A stretch of DNA of 64,000 nucleotides from Spirosoma sp. KCTC 42546 (lineage in GTDB: Bacteria; Bacteroidota; Bacteroidia; Cytophagales; Spirosomataceae), in the NCBI RefSeq assembly GCF_006965485.1, contig NZ_CP041360.1, positions 3,162,001-3,226,000 of the forward strand. Direction: 5' to 3'. The notes beneath the pieces are model-generated. The model searched no databases and had not been told where the DNA came from. It saw nothing but the letters and a program-made list of their open reading frames with translations. Below are positions 1-64,000 of this stretch, piece by piece (positions within the stretch are counted from its first letter, which is position 1; the number at the start of each line of letters is the position of its first letter). A program made the position numbers and the translations under genes.

Positions 1-567
1 ACTCTTGAAAAATTTAACGAAATCTTTTCGAAATACCCATGATAGGGAGGCTAATGCATATAATGGAAAGGTATACCACTGCTGATAGCGATGCCAGGGA
101 CGAACCTCTTCCTGTGGGTCTAAACGAACCAGTCCTGGTGCGAGCTCAATGTCTTCATCATGACCTGGAATATTCGTGTACGTATGGTGAACAACGTTAT
201 GGGTAATTTTCCAGATGTAGGGATTTGCGCCCAGCAGATAAAAGCTGTTACCTAATACCCGATTGACTCCGCTATGGGCAGAAAAAGCACCATGTAAGCC
301 ATCATGTGAGATGTTAAAGCCAATGAACGCAGCAAACATGCCTAGTACAATGGCCATCCCCAGCATGGGCCAGGTACCAAACTGGTTCGATATAATTAAG
401 CCATAGAGCAGGGCATACCCAATTAAAAAGAAACTCGCCTTTGCCCACATTGCCCCATTAGCATGTGGCGAAAGGGCTCTTTCGCTAAAATAAGTATCAA
501 CTCGTTTACGAACGGTTGCATAGAATTGTGATCGACTTGTATCCTTAAATTTTAATGGGGTTCGCAT
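1..567 (-). CDS. Fatty acid desaturase, C-terminus beyond the left edge
   Basis: A membrane di-iron desaturase that would insert a double bond into an acyl chain. The 189 visible residues start at the ATG at 567 and run open off the window. Two of the three expected histidine clusters are present: HDGLHG at residues 88-93 and HNVVHH at 123-128, each beside a hydrophobic segment (about 45-85 and 105-115). The third cluster should lie in the missing part. The spacing fits the linoleoyl-CoA/delta-6-type front-end desaturase group, but the exact regiochemistry cannot be read. It lies 7 bp downstream of an HxlR regulator on the same strand, so the two probably share a transcript. Confidence 0.88.
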   Translation of the reverse strand, partial: MRTPLKFKDTSRSQFYATVRKRVDTYFSERALSPHANGAMWAKASFFLIGYALLYGLIISNQFGTWPMLGMAIVLGMFAAFIGFNISHDGLHGAFSAHSGVNRVLGNSFYLLGANPYIWKITHNVVHHTYTNIPGHDEDIELAPGLVRLDPQEEVRPWHRYQQWYTFPLYALASLSWVFRKDFVKFFKS

Positions 568-574
568 CAATAAA

Positions 575-916
575 TCAATTAAATAGTTGACCGATTTCCT
601 GAAGCTGGTTCAGGACCGGCAAGGCTAATCGGCCTTTTTTTGATAATTTATACTCTACACGCGGGGGCATTTCTGCATATGCCTTTCGTTTCATTACACC
701 CAGTGCTACCAGTGCTTTTAATTCGCCAGCAAGGACCTTCTCACTGATACCGGGCAGTAACTCACTGAGCTGAGTGTACCGGAGCGTTTGCTCGCCCAAA
801 AGCAGGATAATATACAATCTCCATTTTCCGCAAATCATTGCCAGCGCTTTGCTAATCAAGTGCAGGTCTGGATTTGGGGCGTTCTCATTGCGGTTAGTTG
901 ACATAGCTACCGCCAT
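575..916 (-). CDS. HxlR-family winged-helix transcriptional regulator
   Basis: A 113-residue DNA-binding protein of the HxlR type. The family signature is visible: a cysteine followed by GKW (C29-W32), RYTQL with LPGISEKVL at about 46-62, and the PPRVEYKLSKKG wing at about 84-95. HxlR proteins usually sense redox or electrophile stress through the N-terminal cysteine; that role here is inference. Start alternatives are 916 and 904 (MSTNRNEN); the second would remove four residues outside the fold. It is 7 bp ahead of the desaturase, suggesting it controls lipid desaturation and its own promoter. Two small palindromes upstream (916-925 and 938-953) could be operator sites. Confidence 0.88.
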   Translation of the reverse strand: MAVAMSTNRNENAPNPDLHLISKALAMICGKWRLYIILLLGEQTLRYTQLSELLPGISEKVLAGELKALVALGVMKRKAYAEMPPRVEYKLSKKGRLALPVLNQLQEIGQLFN

Positions 917-937
917 TCAATTGAACCGTAGGAGCAT

Positions 938-953
938 ATTTCCCCAGGGAAAT
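938..953. promoter_or_regulatory. Candidate operator palindrome upstream of the HxlR gene
   Basis: ATTTCCC-CA-GGGAAAT is a perfect 7-bp dyad with a 2-base spacer, 22 bp upstream of the HxlR start at 916. A second palindrome, TTCAATTGAA (916-925), overlaps the first base of that start. Dimeric winged-helix regulators often bind such sites near their own promoter, but assignment here is by position only. Confidence 0.3.
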
Positions 954-1267
954 GAACTCTGGAAAACTGTAGATATGTACGATAAGGGTAATGAGTAAAA
1001 ATGAAAAATAAGACTGGACCGAAGTTGAGATAGGTTAACCTAATCGGAAAACTATGTTGAGTAGAGCAAACTTCTGCAAGATATACAATACTATCGTTAC
1101 TCAAACTAACCTATAAAAACTTAACGAATAAAGAAGAAGGCAATTATACTATAGACCAACTATATATTTGGTAATAGACTTACACATAAGTAAGTTTAGG
1201 TGGATTTCGAAATCAACACCGATAAAGTATATACGATGAGTTGGCGGTATAAGATTTACACACGAGA

Positions 1268-1322
1268 AAAATCCTCCAGAAGTAGCTCTTACTGAACACA
1301 AGAGCTACTTCTGGAGGATTTT
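1268..1322. terminator. Perfect 23-bp hairpin, terminator of the lipoprotein gene
   Basis: Arms 1268-1290 and 1300-1322 are exact inverse complements with a 9-base loop. Read on the minus strand it lies 75 bp past the stop of the lipoprotein gene and is followed by a T run, as in an intrinsic terminator. The arm is far longer than a normal terminator stem and belongs to the population of long palindromes found throughout this window. Confidence 0.8.
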
Positions 1323-1396
1323 AGAAAATGGATGCTGTAGCCAGTTTTGGCGTAGGTTATTCAAGCGTTTTGGCTTAATCCACGCTCTATGATAGT

Positions 1397-2419
1397 CTAC
1401 TGATACTGGATATACATTGGTTTTGGGGTCAGGGCCAGTACCTCTTCGGGGGTCATGATGCGAGAACCTGGTTTGCGGAAATCGTTTTCGTAAAACAACT
1501 TGAAGCCCGTGTACTGTACGGGTTCTTTCTGGATATAATCATGATACGAGTCTTTCTTTAACACTGGTGGTCCCCAGCCATCCATGTCCATCACTATCTG
1601 TACATTCGGGTCGAGTTTGATATTCTTATAGTTTTTAATCATCCCCTGCGTAAAGCGATGTACAACCAGTACTTTGGGAGGTAGATTGTTTTCTTTGACA
1701 ATCCGGCTTAGAAACTGAACGGCCTGATTAACATCAGCGGCATCGTACGAGCCAATTTTGGTGCCTGGTTTAGCACCCGTTACCATCGAAAACTCCGGGT
1801 CAATCCCCAGGTGTACGAAGGGTAATTTTAGGTATTTTGTCATGTATTCCATCTCGGGACCAAGGGGGGCATGGCCACGTTGAATATCCAGAAAGACAAT
1901 GGCTTTGTGCTCATTGCCCCATTTCAGTACTTTCTTAATGGTTTTATCCGACATCCGCATCCGGTAGCCACCATCTTTGCCAGGAGCACCCTGGGCCGAT
2001 GTTGCCACTAAATGCAAGGCGGGCTGTATGGGTGTGGCAGGATCGGCTTTCTGCCAGTTTTTAATTTCATTATCCAGCCGTTGAAGCATTTCCTCCTTTG
2101 GGTATTTGCCCAGTGCTCCCATTTTCTTGGAATGTGGATTGCCATAGTACGCAAAAATGCGGTATTTAGGCAGGAGAGGTCCAGCAGGGGGAGTAAAGGT
2201 TAGCGAATCGAGGGTTGAATCTCCAGTGCTCACACCACGGGTTGAGGCAATCGGTTCCGGTGCGGGTTTGCCGGAAGAATCGGGAGGTGTGGTTGGTTTT
2301 GCGGTGGCTTCGGCAGTGAGTTTGCCTGTTTTTGACGAATCGTCCTGTTTGGATGAAGAAGAGCAACCAGCAATCTGACAAACCGCCAGCACGGAGAGCG
2401 CGGCTAAAGAAAAGCGCAT
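1397..2419 (-). CDS. Conserved secreted lipoprotein, possible TIM-barrel-like domain
   Basis: The ATG at 2419 gives a classical lipoprotein signal: MRFSLAALSVLAVCQ then a lipobox ending in the cysteine of IAGC, so the 340-residue product should be anchored in a membrane. The frame is open further upstream, but that extension has no signal character. A Ser/Pro/Thr/Lys-rich linker (about 25-75) precedes one globular domain rich in alternating hydrophobic strands and helices: FAYYGNP near the start, LHLVAT, VFLDIQRGH, LGIDPEFSM, VLVVHRFTQ and VMDMDGWGPP. That pattern suggests a beta/alpha barrel with acidic residues in the strand ends, perhaps a hydrolase, but no catalytic assignment can be made. 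Monocistronic, ending in the hairpin at 1268-1322. Confidence 0.72.
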   Translation of the reverse strand: MRFSLAALSVLAVCQIAGCSSSSKQDDSSKTGKLTAEATAKPTTPPDSSGKPAPEPIASTRGVSTGDSTLDSLTFTPPAGPLLPKYRIFAYYGNPHSKKMGALGKYPKEEMLQRLDNEIKNWQKADPATPIQPALHLVATSAQGAPGKDGGYRMRMSDKTIKKVLKWGNEHKAIVFLDIQRGHAPLGPEMEYMTKYLKLPFVHLGIDPEFSMVTGAKPGTKIGSYDAADVNQAVQFLSRIVKENNLPPKVLVVHRFTQGMIKNYKNIKLDPNVQIVMDMDGWGPPVLKKDSYHDYIQKEPVQYTGFKLFYENDFRKPGSRIMTPEEVLALTPKPMYIQYQ

Positions 2420-2523
2420 ACTAAAATAATGAGTTAAAAAGATGATTCGCAAAAAAAGGGTTAGCCTCCAGTGTAAAGGAGTATTAACCCTACGGTGCAA
2501 GTATAGAATCTTATTGTAACTTT

Positions 2524-3144
2524 TCAAAGTACTAATTCACCCAGCCCCTGGCGAATCACGGAGAAATCATCGTCGGTAGCATCCACAATTGTTGAGGGTA
2601 CATTTCCGCCGTATCCCCCATCAATTACGATATCTACCTGATTCTGGAATTTCTCAAAAATCAATTCCGGATCAGTTGAGTACTCAATAATTTCATCCTC
2701 ATCGCGAATCGAAGTGGTAATAATCGGGTTACCGAGCTCATGTACAATGAGCCTTGGGATGTCATTGTCGGGCACACGAATACCTACCGTTTTTTTGTTG
2801 GTATTGAGCAACTTAGGAACATTGTTAGTTGCCTGGAGAATGAATGTGAAGGGACCCGGCAACACACTTTTCATCAACTTAAACGCCTGGTTACTCACGC
2901 GGGCATAATCGGCAATATGACTCAGGTCGTAGCATATAAATGAAAAATCATTCTTGGTGGGTTTAATCCCTTTTATGCGGGCTACCCGTTCAACTGCCCG
3001 TGCATTATGAATATCGCAGCCCATTCCGTAAATGGTATCCGTTGGATAAATAATAACGGCCCCATCACGCAGGGCTTTCACGATATGATCAATCCGGCGT
3101 GGGTCAGGGTTTTTTGGATAAAGCTTAATAAATTCAGCAGACAT
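2524..3144 (-). CDS. YrdC/Sua5-family L-threonylcarbamoyladenylate synthase
   Basis: A 206-residue YrdC-domain protein. The family makes threonylcarbamoyl-AMP from threonine, bicarbonate and ATP for t6A37 modification of ANN-decoding tRNAs. Visible motifs are [12 protein letters not shown] (33-44), the KGIKPTKND segment (58-66) and [14 protein letters not shown], followed by PGPFTFIL and VGIRVPDN, all in family order. The length matches the short YrdC/TsaC/YciO group rather than full Sua5. YciO-like members are paralogues with weak activity, so the precise subgroup is uncertain. Start at 3144 ([10 protein letters not shown]) is chosen because the extra upstream 14 codons read through the palindrome at 3161-3188. 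Confidence 0.85.
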
Positions 3145-3160
3145 GATAATGGTAGTTGAT

Positions 3161-3188
3161 TTATGGTAGTTGGTACCAACTACCATAA
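3161..3188. repeat. 28-bp perfect palindrome centred on GGTACC
   Basis: Bases 3161-3188 equal their own reverse complement (two 14-base arms, no loop). It lies between the glycosyltransferase stop (3208) and the YrdC start (3144) on the minus strand. Likely a terminator/processing hairpin of the long-palindrome class. Confidence 0.85.
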
Positions 3189-3207
3189 CCTATAAACCAA
3201 AAACCAC

Positions 3208-4224
3208 CTAAAGCGGTTTCGAACGCAGCTTGAGATACAGTTGATATACGATGTTGACTGGTAGCTGTAAGTGGTTTAGGGCGAGAATAAACCTGGTTAG
3301 TAAGTTTGGCTGGGCAATTTGACGAAGAAGATGATCGAACTGGAAAACCAGATCAACTTGTTCTGCGTAAAATGCTTTCCGAATAAACGTTTGAAGCCGG
3401 GTAGCTAATGCCTGGAACTCATCGGGAGTAACACAAAGGGTAAACGCTTTCTGACAAACGACTAATGTTGAGGCAAGTAGGTTGTTGTTGGGCTGCACTA
3501 CCTGCGTTGACATGGATCTGGGCAGTTGCCGTTTTAACGTCAATACCTCGTCGAGGTAAGCATATTGGTAATACCGTGACGACCGTACCCAGAAATCAAA
3601 ATCCTCGTAGCTTAAGGTTTCATCATAGCCTCCTAGTTCACCCAGTACAGCCCGGCGCATCATCATTGTGGGCGTACAAATAAAATAAGATTCCAGAATG
3701 TTTCGGAAGATACTTCCGGTAGGTATGGTAGCAAGCGCGAAGCCATGCGTATCAATTTCGTAATGATACCCAATTAGCTGACCTTTTGTGTTAATATACC
3801 CTGCGTTCGAAAAGACAACCCCATATTCAGTGGGTAACTGCTCAAACAATGATACCTGTTTAGTGATCCGACTGGGTAACAATACATCATCGGCCGACAG
3901 GTCTATGATGTATTGGCCTCTAGTTACTGTTAATCCTTGATTAAATGCTTTGGTTAATCCCAGGTTGACTGGGTTCCGTATAAAACGGATAGCTGGATAG
4001 GGCTGGATAAATTCGGTAATCCGCTCTACCGACCGATCTGTACTACCGTTGTCAATGATGAGTAGCTCCAGGTTGGAATAGTCCTGTTCAACCACCGATT
4101 GGAGGGCTTGTACAACATAATTTTGGTGGTTATAACAGATGCAGATAACAGTTACCAGCGGATTAATCAGATTTTGGCAAGGTATTAGCTGGGAGGGGTT
4201 TGATCCGGTGGAGACAGAACTCAT
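3208..4224 (-). CDS. Family 2 glycosyltransferase
   Basis: A 338-residue GT-A-fold transferase that would move a sugar from a nucleotide donor to an acceptor, probably in surface polysaccharide or glycolipid synthesis. Seen in order: PLVTVICICYNHQNYV (22-37), IDNGSTD (57-63), NLGLTKAFNQGL (88-98), the metal-binding ADD (111-113) and the acceptor-side GGYDETLSYEDFDFW (198-212), with the ED-like base in that segment. No membrane segment is evident. It stands alone without a polysaccharide cluster, so the substrate is unknown. Confidence 0.88.
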   Translation of the reverse strand: MSSVSTGSNPSQLIPCQNLINPLVTVICICYNHQNYVVQALQSVVEQDYSNLELLIIDNGSTDRSVERITEFIQPYPAIRFIRNPVNLGLTKAFNQGLTVTRGQYIIDLSADDVLLPSRITKQVSLFEQLPTEYGVVFSNAGYINTKGQLIGYHYEIDTHGFALATIPTGSIFRNILESYFICTPTMMMRRAVLGELGGYDETLSYEDFDFWVRSSRYYQYAYLDEVLTLKRQLPRSMSTQVVQPNNNLLASTLVVCQKAFTLCVTPDEFQALATRLQTFIRKAFYAEQVDLVFQFDHLLRQIAQPNLLTRFILALNHLQLPVNIVYQLYLKLRSKPL

Positions 4225-4481
4225 AAAAAAAACAGCATTTTGCTCTGAAGCTAAAAAACAGCCAAACTGCTTGATTTATAATTAGCTACCTAAAGGTGCG
4301 TAAGCGGCTGATTCGCCATCTACTAAAATCAGAACCATTTAGTAAAGATATTTTCCCCAAAATGTAAAACTGGCACGCTTTTGGCCATTTTCTAAAACGA
4401 ACGCGTTACGACCGTGCCAATTTGGCGTCTGACTGTAGCGTGTGCTTTTACATTTATGGGTTAGGTTTTGCAAACGTCATC

Positions 4482-5438
4482 TCAAGTCTCTGAGGTGGCG
4501 TTTGTTGTTTTTGCCGCTACACTAGGGTGTTTGTCTCCTTCCAGATTGTAGAGCGAAACATTCATTTCAAAACCAAGAATGAGTAGTAAGGAGATTAAGT
4601 TGATCCAGATCATCAACGCAATCACTGTACCGATTGACCCATAAACTTTGTTGTACGAACCAAAATTGGAGATATAGTAGGAAAAACCGAAGGTTGTTAA
4701 CACGATCAGAACCGACGCTGTTATGGCCCCCGGCATGATAAAGATCCAATTCATGTTTACATTCGGGCCAAAGCGGTAGATGACTGAAACGGCACCTACG
4801 AACACCGCAAAAACAACTAAATACCTGCCTATAGCCAGTAAGTTAATAAAAACAACGTTGTTCAGGATGCCAAAGTGAAGTAGGTAGTCGCTTACAATTC
4901 CCCCGATTATCAAGACAACAATCGCCAGAATCAGCGCAAAGGCCAGTGTAAACGTCAAGCCAATGGCAATGGCACGAATTTTAAAAAAACTGCGCTTTTC
5001 TGCCGAATGATAAGAAGAGTTGAAGGCTTGCATGAGCGCCACCAAACCACTCGTAGCCGAGTATAAAGCCAGAAAGAAACCAAATGAAAGTACTCCACTC
5101 TGGGGGCGACTGATAATATCCTGTATTGTGGTATCAACCATGCTGAAAGTATTCCCCGGTAGGACCTCCTCAAAAAAATCCATGATCTGCTTCTGAAGAT
5201 CAGGGATAAAGGTGATATAAGGAATCAGGGTGAAGAAGAAAATCACCGTTGGGAAAACCGCCAGAATTAAGCTATATGATACAGATGCAGCGCGTTCGCT
5301 GGTGTCGTTATCCGTAATTTGGGCAAGCATTCGCTTCAAAAATGCATACCAGGTTGTTTTAGAGTTGAAGGGATGATGACTATGCAACCAAACCCTAACC
5401 TTTCGGAATGTCTTTAACCCCAATAGCTTGTCGTACAT
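4482..5438 (-). CDS. YihY/BrkB-family inner membrane protein
   Basis: A 318-residue polytopic membrane protein of the YihY (formerly RNase BN, UPF0761) family. The N-terminal soluble part leads into ERAASVSYSLILAVFPTVIFFFTLIPYI, the family hallmark, followed by about five more hydrophobic helices and the motif GSIGTVIALMIWINLISLLLILGFEMN near residues 265-293. Function is not established; some members are proposed to be transporters or virulence factors, and the old tRNA-processing assignment was an error. It is followed by the thioesterase on the same strand about 100 bp upstream, so co-transcription is uncertain. Confidence 0.87.
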   Translation of the reverse strand: MYDKLLGLKTFRKVRVWLHSHHPFNSKTTWYAFLKRMLAQITDNDTSERAASVSYSLILAVFPTVIFFFTLIPYITFIPDLQKQIMDFFEEVLPGNTFSMVDTTIQDIISRPQSGVLSFGFFLALYSATSGLVALMQAFNSSYHSAEKRSFFKIRAIAIGLTFTLAFALILAIVVLIIGGIVSDYLLHFGILNNVVFINLLAIGRYLVVFAVFVGAVSVIYRFGPNVNMNWIFIMPGAITASVLIVLTTFGFSYYISNFGSYNKVYGSIGTVIALMIWINLISLLLILGFEMNVSLYNLEGDKHPSVAAKTTNATSET

Positions 5439-5481
5439 AGTGCAAAAGTCGTTACGGGGCGCCCGTGCGAGGTCGCTAGTT

Positions 5482-5530
5482 GTCAGTGAATAGTTGGCTT
5501 CTGCTTGTTGCCTGCCTACTATTGACTGAC
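5482..5530. repeat. Degenerate inverted repeat (GTCAGTGAATAGT type)
   Basis: GTCAGTGAATAGTTG (5482-5496) and its inverse (5516-5530) match at 13 of 15 positions with a 19-base loop. It fills the gap between the thioesterase stop and the YihY start and looks like an older member of the window's hairpin class. Confidence 0.55.
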
Positions 5531-5539
5531 GATCAGCAA

Positions 5540-5953
5540 TTATTGTTCAAAAAAAGGTTTAGCGGCCTCGACCAGTTCAGGCGGAGCTGCACAGGGTCTG
5601 CCGGTTTCCGTTCTGACAAATACAAGGGTAGTTTGCCCCGTATTCAGTAATTGGCCGTCCTGATTGAAAATCTCGTAATCAAACATTAGCCGGGTTTTAG
5701 GAAGTTGTGGAATGGTAACCCGAATGGTGAGTAGATCATCATATTTCGCAGGTCTGATAAACCGGGAATTGAGATCATAGACTGGCATGGAAATGCCATC
5801 TTCCTCCATTTTTTTATAGGTCAATCCTAGATGACGAAGGGCTTCAACCCGCCCAATTTCATAAAAGCGGGCGTAATTTCCGTAATACACAATGCCCATT
5901 TGGTCAGTGTCGTAATACCTCACCCGAATGTCGGTAATGTTGTGGGTAATCAT
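5540..5953 (-). CDS. YbgC/FcbJ-type hotdog acyl-CoA thioesterase
   Basis: A 137-residue single hotdog domain that would hydrolyse acyl-CoA thioesters. The active-site signature RVRYYDTDQMGIVYYGNYARFYE spans residues 10-32, with D17 as the expected catalytic aspartate, followed by the helix GRVEALRHLGLTY. Later strands (TIRVTIPQ, LMFDYEIF, TTLVFVRTETGRP) complete the fold. Members of this 4-hydroxybenzoyl-CoA-thioesterase-like group act on short or aromatic acyl-CoA and in some bacteria associate with the Tol-Pal envelope system; neither is shown here. It follows mltG on the same strand with a hairpin element between them. Confidence 0.9.
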   Translation of the reverse strand: MITHNITDIRVRYYDTDQMGIVYYGNYARFYEIGRVEALRHLGLTYKKMEEDGISMPVYDLNSRFIRPAKYDDLLTIRVTIPQLPKTRLMFDYEIFNQDGQLLNTGQTTLVFVRTETGRPCAAPPELVEAAKPFFEQ

Positions 5954-5980
5954 AAAAAAGGGGAGTAAAGGAGGAGAGGC

Positions 5981-6069
5981 AGGAAGGGGAGTAACGGGAG
6001 GAGAGGGAGGATGTTAACTAAGACTTTTCTTCTCCCTTTCTTCCCTCTCCTCCCGTTACTCCCCTTCCT
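5981..6069. repeat. Purine-rich inverted repeat, 28-bp perfect arms
   Basis: The arms 5981-6008 (purine-rich, containing GGGGAGTAACGGGAGGAGAG) and 6042-6069 are exact inverse complements around a 33-base loop. It lies between the mltG stop and the thioesterase start. A 19-base stretch (CCTTTCTTCCCTCTCCTCC) recurs in the element at 38673-38758, showing a dispersed family. Confidence 0.92.
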
Positions 6070-6073
6070 CCTT

Positions 6074-7111
6074 TTATTTCATAATCTTCATTCGTGTCAA
6101 AGCTTCCTGATATAACCGGGCGTTGGCTATGTGTTCGGCCAGCGTTTTGGAGAATGTATGGTAACCATTGAATCGGGCGTCGACTACGAAGTATAGATAA
6201 TCGTGTTGCTCGGCGTTCAGGACATTATCAATCGTGGCTGGGGCTGGGAGGTTGATAGGCCCAGGGGGGAGCCCTGCATAACGATACGTATTGTAGGGCG
6301 AATCGACGGTGAGTTGTTTATTCAACAGCCGACGGATGCCAAAATCACGGAGGGCAAAAATTACGGTTGGATCGGCTTCCAGTTTAATGCCTCGTTTTAA
6401 GCGGTTTAGGTAAACGCCCGCTACCCGCGGTTGCTCGTCCCGCTTATTGGTTTCTGCGGCCACAATAGACGCCAGCACCTGTACCTGTGTTTGGCTCATG
6501 CCCAGGGCTTTCGCTTTGGCCTGACGGTCGGGTGTCCAGAATTTTTTGTATTCAGTACCCATCCGCTCCAGAAACGCTTCGGGCTTGATTGTCCAGAACA
6601 TCTCATAGGTATTGGGCAGAAACAAACAGACAATCGTTGTAGTATCGAAGCCGAATTTCTGGCAGGTAGCTGGATCATTCAGTAACTTGCCCAGCGCTTC
6701 GGGACCAAACTCGAACTTACTGCCGACTCGCTGAATAAGGTCGCTTTTTTGCCGCATGCTATTGAAGGTTACAGGCATAGCATCCTGATTACCACTGCGA
6801 AGTTTGACCAAGGCTTCGCGGTTGCCCATAAGCGGTTTGATTTCATAACGTCCTTCTTTAACCAGCTCAGGATATTTCATCATCTTGGCCAGAAACCGGA
6901 AGGATGTTTCGTCGTTGATGACCTTATGCGTTTTAAGGGTATCCATCACCGATTCGAACGTAGCCCCGCGGGGAATCAACAACGCAAACGTTTTATCGCC
7001 ATCGTTTACCTGAAGATTTGGGCTTTTGAAAACCTGCCAGAAATAGAATGAAAACGTTGTGAGCAGGATGGAGACTGTGAGGAACAGGGCAATTTTAAAA
7101 TTACGAGACAT
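6074..7111 (-). CDS. mltG: Endolytic murein transglycosylase MltG
   Basis: A 345-residue inner-membrane lytic transglycosylase that cleaves nascent glycan strands and helps set their length. One N-terminal membrane helix (about 7-27) leads to a LysM-like subdomain (FALLIPRGATFESVMDTLK, 42-60) and then the YceG catalytic domain: LFLPNTYEMFW (163-173), the catalytic-glutamate motif ASIVAAETNK with E220, VAGVYLNRLKRGIKLEADPTVIFAL and YNTYRYAGLPPGPI, ending in the NAEQHDYLYFVVD segment. All elements expected of an intact enzyme are there. Start at 7111 (MSRNFKIALF) is the only sensible one. Confidence 0.95.
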   Translation of the reverse strand: MSRNFKIALFLTVSILLTTFSFYFWQVFKSPNLQVNDGDKTFALLIPRGATFESVMDTLKTHKVINDETSFRFLAKMMKYPELVKEGRYEIKPLMGNREALVKLRSGNQDAMPVTFNSMRQKSDLIQRVGSKFEFGPEALGKLLNDPATCQKFGFDTTTIVCLFLPNTYEMFWTIKPEAFLERMGTEYKKFWTPDRQAKAKALGMSQTQVQVLASIVAAETNKRDEQPRVAGVYLNRLKRGIKLEADPTVIFALRDFGIRRLLNKQLTVDSPYNTYRYAGLPPGPINLPAPATIDNVLNAEQHDYLYFVVDARFNGYHTFSKTLAEHIANARLYQEALTRMKIMK

Positions 7112-7130
7112 ACGAAAAAGAATGTATAAT

Positions 7131-7229
7131 TGATAATGGATAATGGATAACGATACTCAAGAGAAGCACTGAACTAGCAGGTGATTCAATTGCCCGTTAG
7201 CTTGGCACCACAATTGCACATTATACATT
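7131..7229. repeat. Degenerate AATGTATAAT inverted repeat
   Basis: AATGTATAAT at 7131-7140 reappears inverted at 7220-7229, flanked by AT-rich, partly repetitive sequence (TGATAATGGATAATGG). It sits in the divergent gap between mltG and the NTF2-like lipoprotein gene. Only the outer 10 bp pair well. Confidence 0.4.
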
Positions 7230-7294
7230 GTTCATTATTCATTTTAATTAATGCGCAAATTTACGCCAAAACAGAACCATTTAACCTACCGAAC

Positions 7295-7792
7295 ATGAAG
7301 TACACAGTACCACTTATACTACTTTTTGGTCTGATGGCCTCCTGTCGTACGCAGGTCGATAGTCCACGCTCCATGAATCCGGCCGCAGCGGTGCGTCAGA
7401 AAGCTATTGATGAAATACGAGAGGCCGATCAGAATTTTAGCATACTTTCTGAAAAACAGGGCATGGCCAAAGCCTTTACAACCTACGCTGCCGATGATGT
7501 AATTAAACTCAATGACGGAGCCGCCCCAACCATAGGATTTGACTCTCTTCGGGCGCAGATGAGCCGATTACCTGCGAATGGGCCCGTTCTGACGTGGCAG
7601 GTATTGAAAGCGGATGCATCTTCATCGGGTGATTTGGGTTATACGTTTGGCCAATGGATGCTGACAAAAAAAGATAATGCTGGAAAGCGAACGTCAGAAC
7701 AAGGAGTTTACATAACCGTATGGAAACGTCAGCGTAATGGCCAATGGCGATTTGTAGTCGATGGTGGTGATAGCACACCTGAACCGAAGTAA
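7295..7792 (+). CDS. NTF2/SnoaL-like lipoprotein (DUF4440 type)
   Basis: A 165-residue lipoprotein starting at 7295: MKYTVPLILLFGLMASC gives a signal peptide with a lipobox at LMASC. The mature part has the shape of a DUF4440/SnoaL-like cone: an N-terminal helix (KAIDEIREADQNFSILSEKQGMAKAFTTYAADD), the INDG-like KLNDGAAPTIGFDSLRAQM turn, then strands LTWQVLKADASSSGDLGYTFGQWML and GVYITVWKRQRNGQWRFVVDGGDSTP. The family includes enzymes and pure binding proteins; no catalytic residue can be named. Open sequence upstream of 7295 lacks signal-peptide character. Confidence 0.82.
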   Translation: MKYTVPLILLFGLMASCRTQVDSPRSMNPAAAVRQKAIDEIREADQNFSILSEKQGMAKAFTTYAADDVIKLNDGAAPTIGFDSLRAQMSRLPANGPVLTWQVLKADASSSGDLGYTFGQWMLTKKDNAGKRTSEQGVYITVWKRQRNGQWRFVVDGGDSTPEPK

Positions 7793-7810
7793 TCTCAAAA
7801 AGCACAGTTT

Positions 7811-7887
7811 TTTTGACAGGATTTACAAGATGAAGCCGGATTATTCTTACTCTTAAATCCTGTTTTATCCTGTAAATCCTGTCAAAA
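7811..7887. repeat. TTTGACAGGAT-family inverted repeat
   Basis: Arms 7811-7831 and 7867-7887 (21 nt) match inversely at 20 of 21 positions, giving TTTTGACAGGATTTACA and its complement around a 35-base loop. The same sequence returns at 58986-59050, 51 kb away. It lies downstream of the lipoprotein stop and directly ahead of the MFS promoter. Confidence 0.88.
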
Positions 7888-7893
7888 CTATTG

Positions 7894-7901
7894 TAAATTT
7901 G
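7894..7901 (+). promoter_or_regulatory. Bacteroidota -7 box (TAAATTTG) for the MFS gene
   Basis: TAAATTTG fits TAnnTTTG exactly. Because it overlaps the most upstream possible TTG start (7899), transcription would begin after it and translation must start further downstream. No clear -33 TTG is seen; the right arm of the 7811-7887 repeat occupies that position. Confidence 0.55.
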
Positions 7902-7922
7902 GGCGAACCAAATCAACTCGCT

Positions 7923-9182
7923 TTGATTGCTCGTTCACTGTTTACTCGACGAAATTCCAGCGGTCCTTCGCTTTATACGCTCTCCTTTTGGTTGCTCTCA
8001 GTCAGTAACTTCCTCTTTTCGGCCAGTTTTTCAATGATGATTCCTGAGTTGCCAGCCTATCTGGAGAAGATGGGGGGACAGGAATACGTTGGGCTTATTA
8101 TTGCCCTATTTACGTTAACTGCCGGGGTTTCGCGCCCCTTTAGCGGAAAAATTACGGATACGGTTGGGCGGGTGCCGGTTATGGCCTTCGGCTCTATCGT
8201 GTGCTTTGTATGCGGGTTACTTTACCCGTATCTCCTCACGGTTTGGGGTTTCCTGACACTCCGGCTCATTCATGGATTTTCAACAGGAACGAAGCCGACA
8301 GCCACCTCCGCCTACGTGGCCGATGTTGTTCCGGCCAACCGTAGGGGTGAAGCGATGGGTATGCTGGGTCTGTTTACCGCCATGGGAATGTCGCTTGGAC
8401 CCGCCATTGGGAGTTGGTTAGCCACCGATTTCTCGATGAATGTTATGTTCTGGACATCGTCGGCCTTTGCCCTTATGTCGATCGGTATTCTGCTCCGAAT
8501 GCCTGAAACGCTGGTGAATACGCAGCCGTTTCGATTTAAATTGTTACGGCTGAAAAAAGACGAAATTTTCGATAAAAGCGCCATTCCACCATTTCTCGTT
8601 CTGTTGTTGCAGTCGTTTTCGTCGGGCGTTATTCTGACGGTGATCTCTACCTTTAGCGCATCGCTTGGCGTTACCAACAAGGGACTGTTTTTTACGGTCT
8701 ATACCGTTGCTTCGCTGGTTATTCGGCTGGTATTTAGCCGGACTTCAGATCGATATGGCCGTATTCCGGTGCTGTTCATTTCAACGATCGTACTGGCTTT
8801 TTCGATGGTGCTCTTAATTCTCACCGATTCAACGTTCCTGTTCTGGACGGCCGCTGTTTTCTATGGGATGTCGTGGGGAATGAACTCGCCAACGGTAACC
8901 GCCTGGACGGCCGACCTAAGCGACGAGAAAACTCGTGGCCGGGCAATGGCAACCATGTACATTGCCCTTGAAGCTGGAATTGGGCTAGGTGCATTGGGTG
9001 CAGGCTGGGTACTTAATCATTTTGCTGGCGAAGCGGGAATCGATGCCTCTTTTGCGGTCTCGGGTGTATTGGCACTGGTTGCTGTGGGGTACCTGGGCTG
9101 GCTATGGCGAAAAGGCCCACAAGTCATGCATCATCACGTTGACGGAACGGACGAGTTAGCCCTACTGGATGAAGAACCATGA
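7923..9182 (+). CDS. Major facilitator superfamily transporter
   Basis: A proton-coupled or facilitative transporter with about twelve hydrophobic helices in two halves. After the first helix (LSFWLLSVSNFLFSASF) comes the loop 2-3 signature GKITDTVGRVPVM, repeated in the second half as SRTSDRYGRIPVL, and the fifth-helix GPAIGSWL resembles the antiporter motif C of drug exporters. The substrate is unknown. The frame is open from a TTG at 7899, but that codon lies inside the -7 box; I take the TTG at 7923, with low certainty. The stop overlaps the next start (ATGA), so the two are translationally coupled. Confidence 0.87.
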   Translation: MIARSLFTRRNSSGPSLYTLSFWLLSVSNFLFSASFSMMIPELPAYLEKMGGQEYVGLIIALFTLTAGVSRPFSGKITDTVGRVPVMAFGSIVCFVCGLLYPYLLTVWGFLTLRLIHGFSTGTKPTATSAYVADVVPANRRGEAMGMLGLFTAMGMSLGPAIGSWLATDFSMNVMFWTSSAFALMSIGILLRMPETLVNTQPFRFKLLRLKKDEIFDKSAIPPFLVLLLQSFSSGVILTVISTFSASLGVTNKGLFFTVYTVASLVIRLVFSRTSDRYGRIPVLFISTIVLAFSMVLLILTDSTFLFWTAAVFYGMSWGMNSPTVTAWTADLSDEKTRGRAMATMYIALEAGIGLGALGAGWVLNHFAGEAGIDASFAVSGVLALVAVGYLGWLWRKGPQVMHHHVDGTDELALLDEEP

Positions 9183-9589
9183 TGCATGACATTGAGCCGA
9201 AAATTCGCCCACTGGTCGATGCGCTGAACAAAACCGGACTGGTTCGTACGTTTTCGAGTTGTGAAGGCCATTTTGGACCTGGAGAGCAGACGCTCGTTGA
9301 TCGAAATCACGCCGAAGTGCGGTTTGTTCCTGCTGATGGTGTATCTGTTGAAGAAGTCGAGAAGTTGCTGGCTTCTATAGTAACCCGCTTCAAAGCCAGG
9401 CATGGGTTGCTACCTGTAAAAGTGACGGCCTATAAATTGTATACGCCCATTGATGACGAAGTGGTTGAGGAAACCTTCGTTCTGGAACTTCGGCCCTTTA
9501 ACCGTTTTGATTCGCCCGATCGGAAACGCGCAGATATTGACTGGGCAATTGGGCAGGTTGTATTGCTGAACAGCGCAATGAATCAGTGA
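9179..9589 (+). CDS. Conserved hypothetical protein coupled to the MFS transporter
   Basis: A 136-residue soluble protein of unknown function. The most distinctive segment is TFSSCEGHFG (24-33), with Cys28, Glu29 and His31 close together, followed by an Asp/Asn/His-containing loop (LVDRNHAEVRFVP) and the strand ETFVLELRPFNRF near the C-terminus. The Cys/Glu/His cluster could be a metal or nucleotide site, which is inference. It overlaps the transporter stop by 4 bases, so expression is linked to it. A second ATG directly follows at 9182. Confidence 0.68.
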   Translation: MMHDIEPKIRPLVDALNKTGLVRTFSSCEGHFGPGEQTLVDRNHAEVRFVPADGVSVEEVEKLLASIVTRFKARHGLLPVKVTAYKLYTPIDDEVVEETFVLELRPFNRFDSPDRKRADIDWAIGQVVLLNSAMNQ

Positions 9590-9629
9590 TAACCTATTTC
9601 AAATCTCCATTTTACTGTATATTCGGGAC

Positions 9630-9851
9630 ATGAGAACATTGGAACTACATCTTTCTGAAGAGTTAGCCGCTTCATTGGCTCGTGTCACGCCTGATGCTGA
9701 ACTTTTTGCAATTGAAGCCTTACAAGCGAGGTTAAATGAAATAGAAAGAGAACATCATCTGGCCGAAGAATATCGATTTGCCGCTGAAGAGAATAAAATA
9801 ATTACTCGAGATTTTAATGAGTTAGATCTTGACAACTGGGATGAATATTAA
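9630..9851 (+). CDS. Putative antitoxin partner of MazF
   Basis: A 73-residue, acidic, mostly helical protein directly upstream of, and overlapping by 11 bases, a MazF-like toxin gene. The N-terminus (MRTLELHLSEELAASLAR) could form a short strand-helix DNA-binding element, and the C-terminus (TRDFNELDLDNWDEY) is an acidic tail of the kind that covers the MazF RNA-binding groove. It has no recognisable AbrB or MetJ-like motif, so antitoxin identity is inferred from position, size, charge and overlap. Confidence 0.7.
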   Translation: MRTLELHLSEELAASLARVTPDAELFAIEALQARLNEIEREHHLAEEYRFAAEENKIITRDFNELDLDNWDEY

Positions 9852-10182
9852 ACGCGGGGAAGTTTGGTTAGCAGCATTGGACCCAACTATTGGTAGTGAA
9901 ATACAAAAGACTCGCCCGGTTATAGTTGTTTCTAATGATATAAATAATGCTAACAATAGTGTCGTTTCTGTAATACCCATAACGTCAAACGTGACTCGAA
10001 TTTTATCATTTGAAGTGTTTATTCCTGCTGGCGTTGCTAGCCTTACGAAAGATTCTAAAGCAAAAACTGACCAGATTCGGACGTTGGATAAAAGCCGTTT
10101 AGTCAAACGATATGGTGCCTTACCGGCAGTGTATACGCAACAACTTAATACTGCTCTGAAATTACATTTGGCTTTGCCTTAA
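9841..10182 (+). CDS. MazF/PemK-family mRNA interferase toxin
   Basis: A 113-residue endoribonuclease-type toxin. Family hallmarks are present in order: IKRGEVWLAALDPTIGSEIQKTRPVIVVSN, with the conserved R in KTRP, VSVIPITSN in the core, and DSKAKTDQIRTLDKSRLVKRYGAL near the C-terminus, where the SxAxxDQIRTID-like stretch is typical. Members cut single-stranded mRNA at short motifs. ATG at 9841 is preferred over the TTG at 9829 because the protein then begins right before the first strand. The gene overlaps its antitoxin, is relatively AT-rich, and is followed by the long hairpin at 10248-10320 which probably ends both this transcript and hslU. Confidence 0.88.
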   Translation: MNIKRGEVWLAALDPTIGSEIQKTRPVIVVSNDINNANNSVVSVIPITSNVTRILSFEVFIPAGVASLTKDSKAKTDQIRTLDKSRLVKRYGALPAVYTQQLNTALKLHLALP

Positions 10183-10247
10183 TAGAAAAGCACTTTAAGA
10201 GGCCCTGTTATAGCCGTATTGTGATTGAATAGATAGTTGCAGTGTGA

Positions 10248-10320
10248 GTAGACGCATTCACCTAAATTAACGAAGCGCTTGAGCCCCAAGCGCTTCGTTA
10301 ATTTAGGTGAATGCGTCTAC
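10248..10320. terminator. 34-bp perfect hairpin between mazF and hslU
   Basis: Arms 10248-10281 and 10287-10320 are exact inverse complements with a 5-base loop, the longest perfect stem in the window. The two neighbouring genes converge here, so it can serve as a bidirectional terminator. Its right arm contains the hslU stop codon (10317-10319), so the element overlaps coding sequence. Confidence 0.9.
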
Positions 10321-11702
10321 AAAATAAACTGACTTAAATCCCTATTCTTCACCAGCCCATTTAAACGTTCACTCACTAAATCTTTGGTGATAACTACCTG
10401 AGCGTTAGCGCCAATTACGTCAGGGATATCGAACATGAAGTCATTCATCAGATGACTCAGTACTGTTTGCAGACGTCGTGCACCAATGTTCTCCACATCG
10501 CTGTTTACTTCGAAGGCAATCCGGGCCAATTCGCGGAGGGCGTCATCCTGAAATGTAAGACCAACGTTTTCGGCCTGTAACATGGCTTCGTATTGCTTGG
10601 TCAGCGCGTTTTTTGGTTCTTTCAGGATTTGATAGAAATCATCCTCCGACAGGCTTTGCAGCTCAACCCGGATTGGGAAACGACCCTGTAATTCGGGGAT
10701 CAGATCACTGGGCTTAGCTACGTGGAAAGCACCGGCTGCAATGAACAGGATATGGTCGGTATGAATAACGCCATATTTTGTGTTTACGGCGCTGCCCTCA
10801 ACAATCGGGAGTAAATCGCGCTGTACGCCTTCCCGGCTCACATCGGGGCCACCTCCGCCATTACCAGAGCGGGCAGAGGCTACTTTGTCAATCTCGTCGA
10901 TGAAAATAATTCCAGCGTCTTCCGCTTTGCGAATGGCTTCCTCCTTCACCTCGTCCATGTCGATGAGCTTGGCCGCTTCTTCTTCCAGCAGGATTTTACG
11001 GGCTTCGGCAATGCTCACTTTGCGTTTTTTACCGCGCTTGGGCATCATGCCGCCAATCATCTCCTGAATGTTCATCATAGACAGATCGTCGACCGAGCCA
11101 CCCATAATGCCGATGTTGGGCGTTTGCGCCTGATGCACATCGATCTCGATTTTTCGGTCGTCCATCTCGCCCGAGCGGATTTTTTCGCGGAATCGTTCAC
11201 GGGTGCGTTCGTTGAGTTCAGCGTCGGAATCTTTCTTCTCGTTTTCAAATCCCAGCTGGCCGTTGGCAGGCTTCACGGGTGGAATTAAAATATCCAGAAT
11301 GGCATCTTCAACTAACTGTTGTGCTTTTGCCTGAACGGCTTCTTTCTTGGAAGCTCGTACCATATTGACAGCTTGCTCAACTAAGTCGCGCACCATGCTT
11401 TCAACATCGCGGCCAACGTAGCCTACTTCTGTGAACTTGGAAGCTTCAACTTTAATAAACGGAGCATCGGCAAGTTTTGCCAGTCGACGGGCTATTTCGG
11501 TTTTGCCAACGCCCGTTGCTCCGATCATCAGGATATTATTTGGCGTGATTTCACGTTGCATATCGGCAGGACTATTCATCCGGCGCCAGCGATTCCGCAG
11601 GGCAATGGCTACGTTCCGCTTGGCATCATGCTGGCCGATAATGTACTGGTCTAACTCGGCAACGATCTGCCGTGGGGTAAGGTCTTTTAGTAATTGGGTC
11701 AT
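10317..11702 (-). CDS. hslU: HslU, ATPase subunit of the HslUV protease
   Basis: A 461-residue AAA+ unfoldase that threads substrates into the HslV peptidase. LTPRQIVAELDQYIIGQHDAKRNVAIALRNRWRR begins the protein, Walker A is GATGVGKT (61-68), followed by the pore and substrate segment TEVGYVGRDVESMVRDL; an insertion (I) domain covers roughly 110-250; Walker B is GIIFIDEIDKV, then the sensor segments GAFHVAKPSDLIPELQGRFPIRVEL and the C-terminal sensor-2 GARRLQTVLSHL. The C-terminal tail (DLSQFIL) is the part that docks into HslV. hslV is not adjacent, so it must be elsewhere if present. Confidence 0.96.
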   Translation of the reverse strand: MTQLLKDLTPRQIVAELDQYIIGQHDAKRNVAIALRNRWRRMNSPADMQREITPNNILMIGATGVGKTEIARRLAKLADAPFIKVEASKFTEVGYVGRDVESMVRDLVEQAVNMVRASKKEAVQAKAQQLVEDAILDILIPPVKPANGQLGFENEKKDSDAELNERTRERFREKIRSGEMDDRKIEIDVHQAQTPNIGIMGGSVDDLSMMNIQEMIGGMMPKRGKKRKVSIAEARKILLEEEAAKLIDMDEVKEEAIRKAEDAGIIFIDEIDKVASARSGNGGGGPDVSREGVQRDLLPIVEGSAVNTKYGVIHTDHILFIAAGAFHVAKPSDLIPELQGRFPIRVELQSLSEDDFYQILKEPKNALTKQYEAMLQAENVGLTFQDDALRELARIAFEVNSDVENIGARRLQTVLSHLMNDFMFDIPDVIGANAQVVITKDLVSERLNGLVKNRDLSQFIL

Positions 11703-11855
11703 CGAAAAAAATGGAGCGTGTTGTGCGCCCCTGCCAAAGAAACACAGGAAACCCGAAAATGTGCCAATTCAATAGACGAAATTTGGATTTTGGTCATTCA
11801 ACGTTAAAACGAGACCTTCGATTACTTTACTTCTTAATCATCAATCACGCGTACT

Positions 11856-13739
11856 ATGAATCTTAGTCGAGTTCTTCTTTTTATTCTTTGTATTGCCACG
11901 GCTCAGGCCCAGTCGCCCATTAATTTAATTCCCCAGCCTGTGAGTGTGCAGCCTCAAACTGGCACTTTTACCCTTACCAAAGCAACTACTATTCACTACA
12001 ACCAGGCCGATGGGCGCGCGGTGGCTGATATGCTTAGCCAGCGACTGAATATGCCAACCGGTTTTGGCCTGGTGGCAAAGTCAGGTAAAACCGGCAAAAT
12101 TCAACTGAATCTGACCGATACGCCCAATACCCAATTAGGCGAAGAAGGGTATACACTAGATGCTTCGCCGAAAGGAGTCATTATTACAGCAAATCGTCCT
12201 GCGGGGTTGTTTTATGGTATGCAAACCCTGACTCAGCTCCTTCCGAAAGAAATTGAGGGCAAGACCGTAACCACGAAAACCTGGAGTATTCCTGCTGTTC
12301 GGATCACCGATTATCCGCGCTTCGGCTGGCGGGGGATCATGTTCGATGTAAGCCGTCATTTCTTCACAAAAGTGGAGGTAAAGCAGTACATCGACCAGCT
12401 GGCGAAACTGAAGTACAATACATTTCACTGGCACCTGACCGATGATAACGGCTGGCGAATTGAAATTAAATCGTTGCCCAAACTTACCTCTGTAGGGGCC
12501 TGGCGGGTTGCCAGAGCGGGGCACTTTGGCGATCGGGCCGAGCCAAAACCAGGCGAACCAACCCCTTATGGTGGCTTTTATACGCAAGACGACATTCGGG
12601 AGATTATTGCCTATGCCCAGGCCCGTAACGTAACCATTGTTCCTGAAATTGACGTACCTGGCCACAGTATGGCTGCGCTTGCGGCTTATCCGGAACTCAG
12701 TTGCACAAAGGCCATTGTTAGTGTTAACCCTGGAACGGCATTTTCCGACTGGTATGGTAATGGCACGTTTAAAATGAAGGTTGAGAATACGTTGAATCCG
12801 TCAGATGAAAAAGTCTATGAGTTTTTAGATAAGGTATTTACCGAAGTAGCCGCACTCTTCCCGAGCCCGTACATCCATGTTGGGGGCGATGAGTGCTACA
12901 AAGGTTATTGGGCGAATGATCCCGGTTGTCAGGCATTGATGAAGCAGTTGAATATCCGGCACGTCGAAGATTTGCAGGGGTACTTTATGAACCGGGTTGA
13001 AAAGATTTTAACGGCCAAAGGCAAGAAATTACTGGGTTGGGATGAGATTCTGGAAGGCGGAATTTCGCCGGGTGCTACGTTGATGAGCTGGCGGGGTGTC
13101 AAGTACGGCATTGAAGCAGCGCACGCGGGCCATAATGTAGTCATGACCCCCACGACCTTTGCCTATCTGGATTATGTTCAGGGAGAACCAACGATTGATC
13201 CGCCCATTTACGCCAGTTTGCGCGCACGAACCAGCTATAACTATGAACCCGTTCCAGATGGAGTAGATGCCAAGTATATTCTGGGTGGGCAGGGTAATCT
13301 CTGGACGGAACAGATACCAACCCTGCGGTATGCCGAATACATGACCTATCCACGCGCCTGGGCCTTATCGGAAGTGTTTTGGTCGCCGAAGGAGGTTAAG
13401 AACTGGCCCAACTTTGTGCAACGGATGGAAACGCATTTTGAGCGGGCCGATGCCGCCCAGGTCAACTATTCGCGGGCGATTTATGACGCTATTGTTAAAA
13501 CAAGTATGAAAGATGGCAAACTACGCCTTGAACTGGAAGGTGAAGTGCCGGGTCTGGATATCTACTACACAATTGACGATACCATGCCTGACCAGTTCTC
13601 AACTCGGTACAGCCAGCCTGTTGACCTGCCCGACGGCCCTATTAATCTTCGGGTAATTACCTATCGGGCCGGAAAACCAATTGGACACTTGATTACCCTC
13701 ACGCGCGATGCGTTGCAGAAGCGGGTTGGGCGTTTTTAA
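11856..13739 (+). CDS. Secreted GH20 beta-N-acetylhexosaminidase
   Basis: A 627-residue exo-glycosidase releasing terminal GlcNAc/GalNAc. A signal peptide (1-18, ending AQAQ) exports it. Residues 20-150 form the GH20 N-terminal domain; the TIM barrel follows with GWRGIMFDVSRHF (157-169), HWHLTDDNGWRIEI (191-204), PEIDVPGHS (263-271) and the catalytic pair D345-E346 in HVGGDECY, acting by substrate assistance. GGQGNLWTEQ lies near 472. The tail (about 540-620, LDIYYTIDDTMPDQFSTRY) is a chitobiase C-terminal-type beta-sandwich. It may scavenge chitin, glycoprotein or peptidoglycan sugars. It stands alone, bounded by a hairpin at 13745-13842. Confidence 0.94.
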   Translation: MNLSRVLLFILCIATAQAQSPINLIPQPVSVQPQTGTFTLTKATTIHYNQADGRAVADMLSQRLNMPTGFGLVAKSGKTGKIQLNLTDTPNTQLGEEGYTLDASPKGVIITANRPAGLFYGMQTLTQLLPKEIEGKTVTTKTWSIPAVRITDYPRFGWRGIMFDVSRHFFTKVEVKQYIDQLAKLKYNTFHWHLTDDNGWRIEIKSLPKLTSVGAWRVARAGHFGDRAEPKPGEPTPYGGFYTQDDIREIIAYAQARNVTIVPEIDVPGHSMAALAAYPELSCTKAIVSVNPGTAFSDWYGNGTFKMKVENTLNPSDEKVYEFLDKVFTEVAALFPSPYIHVGGDECYKGYWANDPGCQALMKQLNIRHVEDLQGYFMNRVEKILTAKGKKLLGWDEILEGGISPGATLMSWRGVKYGIEAAHAGHNVVMTPTTFAYLDYVQGEPTIDPPIYASLRARTSYNYEPVPDGVDAKYILGGQGNLWTEQIPTLRYAEYMTYPRAWALSEVFWSPKEVKNWPNFVQRMETHFERADAAQVNYSRAIYDAIVKTSMKDGKLRLELEGEVPGLDIYYTIDDTMPDQFSTRYSQPVDLPDGPINLRVITYRAGKPIGHLITLTRDALQKRVGRF

Positions 13740-13744
13740 ATAAG

Positions 13745-13842
13745 ATAGACCGCTGATTTTTATGATGACTATGATTCAACATGATTTAAAGGAATCTGGA
13801 ACTCGTTGAAAATTATAATCATCATAAAAATCAGCGGTCTAT
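13745..13842. repeat. GCTGATTTTTATGAT-family inverted repeat, 24-bp perfect arms
   Basis: Arms 13745-13768 and 13819-13842 are exact inverse complements (ATAGACCGCTGATTTTTATG plus TGA) with a 50-base interior. The element fills the gap between convergent hexosaminidase and Uma2 genes. Related arms occur at 33292-33397 and 49887-49969. Confidence 0.92.
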
Positions 13843-13847
13843 TGTAA

Positions 13848-14408
13848 TCAGAAAACCCCTTCATACACATCACCAACTTGCATAGTAATCCCAAGTGCAC
13901 GGACATCAAACGAATCCGTTAAATCAGTGTAAAAAGCATACTCCCACTTTGTTCCTGTACGCTGATACACTTCGACCAACAACTCAGCCTGGGAAACAAT
14001 TAGATAGCACTCAATCGAAGGTATACCGATATACTCATGGAATTTCTCATCATGATCAACACCAGAAGAATTTTCAGAGGTAACTTCAACCGTTACTATG
14101 GCGCGATGAACTACATGTGTGTCGTCAACATCATCAGTAGGTACAACCATGATATCTGGGTAACGATACTTTCGACCTGGAACAGTACGGAGCTTCACAT
14201 CGTGGTTGTAGACTTCAAAGGGCTTACCTTTTAAACCCAGACGGAGGGCCATATAAATACTGCCCGCAATTATATTTGCTTTCTTAGACTCTCCTGGCAT
14301 CTCAAGTAGGATTCCATCTACAAACTCATGCTTTACCTCCGAATTCTTCTCGAATTCCAGGTATTCATCAACTGTGTAGATGCGCTTTTGAATTTCTTCC
14401 GCTATCAT
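13848..14408 (-). CDS. Uma2-family PD-(D/E)XK-like endonuclease (DUF820)
   Basis: A 186-residue protein of the Uma2 family, common in cyanobacteria and Bacteroidota, with a restriction-endonuclease-like fold. The pattern is complete: YTVDEYLEFEKNSEVKHEFVDGILLEMPG at the N-terminus, then HDVKLRTVPGRKYRYPDIMVV with the conserved YPD, then AIVTVEVTSENSS, where the E of the VEV strand and the Asp of PDI form the expected acidic site. The usual K of E-x-K may be in the DHDEKF segment. Function in the cell is unknown; many copies are found per genome. Confidence 0.85.
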   Translation of the reverse strand: MIAEEIQKRIYTVDEYLEFEKNSEVKHEFVDGILLEMPGESKKANIIAGSIYMALRLGLKGKPFEVYNHDVKLRTVPGRKYRYPDIMVVPTDDVDDTHVVHRAIVTVEVTSENSSGVDHDEKFHEYIGIPSIECYLIVSQAELLVEVYQRTGTKWEYAFYTDLTDSFDVRALGITMQVGDVYEGVF

Positions 14409-14484
14409 ATTGAGCTGCTTTGGTTGAGTGAAAATAGCTGGTATTTGGTAGAAATCAAATAGTCAACAGGTAATTGATTTTTGA

Positions 14485-15567
14485 TTACTTCAGCCAGCGA
14501 TCCAAATCAATTCGAAGGGATAATTGGCTGGTTCCGGCTGTGGGAACGGATGTAAACCGGGCGTAGGTTAGCTGGAACCCCTTCGCCTGTACCGAGGCTC
14601 CGAATGAAATACCCGCGCCCGCTCCACCCGTAGTCAGCTTACCTTCCTGATGCTTCTGGTGGTTGTAGCCCACTAACAGATTCACGTTTCGATGGACCAA
14701 TAGCTCGGCCCCAATACTAAGGTGCCGGGCTATTTTCTCGGTTACGCTGGTGGTTTGCGGAATTGGATTGCCGCTCAAATCGTAGCGGACATTCAGATTC
14801 GGATCGGTATAGCTGATGTCGAAGCGCTGAAGATGGTGGGCCGTCAGCGTTAGGCGAATTGGTGCATGTTCGGGTTTTATGGTTACGCCCGCCTGTAAAT
14901 CGAAGGGTAGATCGGCATCGAGCGAGCCGTAGTTTTTGATCAGATAGCCTACGTTTTTAGCGACCAGTCCGAAGGTGAGATCTTTTTTCGGATGCCGCCA
15001 AACCCCACCTAAATCGGCCAGAACGCCAAAGGCGGAATACATATCGATGCTGGACCCAACCGCTTTGATGGTTGCCCCAAGAGTAAAGTTGCCTTCTGTT
15101 CGGGCGTGGGTAATACTCAGGGCATAATCATTCGCAGAGAAAGTGCCAGTTGTGTTACCCACGGGGTCAGTCATGGTGAACTGGCCGTAGCTCAAATATT
15201 GCAAGCCAGCCGCCCACCCGGAACGCCGGTTCGATGCCTTACTCTTTATCGGCAAACCATACTGCAACGTATAATATTTTGCGGCTGCCAGATACGGCAT
15301 CAGGCTGATAGATAAGTCATTATCTTTAACAGAATCGGCTAGGGCAGGGTTGTTCAAGTGATACGAGCCATCGGGACTTGTAGCCGTAGCAACCTGCCCA
15401 CCAAGGGCGGCAACCCGAGCGTATGTAGGTAAGTCGAGGAAGGAAAAAATACGTTGCCCACCCAGCGGTTGAGCGACCGCCAGGAACGGCCACAGTATGA
15501 CCAAAAGCAATAGAATAAAACAGGCTCTCAAGCGGAAGTCGTTCGCAGTTTTTACAAAGAAAGCCAA
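14485..15567 (-). CDS. porQ: Type IX secretion system protein PorQ
   Basis: A 360-residue outer-membrane barrel protein of the PorQ family. A signal peptide (about residues 10-33, ending AVAQ) is followed by the family-typical FSFLDLPTYARVAALGG, then DGSYHLNNPALAD, and repeated amphipathic strands up to the C-terminal LSLRIDLDRW. In T9SS, PorQ works with PorV and PorZ around the sortase PorU at the cell surface. The window also contains a T9SS cargo (the subtilase at 35751-37430). It is the last gene of a probable four-gene minus-strand unit with two LVIVD lipoproteins and another barrel protein. Confidence 0.85.
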   Translation of the reverse strand: MAFFVKTANDFRLRACFILLLLVILWPFLAVAQPLGGQRIFSFLDLPTYARVAALGGQVATATSPDGSYHLNNPALADSVKDNDLSISLMPYLAAAKYYTLQYGLPIKSKASNRRSGWAAGLQYLSYGQFTMTDPVGNTTGTFSANDYALSITHARTEGNFTLGATIKAVGSSIDMYSAFGVLADLGGVWRHPKKDLTFGLVAKNVGYLIKNYGSLDADLPFDLQAGVTIKPEHAPIRLTLTAHHLQRFDISYTDPNLNVRYDLSGNPIPQTTSVTEKIARHLSIGAELLVHRNVNLLVGYNHQKHQEGKLTTGGAGAGISFGASVQAKGFQLTYARFTSVPTAGTSQLSLRIDLDRWLK

Positions 15568-15625
15568 TTTTTAGACCACCAACCGCATGCAGTTTGATAT
15601 TCGAAGGAAACGAATTCGCATTAAC

Positions 15626-16333
15626 TCAAAATGAATACCCCAGTTTTATGCCGTATGAAAAACTGGCGGTTGGCCGATCAGGGATTGAAAATAAATTAAT
15701 AACGTTGATCCCATATGACCCATAAAAAGGAAGGCCTTCCGGAACCGTAAAGCGGTCGAGGGTACCCCAACGAACACCAACACCACCGTAGAAGTCGGCC
15801 AATAGCCGATTGTTTCGTGACAATGAAAATTGCCGCCCAAATTTTACATGCCCCGCCCAAATTTGCTTGGTTATAGGTGCCGAATACATCTGGTAATACT
15901 GGCAAGGACCAGATTCGCAGCCAACACCCACCGTTCCATGTTCGTTAGCGGTTGTTTGCTTAAAGAGGCCTTCCAGCGCCACATACGAACCAATTGGCCC
16001 CCCATGCCAGTAATAGCGCCACTCGGCCCGCCCTCGCCAGATCTTGGTATCCGTATAACGAGACCGTTGAGACACATCCCAGAGGTTCATGCCTTGCCAA
16101 CCGTATCCAAGCTCAGCCTGAATAGCCTGATGTTGCCCCACCATTCGCTCTATCCCAAACTGAATCGTATTGCTAGGATCGATTAAGCTGAGCGCAGCAA
16201 ACTTAACGACCCAGCGCTGGCTCTGCTCGGCATCAATGGAAGATAATGGAAACGCTTTTTCTGTTTGGGCATACGTAGCCAATCCCTGCCCTGTAAGCAA
16301 TACAAATAGCCAAAGCCAACGATAGGTTTTCAT
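15626..16333 (-). CDS. Outer-membrane beta-barrel protein of unknown function (DUF3575-like)
   Basis: A 235-residue exported protein: signal peptide MKTYRWLWLFVLLTGQGLATYAQ, then alternating amphipathic strands (VKFAALSLIDPSNTIQFGIERM, AIQAELGYGW, GRAEWRYYW, YVALEGLFKQ) ending in an aromatic SYGIKLGYSF, the signature of a small barrel. DUF3575-type proteins look like this, but the family match is by eye. An unpaired loop carries GVGCESGPCQYY with two cysteines. The start overlaps the stop of the LVIVD lipoprotein gene by 4 bases, implying coupled translation. Confidence 0.72.
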   Translation of the reverse strand: MKTYRWLWLFVLLTGQGLATYAQTEKAFPLSSIDAEQSQRWVVKFAALSLIDPSNTIQFGIERMVGQHQAIQAELGYGWQGMNLWDVSQRSRYTDTKIWRGRAEWRYYWHGGPIGSYVALEGLFKQTTANEHGTVGVGCESGPCQYYQMYSAPITKQIWAGHVKFGRQFSLSRNNRLLADFYGGVGVRWGTLDRFTVPEGLPFYGSYGINVINLFSIPDRPTASFSYGIKLGYSF

Positions 16334-17082
16334 AACTGAACGGGGATTTCGCTGAGTAATTTCAACTGCTTGGGGTCGGCATAACTGTACTGATAGATTC
16401 CTTTTGGACCTGTAACAATCAGTAGTTTTTGAGTGGTAATAACGTCGTAGGTCTTTGTGTTATAAAAGTACTCTAGCTCCTTTACATTGGCCGGATCGCT
16501 GATATCCATGACCCGAAGGCCATAATCGCCCTCACCCACAAATAGTAACGTACCGTCGGCACTCAGGCCACGTGGGTTGGTCATTGGGTAGCTACGCAGC
16601 AATTTGGGGCTGGCTATAGTTCGAATGTCGATTACGTCGAGACTGTTTGCCGTCACTGATTGGTTGCGGCAGTTGGTGCCGCTGCGCAGGGTTACGTAGG
16701 CATAATTTCCCTGAACAACAACCGGATCGCAGCTCAGGATATGCGTATAGATGCCTACCGATTTAGGCGCATTAGGCTGATTGATATCATAAATATACAT
16801 CCCCGTCTGGGTGCCAATAAACAGGTTATTTTGGTACGGGAATATCGTTTCGACACCAAACCCAATATTCGTTTTGCTCCCTTTTTTAGGGTCGCTGCTG
16901 GATGAAATATCGTAGGCTTGCAGCGCCGAATTGTTGACCGTATACAAGGTGTTGCCACTTACCGTAAAGCGGGCTGTTGAGCCACCCGTTCCCGATCCGG
17001 GCGTTGGCGAATCGCTGCTTGATGCATTGGAGCAGGATGCGAGTACAATTAGTACCAGTAGAGAGGATAGGAATGATTTCAT
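16330..17082 (-). CDS. LVIVD-repeat beta-propeller lipoprotein
   Basis: A 250-residue lipoprotein with start at 17082: MKSFLSSLLVLIVLASC carries the lipobox. The mature protein has a Ser/Pro/Gly linker and then repeated blades of the form LxAYDISxxxxPKK, MYIYDINQPNAPKSVGIYTH, SLDVIDIRTIASPKLLRSYP and GLRVMDISDPANVKELEYF, the LVIVD (DISDP) repeat. These surface-exposed propellers probably bind a partner. It shares composition and repeat type with the next gene upstream, suggesting duplication. Part of the operon that ends with porQ. Confidence 0.82.
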   Translation of the reverse strand: MKSFLSSLLVLIVLASCSNASSSDSPTPGSGTGGSTARFTVSGNTLYTVNNSALQAYDISSSSDPKKGSKTNIGFGVETIFPYQNNLFIGTQTGMYIYDINQPNAPKSVGIYTHILSCDPVVVQGNYAYVTLRSGTNCRNQSVTANSLDVIDIRTIASPKLLRSYPMTNPRGLSADGTLLFVGEGDYGLRVMDISDPANVKELEYFYNTKTYDVITTQKLLIVTGPKGIYQYSYADPKQLKLLSEIPVQL

Positions 17083-17114
17083 AAATCGTAAATCAGTTAC
17101 GAGCCAGAAAAACC

Positions 17115-17648
17115 TTATCGATAACATTGCGGATTTTCAATAGCCGCTTTCTCCCAGCGGATGACCACGCCCTTGTTGGGGTCCGCACATTCAAAGCGTA
17201 CATTGGTTGCCACGGGAAATGCTGAATACTCGAATACATTTTCCAGCCGCTTCACAAGCCGGACGTTGCGTGGATTGGCAATGTTGAGCGCAACCAGATC
17301 CGTTAGGTTGTCAGCATAGAGAATACTGTCTTTGATCGCTAATTCCTGATTACCCAGAATGGCAATAAAGGCGAGTTGGATTGGCTTTTCCGGGTCAGAA
17401 TTATCCATAATATGAATACCGCTGCCCACATCATTGATAAACAGATACTTGTCCTTAATGTAAATTTTGCCCACGTTTTTGAGTGGTTGCGGAGCGAGTG
17501 TCTGCACCGTCCGGGCATCGGTGTAGGAGGCATAAACTGGCCGGTAGATATCGCTAGTGCTAGGCGGGGGAGGTGCGTACGGCCGACCGCAACTGTCGAG
17601 TACTACACAAACGAGCAGCATGAGGAAGGAAAGCAGAAGTCGATTCAT
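17115..17648 (-). CDS. LVIVD-repeat lipoprotein, short form
   Basis: A 177-residue lipoprotein: MNRLLLSFLMLLVCVVLDSC gives the lipobox cysteine at residue 20, then a proline-rich linker (RPYAPPPPSTSD). Two or three blades can be read: KIYIKDKYLFINDVGSGIHIMDNSDPEKPIQLAFIAI and LYADNLTDLVALNIANPRNVRLVKRLENVF. It is the first gene of the unit 17648 to 14485, with 32 bp to the next start. The short length means it cannot form a whole propeller alone, so it may pair with its neighbour or be a partial domain. It is divergent from the carboxylase gene. Confidence 0.78.
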   Translation of the reverse strand: MNRLLLSFLMLLVCVVLDSCGRPYAPPPPSTSDIYRPVYASYTDARTVQTLAPQPLKNVGKIYIKDKYLFINDVGSGIHIMDNSDPEKPIQLAFIAILGNQELAIKDSILYADNLTDLVALNIANPRNVRLVKRLENVFEYSAFPVATNVRFECADPNKGVVIRWEKAAIENPQCYR

Positions 17649-17696
17649 GGCGGAATAGTGTTTAGTTCACAAAGGATACAAAAACAAATCAAATCG

Positions 17697-17724
17697 TTGG
17701 AATCCGTAAGAAAAATTAACTTTG
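17697..17724 (+). promoter_or_regulatory. Bacteroidota-type promoter of the acyl-CoA carboxylase gene
   Basis: TTG at 17697-17699 and TAACTTTG at 17717-17724 are 17 bases apart, matching the TTG-N(17-23)-TAnnTTTG housekeeping consensus. This places transcription start near 17731 and selects the ATG at 17755 over the TTG at 17722. Confidence 0.75.
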
Positions 17725-17754
17725 TCTATACTTGATTTCACGAAGCCAAATCGC

Positions 17755-19341
17755 ATGCAAACGGAAACCCAACCAGAGACCAATCAGGCTAATTCTCCAA
17801 AACTGACCAAATCCGAAATCCTGTCGCGTAAAAATGCTGAAGCTGAACTTGGTGGTGGACAGAAACGCATTGACGCTCAGCATAAAAAGGGGAAATTGAC
17901 CGCTCGTGAACGCATTGCACTTCTGGTAGATGAGGGCTCGTTTGAGGAAATAGGCAAGTTTGTCATGCACCGCACCCGCGATTTTGGTATGGATAAGGAG
18001 CATTATCTTGGCGATGGGGTAGTGACGGGTTACGGCACCGTAGATGGCCGATTAGTCTATGTGTTTGCGCAGGATTTTACCGTTTTCGGAGGAGCCTTGT
18101 CAGAAACTCATGCGGAAAAAATATGTAAACTGATGGATCTGGCGTTGCAAAATGGAGCGCCTATCATCGGGCTGAATGACTCGGGTGGTGCCCGGATTCA
18201 GGAAGGCGTATTGTCGCTGGCCGGGTATGCCGATATTTTTTACCGCAATACGCGCGCTTCGGGTGTTATTCCCCAATTGTCGGCGGTTATGGGTCCCTGT
18301 GCAGGTGGGGCCGTTTATAGCCCGGCCATCACCGATTTTATCTTCATGGTCGAGAATACGAGCTATATGTTCGTGACCGGTCCCAATGTGGTGAAGACCG
18401 TTACGCACGAATCCGTCACCGCCGAAGAACTGGGCGGGGCGAGTACGCATAGCACGAAGTCGGGGGTAACCCATTTTTCCTGCGCTAACGAATTGGCTTG
18501 TATTCAGTCACTTAAACAGCTGCTCAGTTATATTCCACAAAACTGCGAAGATGAGCCGCCCATGCTCGCCTATGAGCCCACTGACGAGTCCCGGCCAACA
18601 CTGAATACCATTATCCCCTCCAATCCGAACCAGCCGTACGACATGCGTGAGGTGATCGACGAGTTGGTGGATGTGGGTAGTTTTATGGAGGTTCACAAGA
18701 ATTTCGCGGAGAACATTGTTGTTGGGTTTGCCCGAATTGGCGGTCGTAGTATCGGTATCGTGGGTAATCAGCCCGCCGTATTAGCGGGTGTGCTCGACAT
18801 CAATGCCAGTACGAAAGCAGCTCGTTTTGTGCGGTTCTGCGATTGTTTCAACGTCCCCTTGCTCGTCCTCGAAGATGTGCCTGGTTTTCTGCCGGGTACC
18901 GATCAGGAATGGAATGGCATCATCACCAACGGTGCCAAATTACTCTTTGCCTTCTGCGAAGCGACTGTGCCCCGTGTGACCGTCATTACCCGTAAAGCCT
19001 ACGGGGGGGCTTACGATGTGATGAACTCCAAGCACATTGGTGCCGACATGAACTACGCCTGGCCATCGGCCGAAATTGCCGTAATGGGCGCTAGTGGAGC
19101 CGCCGAGATCATTTTCAAGCGTGAAATCGCCGAAGCGGAAGACCCTCAGGCCAAATTGCAGGAAAAAGTGCTGGATTACACCGAGAAATTCGCTAATCCG
19201 TACCGGGCCGCGCATCGGGGCTATATCGACGAAGTTATCATGCCCGATCAGACCCGCCAGAAACTCATCCGGGCCTTCAAGATGCTGGAAAATAAAGTAG
19301 CTACAATGCCTAAGAAAAAACACGGGAATATCCCGTTGTAA
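17755..19341 (+). CDS. Acyl-CoA (propionyl-CoA type) carboxylase, carboxyltransferase beta subunit
   Basis: A 528-residue biotin-dependent carboxyltransferase that moves CO2 from carboxybiotin to an acyl-CoA, giving methylmalonyl-CoA if propionyl-CoA is the substrate. Hallmarks: [20 protein letters not shown], the first oxyanion loop [47 protein letters not shown], then the C-lobe [44 protein letters not shown] and GAAEIIF. The alpha (biotin carboxylase) subunit is not adjacent. The start is set by the promoter at 17697-17724. Length (about 510-540) is normal for the family. A hairpin at 19370-19455 follows. Confidence 0.93.
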
Positions 19342-19369
19342 GAGACGTGATTTATTAGCTATAAATTTT

Positions 19370-19455
19370 ATTTTTAACCACAGAGGCACAGAGATTAACT
19401 AGCTAAAATCCATAGTTTACATCTCTATATTCTCTGTGTCTCTGTGGTTAAAAAT
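19370..19455. repeat. CACAGAGACACAGAG-family inverted repeat
   Basis: Arms 19370-19394 and 19431-19455 (25 nt) match inversely at 24 of 25 positions: ATTTTTAACCACAGAGGCAC and its partner. It directly follows the carboxylase stop and precedes a 38-residue ORF. The motif TTAACCACAGAGACACAGAG is a widely seen intergenic repeat in unrelated bacteria (general knowledge, not checked here). Confidence 0.9.
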
Positions 19456-19485
19456 TTATTTGATTACGTATAAACGCTTGACTAT

Positions 19486-19602
19486 ATGGCAACCCCAACC
19501 CCCGAACGCCCAGGTAGTTTATTGAAAACCGTATTAATCGGCCTATTAATAATTTTTGGAATTGCACTGCTGGTGGGAACATTATCGGTATTGTTTCCAT
19601 AA
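19486..19602 (+). CDS. Small single-pass membrane protein, 38 aa
   Basis: ATG 19486 to TAA 19602. The product reads MATPTPERPGSLLK, then an uninterrupted hydrophobic segment (TVLIGLLIIFGIALLVGTLSVLF) of about 23 residues and a final Pro. A short charged start followed by one membrane helix is typical of real small membrane proteins and unusual for random sequence. No function can be assigned. It lies just after the hairpin at 19370-19455. Confidence 0.55.
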   Translation: MATPTPERPGSLLKTVLIGLLIIFGIALLVGTLSVLFP

Positions 19603-19731
19603 AGACAGTAGCTAACCTGATTAATAGGGCTTTCAAAATATGCCTCAAAAAATACAATACATTATAGTAATAGGTATGATAAATACAAGAAGTACGACAC
19701 TTCCGTGTATTAATGAGTTAGCAGAAATATT

Positions 19732-20532
19732 ATGATCAACCGACAAATAGATAAGACAGCTTTTAAAGAGGAGTTAAATTCAGATGAATACAAAACTGAA
19801 TGGAATAGATTTGTGGAAATGAGAAAGTCGATAACGTATTGCCTCTCATTCTGTTATATGAACTCACTAAGAGATGGAATTAGTGGCGAAAGAAATTTTT
19901 TCTTACGCATGGTTGACGACATTATTCAATCTGTTATTTCAATCGAAATAATTGCAAAAGAAGGTATAATGAACACTTGCAGAAGAGAATTGAGATACTT
20001 AATTGAGCTTTCAATAAAAAGTTGCTTGATAGTAAATAATACAACTAAAAAAGCTTTTGATGAACAAATAACTGAATATGAAAAGCTTCTAAATTCTTCA
20101 AATATAAATCCAATAAATACATTACGTTTTACTTATTTACCAGGAGAAAACGAAGATGAATTTAAGGCCGAAGTGAAAAGATTATATGGATATTTATGTA
20201 AATATTCACATTCAAGTGCACACCAAATTAGAGAAAGATTAGAAAGGGCGGAAATAGGAAGAAGTATAGGATTTGAAGGAATTCAAGAATTGAAAGAACT
20301 TAATAATGACATTGAAAGAGTACTTGCAGTTGTTATAGTAATGATTTTTCATTCAATTGCTCAATATGTAGTAGGAGACTTTATGGTTGAGCCTGATGGT
20401 CAAACAGTTAATTGGTATTTCAATAAGTCTAAATATATAAATATAATAGACCAAAATTTTGACTATAAGCATGAAAGACAATTACTTTTACCAATACTAA
20501 AACAACAACGATTAGAAAGAATAAAATTTTAA
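19732..20532 (+). CDS. AT-rich helical protein of unknown function (ORFan)
   Basis: A 266-residue protein of unknown function, rich in Lys, Ile, Asn and Glu, and coded with AGA/ATA/TTA-type codons unlike its neighbours, which points to recent transfer. It appears all-helical. Most notable are RELRYLIELSIKSCLIVNN (about 84-102) and LYGYLCKYSHSSAHQIRERL (about 150-169); the latter's KYSH-x3-H pattern recalls DUF5677 or HEPN-like proteins of phage-defence or regulatory systems, but this is only a resemblance. It is monocistronic, with AT-rich flanks and a duplicated 12-mer downstream. Confidence 0.62.
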   Translation: MINRQIDKTAFKEELNSDEYKTEWNRFVEMRKSITYCLSFCYMNSLRDGISGERNFFLRMVDDIIQSVISIEIIAKEGIMNTCRRELRYLIELSIKSCLIVNNTTKKAFDEQITEYEKLLNSSNINPINTLRFTYLPGENEDEFKAEVKRLYGYLCKYSHSSAHQIRERLERAEIGRSIGFEGIQELKELNNDIERVLAVVIVMIFHSIAQYVVGDFMVEPDGQTVNWYFNKSKYINIIDQNFDYKHERQLLLPILKQQRLERIKF

Positions 20533-20572
20533 ATAAAAGTATTTATTCTAACATGGGTTTGGCAAAAGTGGC

Positions 20573-20640
20573 ACTTTAGTACTAGGCTGAACATTTGTAC
20601 TTTCTATTAGTGTTTGTACTAAATTTGAACTTTAGTACTA
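20573..20640. repeat. Direct repeats ACTTTAGTACTA around an AT-rich spacer
   Basis: ACTTTAGTACTA occurs at 20573-20584 and 20629-20640, both containing the palindrome TAGTACTA, with TTTGTACT twice in between. It separates the AT-rich ORFan from the next gene and could mark a boundary of a transferred segment. No known element is recognised. Confidence 0.5.
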
Positions 20641-20692
20641 TCTAAACCCTACCTTCGGCAAGCCCAAAGCCGTCGATAAGCGTGATAAACAA

Positions 20693-21160
20693 ATGACAGT
20701 GATCATACGAAAGAATCTTACAGCGACATCCATTTTGATGATCGTTTTTTTTACCTATTGTAATGGGCAAAACAAGTTGTCGGTTGGTCAGGCAATGCAA
20801 CAGATTCAGCGATCTCATATTGATGCAAATGTGCCGAATAAGCATAAATTCGATGCGTATCTTAAGCGTGATTTGGAAAAATACTTTTCTGGTAAGTATG
20901 GTAAAGTTTCTGTAAAGTGGGAGTTCTTACGTGAAGGGCCCACACAAAGCGGAGTGGCATATCCAAAATACTATCTCTGGACAAAGGTTTATGAGAACGA
21001 AACGTTGATCACTGAAGGTGCCGCCCGAGTTGCGGCCATTGACCAAATAGAGTTTGACGTAAGGGATTTTTTGTCCTTGCCGAATATAAAAAAGGATATC
21101 CCTGGTATATATCAGATTTTTCCACCAGCGGTCTGCGAGACAATAAAACTTCGGCTTTAA
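20693..21160 (+). CDS. Hypothetical secreted protein
   Basis: A 155-residue protein with an N-terminal hydrophobic segment (TSILMIVFFTYCNGQ, about 12-26), probably a signal peptide cut before NKLSVG; the cysteine lacks a good lipobox. The rest has two parts: a basic helical stretch (RSHIDANVPNKHKFDAYLKRDLEKYF) and a strand-rich part (VSVKWEFLREGP, YYLWTKVYENETLITEGAARVAAI). No family is recognised. In-frame codons extend upstream for at least 14 residues (TFGKPKAVDKRDKQ) without a start, possibly the tail of a lost gene. Confidence 0.6.
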   Translation: MTVIIRKNLTATSILMIVFFTYCNGQNKLSVGQAMQQIQRSHIDANVPNKHKFDAYLKRDLEKYFSGKYGKVSVKWEFLREGPTQSGVAYPKYYLWTKVYENETLITEGAARVAAIDQIEFDVRDFLSLPNIKKDIPGIYQIFPPAVCETIKLRL

Positions 21161-21355
21161 CTGTCTGTCTGCAATAGCCTTGCAACTATCAGGGCAGTGC
21201 GCTACCGAGCTTAACAAGGGGTTGGCACAAGAAGGGCTTCAGGGCAAGAGGCAACTTTCTTCTTTTTAACTACTTGAGTGGAAGGGTGAATGGCAACGGG
21301 TTTTTATACCCTTTCTGCGCTAAGCCCCGAACCGTTACCTGAATACTATATCCGC

Positions 21356-22558
21356 CTAGCCTATGGCATCCAGAATCACGGCACAGGCTTCCCGAATTTG
21401 GTCTTCGGTAATAATCAAAGGTGGCGCAATCCGCATCGAATTGTCGCAGAATAAAAACCAGTCAGTAATAACCCCTTTTTCAATAGCCCGGTCAATGACG
21501 GGTTTCAATACCGCGAACGATTCAAATTCAACGGCTAGCATTAGCCCTTTACCACGCACTTCCCGAATGGCAGGGTGTTTTAGCAATTCCTTGAACAGCT
21601 GCCCCTTAGCCTCGGCCTGTTCATGAAGTTTCTGGTCCTGAATTACCTGAAGCGTAGCCAATGAAGCCGCGCATGAAACCGGGTGCCCCCCAAAAGTGGT
21701 GATGTGCCCCAGAATCGGATTGTTTTTGAAAACGCTCATTTTCTCCGCCGAGCTAATAAACGCGCCAATGGGCATGCCGCCCCCCATTCCCTTAGCGCAC
21801 AGCAGAATGTCGGGATGAACCGGAACGCCAGCCTGACTAAATCCTTCAAATGCCCAGAACGTACCCGTTCGACCAAAGCCCGTCTGAATTTCGTCGAAAA
21901 TCAGCAACGCACCTACATCGGTGCAGCGTTGTCGAACGGCCTGTAAATAAGCGGTATCGGGTACGCGAACACCTGCCTCGCCCCCAACAACTTCCATAAT
22001 GACAGCTGCGGTACGGGACGTAATTTGCTCAATATCAGGCGAGTTTCTGTATCGGATATGTCGAATATCGGGTAGGAGGGGGCGGTAGTTTCGCTTGAAG
22101 TTTTCGTCGCCGGAGAGGGAAAGAGCGCCCTGGGTAGAGCCGTGGTAGGCGTTGACGCAACTAATCAGCTCAGTGCGACCCGTGTAGCGTTTGGCTAGTT
22201 TCATGGCCCCCTCAACCGCTTCGGTGCCGGAGTTTGTGAAATAGACGGTATCTAATTCAGTTGGCAGGGTAGTTGCCAGCGCTTGAGCGAGTTGGGTTTG
22301 GGGGGGCTGGATGTATTCGCCATACACCATGAGGTGTAAGTATTTATCCAACTGGTTGTGAATGGCTTCGAGAACACGCGGATGCCGATGTCCAACGTTA
22401 CTCACGCCAATCCCGGAAATCAGATCCATATAGGGCTTACTGTCCCCTTGCCTGTATAAATAAATACCTTCAGCTCGTTCGATTTCCAACCCTAAAGGGA
22501 AATCGGAGGTCTGGGCTATATGCTGAAAAAATAATTGCCGGGGAGTAAGCGTTTGCAT
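21356..22558 (-). CDS. Class III PLP-dependent aminotransferase
   Basis: A 400-residue fold-type I aminotransferase. SGTEA at 110-114 binds the PLP phosphate, VNAYHGST (135-142) stacks on the ring, and FDEIQTGFGRTG (221-232) precedes the Schiff-base lysine K256 in CAKGMGGGMPIGAF. MDLISGIGVSNVGHRHPRV at about 44-62 is typical. Substrate specificity (acetylornithine, GABA, or another omega-amine or diamine) cannot be decided from sequence. Its start lies 45 bp from the divergent barrel gene start at 22604, so promoters must overlap. Confidence 0.9.
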   Translation of the reverse strand: MQTLTPRQLFFQHIAQTSDFPLGLEIERAEGIYLYRQGDSKPYMDLISGIGVSNVGHRHPRVLEAIHNQLDKYLHLMVYGEYIQPPQTQLAQALATTLPTELDTVYFTNSGTEAVEGAMKLAKRYTGRTELISCVNAYHGSTQGALSLSGDENFKRNYRPLLPDIRHIRYRNSPDIEQITSRTAAVIMEVVGGEAGVRVPDTAYLQAVRQRCTDVGALLIFDEIQTGFGRTGTFWAFEGFSQAGVPVHPDILLCAKGMGGGMPIGAFISSAEKMSVFKNNPILGHITTFGGHPVSCAASLATLQVIQDQKLHEQAEAKGQLFKELLKHPAIREVRGKGLMLAVEFESFAVLKPVIDRAIEKGVITDWFLFCDNSMRIAPPLIITEDQIREACAVILDAIG

Positions 22559-22603
22559 GATAAAACTTTCAACAGTACTTCTTCGATTCTAACACCGTCA
22601 ACC

Positions 22604-23818
22604 ATGAAAACAGTTCTTCTTTTGTTACTGCTAAGTCCCGTTGTTTTGTGGGCACAGGTTTTCAAAATTTCTCCCAACGACACCCAACGCAAGCACTCGT
22701 ACGTAGTTATGCGCGATGGCTCCGTGGTGCGGGGACAGGTTGTCCGGCAGGATAGTACGGTGATTACGATTCGGAAAGGAAACGGCGATATGACCTTTGT
22801 CGAGGCTGACCAGATCATTCGGATTTCACCCAATCGTCCGGACGATGTTGTCCGAACGGAGAGTTATGGCGCAAATCCCACGTTGTATACGGTGTTTGTC
22901 TTCAAAGATGGTACCCAGGTGGAGGGCGATTATGTCCGCCGTGACAACACGATGATCACGGTCCGAAAACGGAATGGACAACTGACGTATTTTGAACCCG
23001 AGTTACTCGCCCGTGTGGATACAATTCGGGCTGGGGTGACCTCGGCCGATGGAGTTGCCGCCGATGATGGGATATTTTCAAATCGTTTTTCCCCCTGGTT
23101 ATTAACCGGCCAAACAGCGTTTACGCCTGAAAAAGGCCGGTTTTATTATCGAAATACGTTAGCGCTACGGAATGAATTTGATTATGGGATTACCCGAAAC
23201 TGGAGCGTTGGGGCCAGTTTTGTATTGCCAATACCTTATTTGGTTCTCAGTGATTTTTACGCGTTTAACGGATTTTTACCTGCTAACTCACACCTGTTTA
23301 CAAAGTTGAGTGTACCCGTAGGGAATCAATTTCGATTCGCCCTGGCTGTAGATTATCAGGATAAGTTGTATCCGTACATCAATACCCGGGGTGCTCTGAC
23401 CTATCAGGCACTGGCCGCCATCGGCACTAGTCAGCGAAATGTAACCCTGGGTTTTGGATTGACTGATCGGGGGAAACGACGTTATTATCAATACCTGACA
23501 CCTTACTCATCAGTAACCCCAATGGACATGCCCATTCCTAATCAGTCATTTCTAACGCTGGGGATTATGCAAAAAGTGTTGCCTGGACTAACGGTCATCA
23601 GCGATAATCGCATTAATTTGGGGCAGAATCAGGCCTACTATCTGGATAATCTCGAACGGGCTTCGGTATCGTTTGCGCTTCGGTTCGACCGTCGCCGTCA
23701 TGCGTTCGATCTGGGTGTGTACAGTCTGATGTACAGAGATAGAGATAAATGGTATGATGGTCGTCAGGTGCGCATCTTAGGGTATCTGGGCTATAATCTG
23801 ATTATTGGTAAACCGTAA
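22604..23818 (+). CDS. Outer-membrane barrel protein with two N-terminal SH3/Lsm-like repeats
   Basis: A 404-residue exported protein, start 22604 (signal MKTVLLLLLLSPVVLWAQ). Residues about 30-75 and 95-145 are two copies of a small strand-rich module: DGSVVRGQVVRQDSTVITIRKGNGDMTFVEADQIIRI and DGTQVEGDYVRRDNTMITVRKRNGQLTYFEPELLARVD. The rest is amphipathic strands, FDYGITRNWSVGASFVLPIPY onwards, ending LGYLGYNLIIGKP, a barrel. The next gene is a tandem paralogue with one module; a 34-base stretch near both C-termini is identical (23681-23714 and 24605-24638). Function unknown; the module may hold a ligand or partner in the periplasm. Confidence 0.72.
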   Translation: MKTVLLLLLLSPVVLWAQVFKISPNDTQRKHSYVVMRDGSVVRGQVVRQDSTVITIRKGNGDMTFVEADQIIRISPNRPDDVVRTESYGANPTLYTVFVFKDGTQVEGDYVRRDNTMITVRKRNGQLTYFEPELLARVDTIRAGVTSADGVAADDGIFSNRFSPWLLTGQTAFTPEKGRFYYRNTLALRNEFDYGITRNWSVGASFVLPIPYLVLSDFYAFNGFLPANSHLFTKLSVPVGNQFRFALAVDYQDKLYPYINTRGALTYQALAAIGTSQRNVTLGFGLTDRGKRRYYQYLTPYSSVTPMDMPIPNQSFLTLGIMQKVLPGLTVISDNRINLGQNQAYYLDNLERASVSFALRFDRRRHAFDLGVYSLMYRDRDKWYDGRQVRILGYLGYNLIIGKP

Positions 23819-23821
23819 CAA

Positions 23822-24730
23822 ATGAAATATCTATCCCTAATGCTGCTTACGCTGCTGCCCTTACTGGCCGTAGCCCAGGACGATTACTACCAGAAGAAAA
23901 ACACGACCACGCCAGTCAAGCACCCGTATACCATTCTGCTGAAAGATGGGACGCAACTACGGGGTGAGCTTCTACGACAGGATAGTACCGAAGCCATTAT
24001 CCGAACAAAGAATCTGGGTGAAGTTCGACTGAAATCGGACCAGATTGTTAGAATAGAACAAGAAAGTGTTCAAGCGGAGGGCACTGGTTTTCCGAACCTG
24101 TTTTCGCAAACGATGCGATTAGCGCCAACGGCGTTCTCGGCCGAGAAAAATAAACTCTATTATCGGAATTACTTCCTGTATTTTAGTCAGTTTGAATACG
24201 GTATTACCGACAACTGGAGCTTTGGGACCACCTTCTTTACGTTTTTGCCAACAGCTATTTTTTCGCTCTCCACCAAAGTGTCATTGCCGGTTAGTAATCG
24301 GGTTCGGCTGGGTATCAGTGCGCAGTATATGGGTGTCCGGTCAAATGGGTTGCTAGGGAATTATGGAAACGGCACGGTGGAGGGAATTGGTTATGTACAG
24401 GGCATCGTTACCACCGGCGATCGTCAGAATAATACGAGCTACGGACTGGGATGGAGTGTCTCCAATGGCGAATTGTCCCGAAATATTGTAGGCTCCTTTG
24501 GACTAGTTAGGAAAGTGAGCCCTAAACTCTCGTTCATTAGTGAAAACTTTGTGCTGTTTGGTAGTGGGGCCGTTGACTTTTCGGGTGTTTTATCGGCCGG
24601 AGTCCGGTTCGACCGTCGCCGTCATGCGTTCGATCTGGCGGCCTATATTCCAATTATCATCGGCCGGAACATTTCTACGCCAATTACATTTGTTCCGTAT
24701 GCGAGCTACCACATCCGGATTGGGAAATAA
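23822..24730 (+). CDS. Tandem paralogue of the upstream barrel protein, one module
   Basis: A 302-residue exported protein starting 3 bp after the previous stop, so co-translated. The signal peptide MKYLSLMLLTLLPLLAVAQ is followed by one module (LKDGTQLRGELLRQDSTEAIIRTKNLGEVRLKSDQIVRIEQ), then a barrel beginning FEYGITDNWSFGTTFF and ending PYASYHIRIGK. The run RFDRRRHAFDL is coded by the same codons as in the paralogue, hinting at gene conversion or strong constraint. Confidence 0.72.
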   Translation: MKYLSLMLLTLLPLLAVAQDDYYQKKNTTTPVKHPYTILLKDGTQLRGELLRQDSTEAIIRTKNLGEVRLKSDQIVRIEQESVQAEGTGFPNLFSQTMRLAPTAFSAEKNKLYYRNYFLYFSQFEYGITDNWSFGTTFFTFLPTAIFSLSTKVSLPVSNRVRLGISAQYMGVRSNGLLGNYGNGTVEGIGYVQGIVTTGDRQNNTSYGLGWSVSNGELSRNIVGSFGLVRKVSPKLSFISENFVLFGSGAVDFSGVLSAGVRFDRRRHAFDLAAYIPIIIGRNISTPITFVPYASYHIRIGK

Positions 24731-24897
24731 GCCAAGCTGTCGACCCGCCGAACGACGCATGGCACGGTTTCTGATCGGAGGCTATTTCGGCGATAGGCCT
24801 ATACGTAATCTGTTTGCAAGCCGTTTATGTTGTTTCTTGGCGACCATACACCGATTTCAGCTAATTTCGCCGTTATTGTGAGACAACCCATTCCTAC

Positions 24898-25023
24898 ATG
24901 CCTGAGACCCCTACCGATTTACCACCGTTTGTACGTACGTGGCCGCAATTATATGCTATCGTTATAGGTAGTTTAGTTGCCGAAATTCTCCTGTTTTATG
25001 TTTTAATGCGCTGGTTATCATGA
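24898..25023 (+). CDS. 41-aa membrane protein, small partner of the SSS symporter
   Basis: ATG 24898 to TGA 25023; the stop overlaps the symporter ATG at 25020. The product has a hydrophilic N-terminus (MPETPTDLPPFVRTWPQ) and one helix (LYAIVIGSLVAEILLFYVLMRW). Translational coupling by ATGA overlap and the single helix suggest an accessory subunit of the transporter, by analogy with small subunits paired with other SSS transporters. Confidence 0.68.
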   Translation: MPETPTDLPPFVRTWPQLYAIVIGSLVAEILLFYVLMRWLS

Positions 25024-26702
25024 GTATCCTTGATTGGAGCGTATTAACTCTGACGTTGCTGGGCATTATCGTATATGGTATTGTTCGGAGCCGGGGAAGT
25101 CGTAGTATGGACGATTACCTGCTGGCTGGTCATTCGTTACCCTGGTATCATGTGGGCCTGTCCGTAATGGCAACACAGGCCAGTGCAATTACATTTTTAT
25201 CGGCGCCGGGGCAGGGCTTTGCCGATGGTATGCGGTTCGTCCAGTTTTACTTCGGTTTACCACTGGCAATGGTGGTGCTGGCGGTAACCTTCGTCCCGAT
25301 TTTTCATAAACTGAAAATCTTTACCGCTTATGAATTCCTGGAAGAGCGGTTCGATATCCGGGTAAGAACGCTCACGGCGGGCTTGTTTCTCCTACAACGG
25401 GGCTTATCGACGGGCTTGTCGATCTATGCGCCTGCCATTATTCTCTCTACTATTCTGGGCTGGAATATCTACTGGACCAATCTGCTGATGGGCGGTATGG
25501 TGCTCCTGTACACCGTTACGGGTGGTACCAAAGCAATTTCCTACACCCATCTGCAACAAATGGCGATTGTTACCTTTGCGATGGGGCTGGCGGGTTATCT
25601 CACCGTTAAATTATTGCCGGAAGGCGTGGGCTTTGTGGATGCTTTGCATGTAGCAGGTAAAGCGGGTCGGATGAATCTCATCGACCTCAAATTCGACCCA
25701 AGTAGCCGGTACAATCTCTGGTCGGGCTTGATTGGCGGGTTCTTTCTGCAACTATCCTACTTCGGAACCGATCAATCGCAGGTAGGGCGGTACCTAACGG
25801 GCGAAACGATTGGGCAAAGCCGGTTGGGGTTGCTGATGAACGGACTCCTAAAAGTGCCCATGCAGTTCCTGATTTTGCTGGTGGGGGTGCTGGTCTTTGT
25901 GTTTTATCAGTTCAATCCATCGCCCACCTTTTTCAATAAGCGGGAAACGGAACTGCTCAAAAAGAGCCGCTACGCGGGGGCGTACCAACTGGCCGAAATC
26001 AAGCATCAGAACCTGGCAACGCAGCGTCAAAAGGCCGTATTGGATATGCAGGTGGCATTGAAAGCCGATGATGAAGCCGGACAGGATGCAGCCGGGAGCA
26101 TTCTTCGCGAAACCGACGAAGCCCTGAACGTAGTGAAAGCCGACGTGGCGGATCTGATCAAGAAAAACAATCCGGCCGCCGATACCAACGATGTCAACTA
26201 TGTGTTTCTGCGTTTTGTGCTGGATTACCTACCGCATGGGCTGATTGGCTTGCTCATTGCCGTCATTTTCAGTGCGTCTATGGGGTCCATTGCATCGGCC
26301 TATAACTCGCTGGCGTCCACCACCGTTGTTGATATATATAAGCGGCTGGTCAAGAAGGAAGGCACCGACCTGCATTATTTGCAGGCATCCCGCTGGTCCA
26401 CTATTGGCTGGGGGATTTTCTGCATTGTAGTGGCGATGTTTGCCAACCAGCTAGGCAGTATGATCGAGGCCGTTAATATTCTGGGTTCTCTCTTTTACGG
26501 GGTTATCCTGGGCGTATTTGTGGTGGCCTTTTACGTCAAATCCATCGGAGGACGCGCTACGTTTATGGCCACCATTCTGGCCGAGCTATTGGTCATCGTT
26601 AGCTGGTATCTGGACCTGACCGCCTTTCTGTGGCTGAACGCCATTGGCTGTTTACTGGTCGTTGCAATTGCCTGGGTATTGCAGAAAACGGTATATCGGT
26701 AG
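25020..26702 (+). CDS. Sodium:solute symporter (SSS family)
   Basis: A 560-residue LeuT-fold sodium-coupled uptake transporter with about 13 helices. Seen: MDDYLLAGHSLPWYHVGLSVMATQASAITFLSAPGQGFADG near the N-terminus, TLLGIIVYGIVRSRG as the first helix, and YFGTDQSQVGRYLTGE, the SSS signature region. Between helices near residues 300-395 is a long charged, helix-rich insertion (about 90 residues, LLKKSRYAGAYQLAEIKHQNLATQ and following). The second part includes GLIGLLIAVIFSASMGSIASAYNSLASTTVVDIYKRL. The substrate is unknown; the 41-aa partner upstream is translationally coupled. Confidence 0.9.
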   Translation: MSILDWSVLTLTLLGIIVYGIVRSRGSRSMDDYLLAGHSLPWYHVGLSVMATQASAITFLSAPGQGFADGMRFVQFYFGLPLAMVVLAVTFVPIFHKLKIFTAYEFLEERFDIRVRTLTAGLFLLQRGLSTGLSIYAPAIILSTILGWNIYWTNLLMGGMVLLYTVTGGTKAISYTHLQQMAIVTFAMGLAGYLTVKLLPEGVGFVDALHVAGKAGRMNLIDLKFDPSSRYNLWSGLIGGFFLQLSYFGTDQSQVGRYLTGETIGQSRLGLLMNGLLKVPMQFLILLVGVLVFVFYQFNPSPTFFNKRETELLKKSRYAGAYQLAEIKHQNLATQRQKAVLDMQVALKADDEAGQDAAGSILRETDEALNVVKADVADLIKKNNPAADTNDVNYVFLRFVLDYLPHGLIGLLIAVIFSASMGSIASAYNSLASTTVVDIYKRLVKKEGTDLHYLQASRWSTIGWGIFCIVVAMFANQLGSMIEAVNILGSLFYGVILGVFVVAFYVKSIGGRATFMATILAELLVIVSWYLDLTAFLWLNAIGCLLVVAIAWVLQKTVYR

Positions 26703-26794
26703 GGGAGATTGAGCGGTTGAACAGTTGGATATGCAGATTTGATTAACATAACGTTTGATTATAGAACTGGTCAGATCTAGTTTGCGACGAGAGA

Positions 26795-27160
26795 ATGAAG
26801 AAAATACTTTTAGCCATTTTAACCTGCTGGTTGGTTGGCGTAGGGACCGCGAAAGCTCAAATTATGGTAGGGAGCATTAATGTTGATAGTCTGGATATTC
26901 AGTACATTGAGTTAATTGGCTTTAATCGATCTACCTGGGAAGCTAGTGTCTGGATTGACTTCGGCCGGAATTATACTGCTAATAAATCAAGCGAGTTCTT
27001 GAAACCCCTTAACGATCATGAATGGGTACGTTTTGCCTCTGTCGTTGACGCGCTGAACTATATTTATAAAAATGGTTGGGAGTTAGTAAACGTGTATGTC
27101 CCCTCACCTGATGCTCCTCGCCATTATGTTTTACAGCGGAGAAGTCAAGCTGTAAAATGA
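26795..27160 (+). CDS. Small secreted protein, DUF4177-like
   Basis: A 121-residue exported protein: signal peptide MKKILLAILTCWLVGVGTAKAQ, then IQYIELIGFNRSTWEASVWIDFGRN and the C-terminal YIYKNGWELVNVYVPSPDAPRHYVLQRR. The last part has the GWELV...Y.L.R pattern of DUF4177 proteins. No role is known. Flanked by short intergenic DNA, probably monocistronic. Confidence 0.65.
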   Translation: MKKILLAILTCWLVGVGTAKAQIMVGSINVDSLDIQYIELIGFNRSTWEASVWIDFGRNYTANKSSEFLKPLNDHEWVRFASVVDALNYIYKNGWELVNVYVPSPDAPRHYVLQRRSQAVK

Positions 27161-27281
27161 ATTGACTAACTGATGTTATTAGTCCTAGGTTTACATATTA
27201 CCACTTATACAACAACTATAATCTATGCAATAGTGAGCTTTTAGGCATCTAAAAGAATGAAATCTATCCTTGACTCAACCA

Positions 27282-27731
27282 ATGCACTTACTTCCGTACC
27301 CGATGTCATTAACCTTGGCTCTATCCATTAGCCTGTTAGTATCTGTGAGTGGTTATGGCTGTAGCTGTCAAGACGGAGGCTCTATTCTAGACAATATAAA
27401 GATTTCATCCATTGTCTTTTCTGGCACAGTACTTTCCGTTAAGGAGACTAATAATTATAGAGGATGGGTAGCCTATAAAATTAAAATTGATAAACTTTTT
27501 AGGGGCAAGGTTAAATCGAATGTCGTGATTATCTGGACTCCTAGCGGAAACACCTCTTGTGGGTTAAAACTCACTTCCAGAAAGGTGTTGATCTATGCAC
27601 AAGATGCCGCTTTTTATCGGCTAAAATCGTACGTCAAGGGTTTCTCCTTTTATACCAATGTCTGCCTGAAAAGTGGTTCCTATTCGCTTTCCGAAGAGAA
27701 GGGAATACTACAAGCATTAAAACGAATCTAA
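27282..27731 (+). CDS. Secreted protein with netrin/TIMP-like (NTR) domain
   Basis: A 149-residue exported protein with a cysteine-rich start after the signal region: CSCQDGGSILDNIKISSIVFSGTVLSVKET, then YKIKIDKLFRGKVKSNVVIIWTPSGNTSCGLKL, and a final CLKSG. The C-x-C start, the VFSGTV strand and a spaced Cys resemble the TIMP/NTR fold seen in some bacterial proteins. Start at 27282 or 27303 cannot be decided; the latter gives MSLTLALSISLLVSVSGYG. Function unknown. Confidence 0.62.
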   Translation: MHLLPYPMSLTLALSISLLVSVSGYGCSCQDGGSILDNIKISSIVFSGTVLSVKETNNYRGWVAYKIKIDKLFRGKVKSNVVIIWTPSGNTSCGLKLTSRKVLIYAQDAAFYRLKSYVKGFSFYTNVCLKSGSYSLSEEKGILQALKRI

Positions 27732-27836
27732 TTGAACTTAAACTCGAAACGACGCCGAACATTTTGGAAATAATTCTGGCTAAAATCTCTTTACATAAAA
27801 TTAGTTATAAAACTGCTCTAGGAAAAATGCAAAACC

Positions 27837-27867
27837 AGCAAAGGCGGCATAATGTGCCGCCTTTGCT
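27837..27867. terminator. Bidirectional terminator, 13-bp hairpin
   Basis: AGCAAAGGCGGCA (27837-27849) and its exact inverse complement (27855-27867) with loop TAATG. It lies between two convergent genes, so it can end both. Confidence 0.75.
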
Positions 27868-27880
27868 AACTCATTACTCC

Positions 27881-28786
27881 TTACGCCTTCTTCTTACCCT
27901 TTCCAGCTTTCATGGCAGGCATAGCCGCCGGAACTTTCGCGGTGTATTCCGTAATGCTTTTCTCAATACCATCCTTAAAGAACGGGAAGGCGGCATCGTT
28001 CGATGTTTGACCCATCGAAAGGGCTTTCTGCGCCAGTGGCAGCGCATCAGTGTACTTGCCCATCTTGGCCAGAATCTGCGATTTTACGTATAGGTTCCGG
28101 TAGTTTTCGCCTTTGGCAATCGACTTGTCTATCCAGGTTAACGACTGCTCCAGGTTGCGGCCTTTCGACAGGTTGTAGCTGGCGGCTGCCTGTAAAACGG
28201 CGGCATCGTCGGGCTTGTCGGCAACGGCTTTGTCTACGTTAGCGGCTGCATTGGCGGTTACGTCCACTTTTAAACTAGCACTTGCAACAACGTTGGCCCA
28301 CTTGAAATTCATCTTGGCTGTGCTATCGCTCAGGTCACTGAAATCAATCGTGAAGGTTTCCACTTTCTCACTGTTTTCGGCAGGGGTAAGATTCACGCGC
28401 AGGGCGTCTTCTTCCTGTTTGTAGGTCTGTTCCGTAACGGTTTTGTTCTTACTGAAAATCAGTGTGGCACTACCATCTTCTGGAATCGATAAAATAGCAT
28501 AGGTTCCGGCAGGCAGGGTTTTGCCATTCACCATCAGATCGGTCGTGGTGGTAAAGTTGGTGGCACCATTGGCACCTGTCCGCCATACTTTTCCGAGGGG
28601 AACGAACGAATCGGTAAAGGGAGTGCGTCCTTTAAGGCTTGGGCGTGAGTACGTTACGGTTAGATCGGTGGTGCCAATGGTTTGCATAACCGAAGCTCCG
28701 GGGCTAGGCGAAGGTAATTTAATCTGGGCGGTGGTTAACTGAGCAGCTAAACAAATAGTAGCTACTGTGAGCGAAAGTTTGTGCAT
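27881..28786 (-). CDS. DUF2911 protein with C-terminal helical repeat (TPR-like)
   Basis: A 301-residue exported protein (signal MHKLSLTVATICLAAQLTTAQ). The DUF2911 domain (about 30-175) shows VTYSRPSLKGRTPF, GKVWRTGANGATNFTTTTDLMVNGKTLPAGTYAILSIP, the family core. Residues about 185-275 are helical pairs with alternating Ala/Leu (AVADKPDDAAVLQAAASYNLSKGRNLEQSLTWIDKSIAKG..., YVKSQILAKMGKYTDALPLAQKAL), TPR-like, and the tail is lysine-rich. A second, shorter DUF2911 gene at 51936 lacks the repeats. Role unknown; DUF2911 proteins are abundant in Bacteroidota. Confidence 0.82.
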   Translation of the reverse strand: MHKLSLTVATICLAAQLTTAQIKLPSPSPGASVMQTIGTTDLTVTYSRPSLKGRTPFTDSFVPLGKVWRTGANGATNFTTTTDLMVNGKTLPAGTYAILSIPEDGSATLIFSKNKTVTEQTYKQEEDALRVNLTPAENSEKVETFTIDFSDLSDSTAKMNFKWANVVASASLKVDVTANAAANVDKAVADKPDDAAVLQAAASYNLSKGRNLEQSLTWIDKSIAKGENYRNLYVKSQILAKMGKYTDALPLAQKALSMGQTSNDAAFPFFKDGIEKSITEYTAKVPAAMPAMKAGKGKKKA

Positions 28787-28854
28787 AATTCTCTATAGAC
28801 TATTGAAAAAACAGCACCAAATTGCGGCTTTTTACGCAGAAACCCAACGTATGA

Positions 28855-28930
28855 GATTTACGATGTTCGATTTACGAATTAGGATTTCCTTTGGTGTACA
28901 TAACAAATCGTAATTCGAACATCGTAAATC
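28855..28930. repeat. GATTTACGATGTTCGA-family inverted repeat
   Basis: Arms 28855-28877 and 28908-28930 (23 nt) match inversely at 22 of 23 positions, with a 30-base loop. It lies between divergent genes (DUF2911 and Nudix), where a terminator is not needed, so a role in the leader or a mobile insertion is more likely. Confidence 0.87.
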
Positions 28931-28943
28931 CCAATTCTACTAT

Positions 28944-29495
28944 ATGCATCGCCAATTGTTACTTCAACTGCTTCAGCAGCATTCCCCCGCCGATCCGAAT
29001 GAACAGGCTATGAATCAGGCCACTATCGCCTTTGTTGAGCAATACCCCGATTGCTTCGAGCGGTCGTTGCTTATCGGTCACATTACGGGATCGGCCTGGA
29101 TTGTTAGCCCCGACCGGACACAAACGCTCCTGATTCATCACCGTAAACTTGATCGTTGGCTCCAGCCCGGCGGTCATGCCGATGGTGATCCCGATGTAGC
29201 CGCTGTTGCTCTGCGGGAAGCTCAGGAAGAAACTGGCCTAACATCCCTGAGGCTGCTCATGCCCGCCGACGGTACCCCGGCTATTTTCGATGTGGATGTA
29301 CACCAAATTCCGGCCCGGCATGATGTGCCTGAACACCTGCATTATGACATCCGTTTTTTACTGGAAGCAGACCCGGATGAGCCATTTGGCGTTTCAGATG
29401 AAATTAAGAATATTCAGTGGTTTTCGTTAGAAATGGTAGATAATTACACTGATTCGGAGTCTATTTTGCGATTAATACGAAAAAATATGGCTTAA
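28944..29495 (+). CDS. Nudix hydrolase with a variant Nudix box
   Basis: A 183-residue Nudix pyrophosphatase. The box spans 77-99: G-H-A-D-G-D-P-D... followed by the intact REAQEETGL (91-99), so Glu95/Glu96 and Arg91 that bind metal are kept while the first conserved Glu of the G-x5-E spacing is Pro83. The preceding WLQPGGH and following VDVHQIPA...HYDIRFLLEA segments match the group near mutator-type hydrolases. The substrate is unknown. The 5' end is directly after a hairpin element. Confidence 0.87.
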   Translation: MHRQLLLQLLQQHSPADPNEQAMNQATIAFVEQYPDCFERSLLIGHITGSAWIVSPDRTQTLLIHHRKLDRWLQPGGHADGDPDVAAVALREAQEETGLTSLRLLMPADGTPAIFDVDVHQIPARHDVPEHLHYDIRFLLEADPDEPFGVSDEIKNIQWFSLEMVDNYTDSESILRLIRKNMA

Positions 29496-29520
29496 CTATA
29501 AGTATAGTAGATGTTTTCGT

Positions 29521-29551
29521 TGTTTATTGCTACAACAGAGTCTTAACTTTG
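29521..29551 (+). promoter_or_regulatory. Bacteroidota-type promoter of the secreted 134-aa protein
   Basis: TTG at 29521-29523 and TAACTTTG at 29544-29551 with 20-base spacing; it selects the ATG at 29579 as start, as 29549 lies in the box. Confidence 0.7.
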
Positions 29552-29578
29552 TTGTACAACAAAACCATAGAAACGGCC

Positions 29579-29983
29579 ATGAAATTAGTCACTTTTTTGC
29601 TTGTCGGCATCGGCTTAGTGGCGATGTCGGAGCAGGCATTCTCTCAGGATGACGGAGAGCGAAAGCCCCTGAATAATCCAATGTACTCGACTGGTAATTA
29701 CAAGCATCCGAACATGGCTGCTGCTGCCCGTCGTTGGGAAACTAAGGAAGGCGTAGCGGTTAAAAAGCCAACCCCCGGTGATGCACAGGTAGCAAACTAC
29801 AAAAGTCAGATGCCTACCCTACAACCCGTTGGTGGTATTACAGTAGGCCATACACCGTCAACCAATCTGGCCGATCGGAACTATAAAATTCAGCGTGTGA
29901 GCGAACCAACACCGGACAAAACCGAGACGGGTTACTACGTGAAGAAACAACAACGGAAAACGGAAATGACCATTGGTCAATAA
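29579..29983 (+). CDS. Secreted hypothetical protein
   Basis: A 134-residue exported protein of unknown function: signal MKLVTFLLVGIGLVAMSEQAFSQ, then a hydrophilic, low-complexity mature chain with many Pro, Thr and Lys (KPLNNPMYSTGNYKHPNM, RVSEPTPDKTETGYYVKKQQRKTEM). It looks unfolded rather than globular. Followed by a terminator at 30004-30040. Confidence 0.65.
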   Translation: MKLVTFLLVGIGLVAMSEQAFSQDDGERKPLNNPMYSTGNYKHPNMAAAARRWETKEGVAVKKPTPGDAQVANYKSQMPTLQPVGGITVGHTPSTNLADRNYKIQRVSEPTPDKTETGYYVKKQQRKTEMTIGQ

Positions 29984-30003
29984 GTGCCGGAGTTGTAGTA
30001 GCA

Positions 30004-30040
30004 AAAGCGAGTTGCCTGTCCGAAGGGTAACTCGCTTTGT
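30004..30040 (+). terminator. Intrinsic terminator after the secreted 134-aa protein gene
   Basis: AAAGCGAGTTGCC (30004-30016) pairs with 30026-30038 at 12 of 13 positions (one G-T wobble), loop 9 bases, followed by a T-rich stretch. Confidence 0.7.
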
Positions 30041-30119
30041 TTGTTAGGAGGTAAAGTAGATGACCGGAATATGTCTATTTTAGTACAATAATTAGCGTCT
30101 CTTTCTATGACTAACCTCC

Positions 30120-33100
30120 ATGCTGTTGCATCGAAGCTGTTCAGAATTTATGCTTAGCGTGTATAGGCATCTTTATCAGATGGACCGCCCTGCTCGTCTG
30201 ATTTTTAGGCTCCTGGGTCTGATGCTCCTGAGCGGCCTAATAGCCAATAGTTGGGGGCAGGTTCCGGTTAGAGAACCTCAATTTGACCGATTATCGTCGA
30301 AAAACGGCCTTTCTCATAATTCGATCGTTTGTATCTGGCAGGATACGGATGGGTTCCTATGGCTTGGTACAAAAGACGGTCTAAATAAGTATGATGGCTA
30401 CGCATTCACCGTCTACAAGCCGGACCCCGGCGATCCTGACAACACGTTTAAACACAACTGGATTTCAGGTATTTGCGAGGATCGAAAAGGAAGGATGTGG
30501 GTAGCAACCCTGGGCGGAGGTCTTCATTTATTTAACCGGCAAACCGGCAAAACCACGGCTTACCGAATTGACCCGGCCCGGATTTCGCTCCGTAATGCCA
30601 TGCATTCAATTGTTGAGGATAAACAGGGCCTTCTATGGATTGCATCGCGGGAAGGACTGAACCGATTCGACCCGGAAACAAGGAAATTCACCTTGTTTCC
30701 GTCGCCCAATTCAAAGCGGCCAGATGTATTTACCGTACAGGAGGATAAACAGGGTCGATTGTGGGTCGGTTCTAGTGATGGATTGTATCAATTCAATTGT
30801 CGGACAGGGGTCTATAGTCGTTTCAACTTAACGCGGGATCAGTCCGATACGACTGCTGTTTGCCTGGTTTTTCCCGATCCATCGGGCGCTGTATGGATTG
30901 GAGCCCTGTCTGGTAAGCTCTACCGGTTAACGGCGGCAGGAAAGCTCCAGACGATCTATACCTACCAGCCTAAAGGTCGGGAAATCAATCGGTTTTACCC
31001 ATTTGGCGTTCTTAAAACGGATGCGGCTGGTGATCTCTGGGGAACCCTGCCTGGTCATGATGGCCTGATTCATGTAACTGCTACTACGGGGCAACTGGCT
31101 CGTGTACTGGCTAATCCGGCTCAAACGGGAAGCCTAAGCAGCAACACAATTTTTTCACTTTGTTTTGATAGGGAAGGAATTTTATGGGTTGGTACCGATA
31201 ATGGCCTGGATAAGCACGTAGCACAGCCTAAAAAGTTTCATACGTTTCAGCCAATTATCAACAACAACATTACCCGCTTACCAGCCAATAGTGTTCGAGC
31301 TATCTGCCAGGATCATACAGGGGTGATTTGGTTTAGTAATGACCTTGGAGAACTCTATTCATTTGATCGCCCGACAGGCCGCTATCAACGCTATTCGCTG
31401 AAACCAACTATGCCTGGTCAGGGATTCAGCGACGGTGTTTCAGCCATTTACGAAGATCGTGCCGGGCAAGTGTGGGTTAGCGCTGGGCTTTATCTGCATC
31501 GGTTCGATCGAAAGACGGGTCGCTTTGTTCGGTATCGTAGTCAGATTCGGGTTCGTAGCATTCGGGAAGATGCAGCGGGTAACTTGTGGATGGCGGGGCG
31601 GGGCCTGGCCTGTTTTACTCCTCGTACCCAACAGTTTACCTACTATTACCCCAACCCAAAAAATCCAGCCAGCCTGGGTGATGATGTCCTGATTGTTGCA
31701 CTGCCTACGCAGGATGGAACCGTTTGGGCAGCCTCTACCCGAAGAGGGCTTAGTCGGCTTGATGTATCAACGGGCCGATTTACCCAGTATCAACCCAATT
31801 ACCAGCACCCATTGGGCCACCTGACCGACAAAGATGTTCGTAGCCTGTACGAGGATCACCGGGGGCAGTTATGGATTGGTACCAACCAGGGCGGGTTAAA
31901 TAGGTATGATGCCCGCACCAATTCATTCGTAGCCTTTACCACCAATGATGGGTTGCCTAATAATCATATTGCCGGCATTGTAGCGGATAAGGATGGTAAT
32001 CTCTGGCTTTCTACCAACCAGGGCATTTGCAAGTTTAACCCTACAACCAGAACATGCCGGAATTATGATGAGAGCGATGGCTTGCAGGCCAATGAGTTTT
32101 TTGAAGTCTATGCAAAAGGAGTAGATGGCCAGTTGCTTTTTGGTGGCCCCAATGGATTCAATATAGTCTCGCCATCCCAGATTCATGATAACCCCCTGAT
32201 TCCACCCGTACGGATTACCCGCGTACAGGTTCAGAACAAGACTGAGCAACTACCTACAGGAACCCTGGAGCTTCCGTATCAGGAAAACGATATTTCGTTT
32301 GACTTTGTGGCACTCAACTTTAACATGCCGGAGAAAAATCAATACGCCTACCAGCTTACCAGAGTCGATAAAGACTGGGTGTATAGCGGTACCCGCCGGT
32401 TTGTGAGCTATACCAATCTTGAACCGGGTGACTATGTATTTCAGGTAAAAGCATCGAATAACGATGGGGTCTGGAATGAAAAAGGAACAAAACTCAGTAT
32501 CCGTATTCAGGCACCTTTTTGGCAAACCTGGTGGTTTCGGGCGCTACTAATACTGCTCAGTTTCGGTCTTATATACCTGGGCCTTCAGTACCGAATCCGG
32601 CAGGTAAAGCAGCAGGAAGCGCAAAAAACAGCCTTCAACAAGCAGCTAGCAGCTATGGAAATGCAGGCACTCCGGGCACAGATGAACCCGCATTTTATTT
32701 TTAATAGTCTCAATTCAATCAACCGGTTCATTATGAAAAATGAATCGGAGAAAGCGTCCGATTATCTGGCCAAGTTTTCCAAACTGATCCGGTTAATTCT
32801 GCACCATTCCAGTATGCCCGTGGTGACGCTGGAAAGTGAGCTGGACGCGCTTCAACTGTACCTGACGCTGGAGTCACTTCGCTTCGATGGTCAGTTCACC
32901 TTTTCGATTCGGGTTGGTGAGGAAGTAGAGCCTGCTTATACCGAATTACCACCCATGATTATTCAGCCCTACGTCGAAAATGCCATTTGGCATGGCTTGA
33001 TGCACAAAGAGGGTGGTGGCCGCATCACGATTGACTGGGCGGTGGAAAATGATACGCTGATCTGTACGATTGATGATAATGGCATTGGCAGGAAGAAGGC

Positions 33101-33284
33101 TGCCGAGTTGAAAAGTAAATCGGCCACACGGACTAAATCGCTGGGTATGCAGATCACGTCGAACCGACTGAAATTGAGTCAGTTGTTAGATGGCAGGCAG
33201 CCAACTGTACTCATTCAGGACTTGGTTGACCCTGAGGGTGAGCCTGCTGGAACAAGTGTAGTCGTGCGGATTCCCATTGGCTAA
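30120..33284 (+). CDS. Propeller-sensor LytS/YehU-type histidine kinase
   Basis: A 1054-residue membrane sensor kinase. After a signal/anchor region come two seven-bladed reg_prop propellers (about 50-700) in repeats such as GFLWLGTKDGLNKYDGYAFTVY, GLLWIASREGLNRFDPETRKF, GAVWIGALSGKLYRL and GQLWIGTNQGGLNRYDART; then the Y_Y_Y immunoglobulin-like domain (VDKDWVYSGTRRFVSYTNLEPGDYVFQVKAS), one membrane helix (WWFRALLILLSFGLIYLGLQY), a coiled coil, and a His_kinase domain with the phospho-acceptor H858 in MNPHFIFNSLNSI and HATPase motifs (NAIWHG, DDNGIG). Residue 21 (30180) may be the true start. The receptor end probably senses glycan or envelope signals outside the membrane; its regulator is the LytTR gene at 33400. 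Confidence 0.93.
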   Translation: MLLHRSCSEFMLSVYRHLYQMDRPARLIFRLLGLMLLSGLIANSWGQVPVREPQFDRLSSKNGLSHNSIVCIWQDTDGFLWLGTKDGLNKYDGYAFTVYKPDPGDPDNTFKHNWISGICEDRKGRMWVATLGGGLHLFNRQTGKTTAYRIDPARISLRNAMHSIVEDKQGLLWIASREGLNRFDPETRKFTLFPSPNSKRPDVFTVQEDKQGRLWVGSSDGLYQFNCRTGVYSRFNLTRDQSDTTAVCLVFPDPSGAVWIGALSGKLYRLTAAGKLQTIYTYQPKGREINRFYPFGVLKTDAAGDLWGTLPGHDGLIHVTATTGQLARVLANPAQTGSLSSNTIFSLCFDREGILWVGTDNGLDKHVAQPKKFHTFQPIINNNITRLPANSVRAICQDHTGVIWFSNDLGELYSFDRPTGRYQRYSLKPTMPGQGFSDGVSAIYEDRAGQVWVSAGLYLHRFDRKTGRFVRYRSQIRVRSIREDAAGNLWMAGRGLACFTPRTQQFTYYYPNPKNPASLGDDVLIVALPTQDGTVWAASTRRGLSRLDVSTGRFTQYQPNYQHPLGHLTDKDVRSLYEDHRGQLWIGTNQGGLNRYDARTNSFVAFTTNDGLPNNHIAGIVADKDGNLWLSTNQGICKFNPTTRTCRNYDESDGLQANEFFEVYAKGVDGQLLFGGPNGFNIVSPSQIHDNPLIPPVRITRVQVQNKTEQLPTGTLELPYQENDISFDFVALNFNMPEKNQYAYQLTRVDKDWVYSGTRRFVSYTNLEPGDYVFQVKASNNDGVWNEKGTKLSIRIQAPFWQTWWFRALLILLSFGLIYLGLQYRIRQVKQQEAQKTAFNKQLAAMEMQALRAQMNPHFIFNSLNSINRFIMKNESEKASDYLAKFSKLIRLILHHSSMPVVTLESELDALQLYLTLESLRFDGQFTFSIRVGEEVEPAYTELPPMIIQPYVENAIWHGLMHKEGGGRITIDWAVENDTLICTIDDNGIGRKKAAELKSKSATRTKSLGMQITSNRLKLSQLLDGRQPTVLIQDLVDPEGEPAGTSVVVRIPIG

Positions 33285-33291
33285 CGAGGAT

Positions 33292-33397
33292 ATAGAACGC
33301 AGATTCTTATGATCAATATGAGTAAGATATGATTGAAAAAGAGGTAAAATTTACGAACATGTTATTTTCTGAAAAATCATAAGAATCTGTGTTCTAT
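33292..33397. repeat. GCAGATTCTTATGAT-family inverted repeat upstream of the response regulator
   Basis: Arms 33292-33313 and 33376-33397 (22 nt) match at 21 of 22 positions. The right arm ends 2 bases before the regulator's ATG, so the hairpin in mRNA would hide its start region. Same family as 13745-13842 and 49887-49969. Confidence 0.87.
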
Positions 33398-33399
33398 CC

Positions 33400-34137
33400 A
33401 TGATAAAAGCACTCATTATTGACGACGAAGCCCATTGCCGGGAGACGTTATCCATGCAATTAGCCAAATATTGCCCGCAGGTAACGGTAGTTGCCGAGTG
33501 CCGGTCTGCCGCCGAAGGGCTGAAAGCGATTGCAGATCACACACCTGACCTGCTTTTTCTGGATGTGGAGATGCCGATAATGAATGGCTTTGAAATGCTG
33601 GAACAACTCCCCAATATTCCCTTCGATATTATCTTCACCACCGGATACGATACCTATGCCATAAAAGCTATTCGGTTTAGTGCGCTGGATTATTTACTGA
33701 AGCCCATTGATAAAGACGATTTGTTGAAAGCCGTTGCCAAAGTTAACCCGCAACCAGAGCCACAGATGGCGCAACAAATTGAGTTACTGCTGCAAAAACT
33801 GGGTCATAAACCTGCCTTACAAAAAATTGCACTGCCAAGCCTACAGGGATTTGAACTGGTACTGATCGATACGATTATCCGCTGTGAAGCCGACAATAAC
33901 TACACCCATGTTTTCCTGAAGTCACGCCAGTCGTTACTCGTATCCCGAACCTTAAAAGAGATTGAGGAGCTGTTGGAGGAGAGTTCGTTTTTACGCGTTC
34001 ATCAATCCCACTTAATTAATCTGAACGAAATTATCCGCTACGTTCGGGGAGAAGGGGGGTATGTGGTGATGAGCGATAATTCAACCGTTCACGTATCCCG
34101 AAGTCGGAAAGATGAACTCCTGAAAATTTTCAGGTGA
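33400..34137 (+). CDS. LytTR-family response regulator
   Basis: A 245-residue regulator pairing with the kinase upstream. The receiver domain (1-120) has MIKALIIDDEAHCRE, the phospho-acceptor D55 in LLFLDVEMPIMNGFEML, and the switch residues in TTGYDTYAIKAI and SALDYLLKPIDKDD. The LytTR DNA-binding domain (about 135-245) reads KIALPSLQGFELVLIDTIIRCEADNNYTHVFLKSRQSLLVSRTLKEIEELL, FLRVHQSHLINLNEI, VSRSRKDELL. It would activate target promoters upon phosphorylation. The start is 115 bp past the kinase stop across a hairpin repeat. Confidence 0.93.
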   Translation: MIKALIIDDEAHCRETLSMQLAKYCPQVTVVAECRSAAEGLKAIADHTPDLLFLDVEMPIMNGFEMLEQLPNIPFDIIFTTGYDTYAIKAIRFSALDYLLKPIDKDDLLKAVAKVNPQPEPQMAQQIELLLQKLGHKPALQKIALPSLQGFELVLIDTIIRCEADNNYTHVFLKSRQSLLVSRTLKEIEELLEESSFLRVHQSHLINLNEIIRYVRGEGGYVVMSDNSTVHVSRSRKDELLKIFR

Positions 34138-34242
34138 CTGGCGTCATCTGGCCAATCCAATCCTTTCCACAACTGGCCATTTGCTCACCCAAAGCAGTTC
34201 GATACTCATTCCGGGTAGGATTTACGCGTTGCCGAACGCTAG

Positions 34243-34296
34243 TTTATACCTGCCAAGGGAGAAAACTCCTATGTGCACCTAACAGATTTTGACTAA
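34243..34296 (+). pseudogene. Possible LytTR-domain remnant
   Basis: The frame reads FIPAKGENSYVHLTDFD then stop. GENSYVHLTD resembles the LytTR strand-turn that in the neighbouring regulator is EADNNYTHVFL. Bounded by stops on both sides, so if homologous it is a decayed duplicate of the adjacent gene. The match is short and could be chance. Confidence 0.25.
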
Positions 34297-34408
34297 CGGC
34301 TCTCAACAACTGATTGACTCAACGAGACACCAATATATAGGTACTGCTCCAATAGGAACTGACAAGATGTGAATGTCACTGGATTTAAGTAATAGTTAAT
34401 TGTTAAGG

Positions 34409-34441
34409 AAAGCAGTCTCCATCTTGCGAGGCTGCTTTTTT
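34409..34441 (+). terminator. Intrinsic terminator, 11-bp stem with T run
   Basis: AAAGCAGTCTC (34409-34419) pairs with GAGGCTGCTTT (34428-34438) with one wobble, followed by T's. Downstream of the response regulator by 272 bp. Confidence 0.7.
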
Positions 34442-34523
34442 GTGATGATCAGGTATCAGATTAACTATAGAGTTGACCGAATCATTGACTACGACGTGAA
34501 TTTTCAGTGGAATGGGTTCCAGT

Positions 34524-35117
34524 CTACCGCTGTTTCCAAATTAGTAATTCCCCTTTTCCGATTGGCACTAAAACAGTATCCATACCTGGCGTTTGTTGCA
34601 CTAGTTCGGTAAATGCGACCAGCTCTGCCTGATGTGAAACGGCATTATCAACTGCTATCAGGCCGCCTGGTTTTAAAATTGTGTTGACCAATGGCCACCA
34701 CTCAGTATAGTGGCTGCGTTCTGAGTCGAGAAAAATAAAATCAAAAGAGTGTGGATTACAGGAGGGTAAGTACTCATCTGCCTGATCAACTATAAGGGTG
34801 ATTGATTGCTCTACGTTAGCCAGCCGAAAATTCTCCCTCGCCCGAATGGCTTTACGTTCATTCATCTCAATTGTAGTTACGTGCCCACCTGTAGGGTGTA
34901 CTGCATCGGCCAGCCAGATGGTTGAGTAGCCGTTGGAAGTGCCAATTTCGAGAACCTTTTGTGCCTGAGTTGCTTTGATCAGAAGGGCAAGAAAAGCGCC
35001 TGTATCCGCTGTGATATTGAGCATTCGCTCATCCTGACGAGTTGCCTGACTGTCATTTTCCTTGCCAAATTTCTCTAGCTCCTGAAGTAAGCTTATCTGT
35101 GTCTGATCCATGGACAT
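34524..35117 (-). CDS. Class I SAM-dependent O-methyltransferase
   Basis: A 197-residue methyltransferase of the caffeoyl-CoA/catechol O-methyltransferase type. Motif I is KVLEIGTSNGYSTIWLADAV, motif II GGHVTTIEMNERKAIRAREN, and FDFIFLDSERSHYTEWWPLVNTILKPGGLIAVDNAVSH supplies the DxxH-like metal or acceptor site and the post-motif strand. Small-molecule acceptor unknown. Start at 35117 or 35111 (second Met); no operon partner is clear, although the macrodomain gene is 37 bp upstream on the same strand. Confidence 0.88.
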   Translation of the reverse strand: MSMDQTQISLLQELEKFGKENDSQATRQDERMLNITADTGAFLALLIKATQAQKVLEIGTSNGYSTIWLADAVHPTGGHVTTIEMNERKAIRARENFRLANVEQSITLIVDQADEYLPSCNPHSFDFIFLDSERSHYTEWWPLVNTILKPGGLIAVDNAVSHQAELVAFTELVQQTPGMDTVLVPIGKGELLIWKQR

Positions 35118-35154
35118 TCACGTGGTCTACCGATAAACCGTTCACCAGTAAGTG

Positions 35155-35673
35155 CTAATTGGCCTTGTGTGCGTGTAGCTTCTGGTCATAGAGTGCAAAA
35201 TTATCGGCCTCAAAACATACAAACAAGATTGTTTCAACCGAGGTTAGTTCTTCCCGGATTTGGAGAACAGTGCTAATAGCAACCTCAGCCGCTTTGTCTT
35301 TGGGGTAGCCGTAAATGCCTGTACTGATATTCGGAAACGCAAGGCTGATCAACTTATTCTCGGCAGCAATTTCCAATGACCGACGGTAGCAACTTGCTAG
35401 CAACTCGGTCTCATTCTGCCGGCCCCCTCGCCATACAGGGCCAACGGCATGAATGACATGTTTAGCGGGTAACCGATACCCTTTCGTGATCTTGGCATCG
35501 CCCGTTTTACAGCCGTTTAGCCTACGACACTCAGCTACCAGTTCAGGACCGGCTGCCCGGTGAATAGCCCCATCGACACCTCCGCCACCCAGTAAACTTG
35601 TATTGGCCGCGTTGACAATCGCATCGACTGCCTGTTTGGTAATATCACCCAGAATAACCTGAATTGTTGCCAT
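35155..35673 (-). CDS. Macrodomain O-acetyl-ADP-ribose deacetylase type
   Basis: A 172-residue macrodomain that removes acetyl or ADP-ribose groups. [41 protein letters not shown] (9-49) holds the catalytic N21/N24 region and D34; later [22 protein letters not shown] and [25 protein letters not shown] complete the ADP-ribose pocket. The ATG at 35673 starts the domain properly; an upstream ATG (35754) would add 27 residues that are just a translation of the inverted repeat. It follows the T9SS subtilase in the same direction. Confidence 0.9.
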
Positions 35674-35681
35674 GGGGTTTC

Positions 35682-35738
35682 GGTTTTCGGTATACGGTTT
35701 TCGGTGGGCTGCCCACCGAAAACCGTATACCGAAAACC
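35682..35738. repeat. GGTTTTCGGTATACGG inverted repeat, 28-bp perfect arms, 1-base centre
   Basis: Arms 35682-35709 and 35711-35738 are exact inverse complements separated by a single base, almost a full palindrome. It lies between the subtilase stop and the macrodomain start; it is likely to form a cruciform or very stable RNA hairpin. Confidence 0.93.
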
Positions 35739-35750
35739 ATAAATCTCTGC

Positions 35751-37430
35751 TCACTGTTTCACCAGCTTCATCGTCTTTTTCTTATCACCAGCAACCAGTG
35801 TCATGAAGTAGACACCCGCGGATAAATTCAGATTGGGTAAAACGAATGAAGGCAAACCGGTATACTGATTCTGCCAGATAGTACGCCCTGCGGCATTACT
35901 TAATGTTGCATCAAAGGGGGTATTCGCTTCAAGTTCGCTCCACTGAACAATAACCGATTGACTATCAGTAAATGGATTCGGGTAAATTAAAAAGGGCCCA
36001 TACGAATCGGTAACAGATGATGCCCGCTCAAAATTTGGAATGCCGTAGCCAAGTTGATCGTCAGGAGTACCAGATTGACTTCCCGACCGACGTAATGCTG
36101 TTGTTACCTGAGCCGCTGTCAGGCGAGGGTGCGCCTGCCAGAAACCGGTGGCTAAACCTGCGAGCAGGGGAGTCGCAAATGAGGTCCCATCGCCTGTTGC
36201 GATCAGTCCGTTTGGAATGCCGATTACGGTGCCCTGGCCCCGTGCGGCCAAATCAGGTTTGACACGACCATCGGCCGAGGGACCAAATGAACTGAACGAC
36301 GCGCGTGTTCCTGTTTGTGTAACGGCAGCAACGGCCAGAACCGATGCCGCATCGGATGGGGCCGATAGGTAATGCCAGGCACTACTACCCTCATTACCAG
36401 CGGCCACAACGACGACCATGCCGGTTTCGGTGGCAATTTGGGCGGCACGGCTACAGAGCGTTGTTTTGCCGTCCATATTCTGGTAGGTGTAGCTCGTTGA
36501 TGCATCATCGAACTCCGTATAGCCTAACGATGAGCTGATAACATCTACGCCTGCGCTGTCGGCGTATTCGGCTCCGAATAGCCAGTTAGCTTCTTCGATT
36601 TGTTTTTCACTGTTTACATCCTCAGTGCGAAGCAGAATAAAGGAAGCTTTATAGGCGGTTCCATACAGTTGATTATCGGCTGTAGCCGCAATAGTCGACA
36701 AACAGGATAAACCGTGCCAGTCATCTTCATACACACTGGTTTCTTTCTTGACAAAATCGTAGGTAGCCAGCACCCTATTTTCGGCGAATACTGGTTTTAA
36801 GTAAGCTACTTTATTCGCATTCAGAAAACCTGAATCCAACACACCAATGAGCATCCCTTCGCCATGATAACCCTGCTGGTGCATTTTATCGGCACCCAGT
36901 TGCGTAACTTGATCTTGTGAGCTGCCATAATTAAGGGGTGGATTGTCAACCGTACCAAACTTGCCGAAACGATCAGCCGTGTAAGTTGTCGTGGTTTGGG
37001 TTTCTGTTACACTGATGCGGGCGTTGGCCAGTGACCTGCCGAATTCGAGGCCTTTTACGATAGAGAGGTTTTGGATAGTGGCAATCGTGGCGTCGCTGGC
37101 TTCAACCAACACCGCATTCATCCAGCGTGATGAAAACCAGATTTTCCCCCCTGCCTGTTGAAGCTGGGTCAGATAAGCTGGATTAACGGGAAGATCGCGT
37201 TCCAGTACAGGAATGTTTTGTTTTTGCCGACGTAGAATAGAACGCTGGGATAAAAATTGTTCGGGTTTACTTATGCTGTAAGGCGTGTTGGCCTTATCGC
37301 GCAACAGTACCAGATATTTGCGGGTAACCTGACCAAAACTGCTGAATTGGCTAAGCACCAACAGGAGTACAAAGCAGAAAGTCTTACTCTTTTCCAAGAG
37401 CCCGGATGCGGTATACTTGTTGAGTGCCAT
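35751..37430 (-). CDS. Subtilisin-like S8 protease with T9SS C-terminal sorting domain
   Basis: A 559-residue secreted serine protease. Signal region about 14-34 ([17 protein letters not shown]); a propeptide follows. The triad is visible: D199 (IGVLDSGF), H239 ([10 protein letters not shown]) and S417 ([13 protein letters not shown]), with oxyanion Asn in [10 protein letters not shown]. The last 75 residues ([18 protein letters not shown]...[24 protein letters not shown]) are a type A T9SS sorting domain, so it uses the T9SS that includes porQ. The 5' 47 bases overlap the 3' end of the lipoprotein gene. A TTG at 37397 could start it later but still overlap by 14. Confidence 0.93.
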
Positions 37431-38079
37431 AATCGATCTGGTTATGTCCCAGGCAGGCTGGAGTAGCTATACAAAATTGGAAATTGACCCGCTCCTTATA
37501 AATCAACCCAACCTGCCGGGCATAAACCGCTATGTTTTTAGTCTGTGAAATCAGTGTTGAATCAGTCTGCCCTACTACGGTCACAGTCTGGTCGAACTGT
37601 TTACCCTGTACGCGATAAATCTCTCCTACGTTGCGTGCTGTGTACGTATCTGAGCCAAGTGTATTGAACCGGTTGCCATCCCAGCTCAACTGGTTACTAA
37701 CCGGAACTAGTAGCTGAACAAAATCCCTGCCGTTTTCAGTGCGAATAATTTCATTATTGACTTTACGGGCCGACCAGACAGAATCGGCCTGCCACAGTTG
37801 GTTGTCTGACATGCGCCGATACCGTAGTAACCGGTACGCGGGTTGGCCGGTAACGTCGGTATAGGATGCACCAATGGTTTCCTTTAGCTGATACGTGAGC
37901 AGAATAGGGGCGCTGCTCAATGAGTAACGTTTCTCCTCTACGTCGTAAATAATATACCGGCCCGTCTCAAGGGGCATGTATTCATCATCTGAAGCAAGAG
38001 ACTCGTTTATGCTGGATTGGCATCCAGAAAGTAGGAGGGAGTGTAATAGGGCTGCCCAGGTAAATTGCTGAAAACGCAT
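37384..38079 (-). CDS. Hypothetical lipoprotein overlapping the subtilase gene
   Basis: A 231-residue lipoprotein, MRFQQFTWAALLHSLLLSGC giving the lipobox, then a strand-rich mature part (GRYIIYDVEEKRYSLSSAPILLTYQLKETIG, YRLLRYRRMSDNQLWQADSVWSARKVNNEIIRTENG, NIAVYARQVGLIYKERVNFQFC) with two further cysteines. No family is recognised. It precedes the protease and overlaps it by 47 bases, so the pair is expressed together; an inhibitor or partner of the protease is only a guess from position. Confidence 0.7.
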   Translation of the reverse strand: MRFQQFTWAALLHSLLLSGCQSSINESLASDDEYMPLETGRYIIYDVEEKRYSLSSAPILLTYQLKETIGASYTDVTGQPAYRLLRYRRMSDNQLWQADSVWSARKVNNEIIRTENGRDFVQLLVPVSNQLSWDGNRFNTLGSDTYTARNVGEIYRVQGKQFDQTVTVVGQTDSTLISQTKNIAVYARQVGLIYKERVNFQFCIATPACLGHNQIDYGTQQVYRIRALGKE

Positions 38080-38151
38080 AAGTCAACGGAAGTTGGATTT
38101 CCGAAGATATGAAGTCAGCCAGCAGTAGGCAACCCTGCCGATTAGAGAGGC

Positions 38152-38655
38152 TCAAAAAATCCGGCTCCAGGCGAAACGGATAATTAGCAGGAGGGCAATG
38201 AATCCTACTACGATGTAGGTGAAGGGAACGTAGGTAATGGCATAGATGCGGGTTCGATCAATGAACCACATAATGCCCATAACGGCGGCAATGATTGTCA
38301 GAAAACTAGATAGTTTGCCGAAGCCAGGAATGTAGTTGAACGGTATTTTTCGGCGAATCAGGAACAGTGTGCCAATCATCGTTAAAATAGGCAACACCTG
38401 CAACGCCAGATTCATGTCCCAGATGCTCTGCCGTTCAAAGAGAAATAGATAAATATTGAGGGTGACGGCAAAAATGCCTGGAATGCAGGCCAGATACACT
38501 AAGGTGGCATAGGCGTACTTCCACTTAATGATTTCCTCCGCTGTATCGCCCGACCATAGGTTTACCAAAAAAGCTAGCGTGGGTATCGCTGCCAGAAGAA
38601 TAAACAGCAAACCAGGGTGACCTGAGAGAGAAGCAAAAACGTCGCGGAGGGTCAT
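38152..38655 (-). CDS. Hypothetical polytopic membrane protein
   Basis: A 167-residue protein with about five hydrophobic helices (HPGLLFILLAAIPTLAFLV, TLVYLACIPGIFAVTLNIYLFLF, LALQVLPILTMIGTLFLI, FLTIIAAVMGIMWF, YVPFTYIVVGFIALLLIIRF) and short loops. No family is recognised. It lies between a hairpin at 38673-38758 and the lipoprotein gene, in the same direction. Confidence 0.7.
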   Translation of the reverse strand: MTLRDVFASLSGHPGLLFILLAAIPTLAFLVNLWSGDTAEEIIKWKYAYATLVYLACIPGIFAVTLNIYLFLFERQSIWDMNLALQVLPILTMIGTLFLIRRKIPFNYIPGFGKLSSFLTIIAAVMGIMWFIDRTRIYAITYVPFTYIVVGFIALLLIIRFAWSRIF

Positions 38656-38672
38656 GGATGAGAGGGAAGAAG

Positions 38673-38758
38673 GGGAGAAAGGAGGAGAGGGAGGAAGGGC
38701 GAGAGGGCTGATTTACATCACTTTCTCTCCTCCTTTCTTCCCTCTCCTCCTTTCTCCC
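38673..38758. repeat. Purine-rich inverted repeat, 20-bp perfect arms
   Basis: Arms 38673-38692 (GGGAGAAAGGAGGAGAGGGA) and 38739-38758 are exact inverse complements. It shares 19 bases with the right arm of the element at 5981-6069. Lies between the ASKHA-like gene stop (38769) and the membrane protein gene start (38655). Confidence 0.9.
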
Positions 38759-38768
38759 TTTTCTCCGT

Positions 38769-39815
38769 TTATTTAAGCGTCAACAAATAGCCGATGGTGA
38801 AGTTAGCGTCCCAGTCGAATACGAATTGATTGCAGCCAGTAGCTTCGGCAATCGACTTGTAAATATTCAGGCCTGCTTTGGATTTGGCGTTTTCGAGTTT
38901 GTAGGCCGATGGTGCATCGAGAACCGTATAGCGCTCCTTGCCTTTCCGAACGCTTTTAGCCAGTTCAAAAGGAACACCACCGATAATGAAACAGGTTTTC
39001 CGATGGTCGGTTGGGATTTGTTTCGCTTTGGCTTTTACGTCAGAAGCAACAACGTCATCACTTGTCCCTTCCTGGAAATATTTAGCCCCATACGTTTCCA
39101 GTGCTTTAGTCGAACCACCTTCTTTCCAGGAAATCTTTGTGTTGCCTGATCCAATGTCTGTTACGAATGAGTTATCGTAATACTCCGTAGGAAGAACCGC
39201 GCGCAGTCCCAACGAACCTTCCTGCTCGGGTGTAACGGTATTCACTACATAGTTAAGTGATTTCAGGACACGAATGATCTTCTGCGTACCTTCTGCTTTC
39301 ACAGCCCCCGAACTGACCACAAACTGAATATTGCGTCCGCCAACACCAAAGTCGAGCATTTTACCAATATAGGTTTTCAAGCCGGTGCGAATGTCATTAT
39401 CGGTAGCCATATTTTCGATGACCAGGCTGTTGCCAAACTCGGCTTTTTCGAGTTTCCAGCGTTTCTGATCGTCAATACGAACAATGAACGAGTTAAAGCC
39501 ACTGGCACCCATCTCAACTACACCTTTCAGTACGCCATTTTGGGGTTCTGGTGCCGTGTAGGTGAAGGCTGGGCTAGCCTGCGTACTCGTTGCTTCATCT
39601 GATGCGCCAGATGAAGAGGCTGTCGATTCCTCGGCTGCTGGCTCTGTTGTTTTATCGTCGCCACTGGGCAGCGTTTGCGACTCTGTAGCTTCTTTGTCTT
39701 TAGGCGCGAGTTTGCGCAGGGCTTCGTTACCGCCGAAGTAGCGGAATGCGAAGAAAATGCCAGCCAAAATAACGGCCGTGATAAGCAGCCGACCGGCTAC
39801 GGTTAAGCGTTGCAT
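38769..39815 (-). CDS. Membrane-anchored protein with ASKHA/Ppx-GppA-like fold
   Basis: A 348-residue protein, start 39815 (MQRLTVAGRLL). One membrane helix (about 9-26), a Glu/Ser/Thr-rich linker to about 95, then a domain with actin-like ATPase features: GVLKGVVEMGASGFNSFIVRID (phosphate-1-like, with E in place of the usual D), FVTDIGSGNTKISW (phosphate-2-like) and CFIIGGVPFELAKS (adenosine-like). The first Asp being replaced suggests binding without ordinary hydrolysis. Which face of the membrane the domain is on is unclear: positive charges after the helix favour cytoplasm. First of three same-strand neighbours, separated by hairpins of one family. The upstream-open frame to 39896 is repeat-derived. 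Confidence 0.6.
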   Translation of the reverse strand: MQRLTVAGRLLITAVILAGIFFAFRYFGGNEALRKLAPKDKEATESQTLPSGDDKTTEPAAEESTASSSGASDEATSTQASPAFTYTAPEPQNGVLKGVVEMGASGFNSFIVRIDDQKRWKLEKAEFGNSLVIENMATDNDIRTGLKTYIGKMLDFGVGGRNIQFVVSSGAVKAEGTQKIIRVLKSLNYVVNTVTPEQEGSLGLRAVLPTEYYDNSFVTDIGSGNTKISWKEGGSTKALETYGAKYFQEGTSDDVVASDVKAKAKQIPTDHRKTCFIIGGVPFELAKSVRKGKERYTVLDAPSAYKLENAKSKAGLNIYKSIAEATGCNQFVFDWDANFTIGYLLTLK

Positions 39816-39845
39816 ATAGGTTTGAGTTTGAAGTTTGTGGTTTAT

Positions 39846-39906
39846 AGTTTGAGGTTTAACGTTCGAGTTTGAAAAACTACAGACTTCAAATGTCAAACCT
39901 CAAACT
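39846..39906. repeat. TTTGAGGTTTGA-family inverted repeat
   Basis: AGTTTGAGGTTT (39846-39857) and its exact inverse (39895-39906) frame imperfectly paired inner arms. Between the ASKHA-like gene and the PspA-like gene. Confidence 0.75.
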
Positions 39907-39910
39907 TCTT

Positions 39911-40924
39911 TTAATCAAGCAAATTCTTATACCCCGCGTCTTTCTGCGGGGCAGGGCCGAGGTTGAGCGGTTGTGCTGGTGCATCCAACTGGACGATCTT
40001 GAACTCGCCTTTGTTGTAGGCTTCGAGCAGAGCCTCGCCTTTGTCGGACAGGATACCGTTCTGAATATCGACCCCATTGATGAAGTCCATCGACAGATCC
40101 ATGGCGCGTTTCATTTCACCGAGTTTCATGCTCATATCGTCCTGAATGTATTCCATCGACTGATCGAAGTAGAACTTCTTGTCGGGATCGCCTTTGAAGA
40201 TGCTTACGGCCGTTTTAAGGGCATTGGAGCTATCTTTAACGATCTGGTATTCAGTTTCCTTGAGCCGAACTTTGATTTCGGTTTCCTTGATGATGTAATC
40301 GGCGCTCTGGTTCACTTTTTCCATGAATGCCAGCACGTTTTTCATATTCCGTTGAAGTGGCAGGAGTTTTTCGTTCATTTCCTGCAAGCCCGCGCCTTCA
40401 ATGGTAGCGAGCTGAGCCGCTTCGCGCATGCCGGGTTTATCGCTCAGAGAATTTGCTTTGTTCGCTTCGGCAAACTTCTGTTTGATCGTGTCGTTGTTCT
40501 CCGTGATTTTCTTGTTCAGCTTCACCAGTTGACCGGCCAGAATATTGATCTGCCCCTGCATTTTTTCGCGCTTCTCCCGCAAATCCTGAATGTAGATTTT
40601 CATGATGGCGATCGGGTTCAGTTGGATCACCGTTCCCGTAATGCTACGCATCAGCGTCTTAAACAGGAAGAATATGGCCGTCCGAACGTCTTTACTGGTG
40701 AACAGAAAGATCAGCACACCCAGTGCGCCCAGGAGCAGCGCCAGTTCGAGGATGTTCGACGTAGCCCGTATCAGGAACTCGATAATTCGGTTGAAGTAAA
40801 CCAGGCCGAAGCCAGCCACACCAGCCAGCGTGATCATGCCCAGAATACCTTCGGGGCGGCTCCAGAACGAACGCTTCTCTACGTCCGTATTGCCGCCAAG
40901 TTGAGAAAAATCAGGTGTTGCCAT
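39911..40924 (-). CDS. Membrane coiled-coil protein, PspA/ESCRT-III-like
   Basis: A 337-residue protein with two adjacent membrane helices near residues 27-50 and 57-76 and then a long helical, coiled-coil region: NPIAIMKIYIQDLREKREKMQGQINILAGQLVKLNKKITENND continuing to MKNVLAFMEKVNQSADYIIKETEIKVRLKETEYQIVKDSS. The NP-...-IQD-x-REK start followed by a long helical hairpin resembles PspA/Vipp1 (ESCRT-III-like) proteins, with a membrane anchor instead of an amphipathic helix; this is my inference from heptad and motif pattern. The tail (DAPAQPLNLGPAPQKDAGYKNLLD) is flexible. Confidence 0.6.
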   Translation of the reverse strand: MATPDFSQLGGNTDVEKRSFWSRPEGILGMITLAGVAGFGLVYFNRIIEFLIRATSNILELALLLGALGVLIFLFTSKDVRTAIFFLFKTLMRSITGTVIQLNPIAIMKIYIQDLREKREKMQGQINILAGQLVKLNKKITENNDTIKQKFAEANKANSLSDKPGMREAAQLATIEGAGLQEMNEKLLPLQRNMKNVLAFMEKVNQSADYIIKETEIKVRLKETEYQIVKDSSNALKTAVSIFKGDPDKKFYFDQSMEYIQDDMSMKLGEMKRAMDLSMDFINGVDIQNGILSDKGEALLEAYNKGEFKIVQLDAPAQPLNLGPAPQKDAGYKNLLD

Positions 40925-40948
40925 TTGTTAGTTTTTAGTTTGAGGTTC

Positions 40949-41010
40949 GAAGTTTTCAGTTTGAGGTTTACCCATGCGTCAGCAACGTCAAACCTTAAAC
41001 TACAAACTTC
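40949..41010. repeat. TTTGAGGTTTGA-family inverted repeat with conserved loop
   Basis: Arms 40949-40969 and 40990-41010 match at 17 of 21 positions. The loop ACCCATGCGTCAGCAACGTC is nearly the same as that of the element at 41854-41936 (one base differs). Sits between the PspA-like and coiled-coil genes. Confidence 0.85.
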
Positions 41011-41014
41011 AGAC

Positions 41015-41710
41015 TTATTTCAAATATTGACCCATTTTGGCGATGTCGCCTTTGATTTGATCGGTAAAATGCGCGAAGGTTGTCTCGTAGTTCTGCTTGT
41101 TCTGCGTGATTTTCGCACTTTGCTCATTGACTTCGCCACCAATGGCCGATAGTCGGTTTGTGTTGGCGTCGATCTGTTTCTGAATCTCTGCCAGCTGTTT
41201 GGTGAGGGCTTCGTTTTCGGTTTGCAGTCGCTTCTGTTCGTTCTGTAAACCACCCACTCGCTCAGCTAAGGCAGCCTCGACACTTTTGCCAAAGGCATCA
41301 CGGTCTTTGTTCAGTGCTGCAATATACTGATTCGCGGTGTTGGTCAAAGCGGCCATGTCCGTACTTCCGCCAAGTGCCTTGAAACTAGCCCAGGCTGCCT
41401 GATACTGTTTGTCTTCGGGCAGGTCGAGGTTCGTGAGACTTCGCAGCGTTTCGCGAAACTCAAAATAGTCGGGGCCGGGCGGGTTGTTCTGCGCCAGTAC
41501 ATTCGCAAAATGCTCTGCAAACTTTGAATCGACAGCGCCTGCGGGTGCCGCCGTTATAGTAGGCGTCGGCGTTGGTGCGGGCGATGCACTTGCAGGACGC
41601 GGTGCCGTCGACGCCGGTGCGGGCGAAGTTCCGGTAGCGACTCCGGGTTCTTCCTCTTTGACGAAGAAACTCAGAATTTTACGACCAATTGATTTATCAG
41701 GTTCTGGCAT
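41015..41710 (-). CDS. Soluble coiled-coil protein of the ASKHA/PspA-like operon
   Basis: A 231-residue protein with no membrane helix. Charged N-terminus, KSIGRKILSFFVKEEEP, perhaps amphipathic; then a Pro/Ala/Thr-rich linker (about 20-58); a helical domain (AEHFANVLAQNNPPGPDYFEFRETLRSLTNLDLPEDKQYQAAWASFKALGG); and a long coiled coil (ALAERVGGLQNEQKRLQTENEALTKQLAEIQKQIDANTNRL and on to QNYETTFAHFTDQIKGDIAKMGQYL). No family is known to me. It is the most upstream gene of the three and probably assembles with the PspA-like protein. Confidence 0.65.
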   Translation of the reverse strand: MPEPDKSIGRKILSFFVKEEEPGVATGTSPAPASTAPRPASASPAPTPTPTITAAPAGAVDSKFAEHFANVLAQNNPPGPDYFEFRETLRSLTNLDLPEDKQYQAAWASFKALGGSTDMAALTNTANQYIAALNKDRDAFGKSVEAALAERVGGLQNEQKRLQTENEALTKQLAEIQKQIDANTNRLSAIGGEVNEQSAKITQNKQNYETTFAHFTDQIKGDIAKMGQYLK

Positions 41711-41853
41711 AGTTATTTATCAGTTGCGGGAATACCCGTGCGTGAAATACTGAACAATGTTACGAGGTTCGCATCAATCCCACAATATCAGATTTGGCCG
41801 AACGGTTGCGGGACTTGACAACTTGTTGTAGGGCGGGCCGAATGTTACCAGAG

Positions 41854-41936
41854 GAGGTTTGATGTTCGTAGTTTGAGGTTTGAGGTTTACCCATGCGGCA
41901 GCAACGTCAAACCTCAAACTACGAACATCAAACCTC
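41854..41936. repeat. TTTGAGGTTTGA-family inverted repeat, 28-bp perfect arms
   Basis: Arms 41854-41881 and 41909-41936 are exact inverse complements. The 27-base loop contains ACCCATGCGGCAGCAACGTC. The right arm ends at the first base of the msrA stop (41936-41938 complement). It is the third consecutive gap with this family (after 39846 and 40949). Confidence 0.92.
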
Positions 41937-42604
41937 TAGTCTTTCAACCTCCCCTCCATCTGCTCCCGAAACTTCTCCACTTTTGCTTTGGATACGAGTT
42001 GAATATACAGGTTGTTATAGAAATTATGCTGGTAGTAATCCTGATGATAGACCTCTGCGGGATAGAATGCCTTGAATGGTGCTACCTGCGTAACCACCGG
42101 GACTTTATGGTGGCCAGAGGCATTCTCGCGACGAATGGCTGCGTCGATGCGGGCTTTCTCTCCGGGCGTGCGGTAGAAAATTGCCGAACGGTAATGCTTG
42201 CCAATATCAGGCCCTTGCCGGTTCAACTGGGTAGCATCATGTCCGGCAAAGAACGCATCGAGCAACACATCGTAAGAAATCACCTTCGGATCGTAATAAA
42301 TCTGGACCGTCTCGGCATGCCCCGTTTGATCCGTACCGACCTGCTCATAGGTCGGGTAATCCAGATCGCCACCGGCGTAACCGGAAATCGCTACCCGAAC
42401 GCCTTTCAGCGATTTCATTTCTTCCTGTACGGCCCAGAAACAGCCTCCCGCTACTGTGGCTACCGCTTCGCCAGTACGTAGCGTAGGCAGTTTTGCGGGG
42501 TTAATGTCGATAACCGTTGGGGTTTTCTCGGCGGGTTGTTGGTTGCAACCTATCGGCAGGCCTACAGAAAAAAAGAGTAGCGAAATTAGGATAAGCCGTT
42601 TCAT
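41936..42604 (-). CDS. msrA: Peptide methionine sulfoxide reductase A, lipoprotein form
   Basis: A 222-residue MsrA that reduces the S-form of methionine sulfoxide in proteins. Start 42604 gives a lipoprotein signal, MKRLILISLLFFSVGLPIGC (lipid Cys20), so it acts on envelope proteins. The catalytic GCFW is at 54-57 (Cys55); SGYAGGD, YEQVGTDQTGHAETVQIYYDPKVISYDVLL and QYRSAIFY-like (KHYRSAIFY) segments follow. C-terminal resolving cysteines are absent from the tail, as in some single-Cys forms. The frame is open to 42631 but the signal fits better from 42604. Confidence 0.93.
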   Translation of the reverse strand: MKRLILISLLFFSVGLPIGCNQQPAEKTPTVIDINPAKLPTLRTGEAVATVAGGCFWAVQEEMKSLKGVRVAISGYAGGDLDYPTYEQVGTDQTGHAETVQIYYDPKVISYDVLLDAFFAGHDATQLNRQGPDIGKHYRSAIFYRTPGEKARIDAAIRRENASGHHKVPVVTQVAPFKAFYPAEVYHQDYYQHNFYNNLYIQLVSKAKVEKFREQMEGRLKD

Positions 42605-42677
42605 GAATCGGGTTCTATAGCTCAATAACACAAAACGCCCGGTTTGGGTTGTCTACTTCTCATTACACCCTCGTTTG

Positions 42678-42685
42678 TATCTTTG
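42678..42685 (+). promoter_or_regulatory. Bacteroidota -7 box (TATCTTTG) for miaE
   Basis: TATCTTTG matches TAnnTTTG, 39 bp ahead of the ATG at 42725. No good -33 at the right distance, so this is a partial promoter call. It supports 42725 rather than the longer frame start at 42644. Confidence 0.5.
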
Positions 42686-42724
42686 CTTACTGACTGCCAA
42701 CTATCGATCATTGACTTTCGACTT

Positions 42725-43321
42725 ATGTCGCTTACTACGTTAGGACTTGAATTGCCGACCGACCCGCGCTGGGTCAATATTGCCGAAATGAATATTGGCG
42801 AGATTCTGATCGACCATGCCTGGTGCGAACAGAAAGCGGCTTCGTCCTGCATCTCGCTCATTGTCATGTACACCGACAAAGTGAAACTGGTGGAGGTGCT
42901 GACGCCCATCGTGACCGAAGAGTGGGGTCATTTTCAGCGGGTGCTTAAAGAGTTGAAGAAGCGGAATATTCCGCTGGGTCGTCAGCGGAAGGATGAGTAC
43001 GTGAATCAACTCCGCACCCGCATCCGTCGAACCAGTGGCGATCAGCAGGGGCAGATGATGGACAATCTGCTCATCAATGCTCTCGTTGAGGCCCGTAGTT
43101 GCGAACGCTTCAAACTCCTCTCAGAACACCTCGCCGATGAAAGCTTACAGAAGTTTTATCGGGAGCTGATGATTTCGGAAGCGGGTCATTACCGCACCTT
43201 TATCGAACTCGCCGAGACTTATTTACCCGCCAAACGGGTTCGGGAGCGGTGGAAAGAATTTCTGGCCATCGAAGCCGACATTATGGCCAGTCTGGACGTT
43301 CGGAGCGATCGAATGCATTGA
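42725..43321 (+). CDS. miaE: tRNA-(ms2io6A37) hydroxylase MiaE
   Basis: A 198-residue non-haem di-iron monooxygenase that hydroxylates the isopentenyl group of ms2i6A37 in tRNA. A ferritin-like bundle with iron ligands at IDHAWCEQKAASSCISL (E35 region), TEEWGHFQRVL (E66, H69), EARSCERFKLLSEHL and ISEAGHYRTFIEL, all in the family spacing. Start 42725 (MSLTTLGLELPTDPRW) is set by the -7 box. It lies alone, upstream of a toxin-antitoxin-like pair. Confidence 0.9.
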   Translation: MSLTTLGLELPTDPRWVNIAEMNIGEILIDHAWCEQKAASSCISLIVMYTDKVKLVEVLTPIVTEEWGHFQRVLKELKKRNIPLGRQRKDEYVNQLRTRIRRTSGDQQGQMMDNLLINALVEARSCERFKLLSEHLADESLQKFYRELMISEAGHYRTFIELAETYLPAKRVRERWKEFLAIEADIMASLDVRSDRMH

Positions 43322-43351
43322 TAGACTGAATTACTTTTTTCGTTACATTTG
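43318..43351 (+). promoter_or_regulatory. Bacteroidota-type promoter of the antitoxin/zeta pair
   Basis: TTG at 43318-43320 and TACATTTG at 43344-43351, spacing 23. The TTG overlaps the end of miaE. Predicted transcription start near 43358 favours ATG 43379. Confidence 0.6.
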
Positions 43352-43378
43352 GTAGTTATCAGTAAAACGACCGTTACT

Positions 43379-43690
43379 ATGGATATGAAGGTACTGCCCT
43401 GGATTAAAGACGACGTAGCGATTGAAATTATCGGCAAGATGATTGCCGAGCAGAACCGATTGTTGATCAGTGTTTTGGATGCTTTTGAGAGCGTTGGCTT
43501 TGATGAAGATAGCTATCAGGTACAAAATAATGCGGATTACCAATATCATAATCAGCGGATTATGTTTTTGCAGGCTGAAATTGATCAAATCTATCAGGGT
43601 GAGAATAAAGCAGAATTAATAGAAAAGGTAAATACCCAGTATGCTCCTTATATTAAGGGACGGTTGAAAACTCTTAAGTCATTAGTATAG
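43379..43690 (+). CDS. Antitoxin-like protein upstream of a zeta toxin
   Basis: A 103-residue helical, acidic protein of unknown family. Begins MDMKVLPWIKDDVAIEIIGKMIAEQNRLLISVLDAF and ends with YAPYIKGRLKTLKSLV. It lies 6 bp upstream of a zeta-toxin gene, the usual place of the epsilon-like antitoxin, although no similarity to known epsilon is seen. Identity rests on position and size. Because the toxin partner is broken by a nonsense codon, the gene may now be free of its original role. Confidence 0.6.
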   Translation: MDMKVLPWIKDDVAIEIIGKMIAEQNRLLISVLDAFESVGFDEDSYQVQNNADYQYHNQRIMFLQAEIDQIYQGENKAELIEKVNTQYAPYIKGRLKTLKSLV

Positions 43691-43696
43691 TACAAA

Positions 43697-44539
43697 ATGG
43701 AATTACATGAGTTTTCAGACAAAGAACTAGAAAGAGCTAAAAGACGGCTGTATCAACGATATTTTTCTAGTGATTTCATTTATACAGATCAGCAACCATT
43801 CGGTATACTTCTTGGCGGTTAGCCAGCTTCAGGCAAGACGAGCCTCTTTGATTACATACAGCGGGAAAATCCAACGATTAAATTCGTTGCTATCAATGGT
43901 GATGAATATCGGCAGTATCACCCGAGGGCGACAGAGCTAAATGAAGAATACGGCCAGGATGCTCCTAAATACACACAACCTTTCTCCAACACCTTAGTCG
44001 AATACCTCAAAGCTGAATGCCTGCGCTTGCGCTGCAATTTCATCATTGAAGGCACCATGCGTACCTACGCCGTTATCGAACGAACAGCACAGGAAATTAA
44101 ACAGGCCGGTTTTCGGTGCGAAGCCCATGCGTTAGCCATCCACCGCCAGGATAGCCTGTTAGGCGTATTTCAGCGATTTGAAAGCGATAAACAGCGTACA
44201 GGTGTTGGTCGGTTCTCACCAATTGCTGTTCACGATGAAGCGTATCGCCAGATTCCACTCAATCTCGCTAAAGCTGAAGACGAGAAACTGTTCGACCGGA
44301 TTGTTGTGTATACGCGCCAGCCCGATGGGCAACTTACCATGGGATTGGAGCGAACGGGCGATCAGCTTGAGCCTGCAAATTTTAACAGGGAGTTTGACCG
44401 ACTTCGCCAGCCTATTTTCGATCAGATATTTTACCATCAGCAATGGCTTGCTCTCCTGGAACTAGCGCAAACGCGTAACGAAACAAACGATGATTACCTC
44501 AAACAGATTGATGCGTTTGTTCAGCTGTTTAGCGTGTAG
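43697..44539 (+). pseudogene. Zeta-toxin family kinase with amber codon in the P-loop
   Basis: A 280-codon frame from ATG 43697 to the stop at 44537-44539, interrupted by TAG at 43820-43822 (codon 42). The text around it is GILLGG-stop-PASGKTSLFDY; the stop replaces what in the family is usually Gln (GGQPxSGKT), so a single CAG to TAG change is the simplest cause. Everything else is intact: Walker A lysine K47, VAINGDEYRQYHPRA (the acidic substrate site), FSNTLVEYLKAECLRLRCNFIIEGTMRT and the long C-terminal helices. Zeta toxins phosphorylate UDP-N-acetyl sugars (or nucleotides) and block cell-wall synthesis. Translation restart at 44027 (TTG) would miss the ATP site, so the toxin should be inactive. 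Confidence 0.85.
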
Positions 44540-44612
44540 TACCGACCGTCTCGGTCGGGCGTCTAGTTAAGAGTTACTCACCTAACCGGAACGTTCGGTA
44601 CTACTGCCTTGA
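44537..44612. repeat. TAGTACCGACCG-family repeat, degenerate copy
   Basis: GTAGTACCGACCGTCTCGGTCGG starts at 44537 and the inverse GGTACTAC lies near 44598-44605 within the 3' end of the truncated WYL gene. The arms pair well only at the outer 10-13 bp. The perfect relative is at 53747-53821. Confidence 0.6.
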
Positions 44613-45064
44613 TACTGTTTCAATGCCTGCCGGAAGAAACTCGTTAGCTCTTCTACTACTGTTTGGGGAGAAATCACCTTCACCGAATCGCCTAAGCGGG
44701 CCAGTTCAAATACCAGTTCTTTATTGACGATAATCGTCAGTTTTACCCGAAACTCGGCTTCCGTATCGATCAGGATGTCTTCTTCCTGAAACGGATAAAA
44801 TGGTTGCGCCCGAAAATGAAGTCCCTGCTGGCGGGTAAATGACAGAATGACCTCTTCGGCAGGATCGTCGTAAGCAGCTACGCCCAATGCCTGCCGAAAA
44901 TAGACATCGGCATCGAAAGCGGGCGGATCACACAGGACATCAATGATCTGGAACGAATGGGCCATGATCCGGTCCAGACCAAACACCCGGATTTTCTGGT
45001 AGTCGAGCTGCCAGCCCACCACATACCTGAAATTGATAATCGTCGTACCAGATAGGAATTGAAA
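44582..45064 (-). pseudogene. WYL-domain regulator remnant, N-terminus missing
   Basis: The frame 45064 to 44582 starts right after a stop (45065-45067) and reads NFRYVVGWQLDYQKIRVFGLDRIM, which is the middle of a WYL domain (WYL...RxFxLdRI), followed by a WCX-like part (ALGVAAYDDPAEEVILSFTRQQG...VELTSFFRQAL). The winged-helix DNA-binding domain and the first half of WYL are gone, and no start codon precedes it. Its last codons (QGSSTERSG) lie in a repeat arm, so both ends look disturbed. A GTG-start short product from 45022 is possible but unlikely to work. Confidence 0.7.
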
Positions 45065-45296
45065 TCACGAAAGCAGACAATGTGGGGGAGCGCGTCAACT
45101 CGTTTAATCGTAGGCTAACTTGGCTTGTTATGTCTAGTCACGTATATAGTCTATCGTTTAGAAGTGAATTCATAGTTATACCCGTATGCCTACTATAGGC
45201 GACTAATGGTTATAGTGTTTTTTAGATTTAGTTGACCATTTTGGGCATGGGTTAGCCACTTAATTAATAGTTTGTTAAATTTTTTCGGATTGAGGC

Positions 45297-45324
45297 TTTG
45301 CCATAAGATGAAAGGGTAACTTTG
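45297..45324 (+). promoter_or_regulatory. Bacteroidota-type promoter of the zinc-ribbon protein gene
   Basis: TTTG at 45297-45300 and TAACTTTG at 45317-45324 with a spacing of 16. The expected start of transcription (near 45331) lies within the hairpin that follows. Confidence 0.65.
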
Positions 45325-45325
45325 G

Positions 45326-45370
45326 GTACTAAAATCAAGCTTCTGGCCTTGTCAGGCTTGTTTTTAGTAC
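45326..45370 (+). promoter_or_regulatory. Hairpin in the leader of the zinc-ribbon gene
   Basis: GTACTAAAATCAAGC (45326-45340) pairs with 45356-45370 at 14 of 15 positions with a 15-base loop. Located between the -7 box and the ATG at 45389; the right arm contains a T run (GCTTGTTTTTAGTAC), so it might attenuate transcription or protect the mRNA end. Confidence 0.55.
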
Positions 45371-45388
45371 CCCGTAACTCACTCACTC

Positions 45389-45634
45389 ATGACTTCTCTA
45401 CTTCTCATCCTCCTCGCAGTAGGGGGTATTGTTTTACTTTTGATCCTGGTTTACCTCTACCGGACAATTAGTTTTACAAAGAGATGCCCCGTTTGTGGCA
45501 ATCCACATCCTGACCGGGTAGCTCGCCCTAAACTGCTAAAAATCGTTCAAAGCAAAGCCTATCATTGCACAGCCTGTGGTAAGCGGTTTTATCAAATAGG
45601 TGCAGGGGAAGATTTAACCTCGATCCCAGTATGA
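45389..45634 (+). CDS. Small membrane protein with C-terminal zinc ribbon
   Basis: An 81-residue protein: an N-terminal membrane helix (LLLILLAVGGIVLLLILVYLY, 4-24), then CPVCG at 33-37 and CTACGKRF at 60-67, forming a CxxC-CxxC zinc ribbon on the cytoplasmic side by the positive-inside rule. Function unknown. The stop (TGA) overlaps the start of the next small gene (ATGA). Confidence 0.68.
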   Translation: MTSLLLILLAVGGIVLLLILVYLYRTISFTKRCPVCGNPHPDRVARPKLLKIVQSKAYHCTACGKRFYQIGAGEDLTSIPV

Positions 45635-45801
45635 AGAGTAAGCTTTTTCGCACGCTTAGTATTATATCCCTTCTGATATCCACACTCCTGATGGTTAGCG
45701 TACTGTTTATCCCATTCAGGAGCCGATATACCTTACTGTGCTTCCTGGTTTCTCTTATTTTTACGGGTATGGGGCTTTATTTATCCCGTAGGTCAGTGTA
45801 G
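45631..45801 (+). CDS. Small two-helix membrane protein, 56 aa
   Basis: ATG 45631 to TAG 45801. KSKLFRT, then hydrophobic helix 1 (LSIISLLISTLLMVSVLFI), a basic turn PFRSRY and helix 2 (TLLCFLVSLIFTGMGLYL), ending in RRSV. Overlaps the zinc-ribbon gene by 4 bases and is probably co-translated with it as a membrane pair. Confidence 0.6.
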   Translation: MKSKLFRTLSIISLLISTLLMVSVLFIPFRSRYTLLCFLVSLIFTGMGLYLSRRSV

Positions 45802-45814
45802 TAGGCGTTGATCT

Positions 45815-45854
45815 ACCTCACTGAAGCGTCCACAACCTCACTGAAGCGTCCACA
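45815..45854 (+). repeat. Tandem 20-bp duplication
   Basis: ACCTCACTGAAGCGTCCACA occurs twice without interruption (45815-45834 and 45835-45854), just upstream of the SGNH gene promoter. Could be a two-site binding region or a slippage product. Confidence 0.8.
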
Positions 45855-45903
45855 TAGGTATAGCTGTATACTTAAGGGAAAAATAAACTTTAGGTGATTT
45901 GGG

Positions 45904-45911
45904 TATCTTTG
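45904..45911 (+). promoter_or_regulatory. Bacteroidota -7 box (TATCTTTG) for the SGNH gene
   Basis: TATCTTTG, 12 bp ahead of the ATG at 45923; the leader would be extremely short. No strong -33 element. Confidence 0.5.
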
Positions 45912-45922
45912 GTTTTTGATCC

Positions 45923-46531
45923 ATGAAGCCATTCGTAAAGAAGGTACTTGCTTACCTGGTTAGACAACTTAATCCCGAACCGAAAAACCCGTCTATTATT
46001 CTGATTGGTGACTCACTCATTCGCATGGGGAACTGGAAGGAGTTATTGAACCGGAGCGATTTCATTAACCGGGGCATAGGTGGCGAAACGCTAAGCCAAA
46101 TTCATGCACGCCTGAAACAGTTAGCAGATACGACAGCGAGGATTGCGTTTATTGAGGGAGGTATAAATGACTTGCCTCCGTCTGATGCGGATACTCTTTT
46201 GGCTGAATACCAGGAAATGGCTACCGTATTTCAATCAAAACAGTTGATTCTTGTCATCACCTCTTTGGTTTGTATTTCTCCACAAGCAGCAAAAAAATAT
46301 CCCTGGCGAAGCGATTGGAGGGCTATTAATACCCAGGTAACTAGCCTGAATGAGAAACTTAAGGCCTTTTGTGGTGAAAAAAATATTGATTTTATTGACT
46401 TGAATTCGTTGCTGTCCGACTCCGTGCAGTTACAAGCAGAATATACTACCGATGGGGTTCATTTAACAGAATCTGCCTACCGTATCTGGGCCGCTGAAGC
46501 TATACGGATTTTACAGAAGTACCAGATTTAG
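45923..46531 (+). CDS. SGNH/GDSL-type hydrolase
   Basis: A 202-residue esterase/lipase-like enzyme. Blocks I, II, III and V are evident: ILIGDSLI with the nucleophile S31; NRGIGGETL with Gly of block II (51-56); EGGINDL with N82; DGVHL with D177 and H180. No signal peptide, so it acts in the cytoplasm or a leaderless location. Substrate unknown (the family includes lysophospholipases, acetylxylan esterases and platelet-activating-factor hydrolase-like enzymes). Confidence 0.88.
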   Translation: MKPFVKKVLAYLVRQLNPEPKNPSIILIGDSLIRMGNWKELLNRSDFINRGIGGETLSQIHARLKQLADTTARIAFIEGGINDLPPSDADTLLAEYQEMATVFQSKQLILVITSLVCISPQAAKKYPWRSDWRAINTQVTSLNEKLKAFCGEKNIDFIDLNSLLSDSVQLQAEYTTDGVHLTESAYRIWAAEAIRILQKYQI

Positions 46532-46729
46532 TGACTGAGTTGTATCTGGACTTGCCCTTTTGAAGGTGCGATCCTGGTGCATTCCCGTTATTTACCCTGC
46601 CAGATTTTTCGGAAGTGCGCTTTGCTGATAGGTTTTTTGCTGGATAAGTTTGGTAATTATCTACCTGCCTGGGCTGTTGTGGTGAGTGGGAGGGTTATCT
46701 TTACAGTCCGATTCTATACTCACCGGCTC

Positions 46730-49700
46730 ATGACTTTTCTTCAACAAACGGCACATAAAATTTTTGACCAGCACGGCCCCAGCCTGAGCGACGTATGGGT
46801 GATTTTGCCCACACGCCGGGCTGTATCGGTGTTTCTGGACGAATTAGCGGCTTGTTCTGACAGACCGTTTCTGGCTCCTCATGCACTGGCGGTCGATGAT
46901 TTTATTACGCAGGCTGCTGGTGTACAGCTCATTGATTCGGTTAGTTTGCTGTTTGAACTCTATGATGTTTTTAAGGAAATAGACCCTCTGGTTGAATTTG
47001 AGCAATTTATTGGTTGGGCGTCGGTGCTACTGGCCGACTTCGATCGTATTGATCAATACCTTATTAGTCCAACTGAACTCTTCAGTTACCTGACAGCCGC
47101 TAAAACGCTTGAGCGTTGGCAGGTTGATCGGCCTTCATCTGCGCAGCCAATTGTAGAAACCCCCGGAACAGCTCGCTATTTCAAACTGTTCGAAAACTTA
47201 CACACGGCTTACAACGCCCTGCATCAACGCCTGACCGAACAGAGATTAGCGTATCGGGGAATGGCATACCGATTGCTCGCCCAGGATGTAGAGCCCCTGA
47301 TTCGAGACAATCTGGCCTATGAACGGGTGTATTTTGTGGGCTTTAATGCCCTTAGCCGCGCTGAAGAACATATTATCCGGGTGCTGGTCGATGCCCAGAA
47401 AGCGGAGCTTATCTGGGATGCTGACCAATATTATATCCGCGATTGGGGACAGGAAGCGGGTGAATTTCTCCGCCGATACCGGGATAATGGCTGGTTTTTC
47501 TCAAAACAAAACCAGGAAGATCTGGCCCAACAATCGAACAATCTGCTGGGTACGGAGAAAAATATACGGATTGTTGGCGTGCCAAACGCAAGCATGCAGG
47601 CAAAAGTGGCCGGAAAGATTTATAGCGATTGGCAGAGGGCATGGAGCGCGGAGCAGGGAGTAGGGGATGCGTCATCTCCGCACTCCGCCCCCCCTGCCCC
47701 GCGCCCCAAAACCGCTATTGTGCTGGCTGATGAGACGTTATTGATTCCGGTGTTATATGCTCTTGACGAAAACGTGACCGATCTGAACGTCACAATGGGC
47801 TTGTCGCTGCGATCGTCGTTGTTGTTTACCCTGGTCGATACCCTGTTCGAGATGCAACGGACAGTGCACGAATTCAGAACAAAGGATGGGCGTGATCTGC
47901 GGATTCCCAAATACCATCACCGCCATGTAGTAAAGGTGCTGAATCATCCGTTTGTAAAGCAGTATGAGCGCATTCGGGAACTTATGTGGCCTGGTGAATT
48001 TCTGGAATCGGGAGAGGTATTACCGCCAGAACCGTTGTTCCAGTGGATAGCGAAGGTGATCGTGAAAGATCAGCGCGTGTACCTCACCGAAAAGGAAATG
48101 AGGGAGTTAGGGCAGGATGATCCGCTCATTCGGGTATTATTTACCCGTTGGCCCAACGAGAATCCGATGAAAGCCATTCGCGTTTTCTACGAGTTGATCG
48201 AGCTACTGCGCGATGTGTACAGGGTCAGCCAGGATGCTATCGAGATCGAGTATCTCTACCTCTTCTTTACGCTCCTTAAACAACTCGAAGCAACACTGGA
48301 GGGTGGGCAGGTAGCGGTGGGCAGAGAGCAGGGAGCGCGGAGCCGGGAGCCGGGAGCCGGGAACCGTGATTCTGCTGTCGATCCCTCCACCCGCTCCGCG
48401 CCCATGGCTCCCCGCTCCCTGCCCCCGGCTCCGCGCTCCGAGCACCCCGCTATTACCGTGCGGAGTTTTCGACAGTTTCTGTATGAACTGATTCGGCAAA
48501 CGAGTATTCCGTTTACGAGTGAAGGGAAGAGTCAGTTGCAAATTATGGGGATGCTCGAAACACGGGCGCTGGACTTCGACCGGGTGATTATACTGTCGGT
48601 CAATGAAGGTGTATTGCCGCAATCCCGGAAGTTAAACTCGCTGATCCCATTCGATATTGCTGCTGAACTGCACATGCCTACGTACCGGGAACAGGAAGCT
48701 GTAATGGCCTATCACTTTTACCGGCTGTTGCAACGGGCGAGCGAGATTGTACTTCTGCACACCACATCTACCGATGCCTATGGAAACAGCAAAGGAGAGC
48801 CTAGCCGGTTTATCCGGCAAATTGAACATGAACTGGTGCCCCGCTCGAAAGGGCTTATCCGGATCAGCCACCCCACAGTGCGCTTCGGTCGAACGGGTGC
48901 TAGTACGGTAGCTGATCTGACGGATTTGCGGGTGCCTAAAACGGATGCTATCCGCGCCGAACTCATCAATACACTAACAACAAGAGGCCTGTATCCATCT
49001 TACCTGAATCAGTTCGTGAGTTGCTCCATGCGCTTTTATTTCAGCCGGATCGTGAACATTAGCGAGGAGGAAGATATAGAAGAGAAAATGGGGGCCGCCG
49101 AGTTCGGGAGCTGGCTCCATATGGTGCTGGAGCGGCTGGATAAAGACTATCGGCTGAAAAACCTGCCTATTGATGAGTCGATTATCAAGAACCTGCTGGA
49201 AGAAGAGTTTGCGAAGTCGATGAAGGGTCGGGTTATTGAATCGGGAATGAATTTACTCCTGTACGAACTGGCGCAGAAACTCATGCTCGACTTCCAGCGG
49301 GAGCAAAGTAAACTGGCTGGACTTACCGTTATCGGAACTGAGCAAACCCTCGAAACCTACCTGATGGTACCCCTGGCTGATGGTCAGGAAATTCGGGTGC
49401 GAATAGCCGGTAAAGTGGACCGAATCGAACAGTTTGGCGATCAAATTCGGATCGTGGATTATAAAACAGGACGGGTTGATTTATCCGATAAAACACCCAG
49501 CGACCTATCGGAAAAACTCCTGAAAGACGGTAAGGAAGAAAAAATGAGGCAGTTGTGGTTATACCGCTATCTGGCCCTCAAGAATATCAGAGACTACGGC
49601 GGCCTGCCCCGCGATAAAGCCAAACGGGATATTTTCCCGGCCAGAGGGCTGCCGGTTGAAGCAGGATTTTATTCCTTTCGGGATATCAGTGGTGGTTTCA

Positions 49701-49876
49701 AAACGAACCCCGTTCGGTTCGATACCAATGATGATCCTGAACAGTACATCAACGATTCGGAAGAATTATTACGGCAACTGATCCGCCAGCTTCTGGATGA
49801 AACGGAACCGTTTAAGAAGACCGACAAACTCGAAACCTGCCAGTTCTGTGATTTTAAAGGGATTTGTGGGCGATAA
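46730..49876 (+). CDS. AddB-like PD-(D/E)XK nuclease with Fe-S cysteines, carrying two in-frame repeat insertions
   Basis: A 1048-residue protein of the AddB/RecB-nuclease type. The N-terminal region (SDVWVILPTRRAVSVFLDELA) is helicase-like but degraded; the C-terminal nuclease has IRIVDYKTGR (the D-...-YK of PD-(D/E)XK) and an Fe-S cluster from C765 (SCSMRF) with C1037, C1040 and C1046 (C-x2-C-x5-C). In AddAB, AddB recognises Chi and cuts the 5' strand at double-strand breaks. Residues about 305-326 (AWSAEQGVGDASSPHSAPPAPRP) and 535-570 are low-complexity stretches coded by inverted repeats and look like insertions. Start 46730 (MTFLQQTAHKIFD) is better than earlier frames. AddA is not in the window. 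Confidence 0.82.
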   Translation: MTFLQQTAHKIFDQHGPSLSDVWVILPTRRAVSVFLDELAACSDRPFLAPHALAVDDFITQAAGVQLIDSVSLLFELYDVFKEIDPLVEFEQFIGWASVLLADFDRIDQYLISPTELFSYLTAAKTLERWQVDRPSSAQPIVETPGTARYFKLFENLHTAYNALHQRLTEQRLAYRGMAYRLLAQDVEPLIRDNLAYERVYFVGFNALSRAEEHIIRVLVDAQKAELIWDADQYYIRDWGQEAGEFLRRYRDNGWFFSKQNQEDLAQQSNNLLGTEKNIRIVGVPNASMQAKVAGKIYSDWQRAWSAEQGVGDASSPHSAPPAPRPKTAIVLADETLLIPVLYALDENVTDLNVTMGLSLRSSLLFTLVDTLFEMQRTVHEFRTKDGRDLRIPKYHHRHVVKVLNHPFVKQYERIRELMWPGEFLESGEVLPPEPLFQWIAKVIVKDQRVYLTEKEMRELGQDDPLIRVLFTRWPNENPMKAIRVFYELIELLRDVYRVSQDAIEIEYLYLFFTLLKQLEATLEGGQVAVGREQGARSREPGAGNRDSAVDPSTRSAPMAPRSLPPAPRSEHPAITVRSFRQFLYELIRQTSIPFTSEGKSQLQIMGMLETRALDFDRVIILSVNEGVLPQSRKLNSLIPFDIAAELHMPTYREQEAVMAYHFYRLLQRASEIVLLHTTSTDAYGNSKGEPSRFIRQIEHELVPRSKGLIRISHPTVRFGRTGASTVADLTDLRVPKTDAIRAELINTLTTRGLYPSYLNQFVSCSMRFYFSRIVNISEEEDIEEKMGAAEFGSWLHMVLERLDKDYRLKNLPIDESIIKNLLEEEFAKSMKGRVIESGMNLLLYELAQKLMLDFQREQSKLAGLTVIGTEQTLETYLMVPLADGQEIRVRIAGKVDRIEQFGDQIRIVDYKTGRVDLSDKTPSDLSEKLLKDGKEEKMRQLWLYRYLALKNIRDYGGLPRDKAKRDIFPARGLPVEAGFYSFRDISGGFKTNPVRFDTNDDPEQYINDSEELLRQLIRQLLDETEPFKKTDKLETCQFCDFKGICGR
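47643..47707. repeat. GC-rich inverted repeat inside the AddB-like gene, copy 1
   Basis: Arms 47643-47660 (GGAGCGCGGAGCAGGGAG) and 47690-47707 match at 15 of 18 positions. In-frame and stop-free, it codes part of the low-complexity stretch. Same arm motif as copy 2. Confidence 0.8.
48332..48439. repeat. GC-rich inverted repeat inside the AddB-like gene, copy 2
   Basis: Arms 48332-48365 and 48406-48439 (34 nt) match at 30 of 34 positions; the outer 16 (GGAGCGCGGAGCCGGG) are perfect. In-frame, without stop, coding an Arg/Pro/Ser-rich stretch. Confidence 0.88.
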
Positions 49877-49886
49877 ACTGGAAGAG

Positions 49887-49969
49887 TGGAACGCTGATGA
49901 CGCAGATTTTTAAGATTAATATAGATTTATCATTCTAGATCTTAAAAAATCTGCGTCATCAGCGTTCCA
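49887..49969. repeat. GCTGATGACGCAGATTTTT-family inverted repeat
   Basis: Arms 49887-49916 (30 nt) and 49939-49969 (31 nt) match fully except for one extra base in the right arm. Between convergent AddB-like and acyl-CoA dehydrogenase genes, followed by a T run. Related to 13745 and 33292. Confidence 0.9.
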
Positions 49970-49976
49970 TTTTTTC

Positions 49977-51782
49977 TTACAACGCCAATTCCTTTTCGCT
50001 CACAATCGTAAGTACTTCGGTGTCTTTCAGCCGTACGGCCAAGCCCAGCGTTTTTGGAACTTCGTAGTGGAAGAAAAACTTCATGGTGTGAATCTTACCT
50101 TCGTAAAAAGCCAGTTCATCATCGGCTGGATTCTGGGTCAGTAAAGCTTGTTTGGCCACAACAGCTTGCTTGAGCCACTGCCAGGCGACAACAACAATAC
50201 CGAACATTTCCAGAAACAGCGTGGCATCGGAAAGATACCGCTCAATGTCGCCCTGTTGGGCGTACGGCATCAGACTCGCCATGACTTCCTGGGTTCGTTT
50301 CAACTCAGTCGTGAGTTGGTCGGCGTAGATTTTCAGGTCATCGTGTGTACAGGCTTCGGCAATACTTTTACCGATTTCCTGGAATAGCAACTGTGGCGCC
50401 TTACCGCCTTTCATCGTCATTTTTCGACCCAATAAATCCTGCGCCTGAATACCCGTAGTGCCTTCGTAAATTGGTGTGATACGAATATCGCGGTACATTT
50501 GCTCAACCGGAAAATCTTCCGTAAACCCGTATCCACCAAACGTTTGCAGACTCTGGCTCACGGATTGGACACCCATTTCAGACGGGTACGATTTGGCCAC
50601 AGGCATTAGCAGATCGAGCATCAGGAAGGCATTTTCTTTTTCTTCTCCTTCGGCTACCTCGCTAATGTCGAAGAGCCGGGCGGCTTCGAGGAGCAATGAT
50701 AAAGACCCTTCCGTAACGGCTTTCTGAAACAATAACATTCGCCGAACATCAGGATGGTTAATGATGGGCGTCTGGGGTGAATCCAGGAGGCCTTTCTGGT
50801 TTAATCGCCGACTCTGCGGACGCTCTTTGGCATACTGTAGGGCTGCGTAATAAGCCGCCGTAGAAATGGCAGCAGCTGTCATGCCTACGCCAATTCGGGC
50901 CTCATTCATCATCTGGAACATATAGGGCAAACCCTGATGAGGCTGACCGACCAGATACCCAATCGTATTCTCGTTAGAGCCCATCGTTAGGTGCATGGCC
51001 GGAACACCTTTTTGCCCCATTTTGTGGTATACCCCCGTTGAGGTGACATCATTGTCTATATAACCACCTGCTCCGTCTGGACGATATTTGGGCACGACAA
51101 AGAGCGAAATACCTTTTGTGCCCTTGGGTGCCCCATCAATCCGCGCCAGCATCAGGTGAATAATGTTCTCGGCGGCATCATGGTCGCCCGCCGAGATAAA
51201 TACTTTTTGCCCACTGATTTTATAACTTCCGTCAGGTTGTGGAGTGGCAGATGTGGTAACGTCTGATAGGGACGAACCCGCCTGGGGTTCGGTCAGTGCC
51301 ATGGTTCCCTGCCAGATACCCGCCAGTAGATTGGGTACATAGGCTTCACTTAGCTCAGGTGTGCCGAAGGATGTAATCAGGTGAGCTGCTCCGGAGGTAA
51401 GACCTGTGTACATCATGCCATTGTTGGCCGCCATCACAATGAAACCCACACACGAACTGATCATTTCGGGGAGTTGCTGCCCGCCATGTTCAAATGGAAA
51501 CCCGGCTCCAATCAGTCCGGCTTCGCCCATTGCTTTCAGGTATTCCTTTATTTTCGGGTGGACTGTAACCTGGCCGTTTTTAAGTTCAGGCTGGTTTCTG
51601 TCGACTTCCTTCAGATACGGATGCATAAGCGTATCGGCAATGTAGGTGGCCGAGTCGATTACGAGATTAAAGGTTTCGCGATCATGGGCACTGAAGTAGT
51701 CATATTTAGTTAGCTCTTCGGCCTTAAAAACTTCATGCAGCAGAAAATGCAGATTGCGTTTGCTAAAATAGGTCGTTGCCAT
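49977..51782 (-). CDS. Acyl-CoA dehydrogenase family protein, long form
   Basis: A 601-residue FAD-dependent acyl-CoA dehydrogenase in the long (ACAD with extra C-terminal domain) group that oxidises an acyl-CoA to the enoyl form. The FAD/substrate motifs are GTMALTEPQAGSSLSDVTTSA and YKISGQKVFISAGDHD; MGQKGVPAMHLTMG and MMNEARIGVGMTAAAISTAAYY follow; QTFGGYGFTEDFPVEQMYRDIRITPIYEGTTGIQAQDLLGRK holds the catalytic Glu of YEGT. The C-terminal ~120 residues are a helical extension. Probably works in beta-oxidation; chain length is unknown. Confidence 0.92.
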   Translation of the reverse strand: MATTYFSKRNLHFLLHEVFKAEELTKYDYFSAHDRETFNLVIDSATYIADTLMHPYLKEVDRNQPELKNGQVTVHPKIKEYLKAMGEAGLIGAGFPFEHGGQQLPEMISSCVGFIVMAANNGMMYTGLTSGAAHLITSFGTPELSEAYVPNLLAGIWQGTMALTEPQAGSSLSDVTTSATPQPDGSYKISGQKVFISAGDHDAAENIIHLMLARIDGAPKGTKGISLFVVPKYRPDGAGGYIDNDVTSTGVYHKMGQKGVPAMHLTMGSNENTIGYLVGQPHQGLPYMFQMMNEARIGVGMTAAAISTAAYYAALQYAKERPQSRRLNQKGLLDSPQTPIINHPDVRRMLLFQKAVTEGSLSLLLEAARLFDISEVAEGEEKENAFLMLDLLMPVAKSYPSEMGVQSVSQSLQTFGGYGFTEDFPVEQMYRDIRITPIYEGTTGIQAQDLLGRKMTMKGGKAPQLLFQEIGKSIAEACTHDDLKIYADQLTTELKRTQEVMASLMPYAQQGDIERYLSDATLFLEMFGIVVVAWQWLKQAVVAKQALLTQNPADDELAFYEGKIHTMKFFFHYEVPKTLGLAVRLKDTEVLTIVSEKELAL

Positions 51783-51935
51783 GTGGGGCGGTCAGGTTAA
51801 TAGGAGGTACACAAATTGTAGATGTACAGGGCTAAAAATACCACCTTTTGGCCCACTATTTGTACAGCTATCACAAAACTATCGTTTACTTTACACCGTT
51901 TACTATACGGTGATCAAACAAATTAACTATCAAAC

Positions 51936-52463
51936 ATGAAAAACCTAATTGCAGTATTCGTTCTCCTGCTGGCGATTGTACCGCTGGTAAAGGCGCAGGA
52001 CAAGGCGCCAGCGAGCCCGAAAGTAACGGTCGAAAGCCCGGACAAAAACATTAAAGTTGTGTATGGTCAACCCTCGAAGAAAGGTCGGGTTATTTTTGGT
52101 GCCGAAGGATCAACTAGTTTAGAAAAATACGGTAAAGTTTGGCGTACCGGTGCGAATGAAGCTACCGAGGTAACCTTCAAAAGTGATGTTATGTTTGGCG
52201 GCAAAATGGTGAAAGCAGGTACCTATACACTGTTCACCATTCCAGGCGAAAAAGAGTGGAGTGTAATCCTGAACAGTACACTGGGTCAATGGGGGGCATA
52301 TGACTATGATAAAATCAAAGGTACCGATGTGGCTTCAATTAAAGTCCCGGTTTCTATGAATAAAACACCTATCGAAAAATTGACCATTACCCCTGCCAAC
52401 AGCAGTATTGCTATTGCCTGGGACAATATGACAATTTCGGTTCCCGTAATGAAACACGGTTGA
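51936..52463 (+). CDS. DUF2911 domain protein, short form
   Basis: A 175-residue exported protein: signal MKNLIAVFVLLLAIVPLVKAQ, then a DUF2911 domain with VVYGQPSKKGRVIFGAEGS, EKYGKVWRTGANEATEVTFKSDVMFGGKMVKAGTYTLFTIPGEKEWSVILN and SVPVMK at the end. Paralogue of 27881-28786 without the helical tail. Unknown function. Confidence 0.85.
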   Translation: MKNLIAVFVLLLAIVPLVKAQDKAPASPKVTVESPDKNIKVVYGQPSKKGRVIFGAEGSTSLEKYGKVWRTGANEATEVTFKSDVMFGGKMVKAGTYTLFTIPGEKEWSVILNSTLGQWGAYDYDKIKGTDVASIKVPVSMNKTPIEKLTITPANSSIAIAWDNMTISVPVMKHG

Positions 52464-52504
52464 TTTTAATGCCTGATAGACAACTACGTTTATCCAGAAA
52501 ATGA

Positions 52505-52541
52505 ATAATAAGGCCCAGCCCAAAAGGTTGGGCCTTATTAT
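52505..52541 (+). terminator. Intrinsic terminator after the DUF2911 gene
   Basis: ATAATAAGGCCCAGCC (52505-52520) pairs with 52526-52541 with one wobble, loop CAAAA. A-rich on both sides. Confidence 0.8.
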
Positions 52542-52729
52542 ATAAAAAAAGATTGGTTATTAGCCTGTTGAGGCTAGAAGCCAGTTTTTTTATGAGTATT
52601 TTTTTTGGGAATTTGCTTATGAACAGACTACTTGATCATTTAATCGACCTTTAACGAAAAAAAATGGTATAAGTAGTTAACAAACAAACGTTTATCGCGT
52701 TATTTGCGAAACACGTAACCAGATACCCG

Positions 52730-53605
52730 ATGATGAAACGCTACTTACTGTATGTACTGCTCGGCTTAGCCGTACTGCCCACCTACGGTCAGGGCGTTAC
52801 GGACTATTATCGGGTACCCGAAAAGGACCAACAATATAACCGATTGCTGACTCGATATGGGGGGGCACAGATTCGGGATCGATGGTATGTGGCACTCGAT
52901 GGCTTTGTTCGAACGGACCGCGCTCAACTCGATAATTCCATCAATGGATTGGTTGAAAGTGATCTGGTAGGTAAGCTGGGCTGGGGCGTTTTGCTCGGCT
53001 GGACTTACCGCGAACGCTGGACTGTAGAAGGGGGCTATGCCCGTATGCCAATTCATACGCAGGTGGCGATCAGTAACACGAATCCTCCTTTATCATTTCG
53101 TTCTACCAATGACCGCAATGCGTTTGTTCTACGCGGTAAACACCTGGTGTTGTCGACCAGTAAACCCTGGTTACGATCAGGCTTTTGGGTAACTGGTGGC
53201 ATGTGGGTTGTACCAAACAGTGGTCAGGAAGAAAACCGTATTTCGGTAACTGGCTACCGCTATCAGGGCTGGTGGGAAGCACCAGAGTCCTTCAAATTAA
53301 CCAGCGAGAGTCGCAGCAATTCGCAAATGACCACCCTGGCTGAATTAGGCGTGGAATATAATGTCCGGTTAAGTAACGCTCTTGATCTGGGCATTTCGGC
53401 GCGTAAGCTGTGGGGACTTGCCAATGCCGTTACTACTGATGTTACGTATACAGCTTATCGTACCCCTTCTCAACAGGCGCAGCTTCAGGGTGCGGGTACT
53501 GGTATGAGTTTTGGCGTTACCCTTCGCTATAGCTATGCCACTCGGCGGCATCAGACGAATGTACTGGACATACAGGGTAAAAACCGGGGAAGTAAAATCC
53601 AATAG
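52730..53605 (+). CDS. Outer-membrane beta-barrel protein of unknown function
   Basis: A 291-residue exported protein, signal MMKRYLLYVLLGLAVLPTYGQ; repeated amphipathic strands (RWYVALDGFVRTD, GWGVLLGWTYRERWTVEGGYARM, LRSGFWVTGGMWVV, TTLAELGVEYNVRLSNALDLGISARKLWGL) and a basic tail. A barrel of about 10 strands is plausible. No family assigned. Ends before a terminator at 53713. Confidence 0.68.
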   Translation: MMKRYLLYVLLGLAVLPTYGQGVTDYYRVPEKDQQYNRLLTRYGGAQIRDRWYVALDGFVRTDRAQLDNSINGLVESDLVGKLGWGVLLGWTYRERWTVEGGYARMPIHTQVAISNTNPPLSFRSTNDRNAFVLRGKHLVLSTSKPWLRSGFWVTGGMWVVPNSGQEENRISVTGYRYQGWWEAPESFKLTSESRSNSQMTTLAELGVEYNVRLSNALDLGISARKLWGLANAVTTDVTYTAYRTPSQQAQLQGAGTGMSFGVTLRYSYATRRHQTNVLDIQGKNRGSKIQ

Positions 53606-53712
53606 ATCAGGAACAACAGATGTATATAGATGTATTATCTATTATCTAGGATGTATGACTAAAGGTCACTTCCTAATCTATTCATACAGGCTACATGAAT
53701 CTAGTAAAGAGT

Positions 53713-53740
53713 AGGCGGCTTAGATGGCCGCCTTTTTTTG
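53713..53740 (+). terminator. Intrinsic terminator after the barrel gene
   Basis: AGGCGGC (53713-53719) with GCCGCCT (53727-53733) followed by seven T's. Confidence 0.8.
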
Positions 53741-53746
53741 TGCGTT

Positions 53747-53821
53747 GTTGTAGTACCGACCGTCCCGGTCGGGTGATAGACTATTAGATACACGGCCGAC
53801 CGGGACAGTCGGTACTACAAC
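53747..53821. repeat. TAGTACCGACCGTCCCGGTCGG inverted repeat
   Basis: Arms 53747-53772 and 53796-53821 (26 nt) match at 25 of 26 positions. Each arm also contains its own palindrome, CCGACCGTCCCGGTCGG, so a cloverleaf form is possible. Related to 44537-44612. Confidence 0.9.
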
Positions 53822-53868
53822 TACAAACAGAAAGGTTAAGACAGTCTCTATTTTAACGCTGCATATAC

Positions 53869-55839
53869 ATGAATCGGTTGATACGGTATCTTTTTGTTCT
53901 AGGCCTCCTGATTACGCATATTGCCCTGGCCGATGTTCGTTTGCCGAATGTGTTTGGTTCGCATATGGTGCTACAACGTCGGAAACCGGTTCCGGTTTGG
54001 GGCTGGGCAGATCCAGGCGAAAAAGTGACCGTAACCGTAAACGCTCAGGTAAAAACAGCTAAAGCAGGCAAAGATGGGAAGTGGAAGATTACACTTGATC
54101 CGATGGAAGCGGGTGGTCCGTATCAGTTCGTTGTGAAGGGAAAGAGAAACACGCTTACACTTGATGATGTACTCACTGGCGAAGTATGGATTTGCTCGGG
54201 CCAGTCGAATATGGAATGGTCGCTGAGTGCGGCCGCCAATGCAAAAACGGAAATTCCGACGGCCAACTATCCCAACATCCGGCAATTGCAGGTGCGGAAA
54301 GCGGTAAGTTTAACCCCGAAAGACGATATCCTGGGCAACTGGAGTGTGTGTACACCCGAAACCGCTCCCCAATTTACCGCTGTTGGCTACTTCTTTGCCA
54401 AACAGCTTCAGCAGGAACTTAACGTGCCCATCGGCTTGATTAATACATCGTGGGGCGGTACACATTCTGAAACCTGGACCAGTCGCGAAGCGATGCTAAG
54501 TGACCCGGAACTAAACCCAGCCGTAGCCAATCTGCCTGCCGATTTTTCGGCAACCGATCAAAAACAAAACGAACGGCTAAAACAACTGCTTCAGGAAAAG
54601 CAGGGTGGGATGCTTCCGTCCGTAGCCGAAGAAAAAACATGGTCAAAGGTAGAGGTGAACGATAGTCAATGGCTTACAATGAAGCTACCCCAGGCCTGGG
54701 AGTTTCAGGGTGGCTTACCCAATTTTGACGGCGTTGTGTGGTTTCGTCGTGAGGTGATCATTCCAGCAGATGCTGATTTGACCAATGCGAAACTAAGCCT
54801 TGGGTCAATTGATGATATTGATTCAACCTTCGTGAATGGCCAGTTTGTAGGATTCACTAACAGCTACAATACTCCTCGATCCTATAAATTACCGGATGGG
54901 GCATTGAAGCCGGGCCGAAACGTGATTGCCGTACGCGTGAATGACACGGGCGGTGGGGGCGGATTTATAGGCGAAGCGGGCGACATGACCTTGTCAACAG
55001 CGAAACTGAATATGCCCCTGGCGGGTGATTGGCGGTACCGGATTGCGAGGGTGGGTGCATTAGCAGCCGGAGGTAACCCGAATACCTATGCAACCTTACT
55101 ATTTAACGCCATGCTGAAACCACTGATTCCGTATGCCATCGAAGGCGCTATCTGGTATCAGGGAGAGTCAAACGCAGGTCGGGCTTATCAATATCGAAAA
55201 GCGTTTCCATTGATGATTCAGGACTGGCGGCAGCGCTGGGGATACGATTTTCCGTTCCTGTTTGTCCAACTTGCCAGTTTCAACGCAGCCAACGGCGACA
55301 GTCAGCATGGGAGTTCCTGGGCTGAATTACGGGAAGCACAAGCCCTGACGCTTCAACTGCCGAATACGGGCATGGCCGTTACGTCGGATATTGGCGAACG
55401 GACGGATATTCATCCGAAAAATAAACTGGATGTGGGTAAACGCTTAGCTGCCGAAGCCATGCGGGTTGCCTACCAGAAAAACGACGATGCATCGCGCGGC
55501 CCGCAACTCGAAAAAATGACTGTTGAGGGAAATCGGGCTATGCTGACGTTTCGAAACATAGGAACTGGCTTGCTGGCCAAGGATAAATATGGCTACCTCA
55601 AAGGGTTTGAAGTGGCCGGAGCTGATCAGAAATTTTACTTCGCCAAAGCTGAAATTCAGGGTAATTCAGTAGTTGTTCATGCTGATTCGGTAACCGTACC
55701 CGTGGCTGTCCATTATGGCTGGGCTGATGATAATGGTGAAGTGAATTTGTACAACAAAGAAGGGTTTCCCGCTATACCGTTTCGTACTGATACCTGGAAA
55801 GGAATCACGGAAGCGGTTAAATTCCCCGATCCAAAGTAA
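53869..55839 (+). CDS. Sialate O-acetylesterase (SASA family)
   Basis: A 656-residue exported esterase that removes O-acetyl groups from sialic acid or other glycans. A signal region (1-21) precedes LPNVFGSHMVLQRRKPVPVWGWADPG, an N-terminal beta-sandwich; the catalytic SGNH part starts GEVWICSGQSNMEWSL (the nucleophile Ser in GQSNM), with GLINTSWGGTHSETW, a galactose-binding-like insertion (about 220-385, FVNGQFVGFTNSYN...GRNVIAVRVNDTGGGGGF), AIWYQGESNAGR, and a distal TSDIGERTDIHPKNK holding the Asp/His. It ends with a beta-rich domain. It complements the GH20 enzyme in glycan processing. Confidence 0.92.
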   Translation: MNRLIRYLFVLGLLITHIALADVRLPNVFGSHMVLQRRKPVPVWGWADPGEKVTVTVNAQVKTAKAGKDGKWKITLDPMEAGGPYQFVVKGKRNTLTLDDVLTGEVWICSGQSNMEWSLSAAANAKTEIPTANYPNIRQLQVRKAVSLTPKDDILGNWSVCTPETAPQFTAVGYFFAKQLQQELNVPIGLINTSWGGTHSETWTSREAMLSDPELNPAVANLPADFSATDQKQNERLKQLLQEKQGGMLPSVAEEKTWSKVEVNDSQWLTMKLPQAWEFQGGLPNFDGVVWFRREVIIPADADLTNAKLSLGSIDDIDSTFVNGQFVGFTNSYNTPRSYKLPDGALKPGRNVIAVRVNDTGGGGGFIGEAGDMTLSTAKLNMPLAGDWRYRIARVGALAAGGNPNTYATLLFNAMLKPLIPYAIEGAIWYQGESNAGRAYQYRKAFPLMIQDWRQRWGYDFPFLFVQLASFNAANGDSQHGSSWAELREAQALTLQLPNTGMAVTSDIGERTDIHPKNKLDVGKRLAAEAMRVAYQKNDDASRGPQLEKMTVEGNRAMLTFRNIGTGLLAKDKYGYLKGFEVAGADQKFYFAKAEIQGNSVVVHADSVTVPVAVHYGWADDNGEVNLYNKEGFPAIPFRTDTWKGITEAVKFPDPK

Positions 55840-55916
55840 GCCAGCTATACTTTGATGCTGAGCAGGTTATATATATATTCCTGTCAGCAAAAAAACACTA
55901 ACAACCTGCTATTAAC

Positions 55917-56630
55917 ATGTACCGACAACTTTACGTCAGCCTGACTATTTTAGTAGCAATGACTACCACCTTTACCCAGGCTCAGGTTGAGTATAATACT
56001 ATTCAGAATGTTCGTATTTCAGCCCCTTCATTTGCTAGTTTTCATGGGGTAGAAGGATCGCCGTATATACCCAGCGATACGGTACGAAATGGCTGGCTGG
56101 TTGTTGGTAATAAACGGGTAGTCAGCAAACTACGGTATAATAGCCAAACAGGACAGGTCGAATATGCACAGGGCAACCAGATTGTAACCCCTGTAAATGC
56201 GGTTGCTGATTTCGTAATCCTGGAGCCGGATACCGTACATTTTCAAAAAGGCTTTCCCGCTATTGGTACGAGATCAACGAACGATTTTTACCAAATTCTT
56301 TTTGATGGGCGGAAGACAAAACTTGTCCGGTTCATCTACTCAACCGTTAAAATCAACAACGATGCCATGTCTGATGATTACGGGAAAAAGAAGTACACCA
56401 AACGGGAGGATTATTACGTCTGGGTTTCTAAAGGGCAACCTGCTGCCGAAAACTATTTCGTAAAATTAGCCGACGGCGAAATGAACTCGGTTTTAGCAAC
56501 TAAAAAATCATTGGTAAGTCTATTCCCAAAGAATGCCGATCAAATCGAACGATATATAGCCGACCAAAAACTAAAACTTAAATCCTGGTCTGAATTTGCT
56601 GGGGTATTGAGGTTTTTGGAGACCCAATAA
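55917..56630 (+). CDS. Hypothetical secreted protein
   Basis: A 237-residue exported protein: signal MYRQLYVSLTILVAMTTTFTQAQ; then strand-rich sequence (RNGWLVVGNKRVVSKLRYNSQTGQVEYAQGN, ADFVILEPDTVHFQKGFP) and a charged C-terminus with helix AENYFVKLADGEMNSVLATKKSLVSLFPKNADQIERYIADQKLKLKSWSEFAGVLRFLE. No family. The upstream leader has a short AGCAGGTT/AACCTGCT dyad (55861-55868 and 55903-55910). Confidence 0.65.
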   Translation: MYRQLYVSLTILVAMTTTFTQAQVEYNTIQNVRISAPSFASFHGVEGSPYIPSDTVRNGWLVVGNKRVVSKLRYNSQTGQVEYAQGNQIVTPVNAVADFVILEPDTVHFQKGFPAIGTRSTNDFYQILFDGRKTKLVRFIYSTVKINNDAMSDDYGKKKYTKREDYYVWVSKGQPAAENYFVKLADGEMNSVLATKKSLVSLFPKNADQIERYIADQKLKLKSWSEFAGVLRFLETQ

Positions 56631-56660
56631 TCTGAGCCTAAAAGGCGGCCCTGTAGGGAG

Positions 56661-57101
56661 TTATTGATTTCTCATTTCCAGCATCCGCATGGGCATACTG
56701 TCAATTGTCCTAAACAGTTCATTTACGGTGACTGGCTTTTTGTAGACCTGTTTGATGCCACCGTCTTTGCCGATTAACCAGCCCAGGAAATCAACCGATG
56801 GGTCTAACTTGTACTTCTGGATCAAAAATTGACGATCCGGCTCCGTTATCTGCGATCCAATAAGCACAAGTACCTCTACATCGCGCTCAACTAATCCTGC
56901 CTTACCTTCATTCAAAGCTTTTTGCTGATTAGCTAGAAAAGGCTGTGTGTTATCACGGCTATAGAGCAACAGGACACGACGTTTATCCTTCTTTTCGTGT
57001 AACATCGCTTTAAGCGACTTTGGTTGGCTTGCAGCGCTTTCCATAATAGGCATGATTCCCATTAATAGGACCATCAGACGTATCAACCAGTAAGTTCGCA
57101 T
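56661..57101 (-). CDS. DUF4174 domain secreted protein
   Basis: A 146-residue exported protein starting at 57101 (MRTYWLIRLMVLLMGIMPIMESAAS). Domain: KRRVLLLYSRDNTQPFLANQQKALNEGKAGLVERDVEVLVLIGSQI and LIGKDGGIKQVYKKPVTVNELFRTIDSMPMRMLEM, a thioredoxin-like DUF4174 shape without redox cysteines. Lies beside the GroES-like gene on the same strand, 83 bp apart. Function unknown. Confidence 0.75.
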   Translation of the reverse strand: MRTYWLIRLMVLLMGIMPIMESAASQPKSLKAMLHEKKDKRRVLLLYSRDNTQPFLANQQKALNEGKAGLVERDVEVLVLIGSQITEPDRQFLIQKYKLDPSVDFLGWLIGKDGGIKQVYKKPVTVNELFRTIDSMPMRMLEMRNQ

Positions 57102-57184
57102 CGTGTTTGTGTAATGCGGCTTTTCAGACGCAGATTTTGCAGACTTTCTACGACCTTTCTGCCGCATTGCTCATCGGAATCGTA

Positions 57185-57559
57185 TTACAAATCCTCCAGT
57201 CGTTCCAGCATCAGAATTGACCCCTGAGGTACAATAACGTAGTTTTCTCCTTCGTATTGAACATCAATGGCGTTTCGTTGCAGGTAGAGAGCTAAATCGC
57301 CTTCCTGTGCCTGGAGCGGCATATATTTCACTTTTTCTTCGGTTTCTTTCCAGGGTTCGTCTTCAGTTGGATTGGGAATAGGATAGCCCGGTCCAACCTT
57401 TATAACGTAGCCTGCCTGTACCTGTTCTTTCTCCTGTACGGTTGGCGGTAAATACAAACCGCTCGATGTGCGGTCGGTCGGATCTTTCGGTTTAATCAGT
57501 ACCCGGTCGCCTACAACAATCAGGCGTTTCAGTTTATTATCGGCAGTAATCCCAAGCAT
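57185..57559 (-). CDS. Divergent GroES-family co-chaperone
   Basis: A 124-residue cpn10-like protein: NKLKRLIVVGDRVLIKPKDPTDRTSSGLYLPPTVQEKEQVQAGYVIKVGPG, with the mobile-loop segment DRTSSGLYLPP that contacts GroEL, and YVIVPQGSILMLERL at the end. An insertion between GPG and the C-terminus (YPIPNPTEDEPWKETEEKVKYMPLQAQ) makes it longer than the standard 95 residues. GroEL is not adjacent, so it is probably a second, specialised copy. Confidence 0.85.
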   Translation of the reverse strand: MLGITADNKLKRLIVVGDRVLIKPKDPTDRTSSGLYLPPTVQEKEQVQAGYVIKVGPGYPIPNPTEDEPWKETEEKVKYMPLQAQEGDLALYLQRNAIDVQYEGENYVIVPQGSILMLERLEDL

Positions 57560-57706
57560 GGTAGTTTTCAGTCAATACAAGCAATAAAAGGCCGACTTTG
57601 CGGTCGTGAGTCGATAGGCAAAAATCGGGCTAGCTGAGTGATTAAGTCAAAATGTCAGGATTCAATGAACCAATTACCTACCAGAACGAATCGACCAATG
57701 GCAATG

Positions 57707-57919
57707 CTATGGTACCGGATCGTAGCCATGACCACCCCAGGGATGGCAACGACTGATGCGTTTCAGGCCCATCCACCCACCCCGAATAGCTCCATGTTTG
57801 CCAATGGCCCCGATTGTGTATTGAGAACAGGTTGGGGTATACCGGCAGGCATTGGGGAAATAAGGTGACACAATGGCCTGATAAATTTTAACCAGCCCAA
57901 TGAGAATTGTTTTCATCAT
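57707..57919 (-). CDS. yidD: Membrane protein insertion efficiency factor YidD
   Basis: A 70-residue protein with a short amphipathic N-terminus ([18 protein letters not shown]) and the signature [46 protein letters not shown]. It helps YidC insert inner-membrane proteins. Start at 57919 (or Met2 57916). In many genomes it sits with rnpA and yidC; here it is isolated. Confidence 0.95.
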
Positions 57920-57963
57920 ACACGCATAAACAATAAAACGCCCAAAAACTTTCCCGCAATATG

Positions 57964-57971
57964 TATCTTTG
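57964..57971 (+). promoter_or_regulatory. Bacteroidota -7 box (TATCTTTG) for lgt
   Basis: TATCTTTG lies 136 bp ahead of the lgt ATG. If used, the mRNA leader includes the 58002-58085 hairpin. No obvious -33 element. Confidence 0.45.
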
Positions 57972-58001
57972 TCCGCCGTCGTTAGTTGGTATCATACTCT
58001 T

Positions 58002-58085
58002 GTTTGACGTCTGTAGTTTAAAGTTTGACGTTTGTACTTCCTGAGATAACTCTTGACGTCAGACTTTAAACTACAGACGTCAAAC
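58002..58085. repeat. TTTGACGTCTGTAGTTTAA inverted repeat, leader of lgt
   Basis: Arms 58002-58031 and 58056-58085 (30 nt) match at 29 of 30 positions. The sequence belongs to the TTTGAGGTTTGA/TTTGACGTTTG family of 39846-41936. It sits 22 bp ahead of lgt. Confidence 0.9.
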
Positions 58086-58107
58086 CTTAAACGTATTTAC
58101 TCATTTT

Positions 58108-58953
58108 ATGCTTCAATACATTATTTGGGAAGTTAATCCTGAAATTTTTCACATTGGCTCGTTCTCAGTGCGCTGGTATGGGTTGCTGTTCGCGCTGGGT
58201 TTTCTGATTGGAATGCAGATTATGAGCTACATTTTCAAAAAAGAAGATAAGCCTGTTGCTGATACCGACACGTTGTTGATTTACATGGTTGTTGCCACGA
58301 TTCTCGGGGCTCGGATTGGCCATTTCCTCTTTTATGAACCAGAAGTTTTACTGCATCATCCGTTAACTGTTATTACACCACCCTTTGCCGGGTTGGCCAG
58401 TCACGGGGCCACTATTGGTATTTTGACAGGCCTATGGCTCTATTCCCGTCGAAAAGAGAGTCGGCTAACTAACCAGACGTTTCTGTGGGTGACAGACCGC
58501 ATCGTTATCGTAGTGGCCCTGGCAGGAGCCTGCATTCGTTTTGGTAATCTGATGAACTCCGAAATTGTGGGTCGCCCAACGGATGTGCCCTGGGCATTTG
58601 TGTTCATGAATAATAATGAATATGCTAAAATTCCGCGTCACCCGGCTCAGCTCTATGAATCCATTACCTGTCTGGTGATCTTCTTTATTCTGCTCTGGTT
58701 CTGGAATCGGAAGAGAGAGCTAACACCCCGTGGCAGCATGTTGGGTATTTTCCTGATCTGGATATTTGGACTGCGTTTCTTTTATGAATACCTGAAAGAA
58801 AATCAGGTACCATTTGAAGATAGCCTGCCCTTAAATGTGGGCCAGATTTTAAGTATCCCGGCGGTGTTGATGGGTGTTTATTTCCTGGTACGGAGTTATC
58901 GGAGTCCAGTTGTACTACCTGCACGCGACGAGCCGAAAGAGATTGAGTCCTAA
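58108..58953 (+). CDS. lgt: Prolipoprotein diacylglyceryl transferase Lgt
   Basis: A 281-residue polytopic inner-membrane enzyme that transfers diacylglycerol from phosphatidylglycerol to the lipobox cysteine of prolipoproteins, the first step in lipoprotein maturation. Signature VVALAGACIRFGNLMNSEIVGRPTDVPWAFVF, with R/N/E of the R-x-GN-x-x-N-x-E motif; SVRWYGLLFALGFLIG, LLIYMVVATILGARIGHFLFYEPE and HPAQLYESITCLVIFFILLWFWNRK are also typical. This window alone encodes many predicted Lgt substrates. Confidence 0.96.
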   Translation: MLQYIIWEVNPEIFHIGSFSVRWYGLLFALGFLIGMQIMSYIFKKEDKPVADTDTLLIYMVVATILGARIGHFLFYEPEVLLHHPLTVITPPFAGLASHGATIGILTGLWLYSRRKESRLTNQTFLWVTDRIVIVVALAGACIRFGNLMNSEIVGRPTDVPWAFVFMNNNEYAKIPRHPAQLYESITCLVIFFILLWFWNRKRELTPRGSMLGIFLIWIFGLRFFYEYLKENQVPFEDSLPLNVGQILSIPAVLMGVYFLVRSYRSPVVLPARDEPKEIES

Positions 58954-58985
58954 CTTGTCAGACATTGAAATTATCGGCTTAGCCC

Positions 58986-59050
58986 TCTTTTTTTGACAGG
59001 ATTACAGAATTAAATCGCAGAAAAAATCCTGTTAATCCTGTCAAAAAAGA
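58986..59050. repeat. TTTGACAGGATTACAG-family inverted repeat
   Basis: A left arm with TTTTTTTGACAGGATTACAG (58986-59009) and right arm 59026-59050 pair fully except one gap and one end mismatch. Identical in type to 7811-7887. Between lgt and the DPP4 gene. Confidence 0.85.
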
Positions 59051-59102
59051 ACTTGTCCTACAACACCGAACCTATTGTAAGACGGGAACTCAGAAAATGC
59101 TG

Positions 59103-59110
59103 TATTTTTG
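59103..59110 (+). promoter_or_regulatory. Bacteroidota -7 box (TATTTTTG) for the DPP4-type gene
   Basis: TATTTTTG fits TAnnTTTG; a TTG at 59075-59077 is 25 bp upstream. The box overlaps a possible TTG start at 59108, so translation should start later (GTG 59144). Confidence 0.55.
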
Positions 59111-59143
59111 AAGGTAACTTACCTCATCTATACACTTCATTCT

Positions 59144-61360
59144 GTGAACCCGTCTTTTTTTAGTTCGCCCAAAACACGCTTACTTTTAGTTGTACTTCTG
59201 AGTACTTATATTGCCCAGGCTCAGGTACCCGGTCGACAAATGCACTGGACTGCCAATGGAAATGCCTCCATTTCCGGTACCCAGGGTGATCTGGTCAAAA
59301 CCGACATTCGGACCGGGCAAAAAACCGTTTTACTCGCGCAGGAAAAATTGCGTCAGCCAGGGAGTACGCAACGCATGACTATTTCGGACTTTGCGTTCAC
59401 TCCCGATAGCGCCAACATCCTGGTTTTTACGAACACGGCCAGGGTATGGCGTTACAACACACGAGGAGATTATTATCTGTTCAATCGCACATCGGGCCAG
59501 TCTCGTCAGTTGGGCAAGGGACGTCCTGCCCAATCACTGATGTTCGCCAAGCTATCGCCAGATGGGCACGCTGTGGCCTATGTTAGTGAACACAATCTGT
59601 TCGTAGAAGATGTTGTTACGGGTCAACAAACCCAACTCACAACCGATGGAACCCGTAAGCGTATCAACGGTACGTTCGACTGGGTGTATGAAGAGGAGTT
59701 CGGTTGCCGAGATGGATTTCGGTGGAGTCCCGATAGCAAGCAGATTGCCTACTGGCAGGTGGATGCGACCAAGATTCGTGATTACCTGATGCTGAACACC
59801 ACCGATTCCGTTTACTCGCGTGTCATTCCGGTCGAATACCCGAAAGTGGGCGAAGCTCCGTCGCCAACCCGGATTGGTGTCGTTTCGGCAACGGGCGGCC
59901 AGAATGCCGTACCGCCAACGACCTGGTTAGCCATTCCTGGCGATCCGCAGCAACACTACCTGAATCGGATGGATTGGATACCCAACAGTAGCAACCTGTT
60001 TATCCAGCAACTGAACCGCAAACAGAACGAAAGTAAACTGTTTGTCTGCAACACAACAAACCAGTCGATTACCCCGATTTATACCGAAACGGATAAAGCC
60101 TGGGTCGATGTTAGAGAGCGGAACAATAATGACCCAAACGGGGGGGAGTGGCTCAATGGTGGAAAAGCCTTCGTGTGGGTTTCCGAAAAAGATGGCTGGC
60201 GGCACATTTACCGGATAAGTGTTGACGGCAAAGGCGAAACCTTACTGACACCGGGTTCGTATGATATCGAATCGATCAGTCATATCGACGAGGCCACCAA
60301 CCAGATTTACTTTATCGCATCGCCCCAGAACACGAACCAACGATATTTGTACCGCACCCGATTGGATGGTAAAGGCAAAGCCGAACGACTGACGCCTGCC
60401 GGACTGGATGGAACCCATAGCTATGTGATTTCCCCGAATGGAAAGTTGGCCCAGCACTCATTTACAAATTACCAGACGCCACCCGTTCAGGAGTGGATAA
60501 CCCTGCCCGATCATAAACCCGTCAATGCGCAGGAAAGCATGGCGACACGGATGAAACCCGTTACCAAATCGAACGTTAGTTTCTTCAAAGTTACGACTGA
60601 GGATGGCGTTACGGTCGATGGCTGGATGGCCAAACCAACCGACTTCGATAGTACGAAAAAATACCCGATCGTTTTTTACGTGTATGGCGAACCGGCTTCC
60701 AGTACTGTCAACGATGTGTTCTCTGTTGGTCAGAATCGGCTTTTTCTGGGCAATATGGCCAACGAGGGGTATCTCTACGTAGCGCTCGACAACCGGGGCA
60801 CACCCAACCTGAAAGGCGCAGCCTGGCGCAAGTCGATCTACCGGCAGATTGGACGGATTAACATCCGGGACCAGGCCATGGCGGCTAAGAAGCTGTTTGC
60901 GCAACATGCGTACATCGATACTAGTCGAGTGGCCGTTTGGGGCTGGAGTGGGGGAGGGTCAACAACCCTGCATCTGTTATTCCAATACCCCGAGATTTAC
61001 AAAACCGGCATTTCGATAGCGGCAGTGGGTAACCAGTTATTTTACGACAATATTTACCAGGAACGGTATATGGGGCTACCGCAGGAAAATCGGGACGATT
61101 TTGTGGCCGGATCGCCGATTACGTATGCGAAAAACCTGCGGGGTAACTTACTGTACATTCACGGTACTGGCGACGATAACGTGCATTACGACAATGCCGA
61201 ACTGCTGATCAACGAATTAGTAAAATACAATAAGCAGTTTCAGGTGATGCCCTATCCGAACCGATCGCACGGTATTTCGGAGGGAGAAGGTACACAACAG
61301 CACCTGCGAACACTCTACACGAATTATTTACACACTCACTGCCCACCAGGTCCACGCTAA
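59144..61360 (+). CDS. S9B dipeptidyl peptidase IV-type serine peptidase
   Basis: A 738-residue exported peptidase that removes X-Pro/X-Ala dipeptides or similar. A signal (TRLLLVVLLSTYIAQAQ) precedes the DPPIV_N propeller (about 80-470; motifs TFDWVYEEEFGCRDGFRWSPDSKQIAYWQVD, the Glu pair EE of the substrate-binding site, and NGGEWLNGGKAFVWVSEKDGWRHIY). The alpha/beta-hydrolase holds GWSGGGSTTLHLL (nucleophile Ser), YIHGTGDDNVH (Asp) and NRSHGIS (His). GTG 59144 is chosen as the earlier TTG (59108) is in the promoter; the product length matches DPP4. It is 4 bp ahead of the M1 peptidase, hence an operon for peptide use. Confidence 0.93.
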   Translation: MNPSFFSSPKTRLLLVVLLSTYIAQAQVPGRQMHWTANGNASISGTQGDLVKTDIRTGQKTVLLAQEKLRQPGSTQRMTISDFAFTPDSANILVFTNTARVWRYNTRGDYYLFNRTSGQSRQLGKGRPAQSLMFAKLSPDGHAVAYVSEHNLFVEDVVTGQQTQLTTDGTRKRINGTFDWVYEEEFGCRDGFRWSPDSKQIAYWQVDATKIRDYLMLNTTDSVYSRVIPVEYPKVGEAPSPTRIGVVSATGGQNAVPPTTWLAIPGDPQQHYLNRMDWIPNSSNLFIQQLNRKQNESKLFVCNTTNQSITPIYTETDKAWVDVRERNNNDPNGGEWLNGGKAFVWVSEKDGWRHIYRISVDGKGETLLTPGSYDIESISHIDEATNQIYFIASPQNTNQRYLYRTRLDGKGKAERLTPAGLDGTHSYVISPNGKLAQHSFTNYQTPPVQEWITLPDHKPVNAQESMATRMKPVTKSNVSFFKVTTEDGVTVDGWMAKPTDFDSTKKYPIVFYVYGEPASSTVNDVFSVGQNRLFLGNMANEGYLYVALDNRGTPNLKGAAWRKSIYRQIGRINIRDQAMAAKKLFAQHAYIDTSRVAVWGWSGGGSTTLHLLFQYPEIYKTGISIAAVGNQLFYDNIYQERYMGLPQENRDDFVAGSPITYAKNLRGNLLYIHGTGDDNVHYDNAELLINELVKYNKQFQVMPYPNRSHGISEGEGTQQHLRTLYTNYLHTHCPPGPR

Positions 61361-61364
61361 ACTC

Positions 61365-62999
61365 ATGACTCGAATTATAACCATTTGCTTGCTGCTGTTG
61401 TCCGGTCTGGCTGCTGCGCAGCGCTACCAATTTACCCACGACGATACATTGCGGGGCTCGATCACGCCCGAGCGAGTATGGTGGGATCTGACATTTTATC
61501 ACCTGAAGGTTCGTGTGCAGCCTGCCGATAGCACCCTGAAAGGCTCGACCGAAATTCGGTACCGGGTGTTAAAGGCAAGCCAGATCATGCAGGTAGACCT
61601 ACAGCGTCCGCTTCAGGTAGAACGCGTTGAGCAGGATGGGCAGTCGCTCAAGTTTCGACGGGATGGCAACGCTTTTTTTGTAACATTGACGAAAGCCCAA
61701 CAACCGGGCAAAAACGAATCGGTGACGGTTTTTTATGCGGGCAAACCTCGCGTAGCTAAACGCCCACCCTGGGATGGGGGCCTGGTATGGTCGCACGATA
61801 AAGAAGGGAATTGGTTTATTGCCACGGCTTGTCAGGGATTGGGGGCTAGTGCCTGGTGGCCCTGTAAAGACCATATGTACGATGAGCCAGATTCGATGGC
61901 CATTAGCGTGACGGTTCCCGAAGATTTAACCGATGTATCGAACGGTCGGTTGATTAAGACGAAAACCAATCCCGACCACACCCGTACCTTCGACTGGTAT
62001 GTTAAAAACCCGATCAATAACTATGGGGTCAATCTGAACATTGCCCGCTATGTGCATTGGGACGAAACCTACACGGGGGAGAAGGGGGCATTGTCGCTCA
62101 ACTATTATGCCCTCCCCGAGCATGCCGATTCTGCTAAGGCACAGTTTCGGCAGGTACCCAAGATGCTGAAGGCGTTTGAGTACTGGTTTGGGCCATATCC
62201 GTTTTATGAAGACGGCTATAAATTAGTCGAAACGCCTTATCTGGGCATGGAGCACCAGAGTTCGGTAACCTATGGCAACCGCTTTCGGAATGGCTATCTG
62301 GGTCGCGACCTTTCCCGTACGGGCTGGGGATTGCTTTGGGATTTTATCATCGTTCATGAATCCGGCCATGAGTGGTTTGCTAACAACATTACCTATAAAG
62401 ATGTGGCCGATATGTGGATTCACGAGAGTTTTACGAACTACTCGGAATGCCTGTTCACGGAATATTACTACGGTAAAGATGCCGGAGCCACCTACGTAAT
62501 CGGTTGCCGGGCAAACATCCGGAATGATCGCCCAATCATTGGCACCTACAACGTAAACCATGAGGGATCGAGTGATATGTACTACAAAGGCGGCAATATG
62601 CTGCATACGATCCGGCAGCTTGTGGGAAATGATGATAAATGGCGGCAAATCCTGCGCGGAATGAACAAGACATTCTACCATCAGACCGTTACCACCAATC
62701 AGATCGAGCAGTATATGAGTGAGCAAGCAGGGATTAACCTCAAGCCTGTTTTTGATCAGTATCTGCGAGATATTCGCATTCCGGTGCTTGAATATCGGTC
62801 GGTAGGGAGTGGAATCCAGTACCGCTGGGCCAACTGTGTAGCCGGATTTGCTATGCCTGTACGCATTTGCTTCGGTGAAACAGGGCCTTTTCAGCTACTA
62901 CAACCCACCGCTCAATGGAAAACAATGCCCGCAAAAGGAGCTACAATAATAACGGTCGATGCGAACTACTACGTTCTCTGTAAGCAGATTAAAGAATAG
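61365..62999 (+). CDS. Peptidase M1 family aminopeptidase
   Basis: A 544-residue zinc aminopeptidase with an N-terminal signal (MTRIITICLLLLSGLAAAQ). The exopeptidase motif is present as GMEHQSSV; the zinc site is H331-E332-x-x-H335 and E354, in HESGHEWFANNITYKDVADMWIHE; GLGASAWWPCKDHMYDEPDSM is the family's domain-1 segment. The ERAP-type C-terminal domain is absent, so this is the short class. It would cut amino-terminal residues from peptides and follows the DPP4-type peptidase. Confidence 0.93.
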   Translation: MTRIITICLLLLSGLAAAQRYQFTHDDTLRGSITPERVWWDLTFYHLKVRVQPADSTLKGSTEIRYRVLKASQIMQVDLQRPLQVERVEQDGQSLKFRRDGNAFFVTLTKAQQPGKNESVTVFYAGKPRVAKRPPWDGGLVWSHDKEGNWFIATACQGLGASAWWPCKDHMYDEPDSMAISVTVPEDLTDVSNGRLIKTKTNPDHTRTFDWYVKNPINNYGVNLNIARYVHWDETYTGEKGALSLNYYALPEHADSAKAQFRQVPKMLKAFEYWFGPYPFYEDGYKLVETPYLGMEHQSSVTYGNRFRNGYLGRDLSRTGWGLLWDFIIVHESGHEWFANNITYKDVADMWIHESFTNYSECLFTEYYYGKDAGATYVIGCRANIRNDRPIIGTYNVNHEGSSDMYYKGGNMLHTIRQLVGNDDKWRQILRGMNKTFYHQTVTTNQIEQYMSEQAGINLKPVFDQYLRDIRIPVLEYRSVGSGIQYRWANCVAGFAMPVRICFGETGPFQLLQPTAQWKTMPAKGATIITVDANYYVLCKQIKE

Positions 63000-63089
63000 A
63001 ACGTTTGCTCAAAAGAATAGCGATCCTATTAGAAGAAACAGTAGCTTGCTATCGATTAACCTTTACCCCATTCTTATCTAGAAAACACG

Positions 63090-63725
63090 ATGATACGAAC
63101 AAATCGAAACTGGCTTTGGGCCGGCTTACTCCCGGTAATGTTATTGGTTGGCTGCGGAGGAAGTAAAGAAGAAGAGGAAGAAAAAGAGAAAAAAGAAGAA
63201 GAGTCCGTATCTACGCTGGGCGCTGTGAGTGCCTTGAAAGAGATGGCGAATCAGGCCGAAGAACTGGGAAAAAAAGGTCCCGTTGCCACAGTGGACTTCC
63301 GAACGCTCAAAGAATTACTGCCAGCTGACGCCGATGGACTACCTCGAAAAGAAGCTACTGGTGAGAAAAATGGCGCTGCTGGATTTACGGTTTCAACCGC
63401 CGAAGGTAAATATGCAAACGAAGATGGGAGCGAAACGATAGAATTGTCCCTCATCGATGGGGGCGGTTCGGCGATGATGATGGGCCTGGCTGCCTGGTCT
63501 ATGCTCGAAATTGATAAGGAAACCGAAAATGGCTACGAAAAAACCACGAAAATAGGCGACAATAAGGCATATGAGAAGTACGACAACGCCAACAAAGATG
63601 GCGAAATAGCGGTACTGGTCAATAAACGATTCATTGTTTCCATAAAGGGACGAGGTGTCAGCATGGACAAAATCAAAGCCGCGCTCGAAGACGTCGATTT
63701 GGATAAGCTGGCGGATCTGAAGTAA
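63090..63725 (+). CDS. Hypothetical lipoprotein with charged linker
   Basis: A 211-residue lipoprotein (MIRTNRNWLWAGLLPVMLLVGC, lipobox Cys22). Then an extremely charged run of Glu and Lys (GGSKEEEEEKEKKEEES, about 23-39), then a domain with helical (LGAVSALKEMANQAEELGKK) and strand (ETIELSLIDGGGSAMMMGLAAW, DGEIAVLVNKRFIVSIKGRG) parts. No family recognised. The linker may keep the domain away from the membrane. Confidence 0.68.
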   Translation: MIRTNRNWLWAGLLPVMLLVGCGGSKEEEEEKEKKEEESVSTLGAVSALKEMANQAEELGKKGPVATVDFRTLKELLPADADGLPRKEATGEKNGAAGFTVSTAEGKYANEDGSETIELSLIDGGGSAMMMGLAAWSMLEIDKETENGYEKTTKIGDNKAYEKYDNANKDGEIAVLVNKRFIVSIKGRGVSMDKIKAALEDVDLDKLADLK

Positions 63726-63738
63726 GGAAGGTATTTTA

Positions 63739-63782
63739 AACGCAAAGAACGCAATGAATATTCACTTAGCGTTCTTTGCGTT
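63739..63782. terminator. AACGCAAAGAACGC hairpin, terminator of the lipoprotein gene
   Basis: Arms 63739-63752 and 63769-63782 are exact inverse complements (14 bp) with a 16-base loop, 14 bp past the lipoprotein stop. A member of the AACGCAAAGAACGC family of intergenic repeats. Confidence 0.8.
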
Positions 63783-63812
63783 ATCCCTTGCGCCTTTTGC
63801 GGTTAAAGAAAT

Positions 63813-64000
63813 TTACTCAAAGTCTGCATAAATCAACTTTCTATCTACCTTGTCAGGCAATGGCCCCTGACGGGTCAGTTTCATTTTGGCTAAGGCCGCT
63901 CCGGCATGGGCACAGTTTCCGGGTGCATACCCATCCAGGTAGGCTGTTAAAAAGCCCGCCCAATAGGCATCACCAGCGCCAGTAACATCCACCACATCAA
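63813..64000 (-). CDS. PfkB-family carbohydrate kinase, C-terminal end only
   Basis: The 62 visible residues end the protein and run off the right edge. DVVDVTGAGDAYWAGFLTAYLDG is the PfkB signature 2, with the anion hole and the catalytic Asp of GAGD. It would phosphorylate a sugar or nucleoside; the substrate cannot be told without the N-terminus. Confidence 0.85.
   Translation of the reverse strand, partial: DVVDVTGAGDAYWAGFLTAYLDGYAPGNCAHAGAALAKMKLTRQGPLPDKVDRKLIYADFE

Follow-up and report, generated by a model that had tools for sequence, protein, structure and literature searches.

How did two GC-rich palindromes come to lie in frame within the gene for an AddB-like nuclease of Spirosoma sp. 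KCTC 42546? The locus was examined in a 64,000-nt stretch of DNA (the window) from this genome of 8.66 Mb. The longest open reading frame at the locus (46577-49876) has a GTG start at 46577 and an ATG at 46730 within it; this ATG encodes the start residue in all five of the closest aligned homologues, giving a gene at 46730..49876 on the forward strand and a protein of 1048 amino acids. The product matched PDDEXK_1 (PF12705) with 109 bits, and its predicted fold was that of AddB with a C-terminal PD-(D/E)XK nuclease, the top match being 4cei_B, AddB of AddAB (E 2.6e-21); the best PDB fold matches, 4cei_B, 4cej_B and 3u4q_B, had TM scores of about 0.4. Curated AddB models scored below their cut-offs (TIGR02786, 68 bits versus 486.5; TIGR02773, 35 versus 904), and a PDB sequence search with a profile of the protein returned no match. 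On the strength of the PDDEXK_1 match, the sub-cut-off AddB models and a predicted fold closest to AddB, the gene product is a predicted AddB-like nuclease, and the naming stops at "-like". Directly after its stop codon, in terminator position, lies an intergenic hairpin without assigned strand (49882..49974; inverted repeat I13) with 30-nt arms that are 93% complementary.

Both palindromes are on the forward strand, each within a linker that was delimited by alignment of the genus orthologues. At site 1 (47633..47710; amino acids 302-327), hairpin 1 has a 5′ arm at 47643..47660, a run of heptamers of which the first two are GGAGCGC and GGAGCAG, and a complementary 3′ arm at 47690..47707. At site 2 (48299..48451; amino acids 524-574), hairpin 2 has a 5′ arm at 48332..48365, which reads GGAGCGC, three times GGAGCCG and then GGAACC (lag-7 z 4.8), and a 3′ arm at 48406..48439 that shares its heptamer register. 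The earlier note's description of these elements held up: 15 of 18 and 30 of 34 arm positions are complementary in hairpins 1 and 2, respectively, both left arms open with GGAGCGCGGAGC, and the frame of ORF 46577-49876 has no stop across either segment. Folded as RNA together with some flanking sequence, site 2 reached a z of -4.93, equalled by 0 of 200 dinucleotide shuffles, and site 1 a z of -2.40, with 3 of 200 shuffles as good; in the bare linkers without flank the order flipped (z -3.2 at site 1, -2.1 at site 2). In 864 kb around the window, 73 in-gene ungapped palindromes scored at least 11, and a single Markov control, with a top score of 13, predicts about 57. Site 2, with a score of 22, is the outlier among the 73, and site 1, with a score of 11, is at chance level by ungapped-palindrome score alone. 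Of the two hairpins, the second is clearly non-random and the first, by itself, marginal.

The nuclease was matched in 56 of the 59 genomes searched, including all 36 of the genus (the source genome counted). A single open frame runs through both linkers in 34 of these 36, the exceptions being a broken frame (G015) and a gene that ends at a contig edge (G033); from this conservation of the frame we infer that the linker segments are probably translated. In S. telluris, the reading frame of the AddB-like gene (L282) appears broken, which may be real or a sequencing error. Linker lengths, readable at 29 of 30 loci (L015 was unreadable), ranged from 18 to 156 nt at site 1 and from 18 to 153 nt at site 2 between nearly invariant flanks; the source gene has 78 and 153 nt, and linkers of at most 36 nt were found at 6 and 13 of the 29 loci. 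An unrelated hairpin of TAGTCATCAG type occupies site 1 in S. endophyticum (L005; z -7.9) and S. profusum (L010; z -8.2), and that of S. telluris resembles it, judged by eye. With 28 loci scored at each site, folds with z of -3 or lower numbered 7 at site 1 and 3 at site 2, two or three of them being short linkers with small stems. Many expanded linkers carry no hairpin, as in L004 and L006-L008 (z between -1.2 and 1.6) and at site 2 of S. arboris (L002; z 1.4). Among close homologues, P0002 (99% identical) lacks exactly 7 amino acids of the site-2 3′ arm in the protein alignment, and in P0003 (93% identical) each segment is about half as long (13 of 26 amino acids at site 1, 25 of 51 at site 2). 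Judged from these alignments, both sites are hypervariable linkers throughout Spirosoma, sometimes with a hairpin of a different sequence family.

The earlier note had taken the segments for inserted palindromes that orthologues should lack. This is borne out insofar as the segments are long compared with many orthologues and dwindle to the short linkers counted above at some loci; it does not hold for congeners that carry other hairpins at the site, and a single inserted palindrome is at odds with the different hairpin family found there and with the in-place rewriting described below. No insertion edge can be defined, since the linkers vary throughout the genus. Of the two outcomes that, by the note, would count against its proposal, conserved sequence at the segments was not seen, and repeats at the same place were, of other kinds and in several congeners. 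Its suggestion that the segments fall in loops agrees with an AlphaFold model (68 sequences; mean pLDDT 82; pTM 0.61), in which both lie in predicted loops: site 1 is a coil after the helix 287-310, with a mean pLDDT of 61 at amino acids 311-320, and site 2 is the longest low-confidence stretch, with pLDDT below 50 at amino acids 537-570.

A search of the 864 kb revealed 143 hairpins scoring at least 17, and none in one Markov control. Of these, 119 were intergenic, 23 overlapped a gene end and one, hairpin 2, was within a gene. Convergent gaps held 41 hairpins in 23 kb, tandem gaps 91 in 78 kb and divergent gaps 10 in 44 kb; in the 91 tandem cases, the hairpin lay a median of 8 nt downstream of the upstream stop. 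The class as a whole sits in a terminator-like position, and the AddB hairpins, unlike intrinsic terminators, are internal to a gene. The arms were periodic, with an identity of.407 at lag 7 and.412 at lag 14, compared with.25-.33 at the remaining lags; in a set of 111 arms, the lag that scored best at z > 2.5 was 7 in 34, 9 in 12, 10 in 5 and another in 3, and shuffled arms gave 1 altogether. Arms were perfect in 67 of the 143 hairpins, and the median match of an arm was.97 to its own mirrored partner versus.76 to its best counterpart anywhere else in these 864 kb. For 35 of the 143, a match of at least 90% was found elsewhere, so that some members of the class do have copies. Rickettsia palindromic elements (RPEs) fall into families, each with its consensus; a consensus common to the copies does not hold for the present class as a whole. 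G outnumbered C in the 5′ arm of 56 of the 58 periodic hairpins, independently of strand; in the non-periodic hairpins this arm had more G in 53, more C in 24 and neither in 8. Further heptamer hairpins in the window, with arms 90-100% complementary, lie at 41854-41936, 58002-58085, 35682-35738 and 28852-28933 and have units of GTTTGAN, GGTTTNC and GATTTAC types; hairpins with other units, of ATCCTGT, CACAGAG and GGAGGAGAGG types, lie at 7804-7894, 19351-19474, 5967-6074 and 38656-38766.

The AddB hairpins belong to a GC-rich family with a common heptamer grammar. Its pattern, with two mismatches allowed, gave 69 matches in the source genome versus 3 for the reversed control, so that a few are expected by chance; the 69 were grouped by hand into 36 places. 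The pattern was patchy in the genus, with 76, 69, 56, 39, 29, 23 and 18 matches in seven genomes and at most 12 in the other 29, and at one mismatch it was present in 4 of the 59 sampled genomes of the order, the source genome included. Eleven of the 36 places were inside genes by a codon-score rule, and 2 further ones by eye (4387747 and 8247020). The eleven are addB (twice), ligA, murF-alr, an E2 acyltransferase, a methylmalonyl-CoA mutase fusion, a GH20 enzyme, a LytTR regulator, a P-type ATPase, a helicase and a large protein at 8658823; seven identities were assigned by Pfam, and the helicase by reading the sequence. A larger share inside genes had been suggested by stop-to-stop ORFs, which were misleading, and the view that GC hairpins are mostly genic was dropped in favour of the codon scores. 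Loci of FtsX-type permeases were likewise rejected as a common in-gene site, the hairpins there being intergenic on reading of the sequence and none genic by the codon rule. Ungapped arms of at least 14 nt were found at 8 of the 13 in-gene places (the rule-based eleven plus the two seen by eye) and at 11 of the 23 others, so several places are one-armed or gapped. The median arm match of the family was about.89 both in and outside genes, and no difference in quality was detected between its in-gene arms and the others (p 0.91).

These places agree with the contention that the hairpins are not only terminators. The further idea that the interrupted gene matters as a nuclease acting on hairpins is not needed, as ligA, murF-alr, the E2 acyltransferase and the P-type ATPase, among others, carry such segments; AddB is not special as a carrier of GC-rich hairpins. 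In ligA, the linker has 11 amino acids at 7 of 26 readable loci and up to 50 elsewhere, and the corresponding place in LigA 2owo, the E. coli enzyme, has 4 residues. Strong folds of the ligA linker were seen in some species only (z -6.6 in L203, -3.5 in the source genome, -0.8 in L202 and 0.5 in L204).

Changes at hairpin sites were followed in two pairs of close species, G018/G001 (91.8% identity, 365 kb) and G027/G004 (90.4%, 283 kb). We used 37 of 40 and 24 of 29 first-species hairpins, 61 altogether (3 in each pair were left out for poor flanks and 2 of the second pair for want of a usable counterpart stretch), whether or not the second species had a hairpin there. Among columns changed in both arms, 54 of 70 and 26 of 36 were still complementary, compared with 17 of 45 and 8 of 20 in slid controls; the reverse direction, run without a slid control, gave 50 of 63 and 22 of 29. 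Counted per hairpin (n = 61), paired double changes exceeded broken ones in 25 and were fewer in 8. Transversions accounted for 25 of 54 and 13 of 26 paired double changes, about half, and a single G-U step therefore cannot explain them. Coordinated change in both arms, as expected of template switching, was thus found over the 61 hairpins of the two pairs, with single-arm changes (120 and 60 columns in the two pairs) outnumbering coordinated ones. The hairpins at G027 30677 and G004 44188 have 29 of 29 arm positions paired in each species and 6 coordinated differences; at G027 79525, nearly unchanged flanks enclose units that in both arms are of AGTGAAAG versus ATTGAATG type; at hairpin 69507, the left flank is nearly identical while the arms change type. 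An earlier tally (70:14 and 26:11) is illustrative only, as it required a hairpin in both species and included some non-orthologous pairs (44390/56806 is not orthologous and 6123/29758 doubtful). Hairpins often keep their place and pairing and lose their sequence. Two arms in one species and one in the other were seen at G001 offset 379837 versus G018 384934 and at G027 94492 versus G004, differences that fit the expected gain or loss of one arm.

We consider it somewhat probable, at roughly 55%, that the AddB palindromes belong, as coding members, to a class of periodic inverted repeats that occurs across the genus and is rewritten in place by slippage and template switching. The arms are short runs of degenerate 7-nt units (8-, 9- or 10-nt in other families), mutually mirrored, and the class is mostly intergenic, typically just past a stop codon. 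The repeats would be made and rewritten in place at replication: slippage would gain or lose units, in coding DNA by frame-keeping steps such as 21 nt, or three heptamers (a figure derived, for P0002, from the 7 amino acids of the protein sequence), and template switching between the arms would copy one arm onto the other, the outcome being rapid sequence turnover at a constant place and with pairing kept. As read from its sequence, the consensus unit of the GC-rich family is stop-free in every frame, so the family can persist in coding DNA where the protein tolerates an additional loop; in-gene repeats would be translated as they are, into peptides of the type GAGSREQG ... PAPSSLPPAP. Template switching and slippage are taken as the likeliest agents because coordinated change is a footprint known from template switching; selection for pairing at terminators could supply part of this signal, and in P0002 units were lost from one arm only, which speaks against the proposal. 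The two AddB hairpins, with arms only 83-88% complementary, are presumably under the same process as the other hairpins of the genus. As a tentative extension that we lean against, periodic hairpins at fixed sites in Spirosoma may be built, rewritten and exchanged with unusual activity, by a process that acts on whole arms at once and keeps G above C in the 5′ arm. Through the GC family, which is largely free of stops, this process would provide core proteins with a steady stream of new in-frame loops, where short motifs for binding (such as the β-clamp-like QLSLF of AddB and LigA linkers) can appear.

The data are better accounted for by in-place rewriting than by one mobile element inserting repeatedly. 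The latter, a palindromic element of REP/MITE or RPE kind, perhaps mobilized by Y1/RAYT, would transpose, sometimes land in frame and leave copies that decay; it is unlikely, and the best placed of the alternatives. In its favor are the dispersed GC heptamers with their patchy burst among the genus genomes, the 35 of 143 arms matched elsewhere, five Y1_Tnp matches in the source genome, and the in-frame REPs described in PMC6006769 for Bacteroidetes and Cyanobacteria (RAYT subclass 2.4). Against it, most hairpins have no fixed consensus, as their arms match each other far better than any other place, and close species show in-place rewriting at common sites. By eye, 16 site alignments (6 + 10) contained no clean empty site with a duplication. 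No heptamer hairpin was found beside the five Y1_Tnp matches, a 9-nt-type hairpin lying about 1.1 kb away in L033, and the four of them whose motif could be read all fall outside subclass 2.4 by the motif table of PMC6006769. The Y1 transposase-like genes at L032, L034 and L035 have nearby hairpins of their own (arms up to 54 nt), which are unlike the heptamer class.

Plain slippage in a GC-rich, low-complexity linker, with the AddB palindrome as a by-product of composition, is improbable. It would suit the chance-level score of site 1, the modest fold of the bare site-2 linker (z -2.1), the many variable linkers without a hairpin and the one-arm change in P0002; it sits poorly with site 2, which with its flank folds better than all 200 dinucleotide shuffles and is the outlier among in-gene palindromes, with the heptamer register in both arms, and with the site-1 hairpins at z near -8 in two other species. 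More improbable still is an RNA structure selected in the coding region for pausing, attenuation or mRNA stability: the predicted RNA folds are strong and hairpins recur at the same two AddB sites, yet most of the 28 loci (21 at site 1, 25 at site 2) have no fold at z of -3 or lower, and the same GC family occurs in unrelated genes. That the segments are bypassed at translation or cut out, as PMC6649704 describes for palindromic inserts bypassed in Magnusiomyces mitochondrial genes, is scarcely credible, as bypass needs no frame and the frame stays open through both linkers in 34 of 36 genomes despite widely varying lengths.

Rewriting in place may be set beside systems already described; among the best matches in the open-access literature, we found no published account of the Spirosoma heptamer hairpins. 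Coding palindromes are already known from elsewhere, as RPEs and as in-frame REPs. RPEs are described in PMC2229807 as 105-146 bp palindromes that lie in frame in conserved Rickettsia genes and also occur between genes, with one tested product active, and PMC6649704 indicates that they lose arm identity over time. The Spirosoma palindromes are similar in lying in frame in protein genes and also between genes, and in that the in-frame palindrome is missing from some orthologues; they differ in being mostly without fixed consensus, in their heptamer arms and in the different families at one site. REPs are reported, in PMC6006769, in frame in RAYT subclass 2.4 and other genes, in peripheral loops; the hairpins here share the loops and a host in Bacteroidetes, and differ in that no cognate transposase was found for the heptamer hairpins among the five Y1_Tnp matches checked. 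Template switching, according to PMC8794818 and PMC8604942, creates and keeps hairpins with multibase compensatory changes and affects coding DNA in yeast; the Spirosoma arms likewise change together, and unlike the hairpins described there they are periodic, occupy many sites per bacterial genome and turn over fast. In Nematomorpha mitochondria, inverted repeats in coding genes are thought to be actively kept and are gained and lost between species (PMC6649704); their arms encode conserved protein parts, whereas the Spirosoma coding hairpins are confined to variable loops. TAACTGA heptamer repeats share a 7-nt unit, include Bacteroidetes among their hosts and form some arrays in ORFs, as PMC4679880 states, but they are direct repeats of one exact unit (with one inverted case), and the Spirosoma repeats have inverted arms of degenerate units.

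The upkeep of perfect hairpins has long been puzzling because single mutations break the pairing. If the proposed rewriting is correct, the birth and upkeep of perfect bacterial hairpins would be observable between close species, and essential enzymes would gain new loops from the same process. Repeat finders can overlook hairpin families that lack a consensus, which calls for caution.

A separate observation concerns the content of the linkers. Motifs resembling β-clamp-binding sites, called by the consensus for such motifs, turn up repeatedly in the variable linkers of AddB and LigA, both of them DNA-repair proteins. No such motif was seen by eye in 30 MurF-Alr linkers located by alignment. 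In AddB, the candidates are QLSLF, QMSLF, QLNLF, QLSINF and QLTLDF, at site 1 in P0008, P0009, P0017 and P0091 and at site 2 in P0004 and P0005; in the ligA linkers (L199-L207), they are QVAIEF, QITIAF, QLSLEF, QLSLF and kin. A narrower expression of the motif gave 7 matches in 239,708 amino acids of the source genome, ligA among them.
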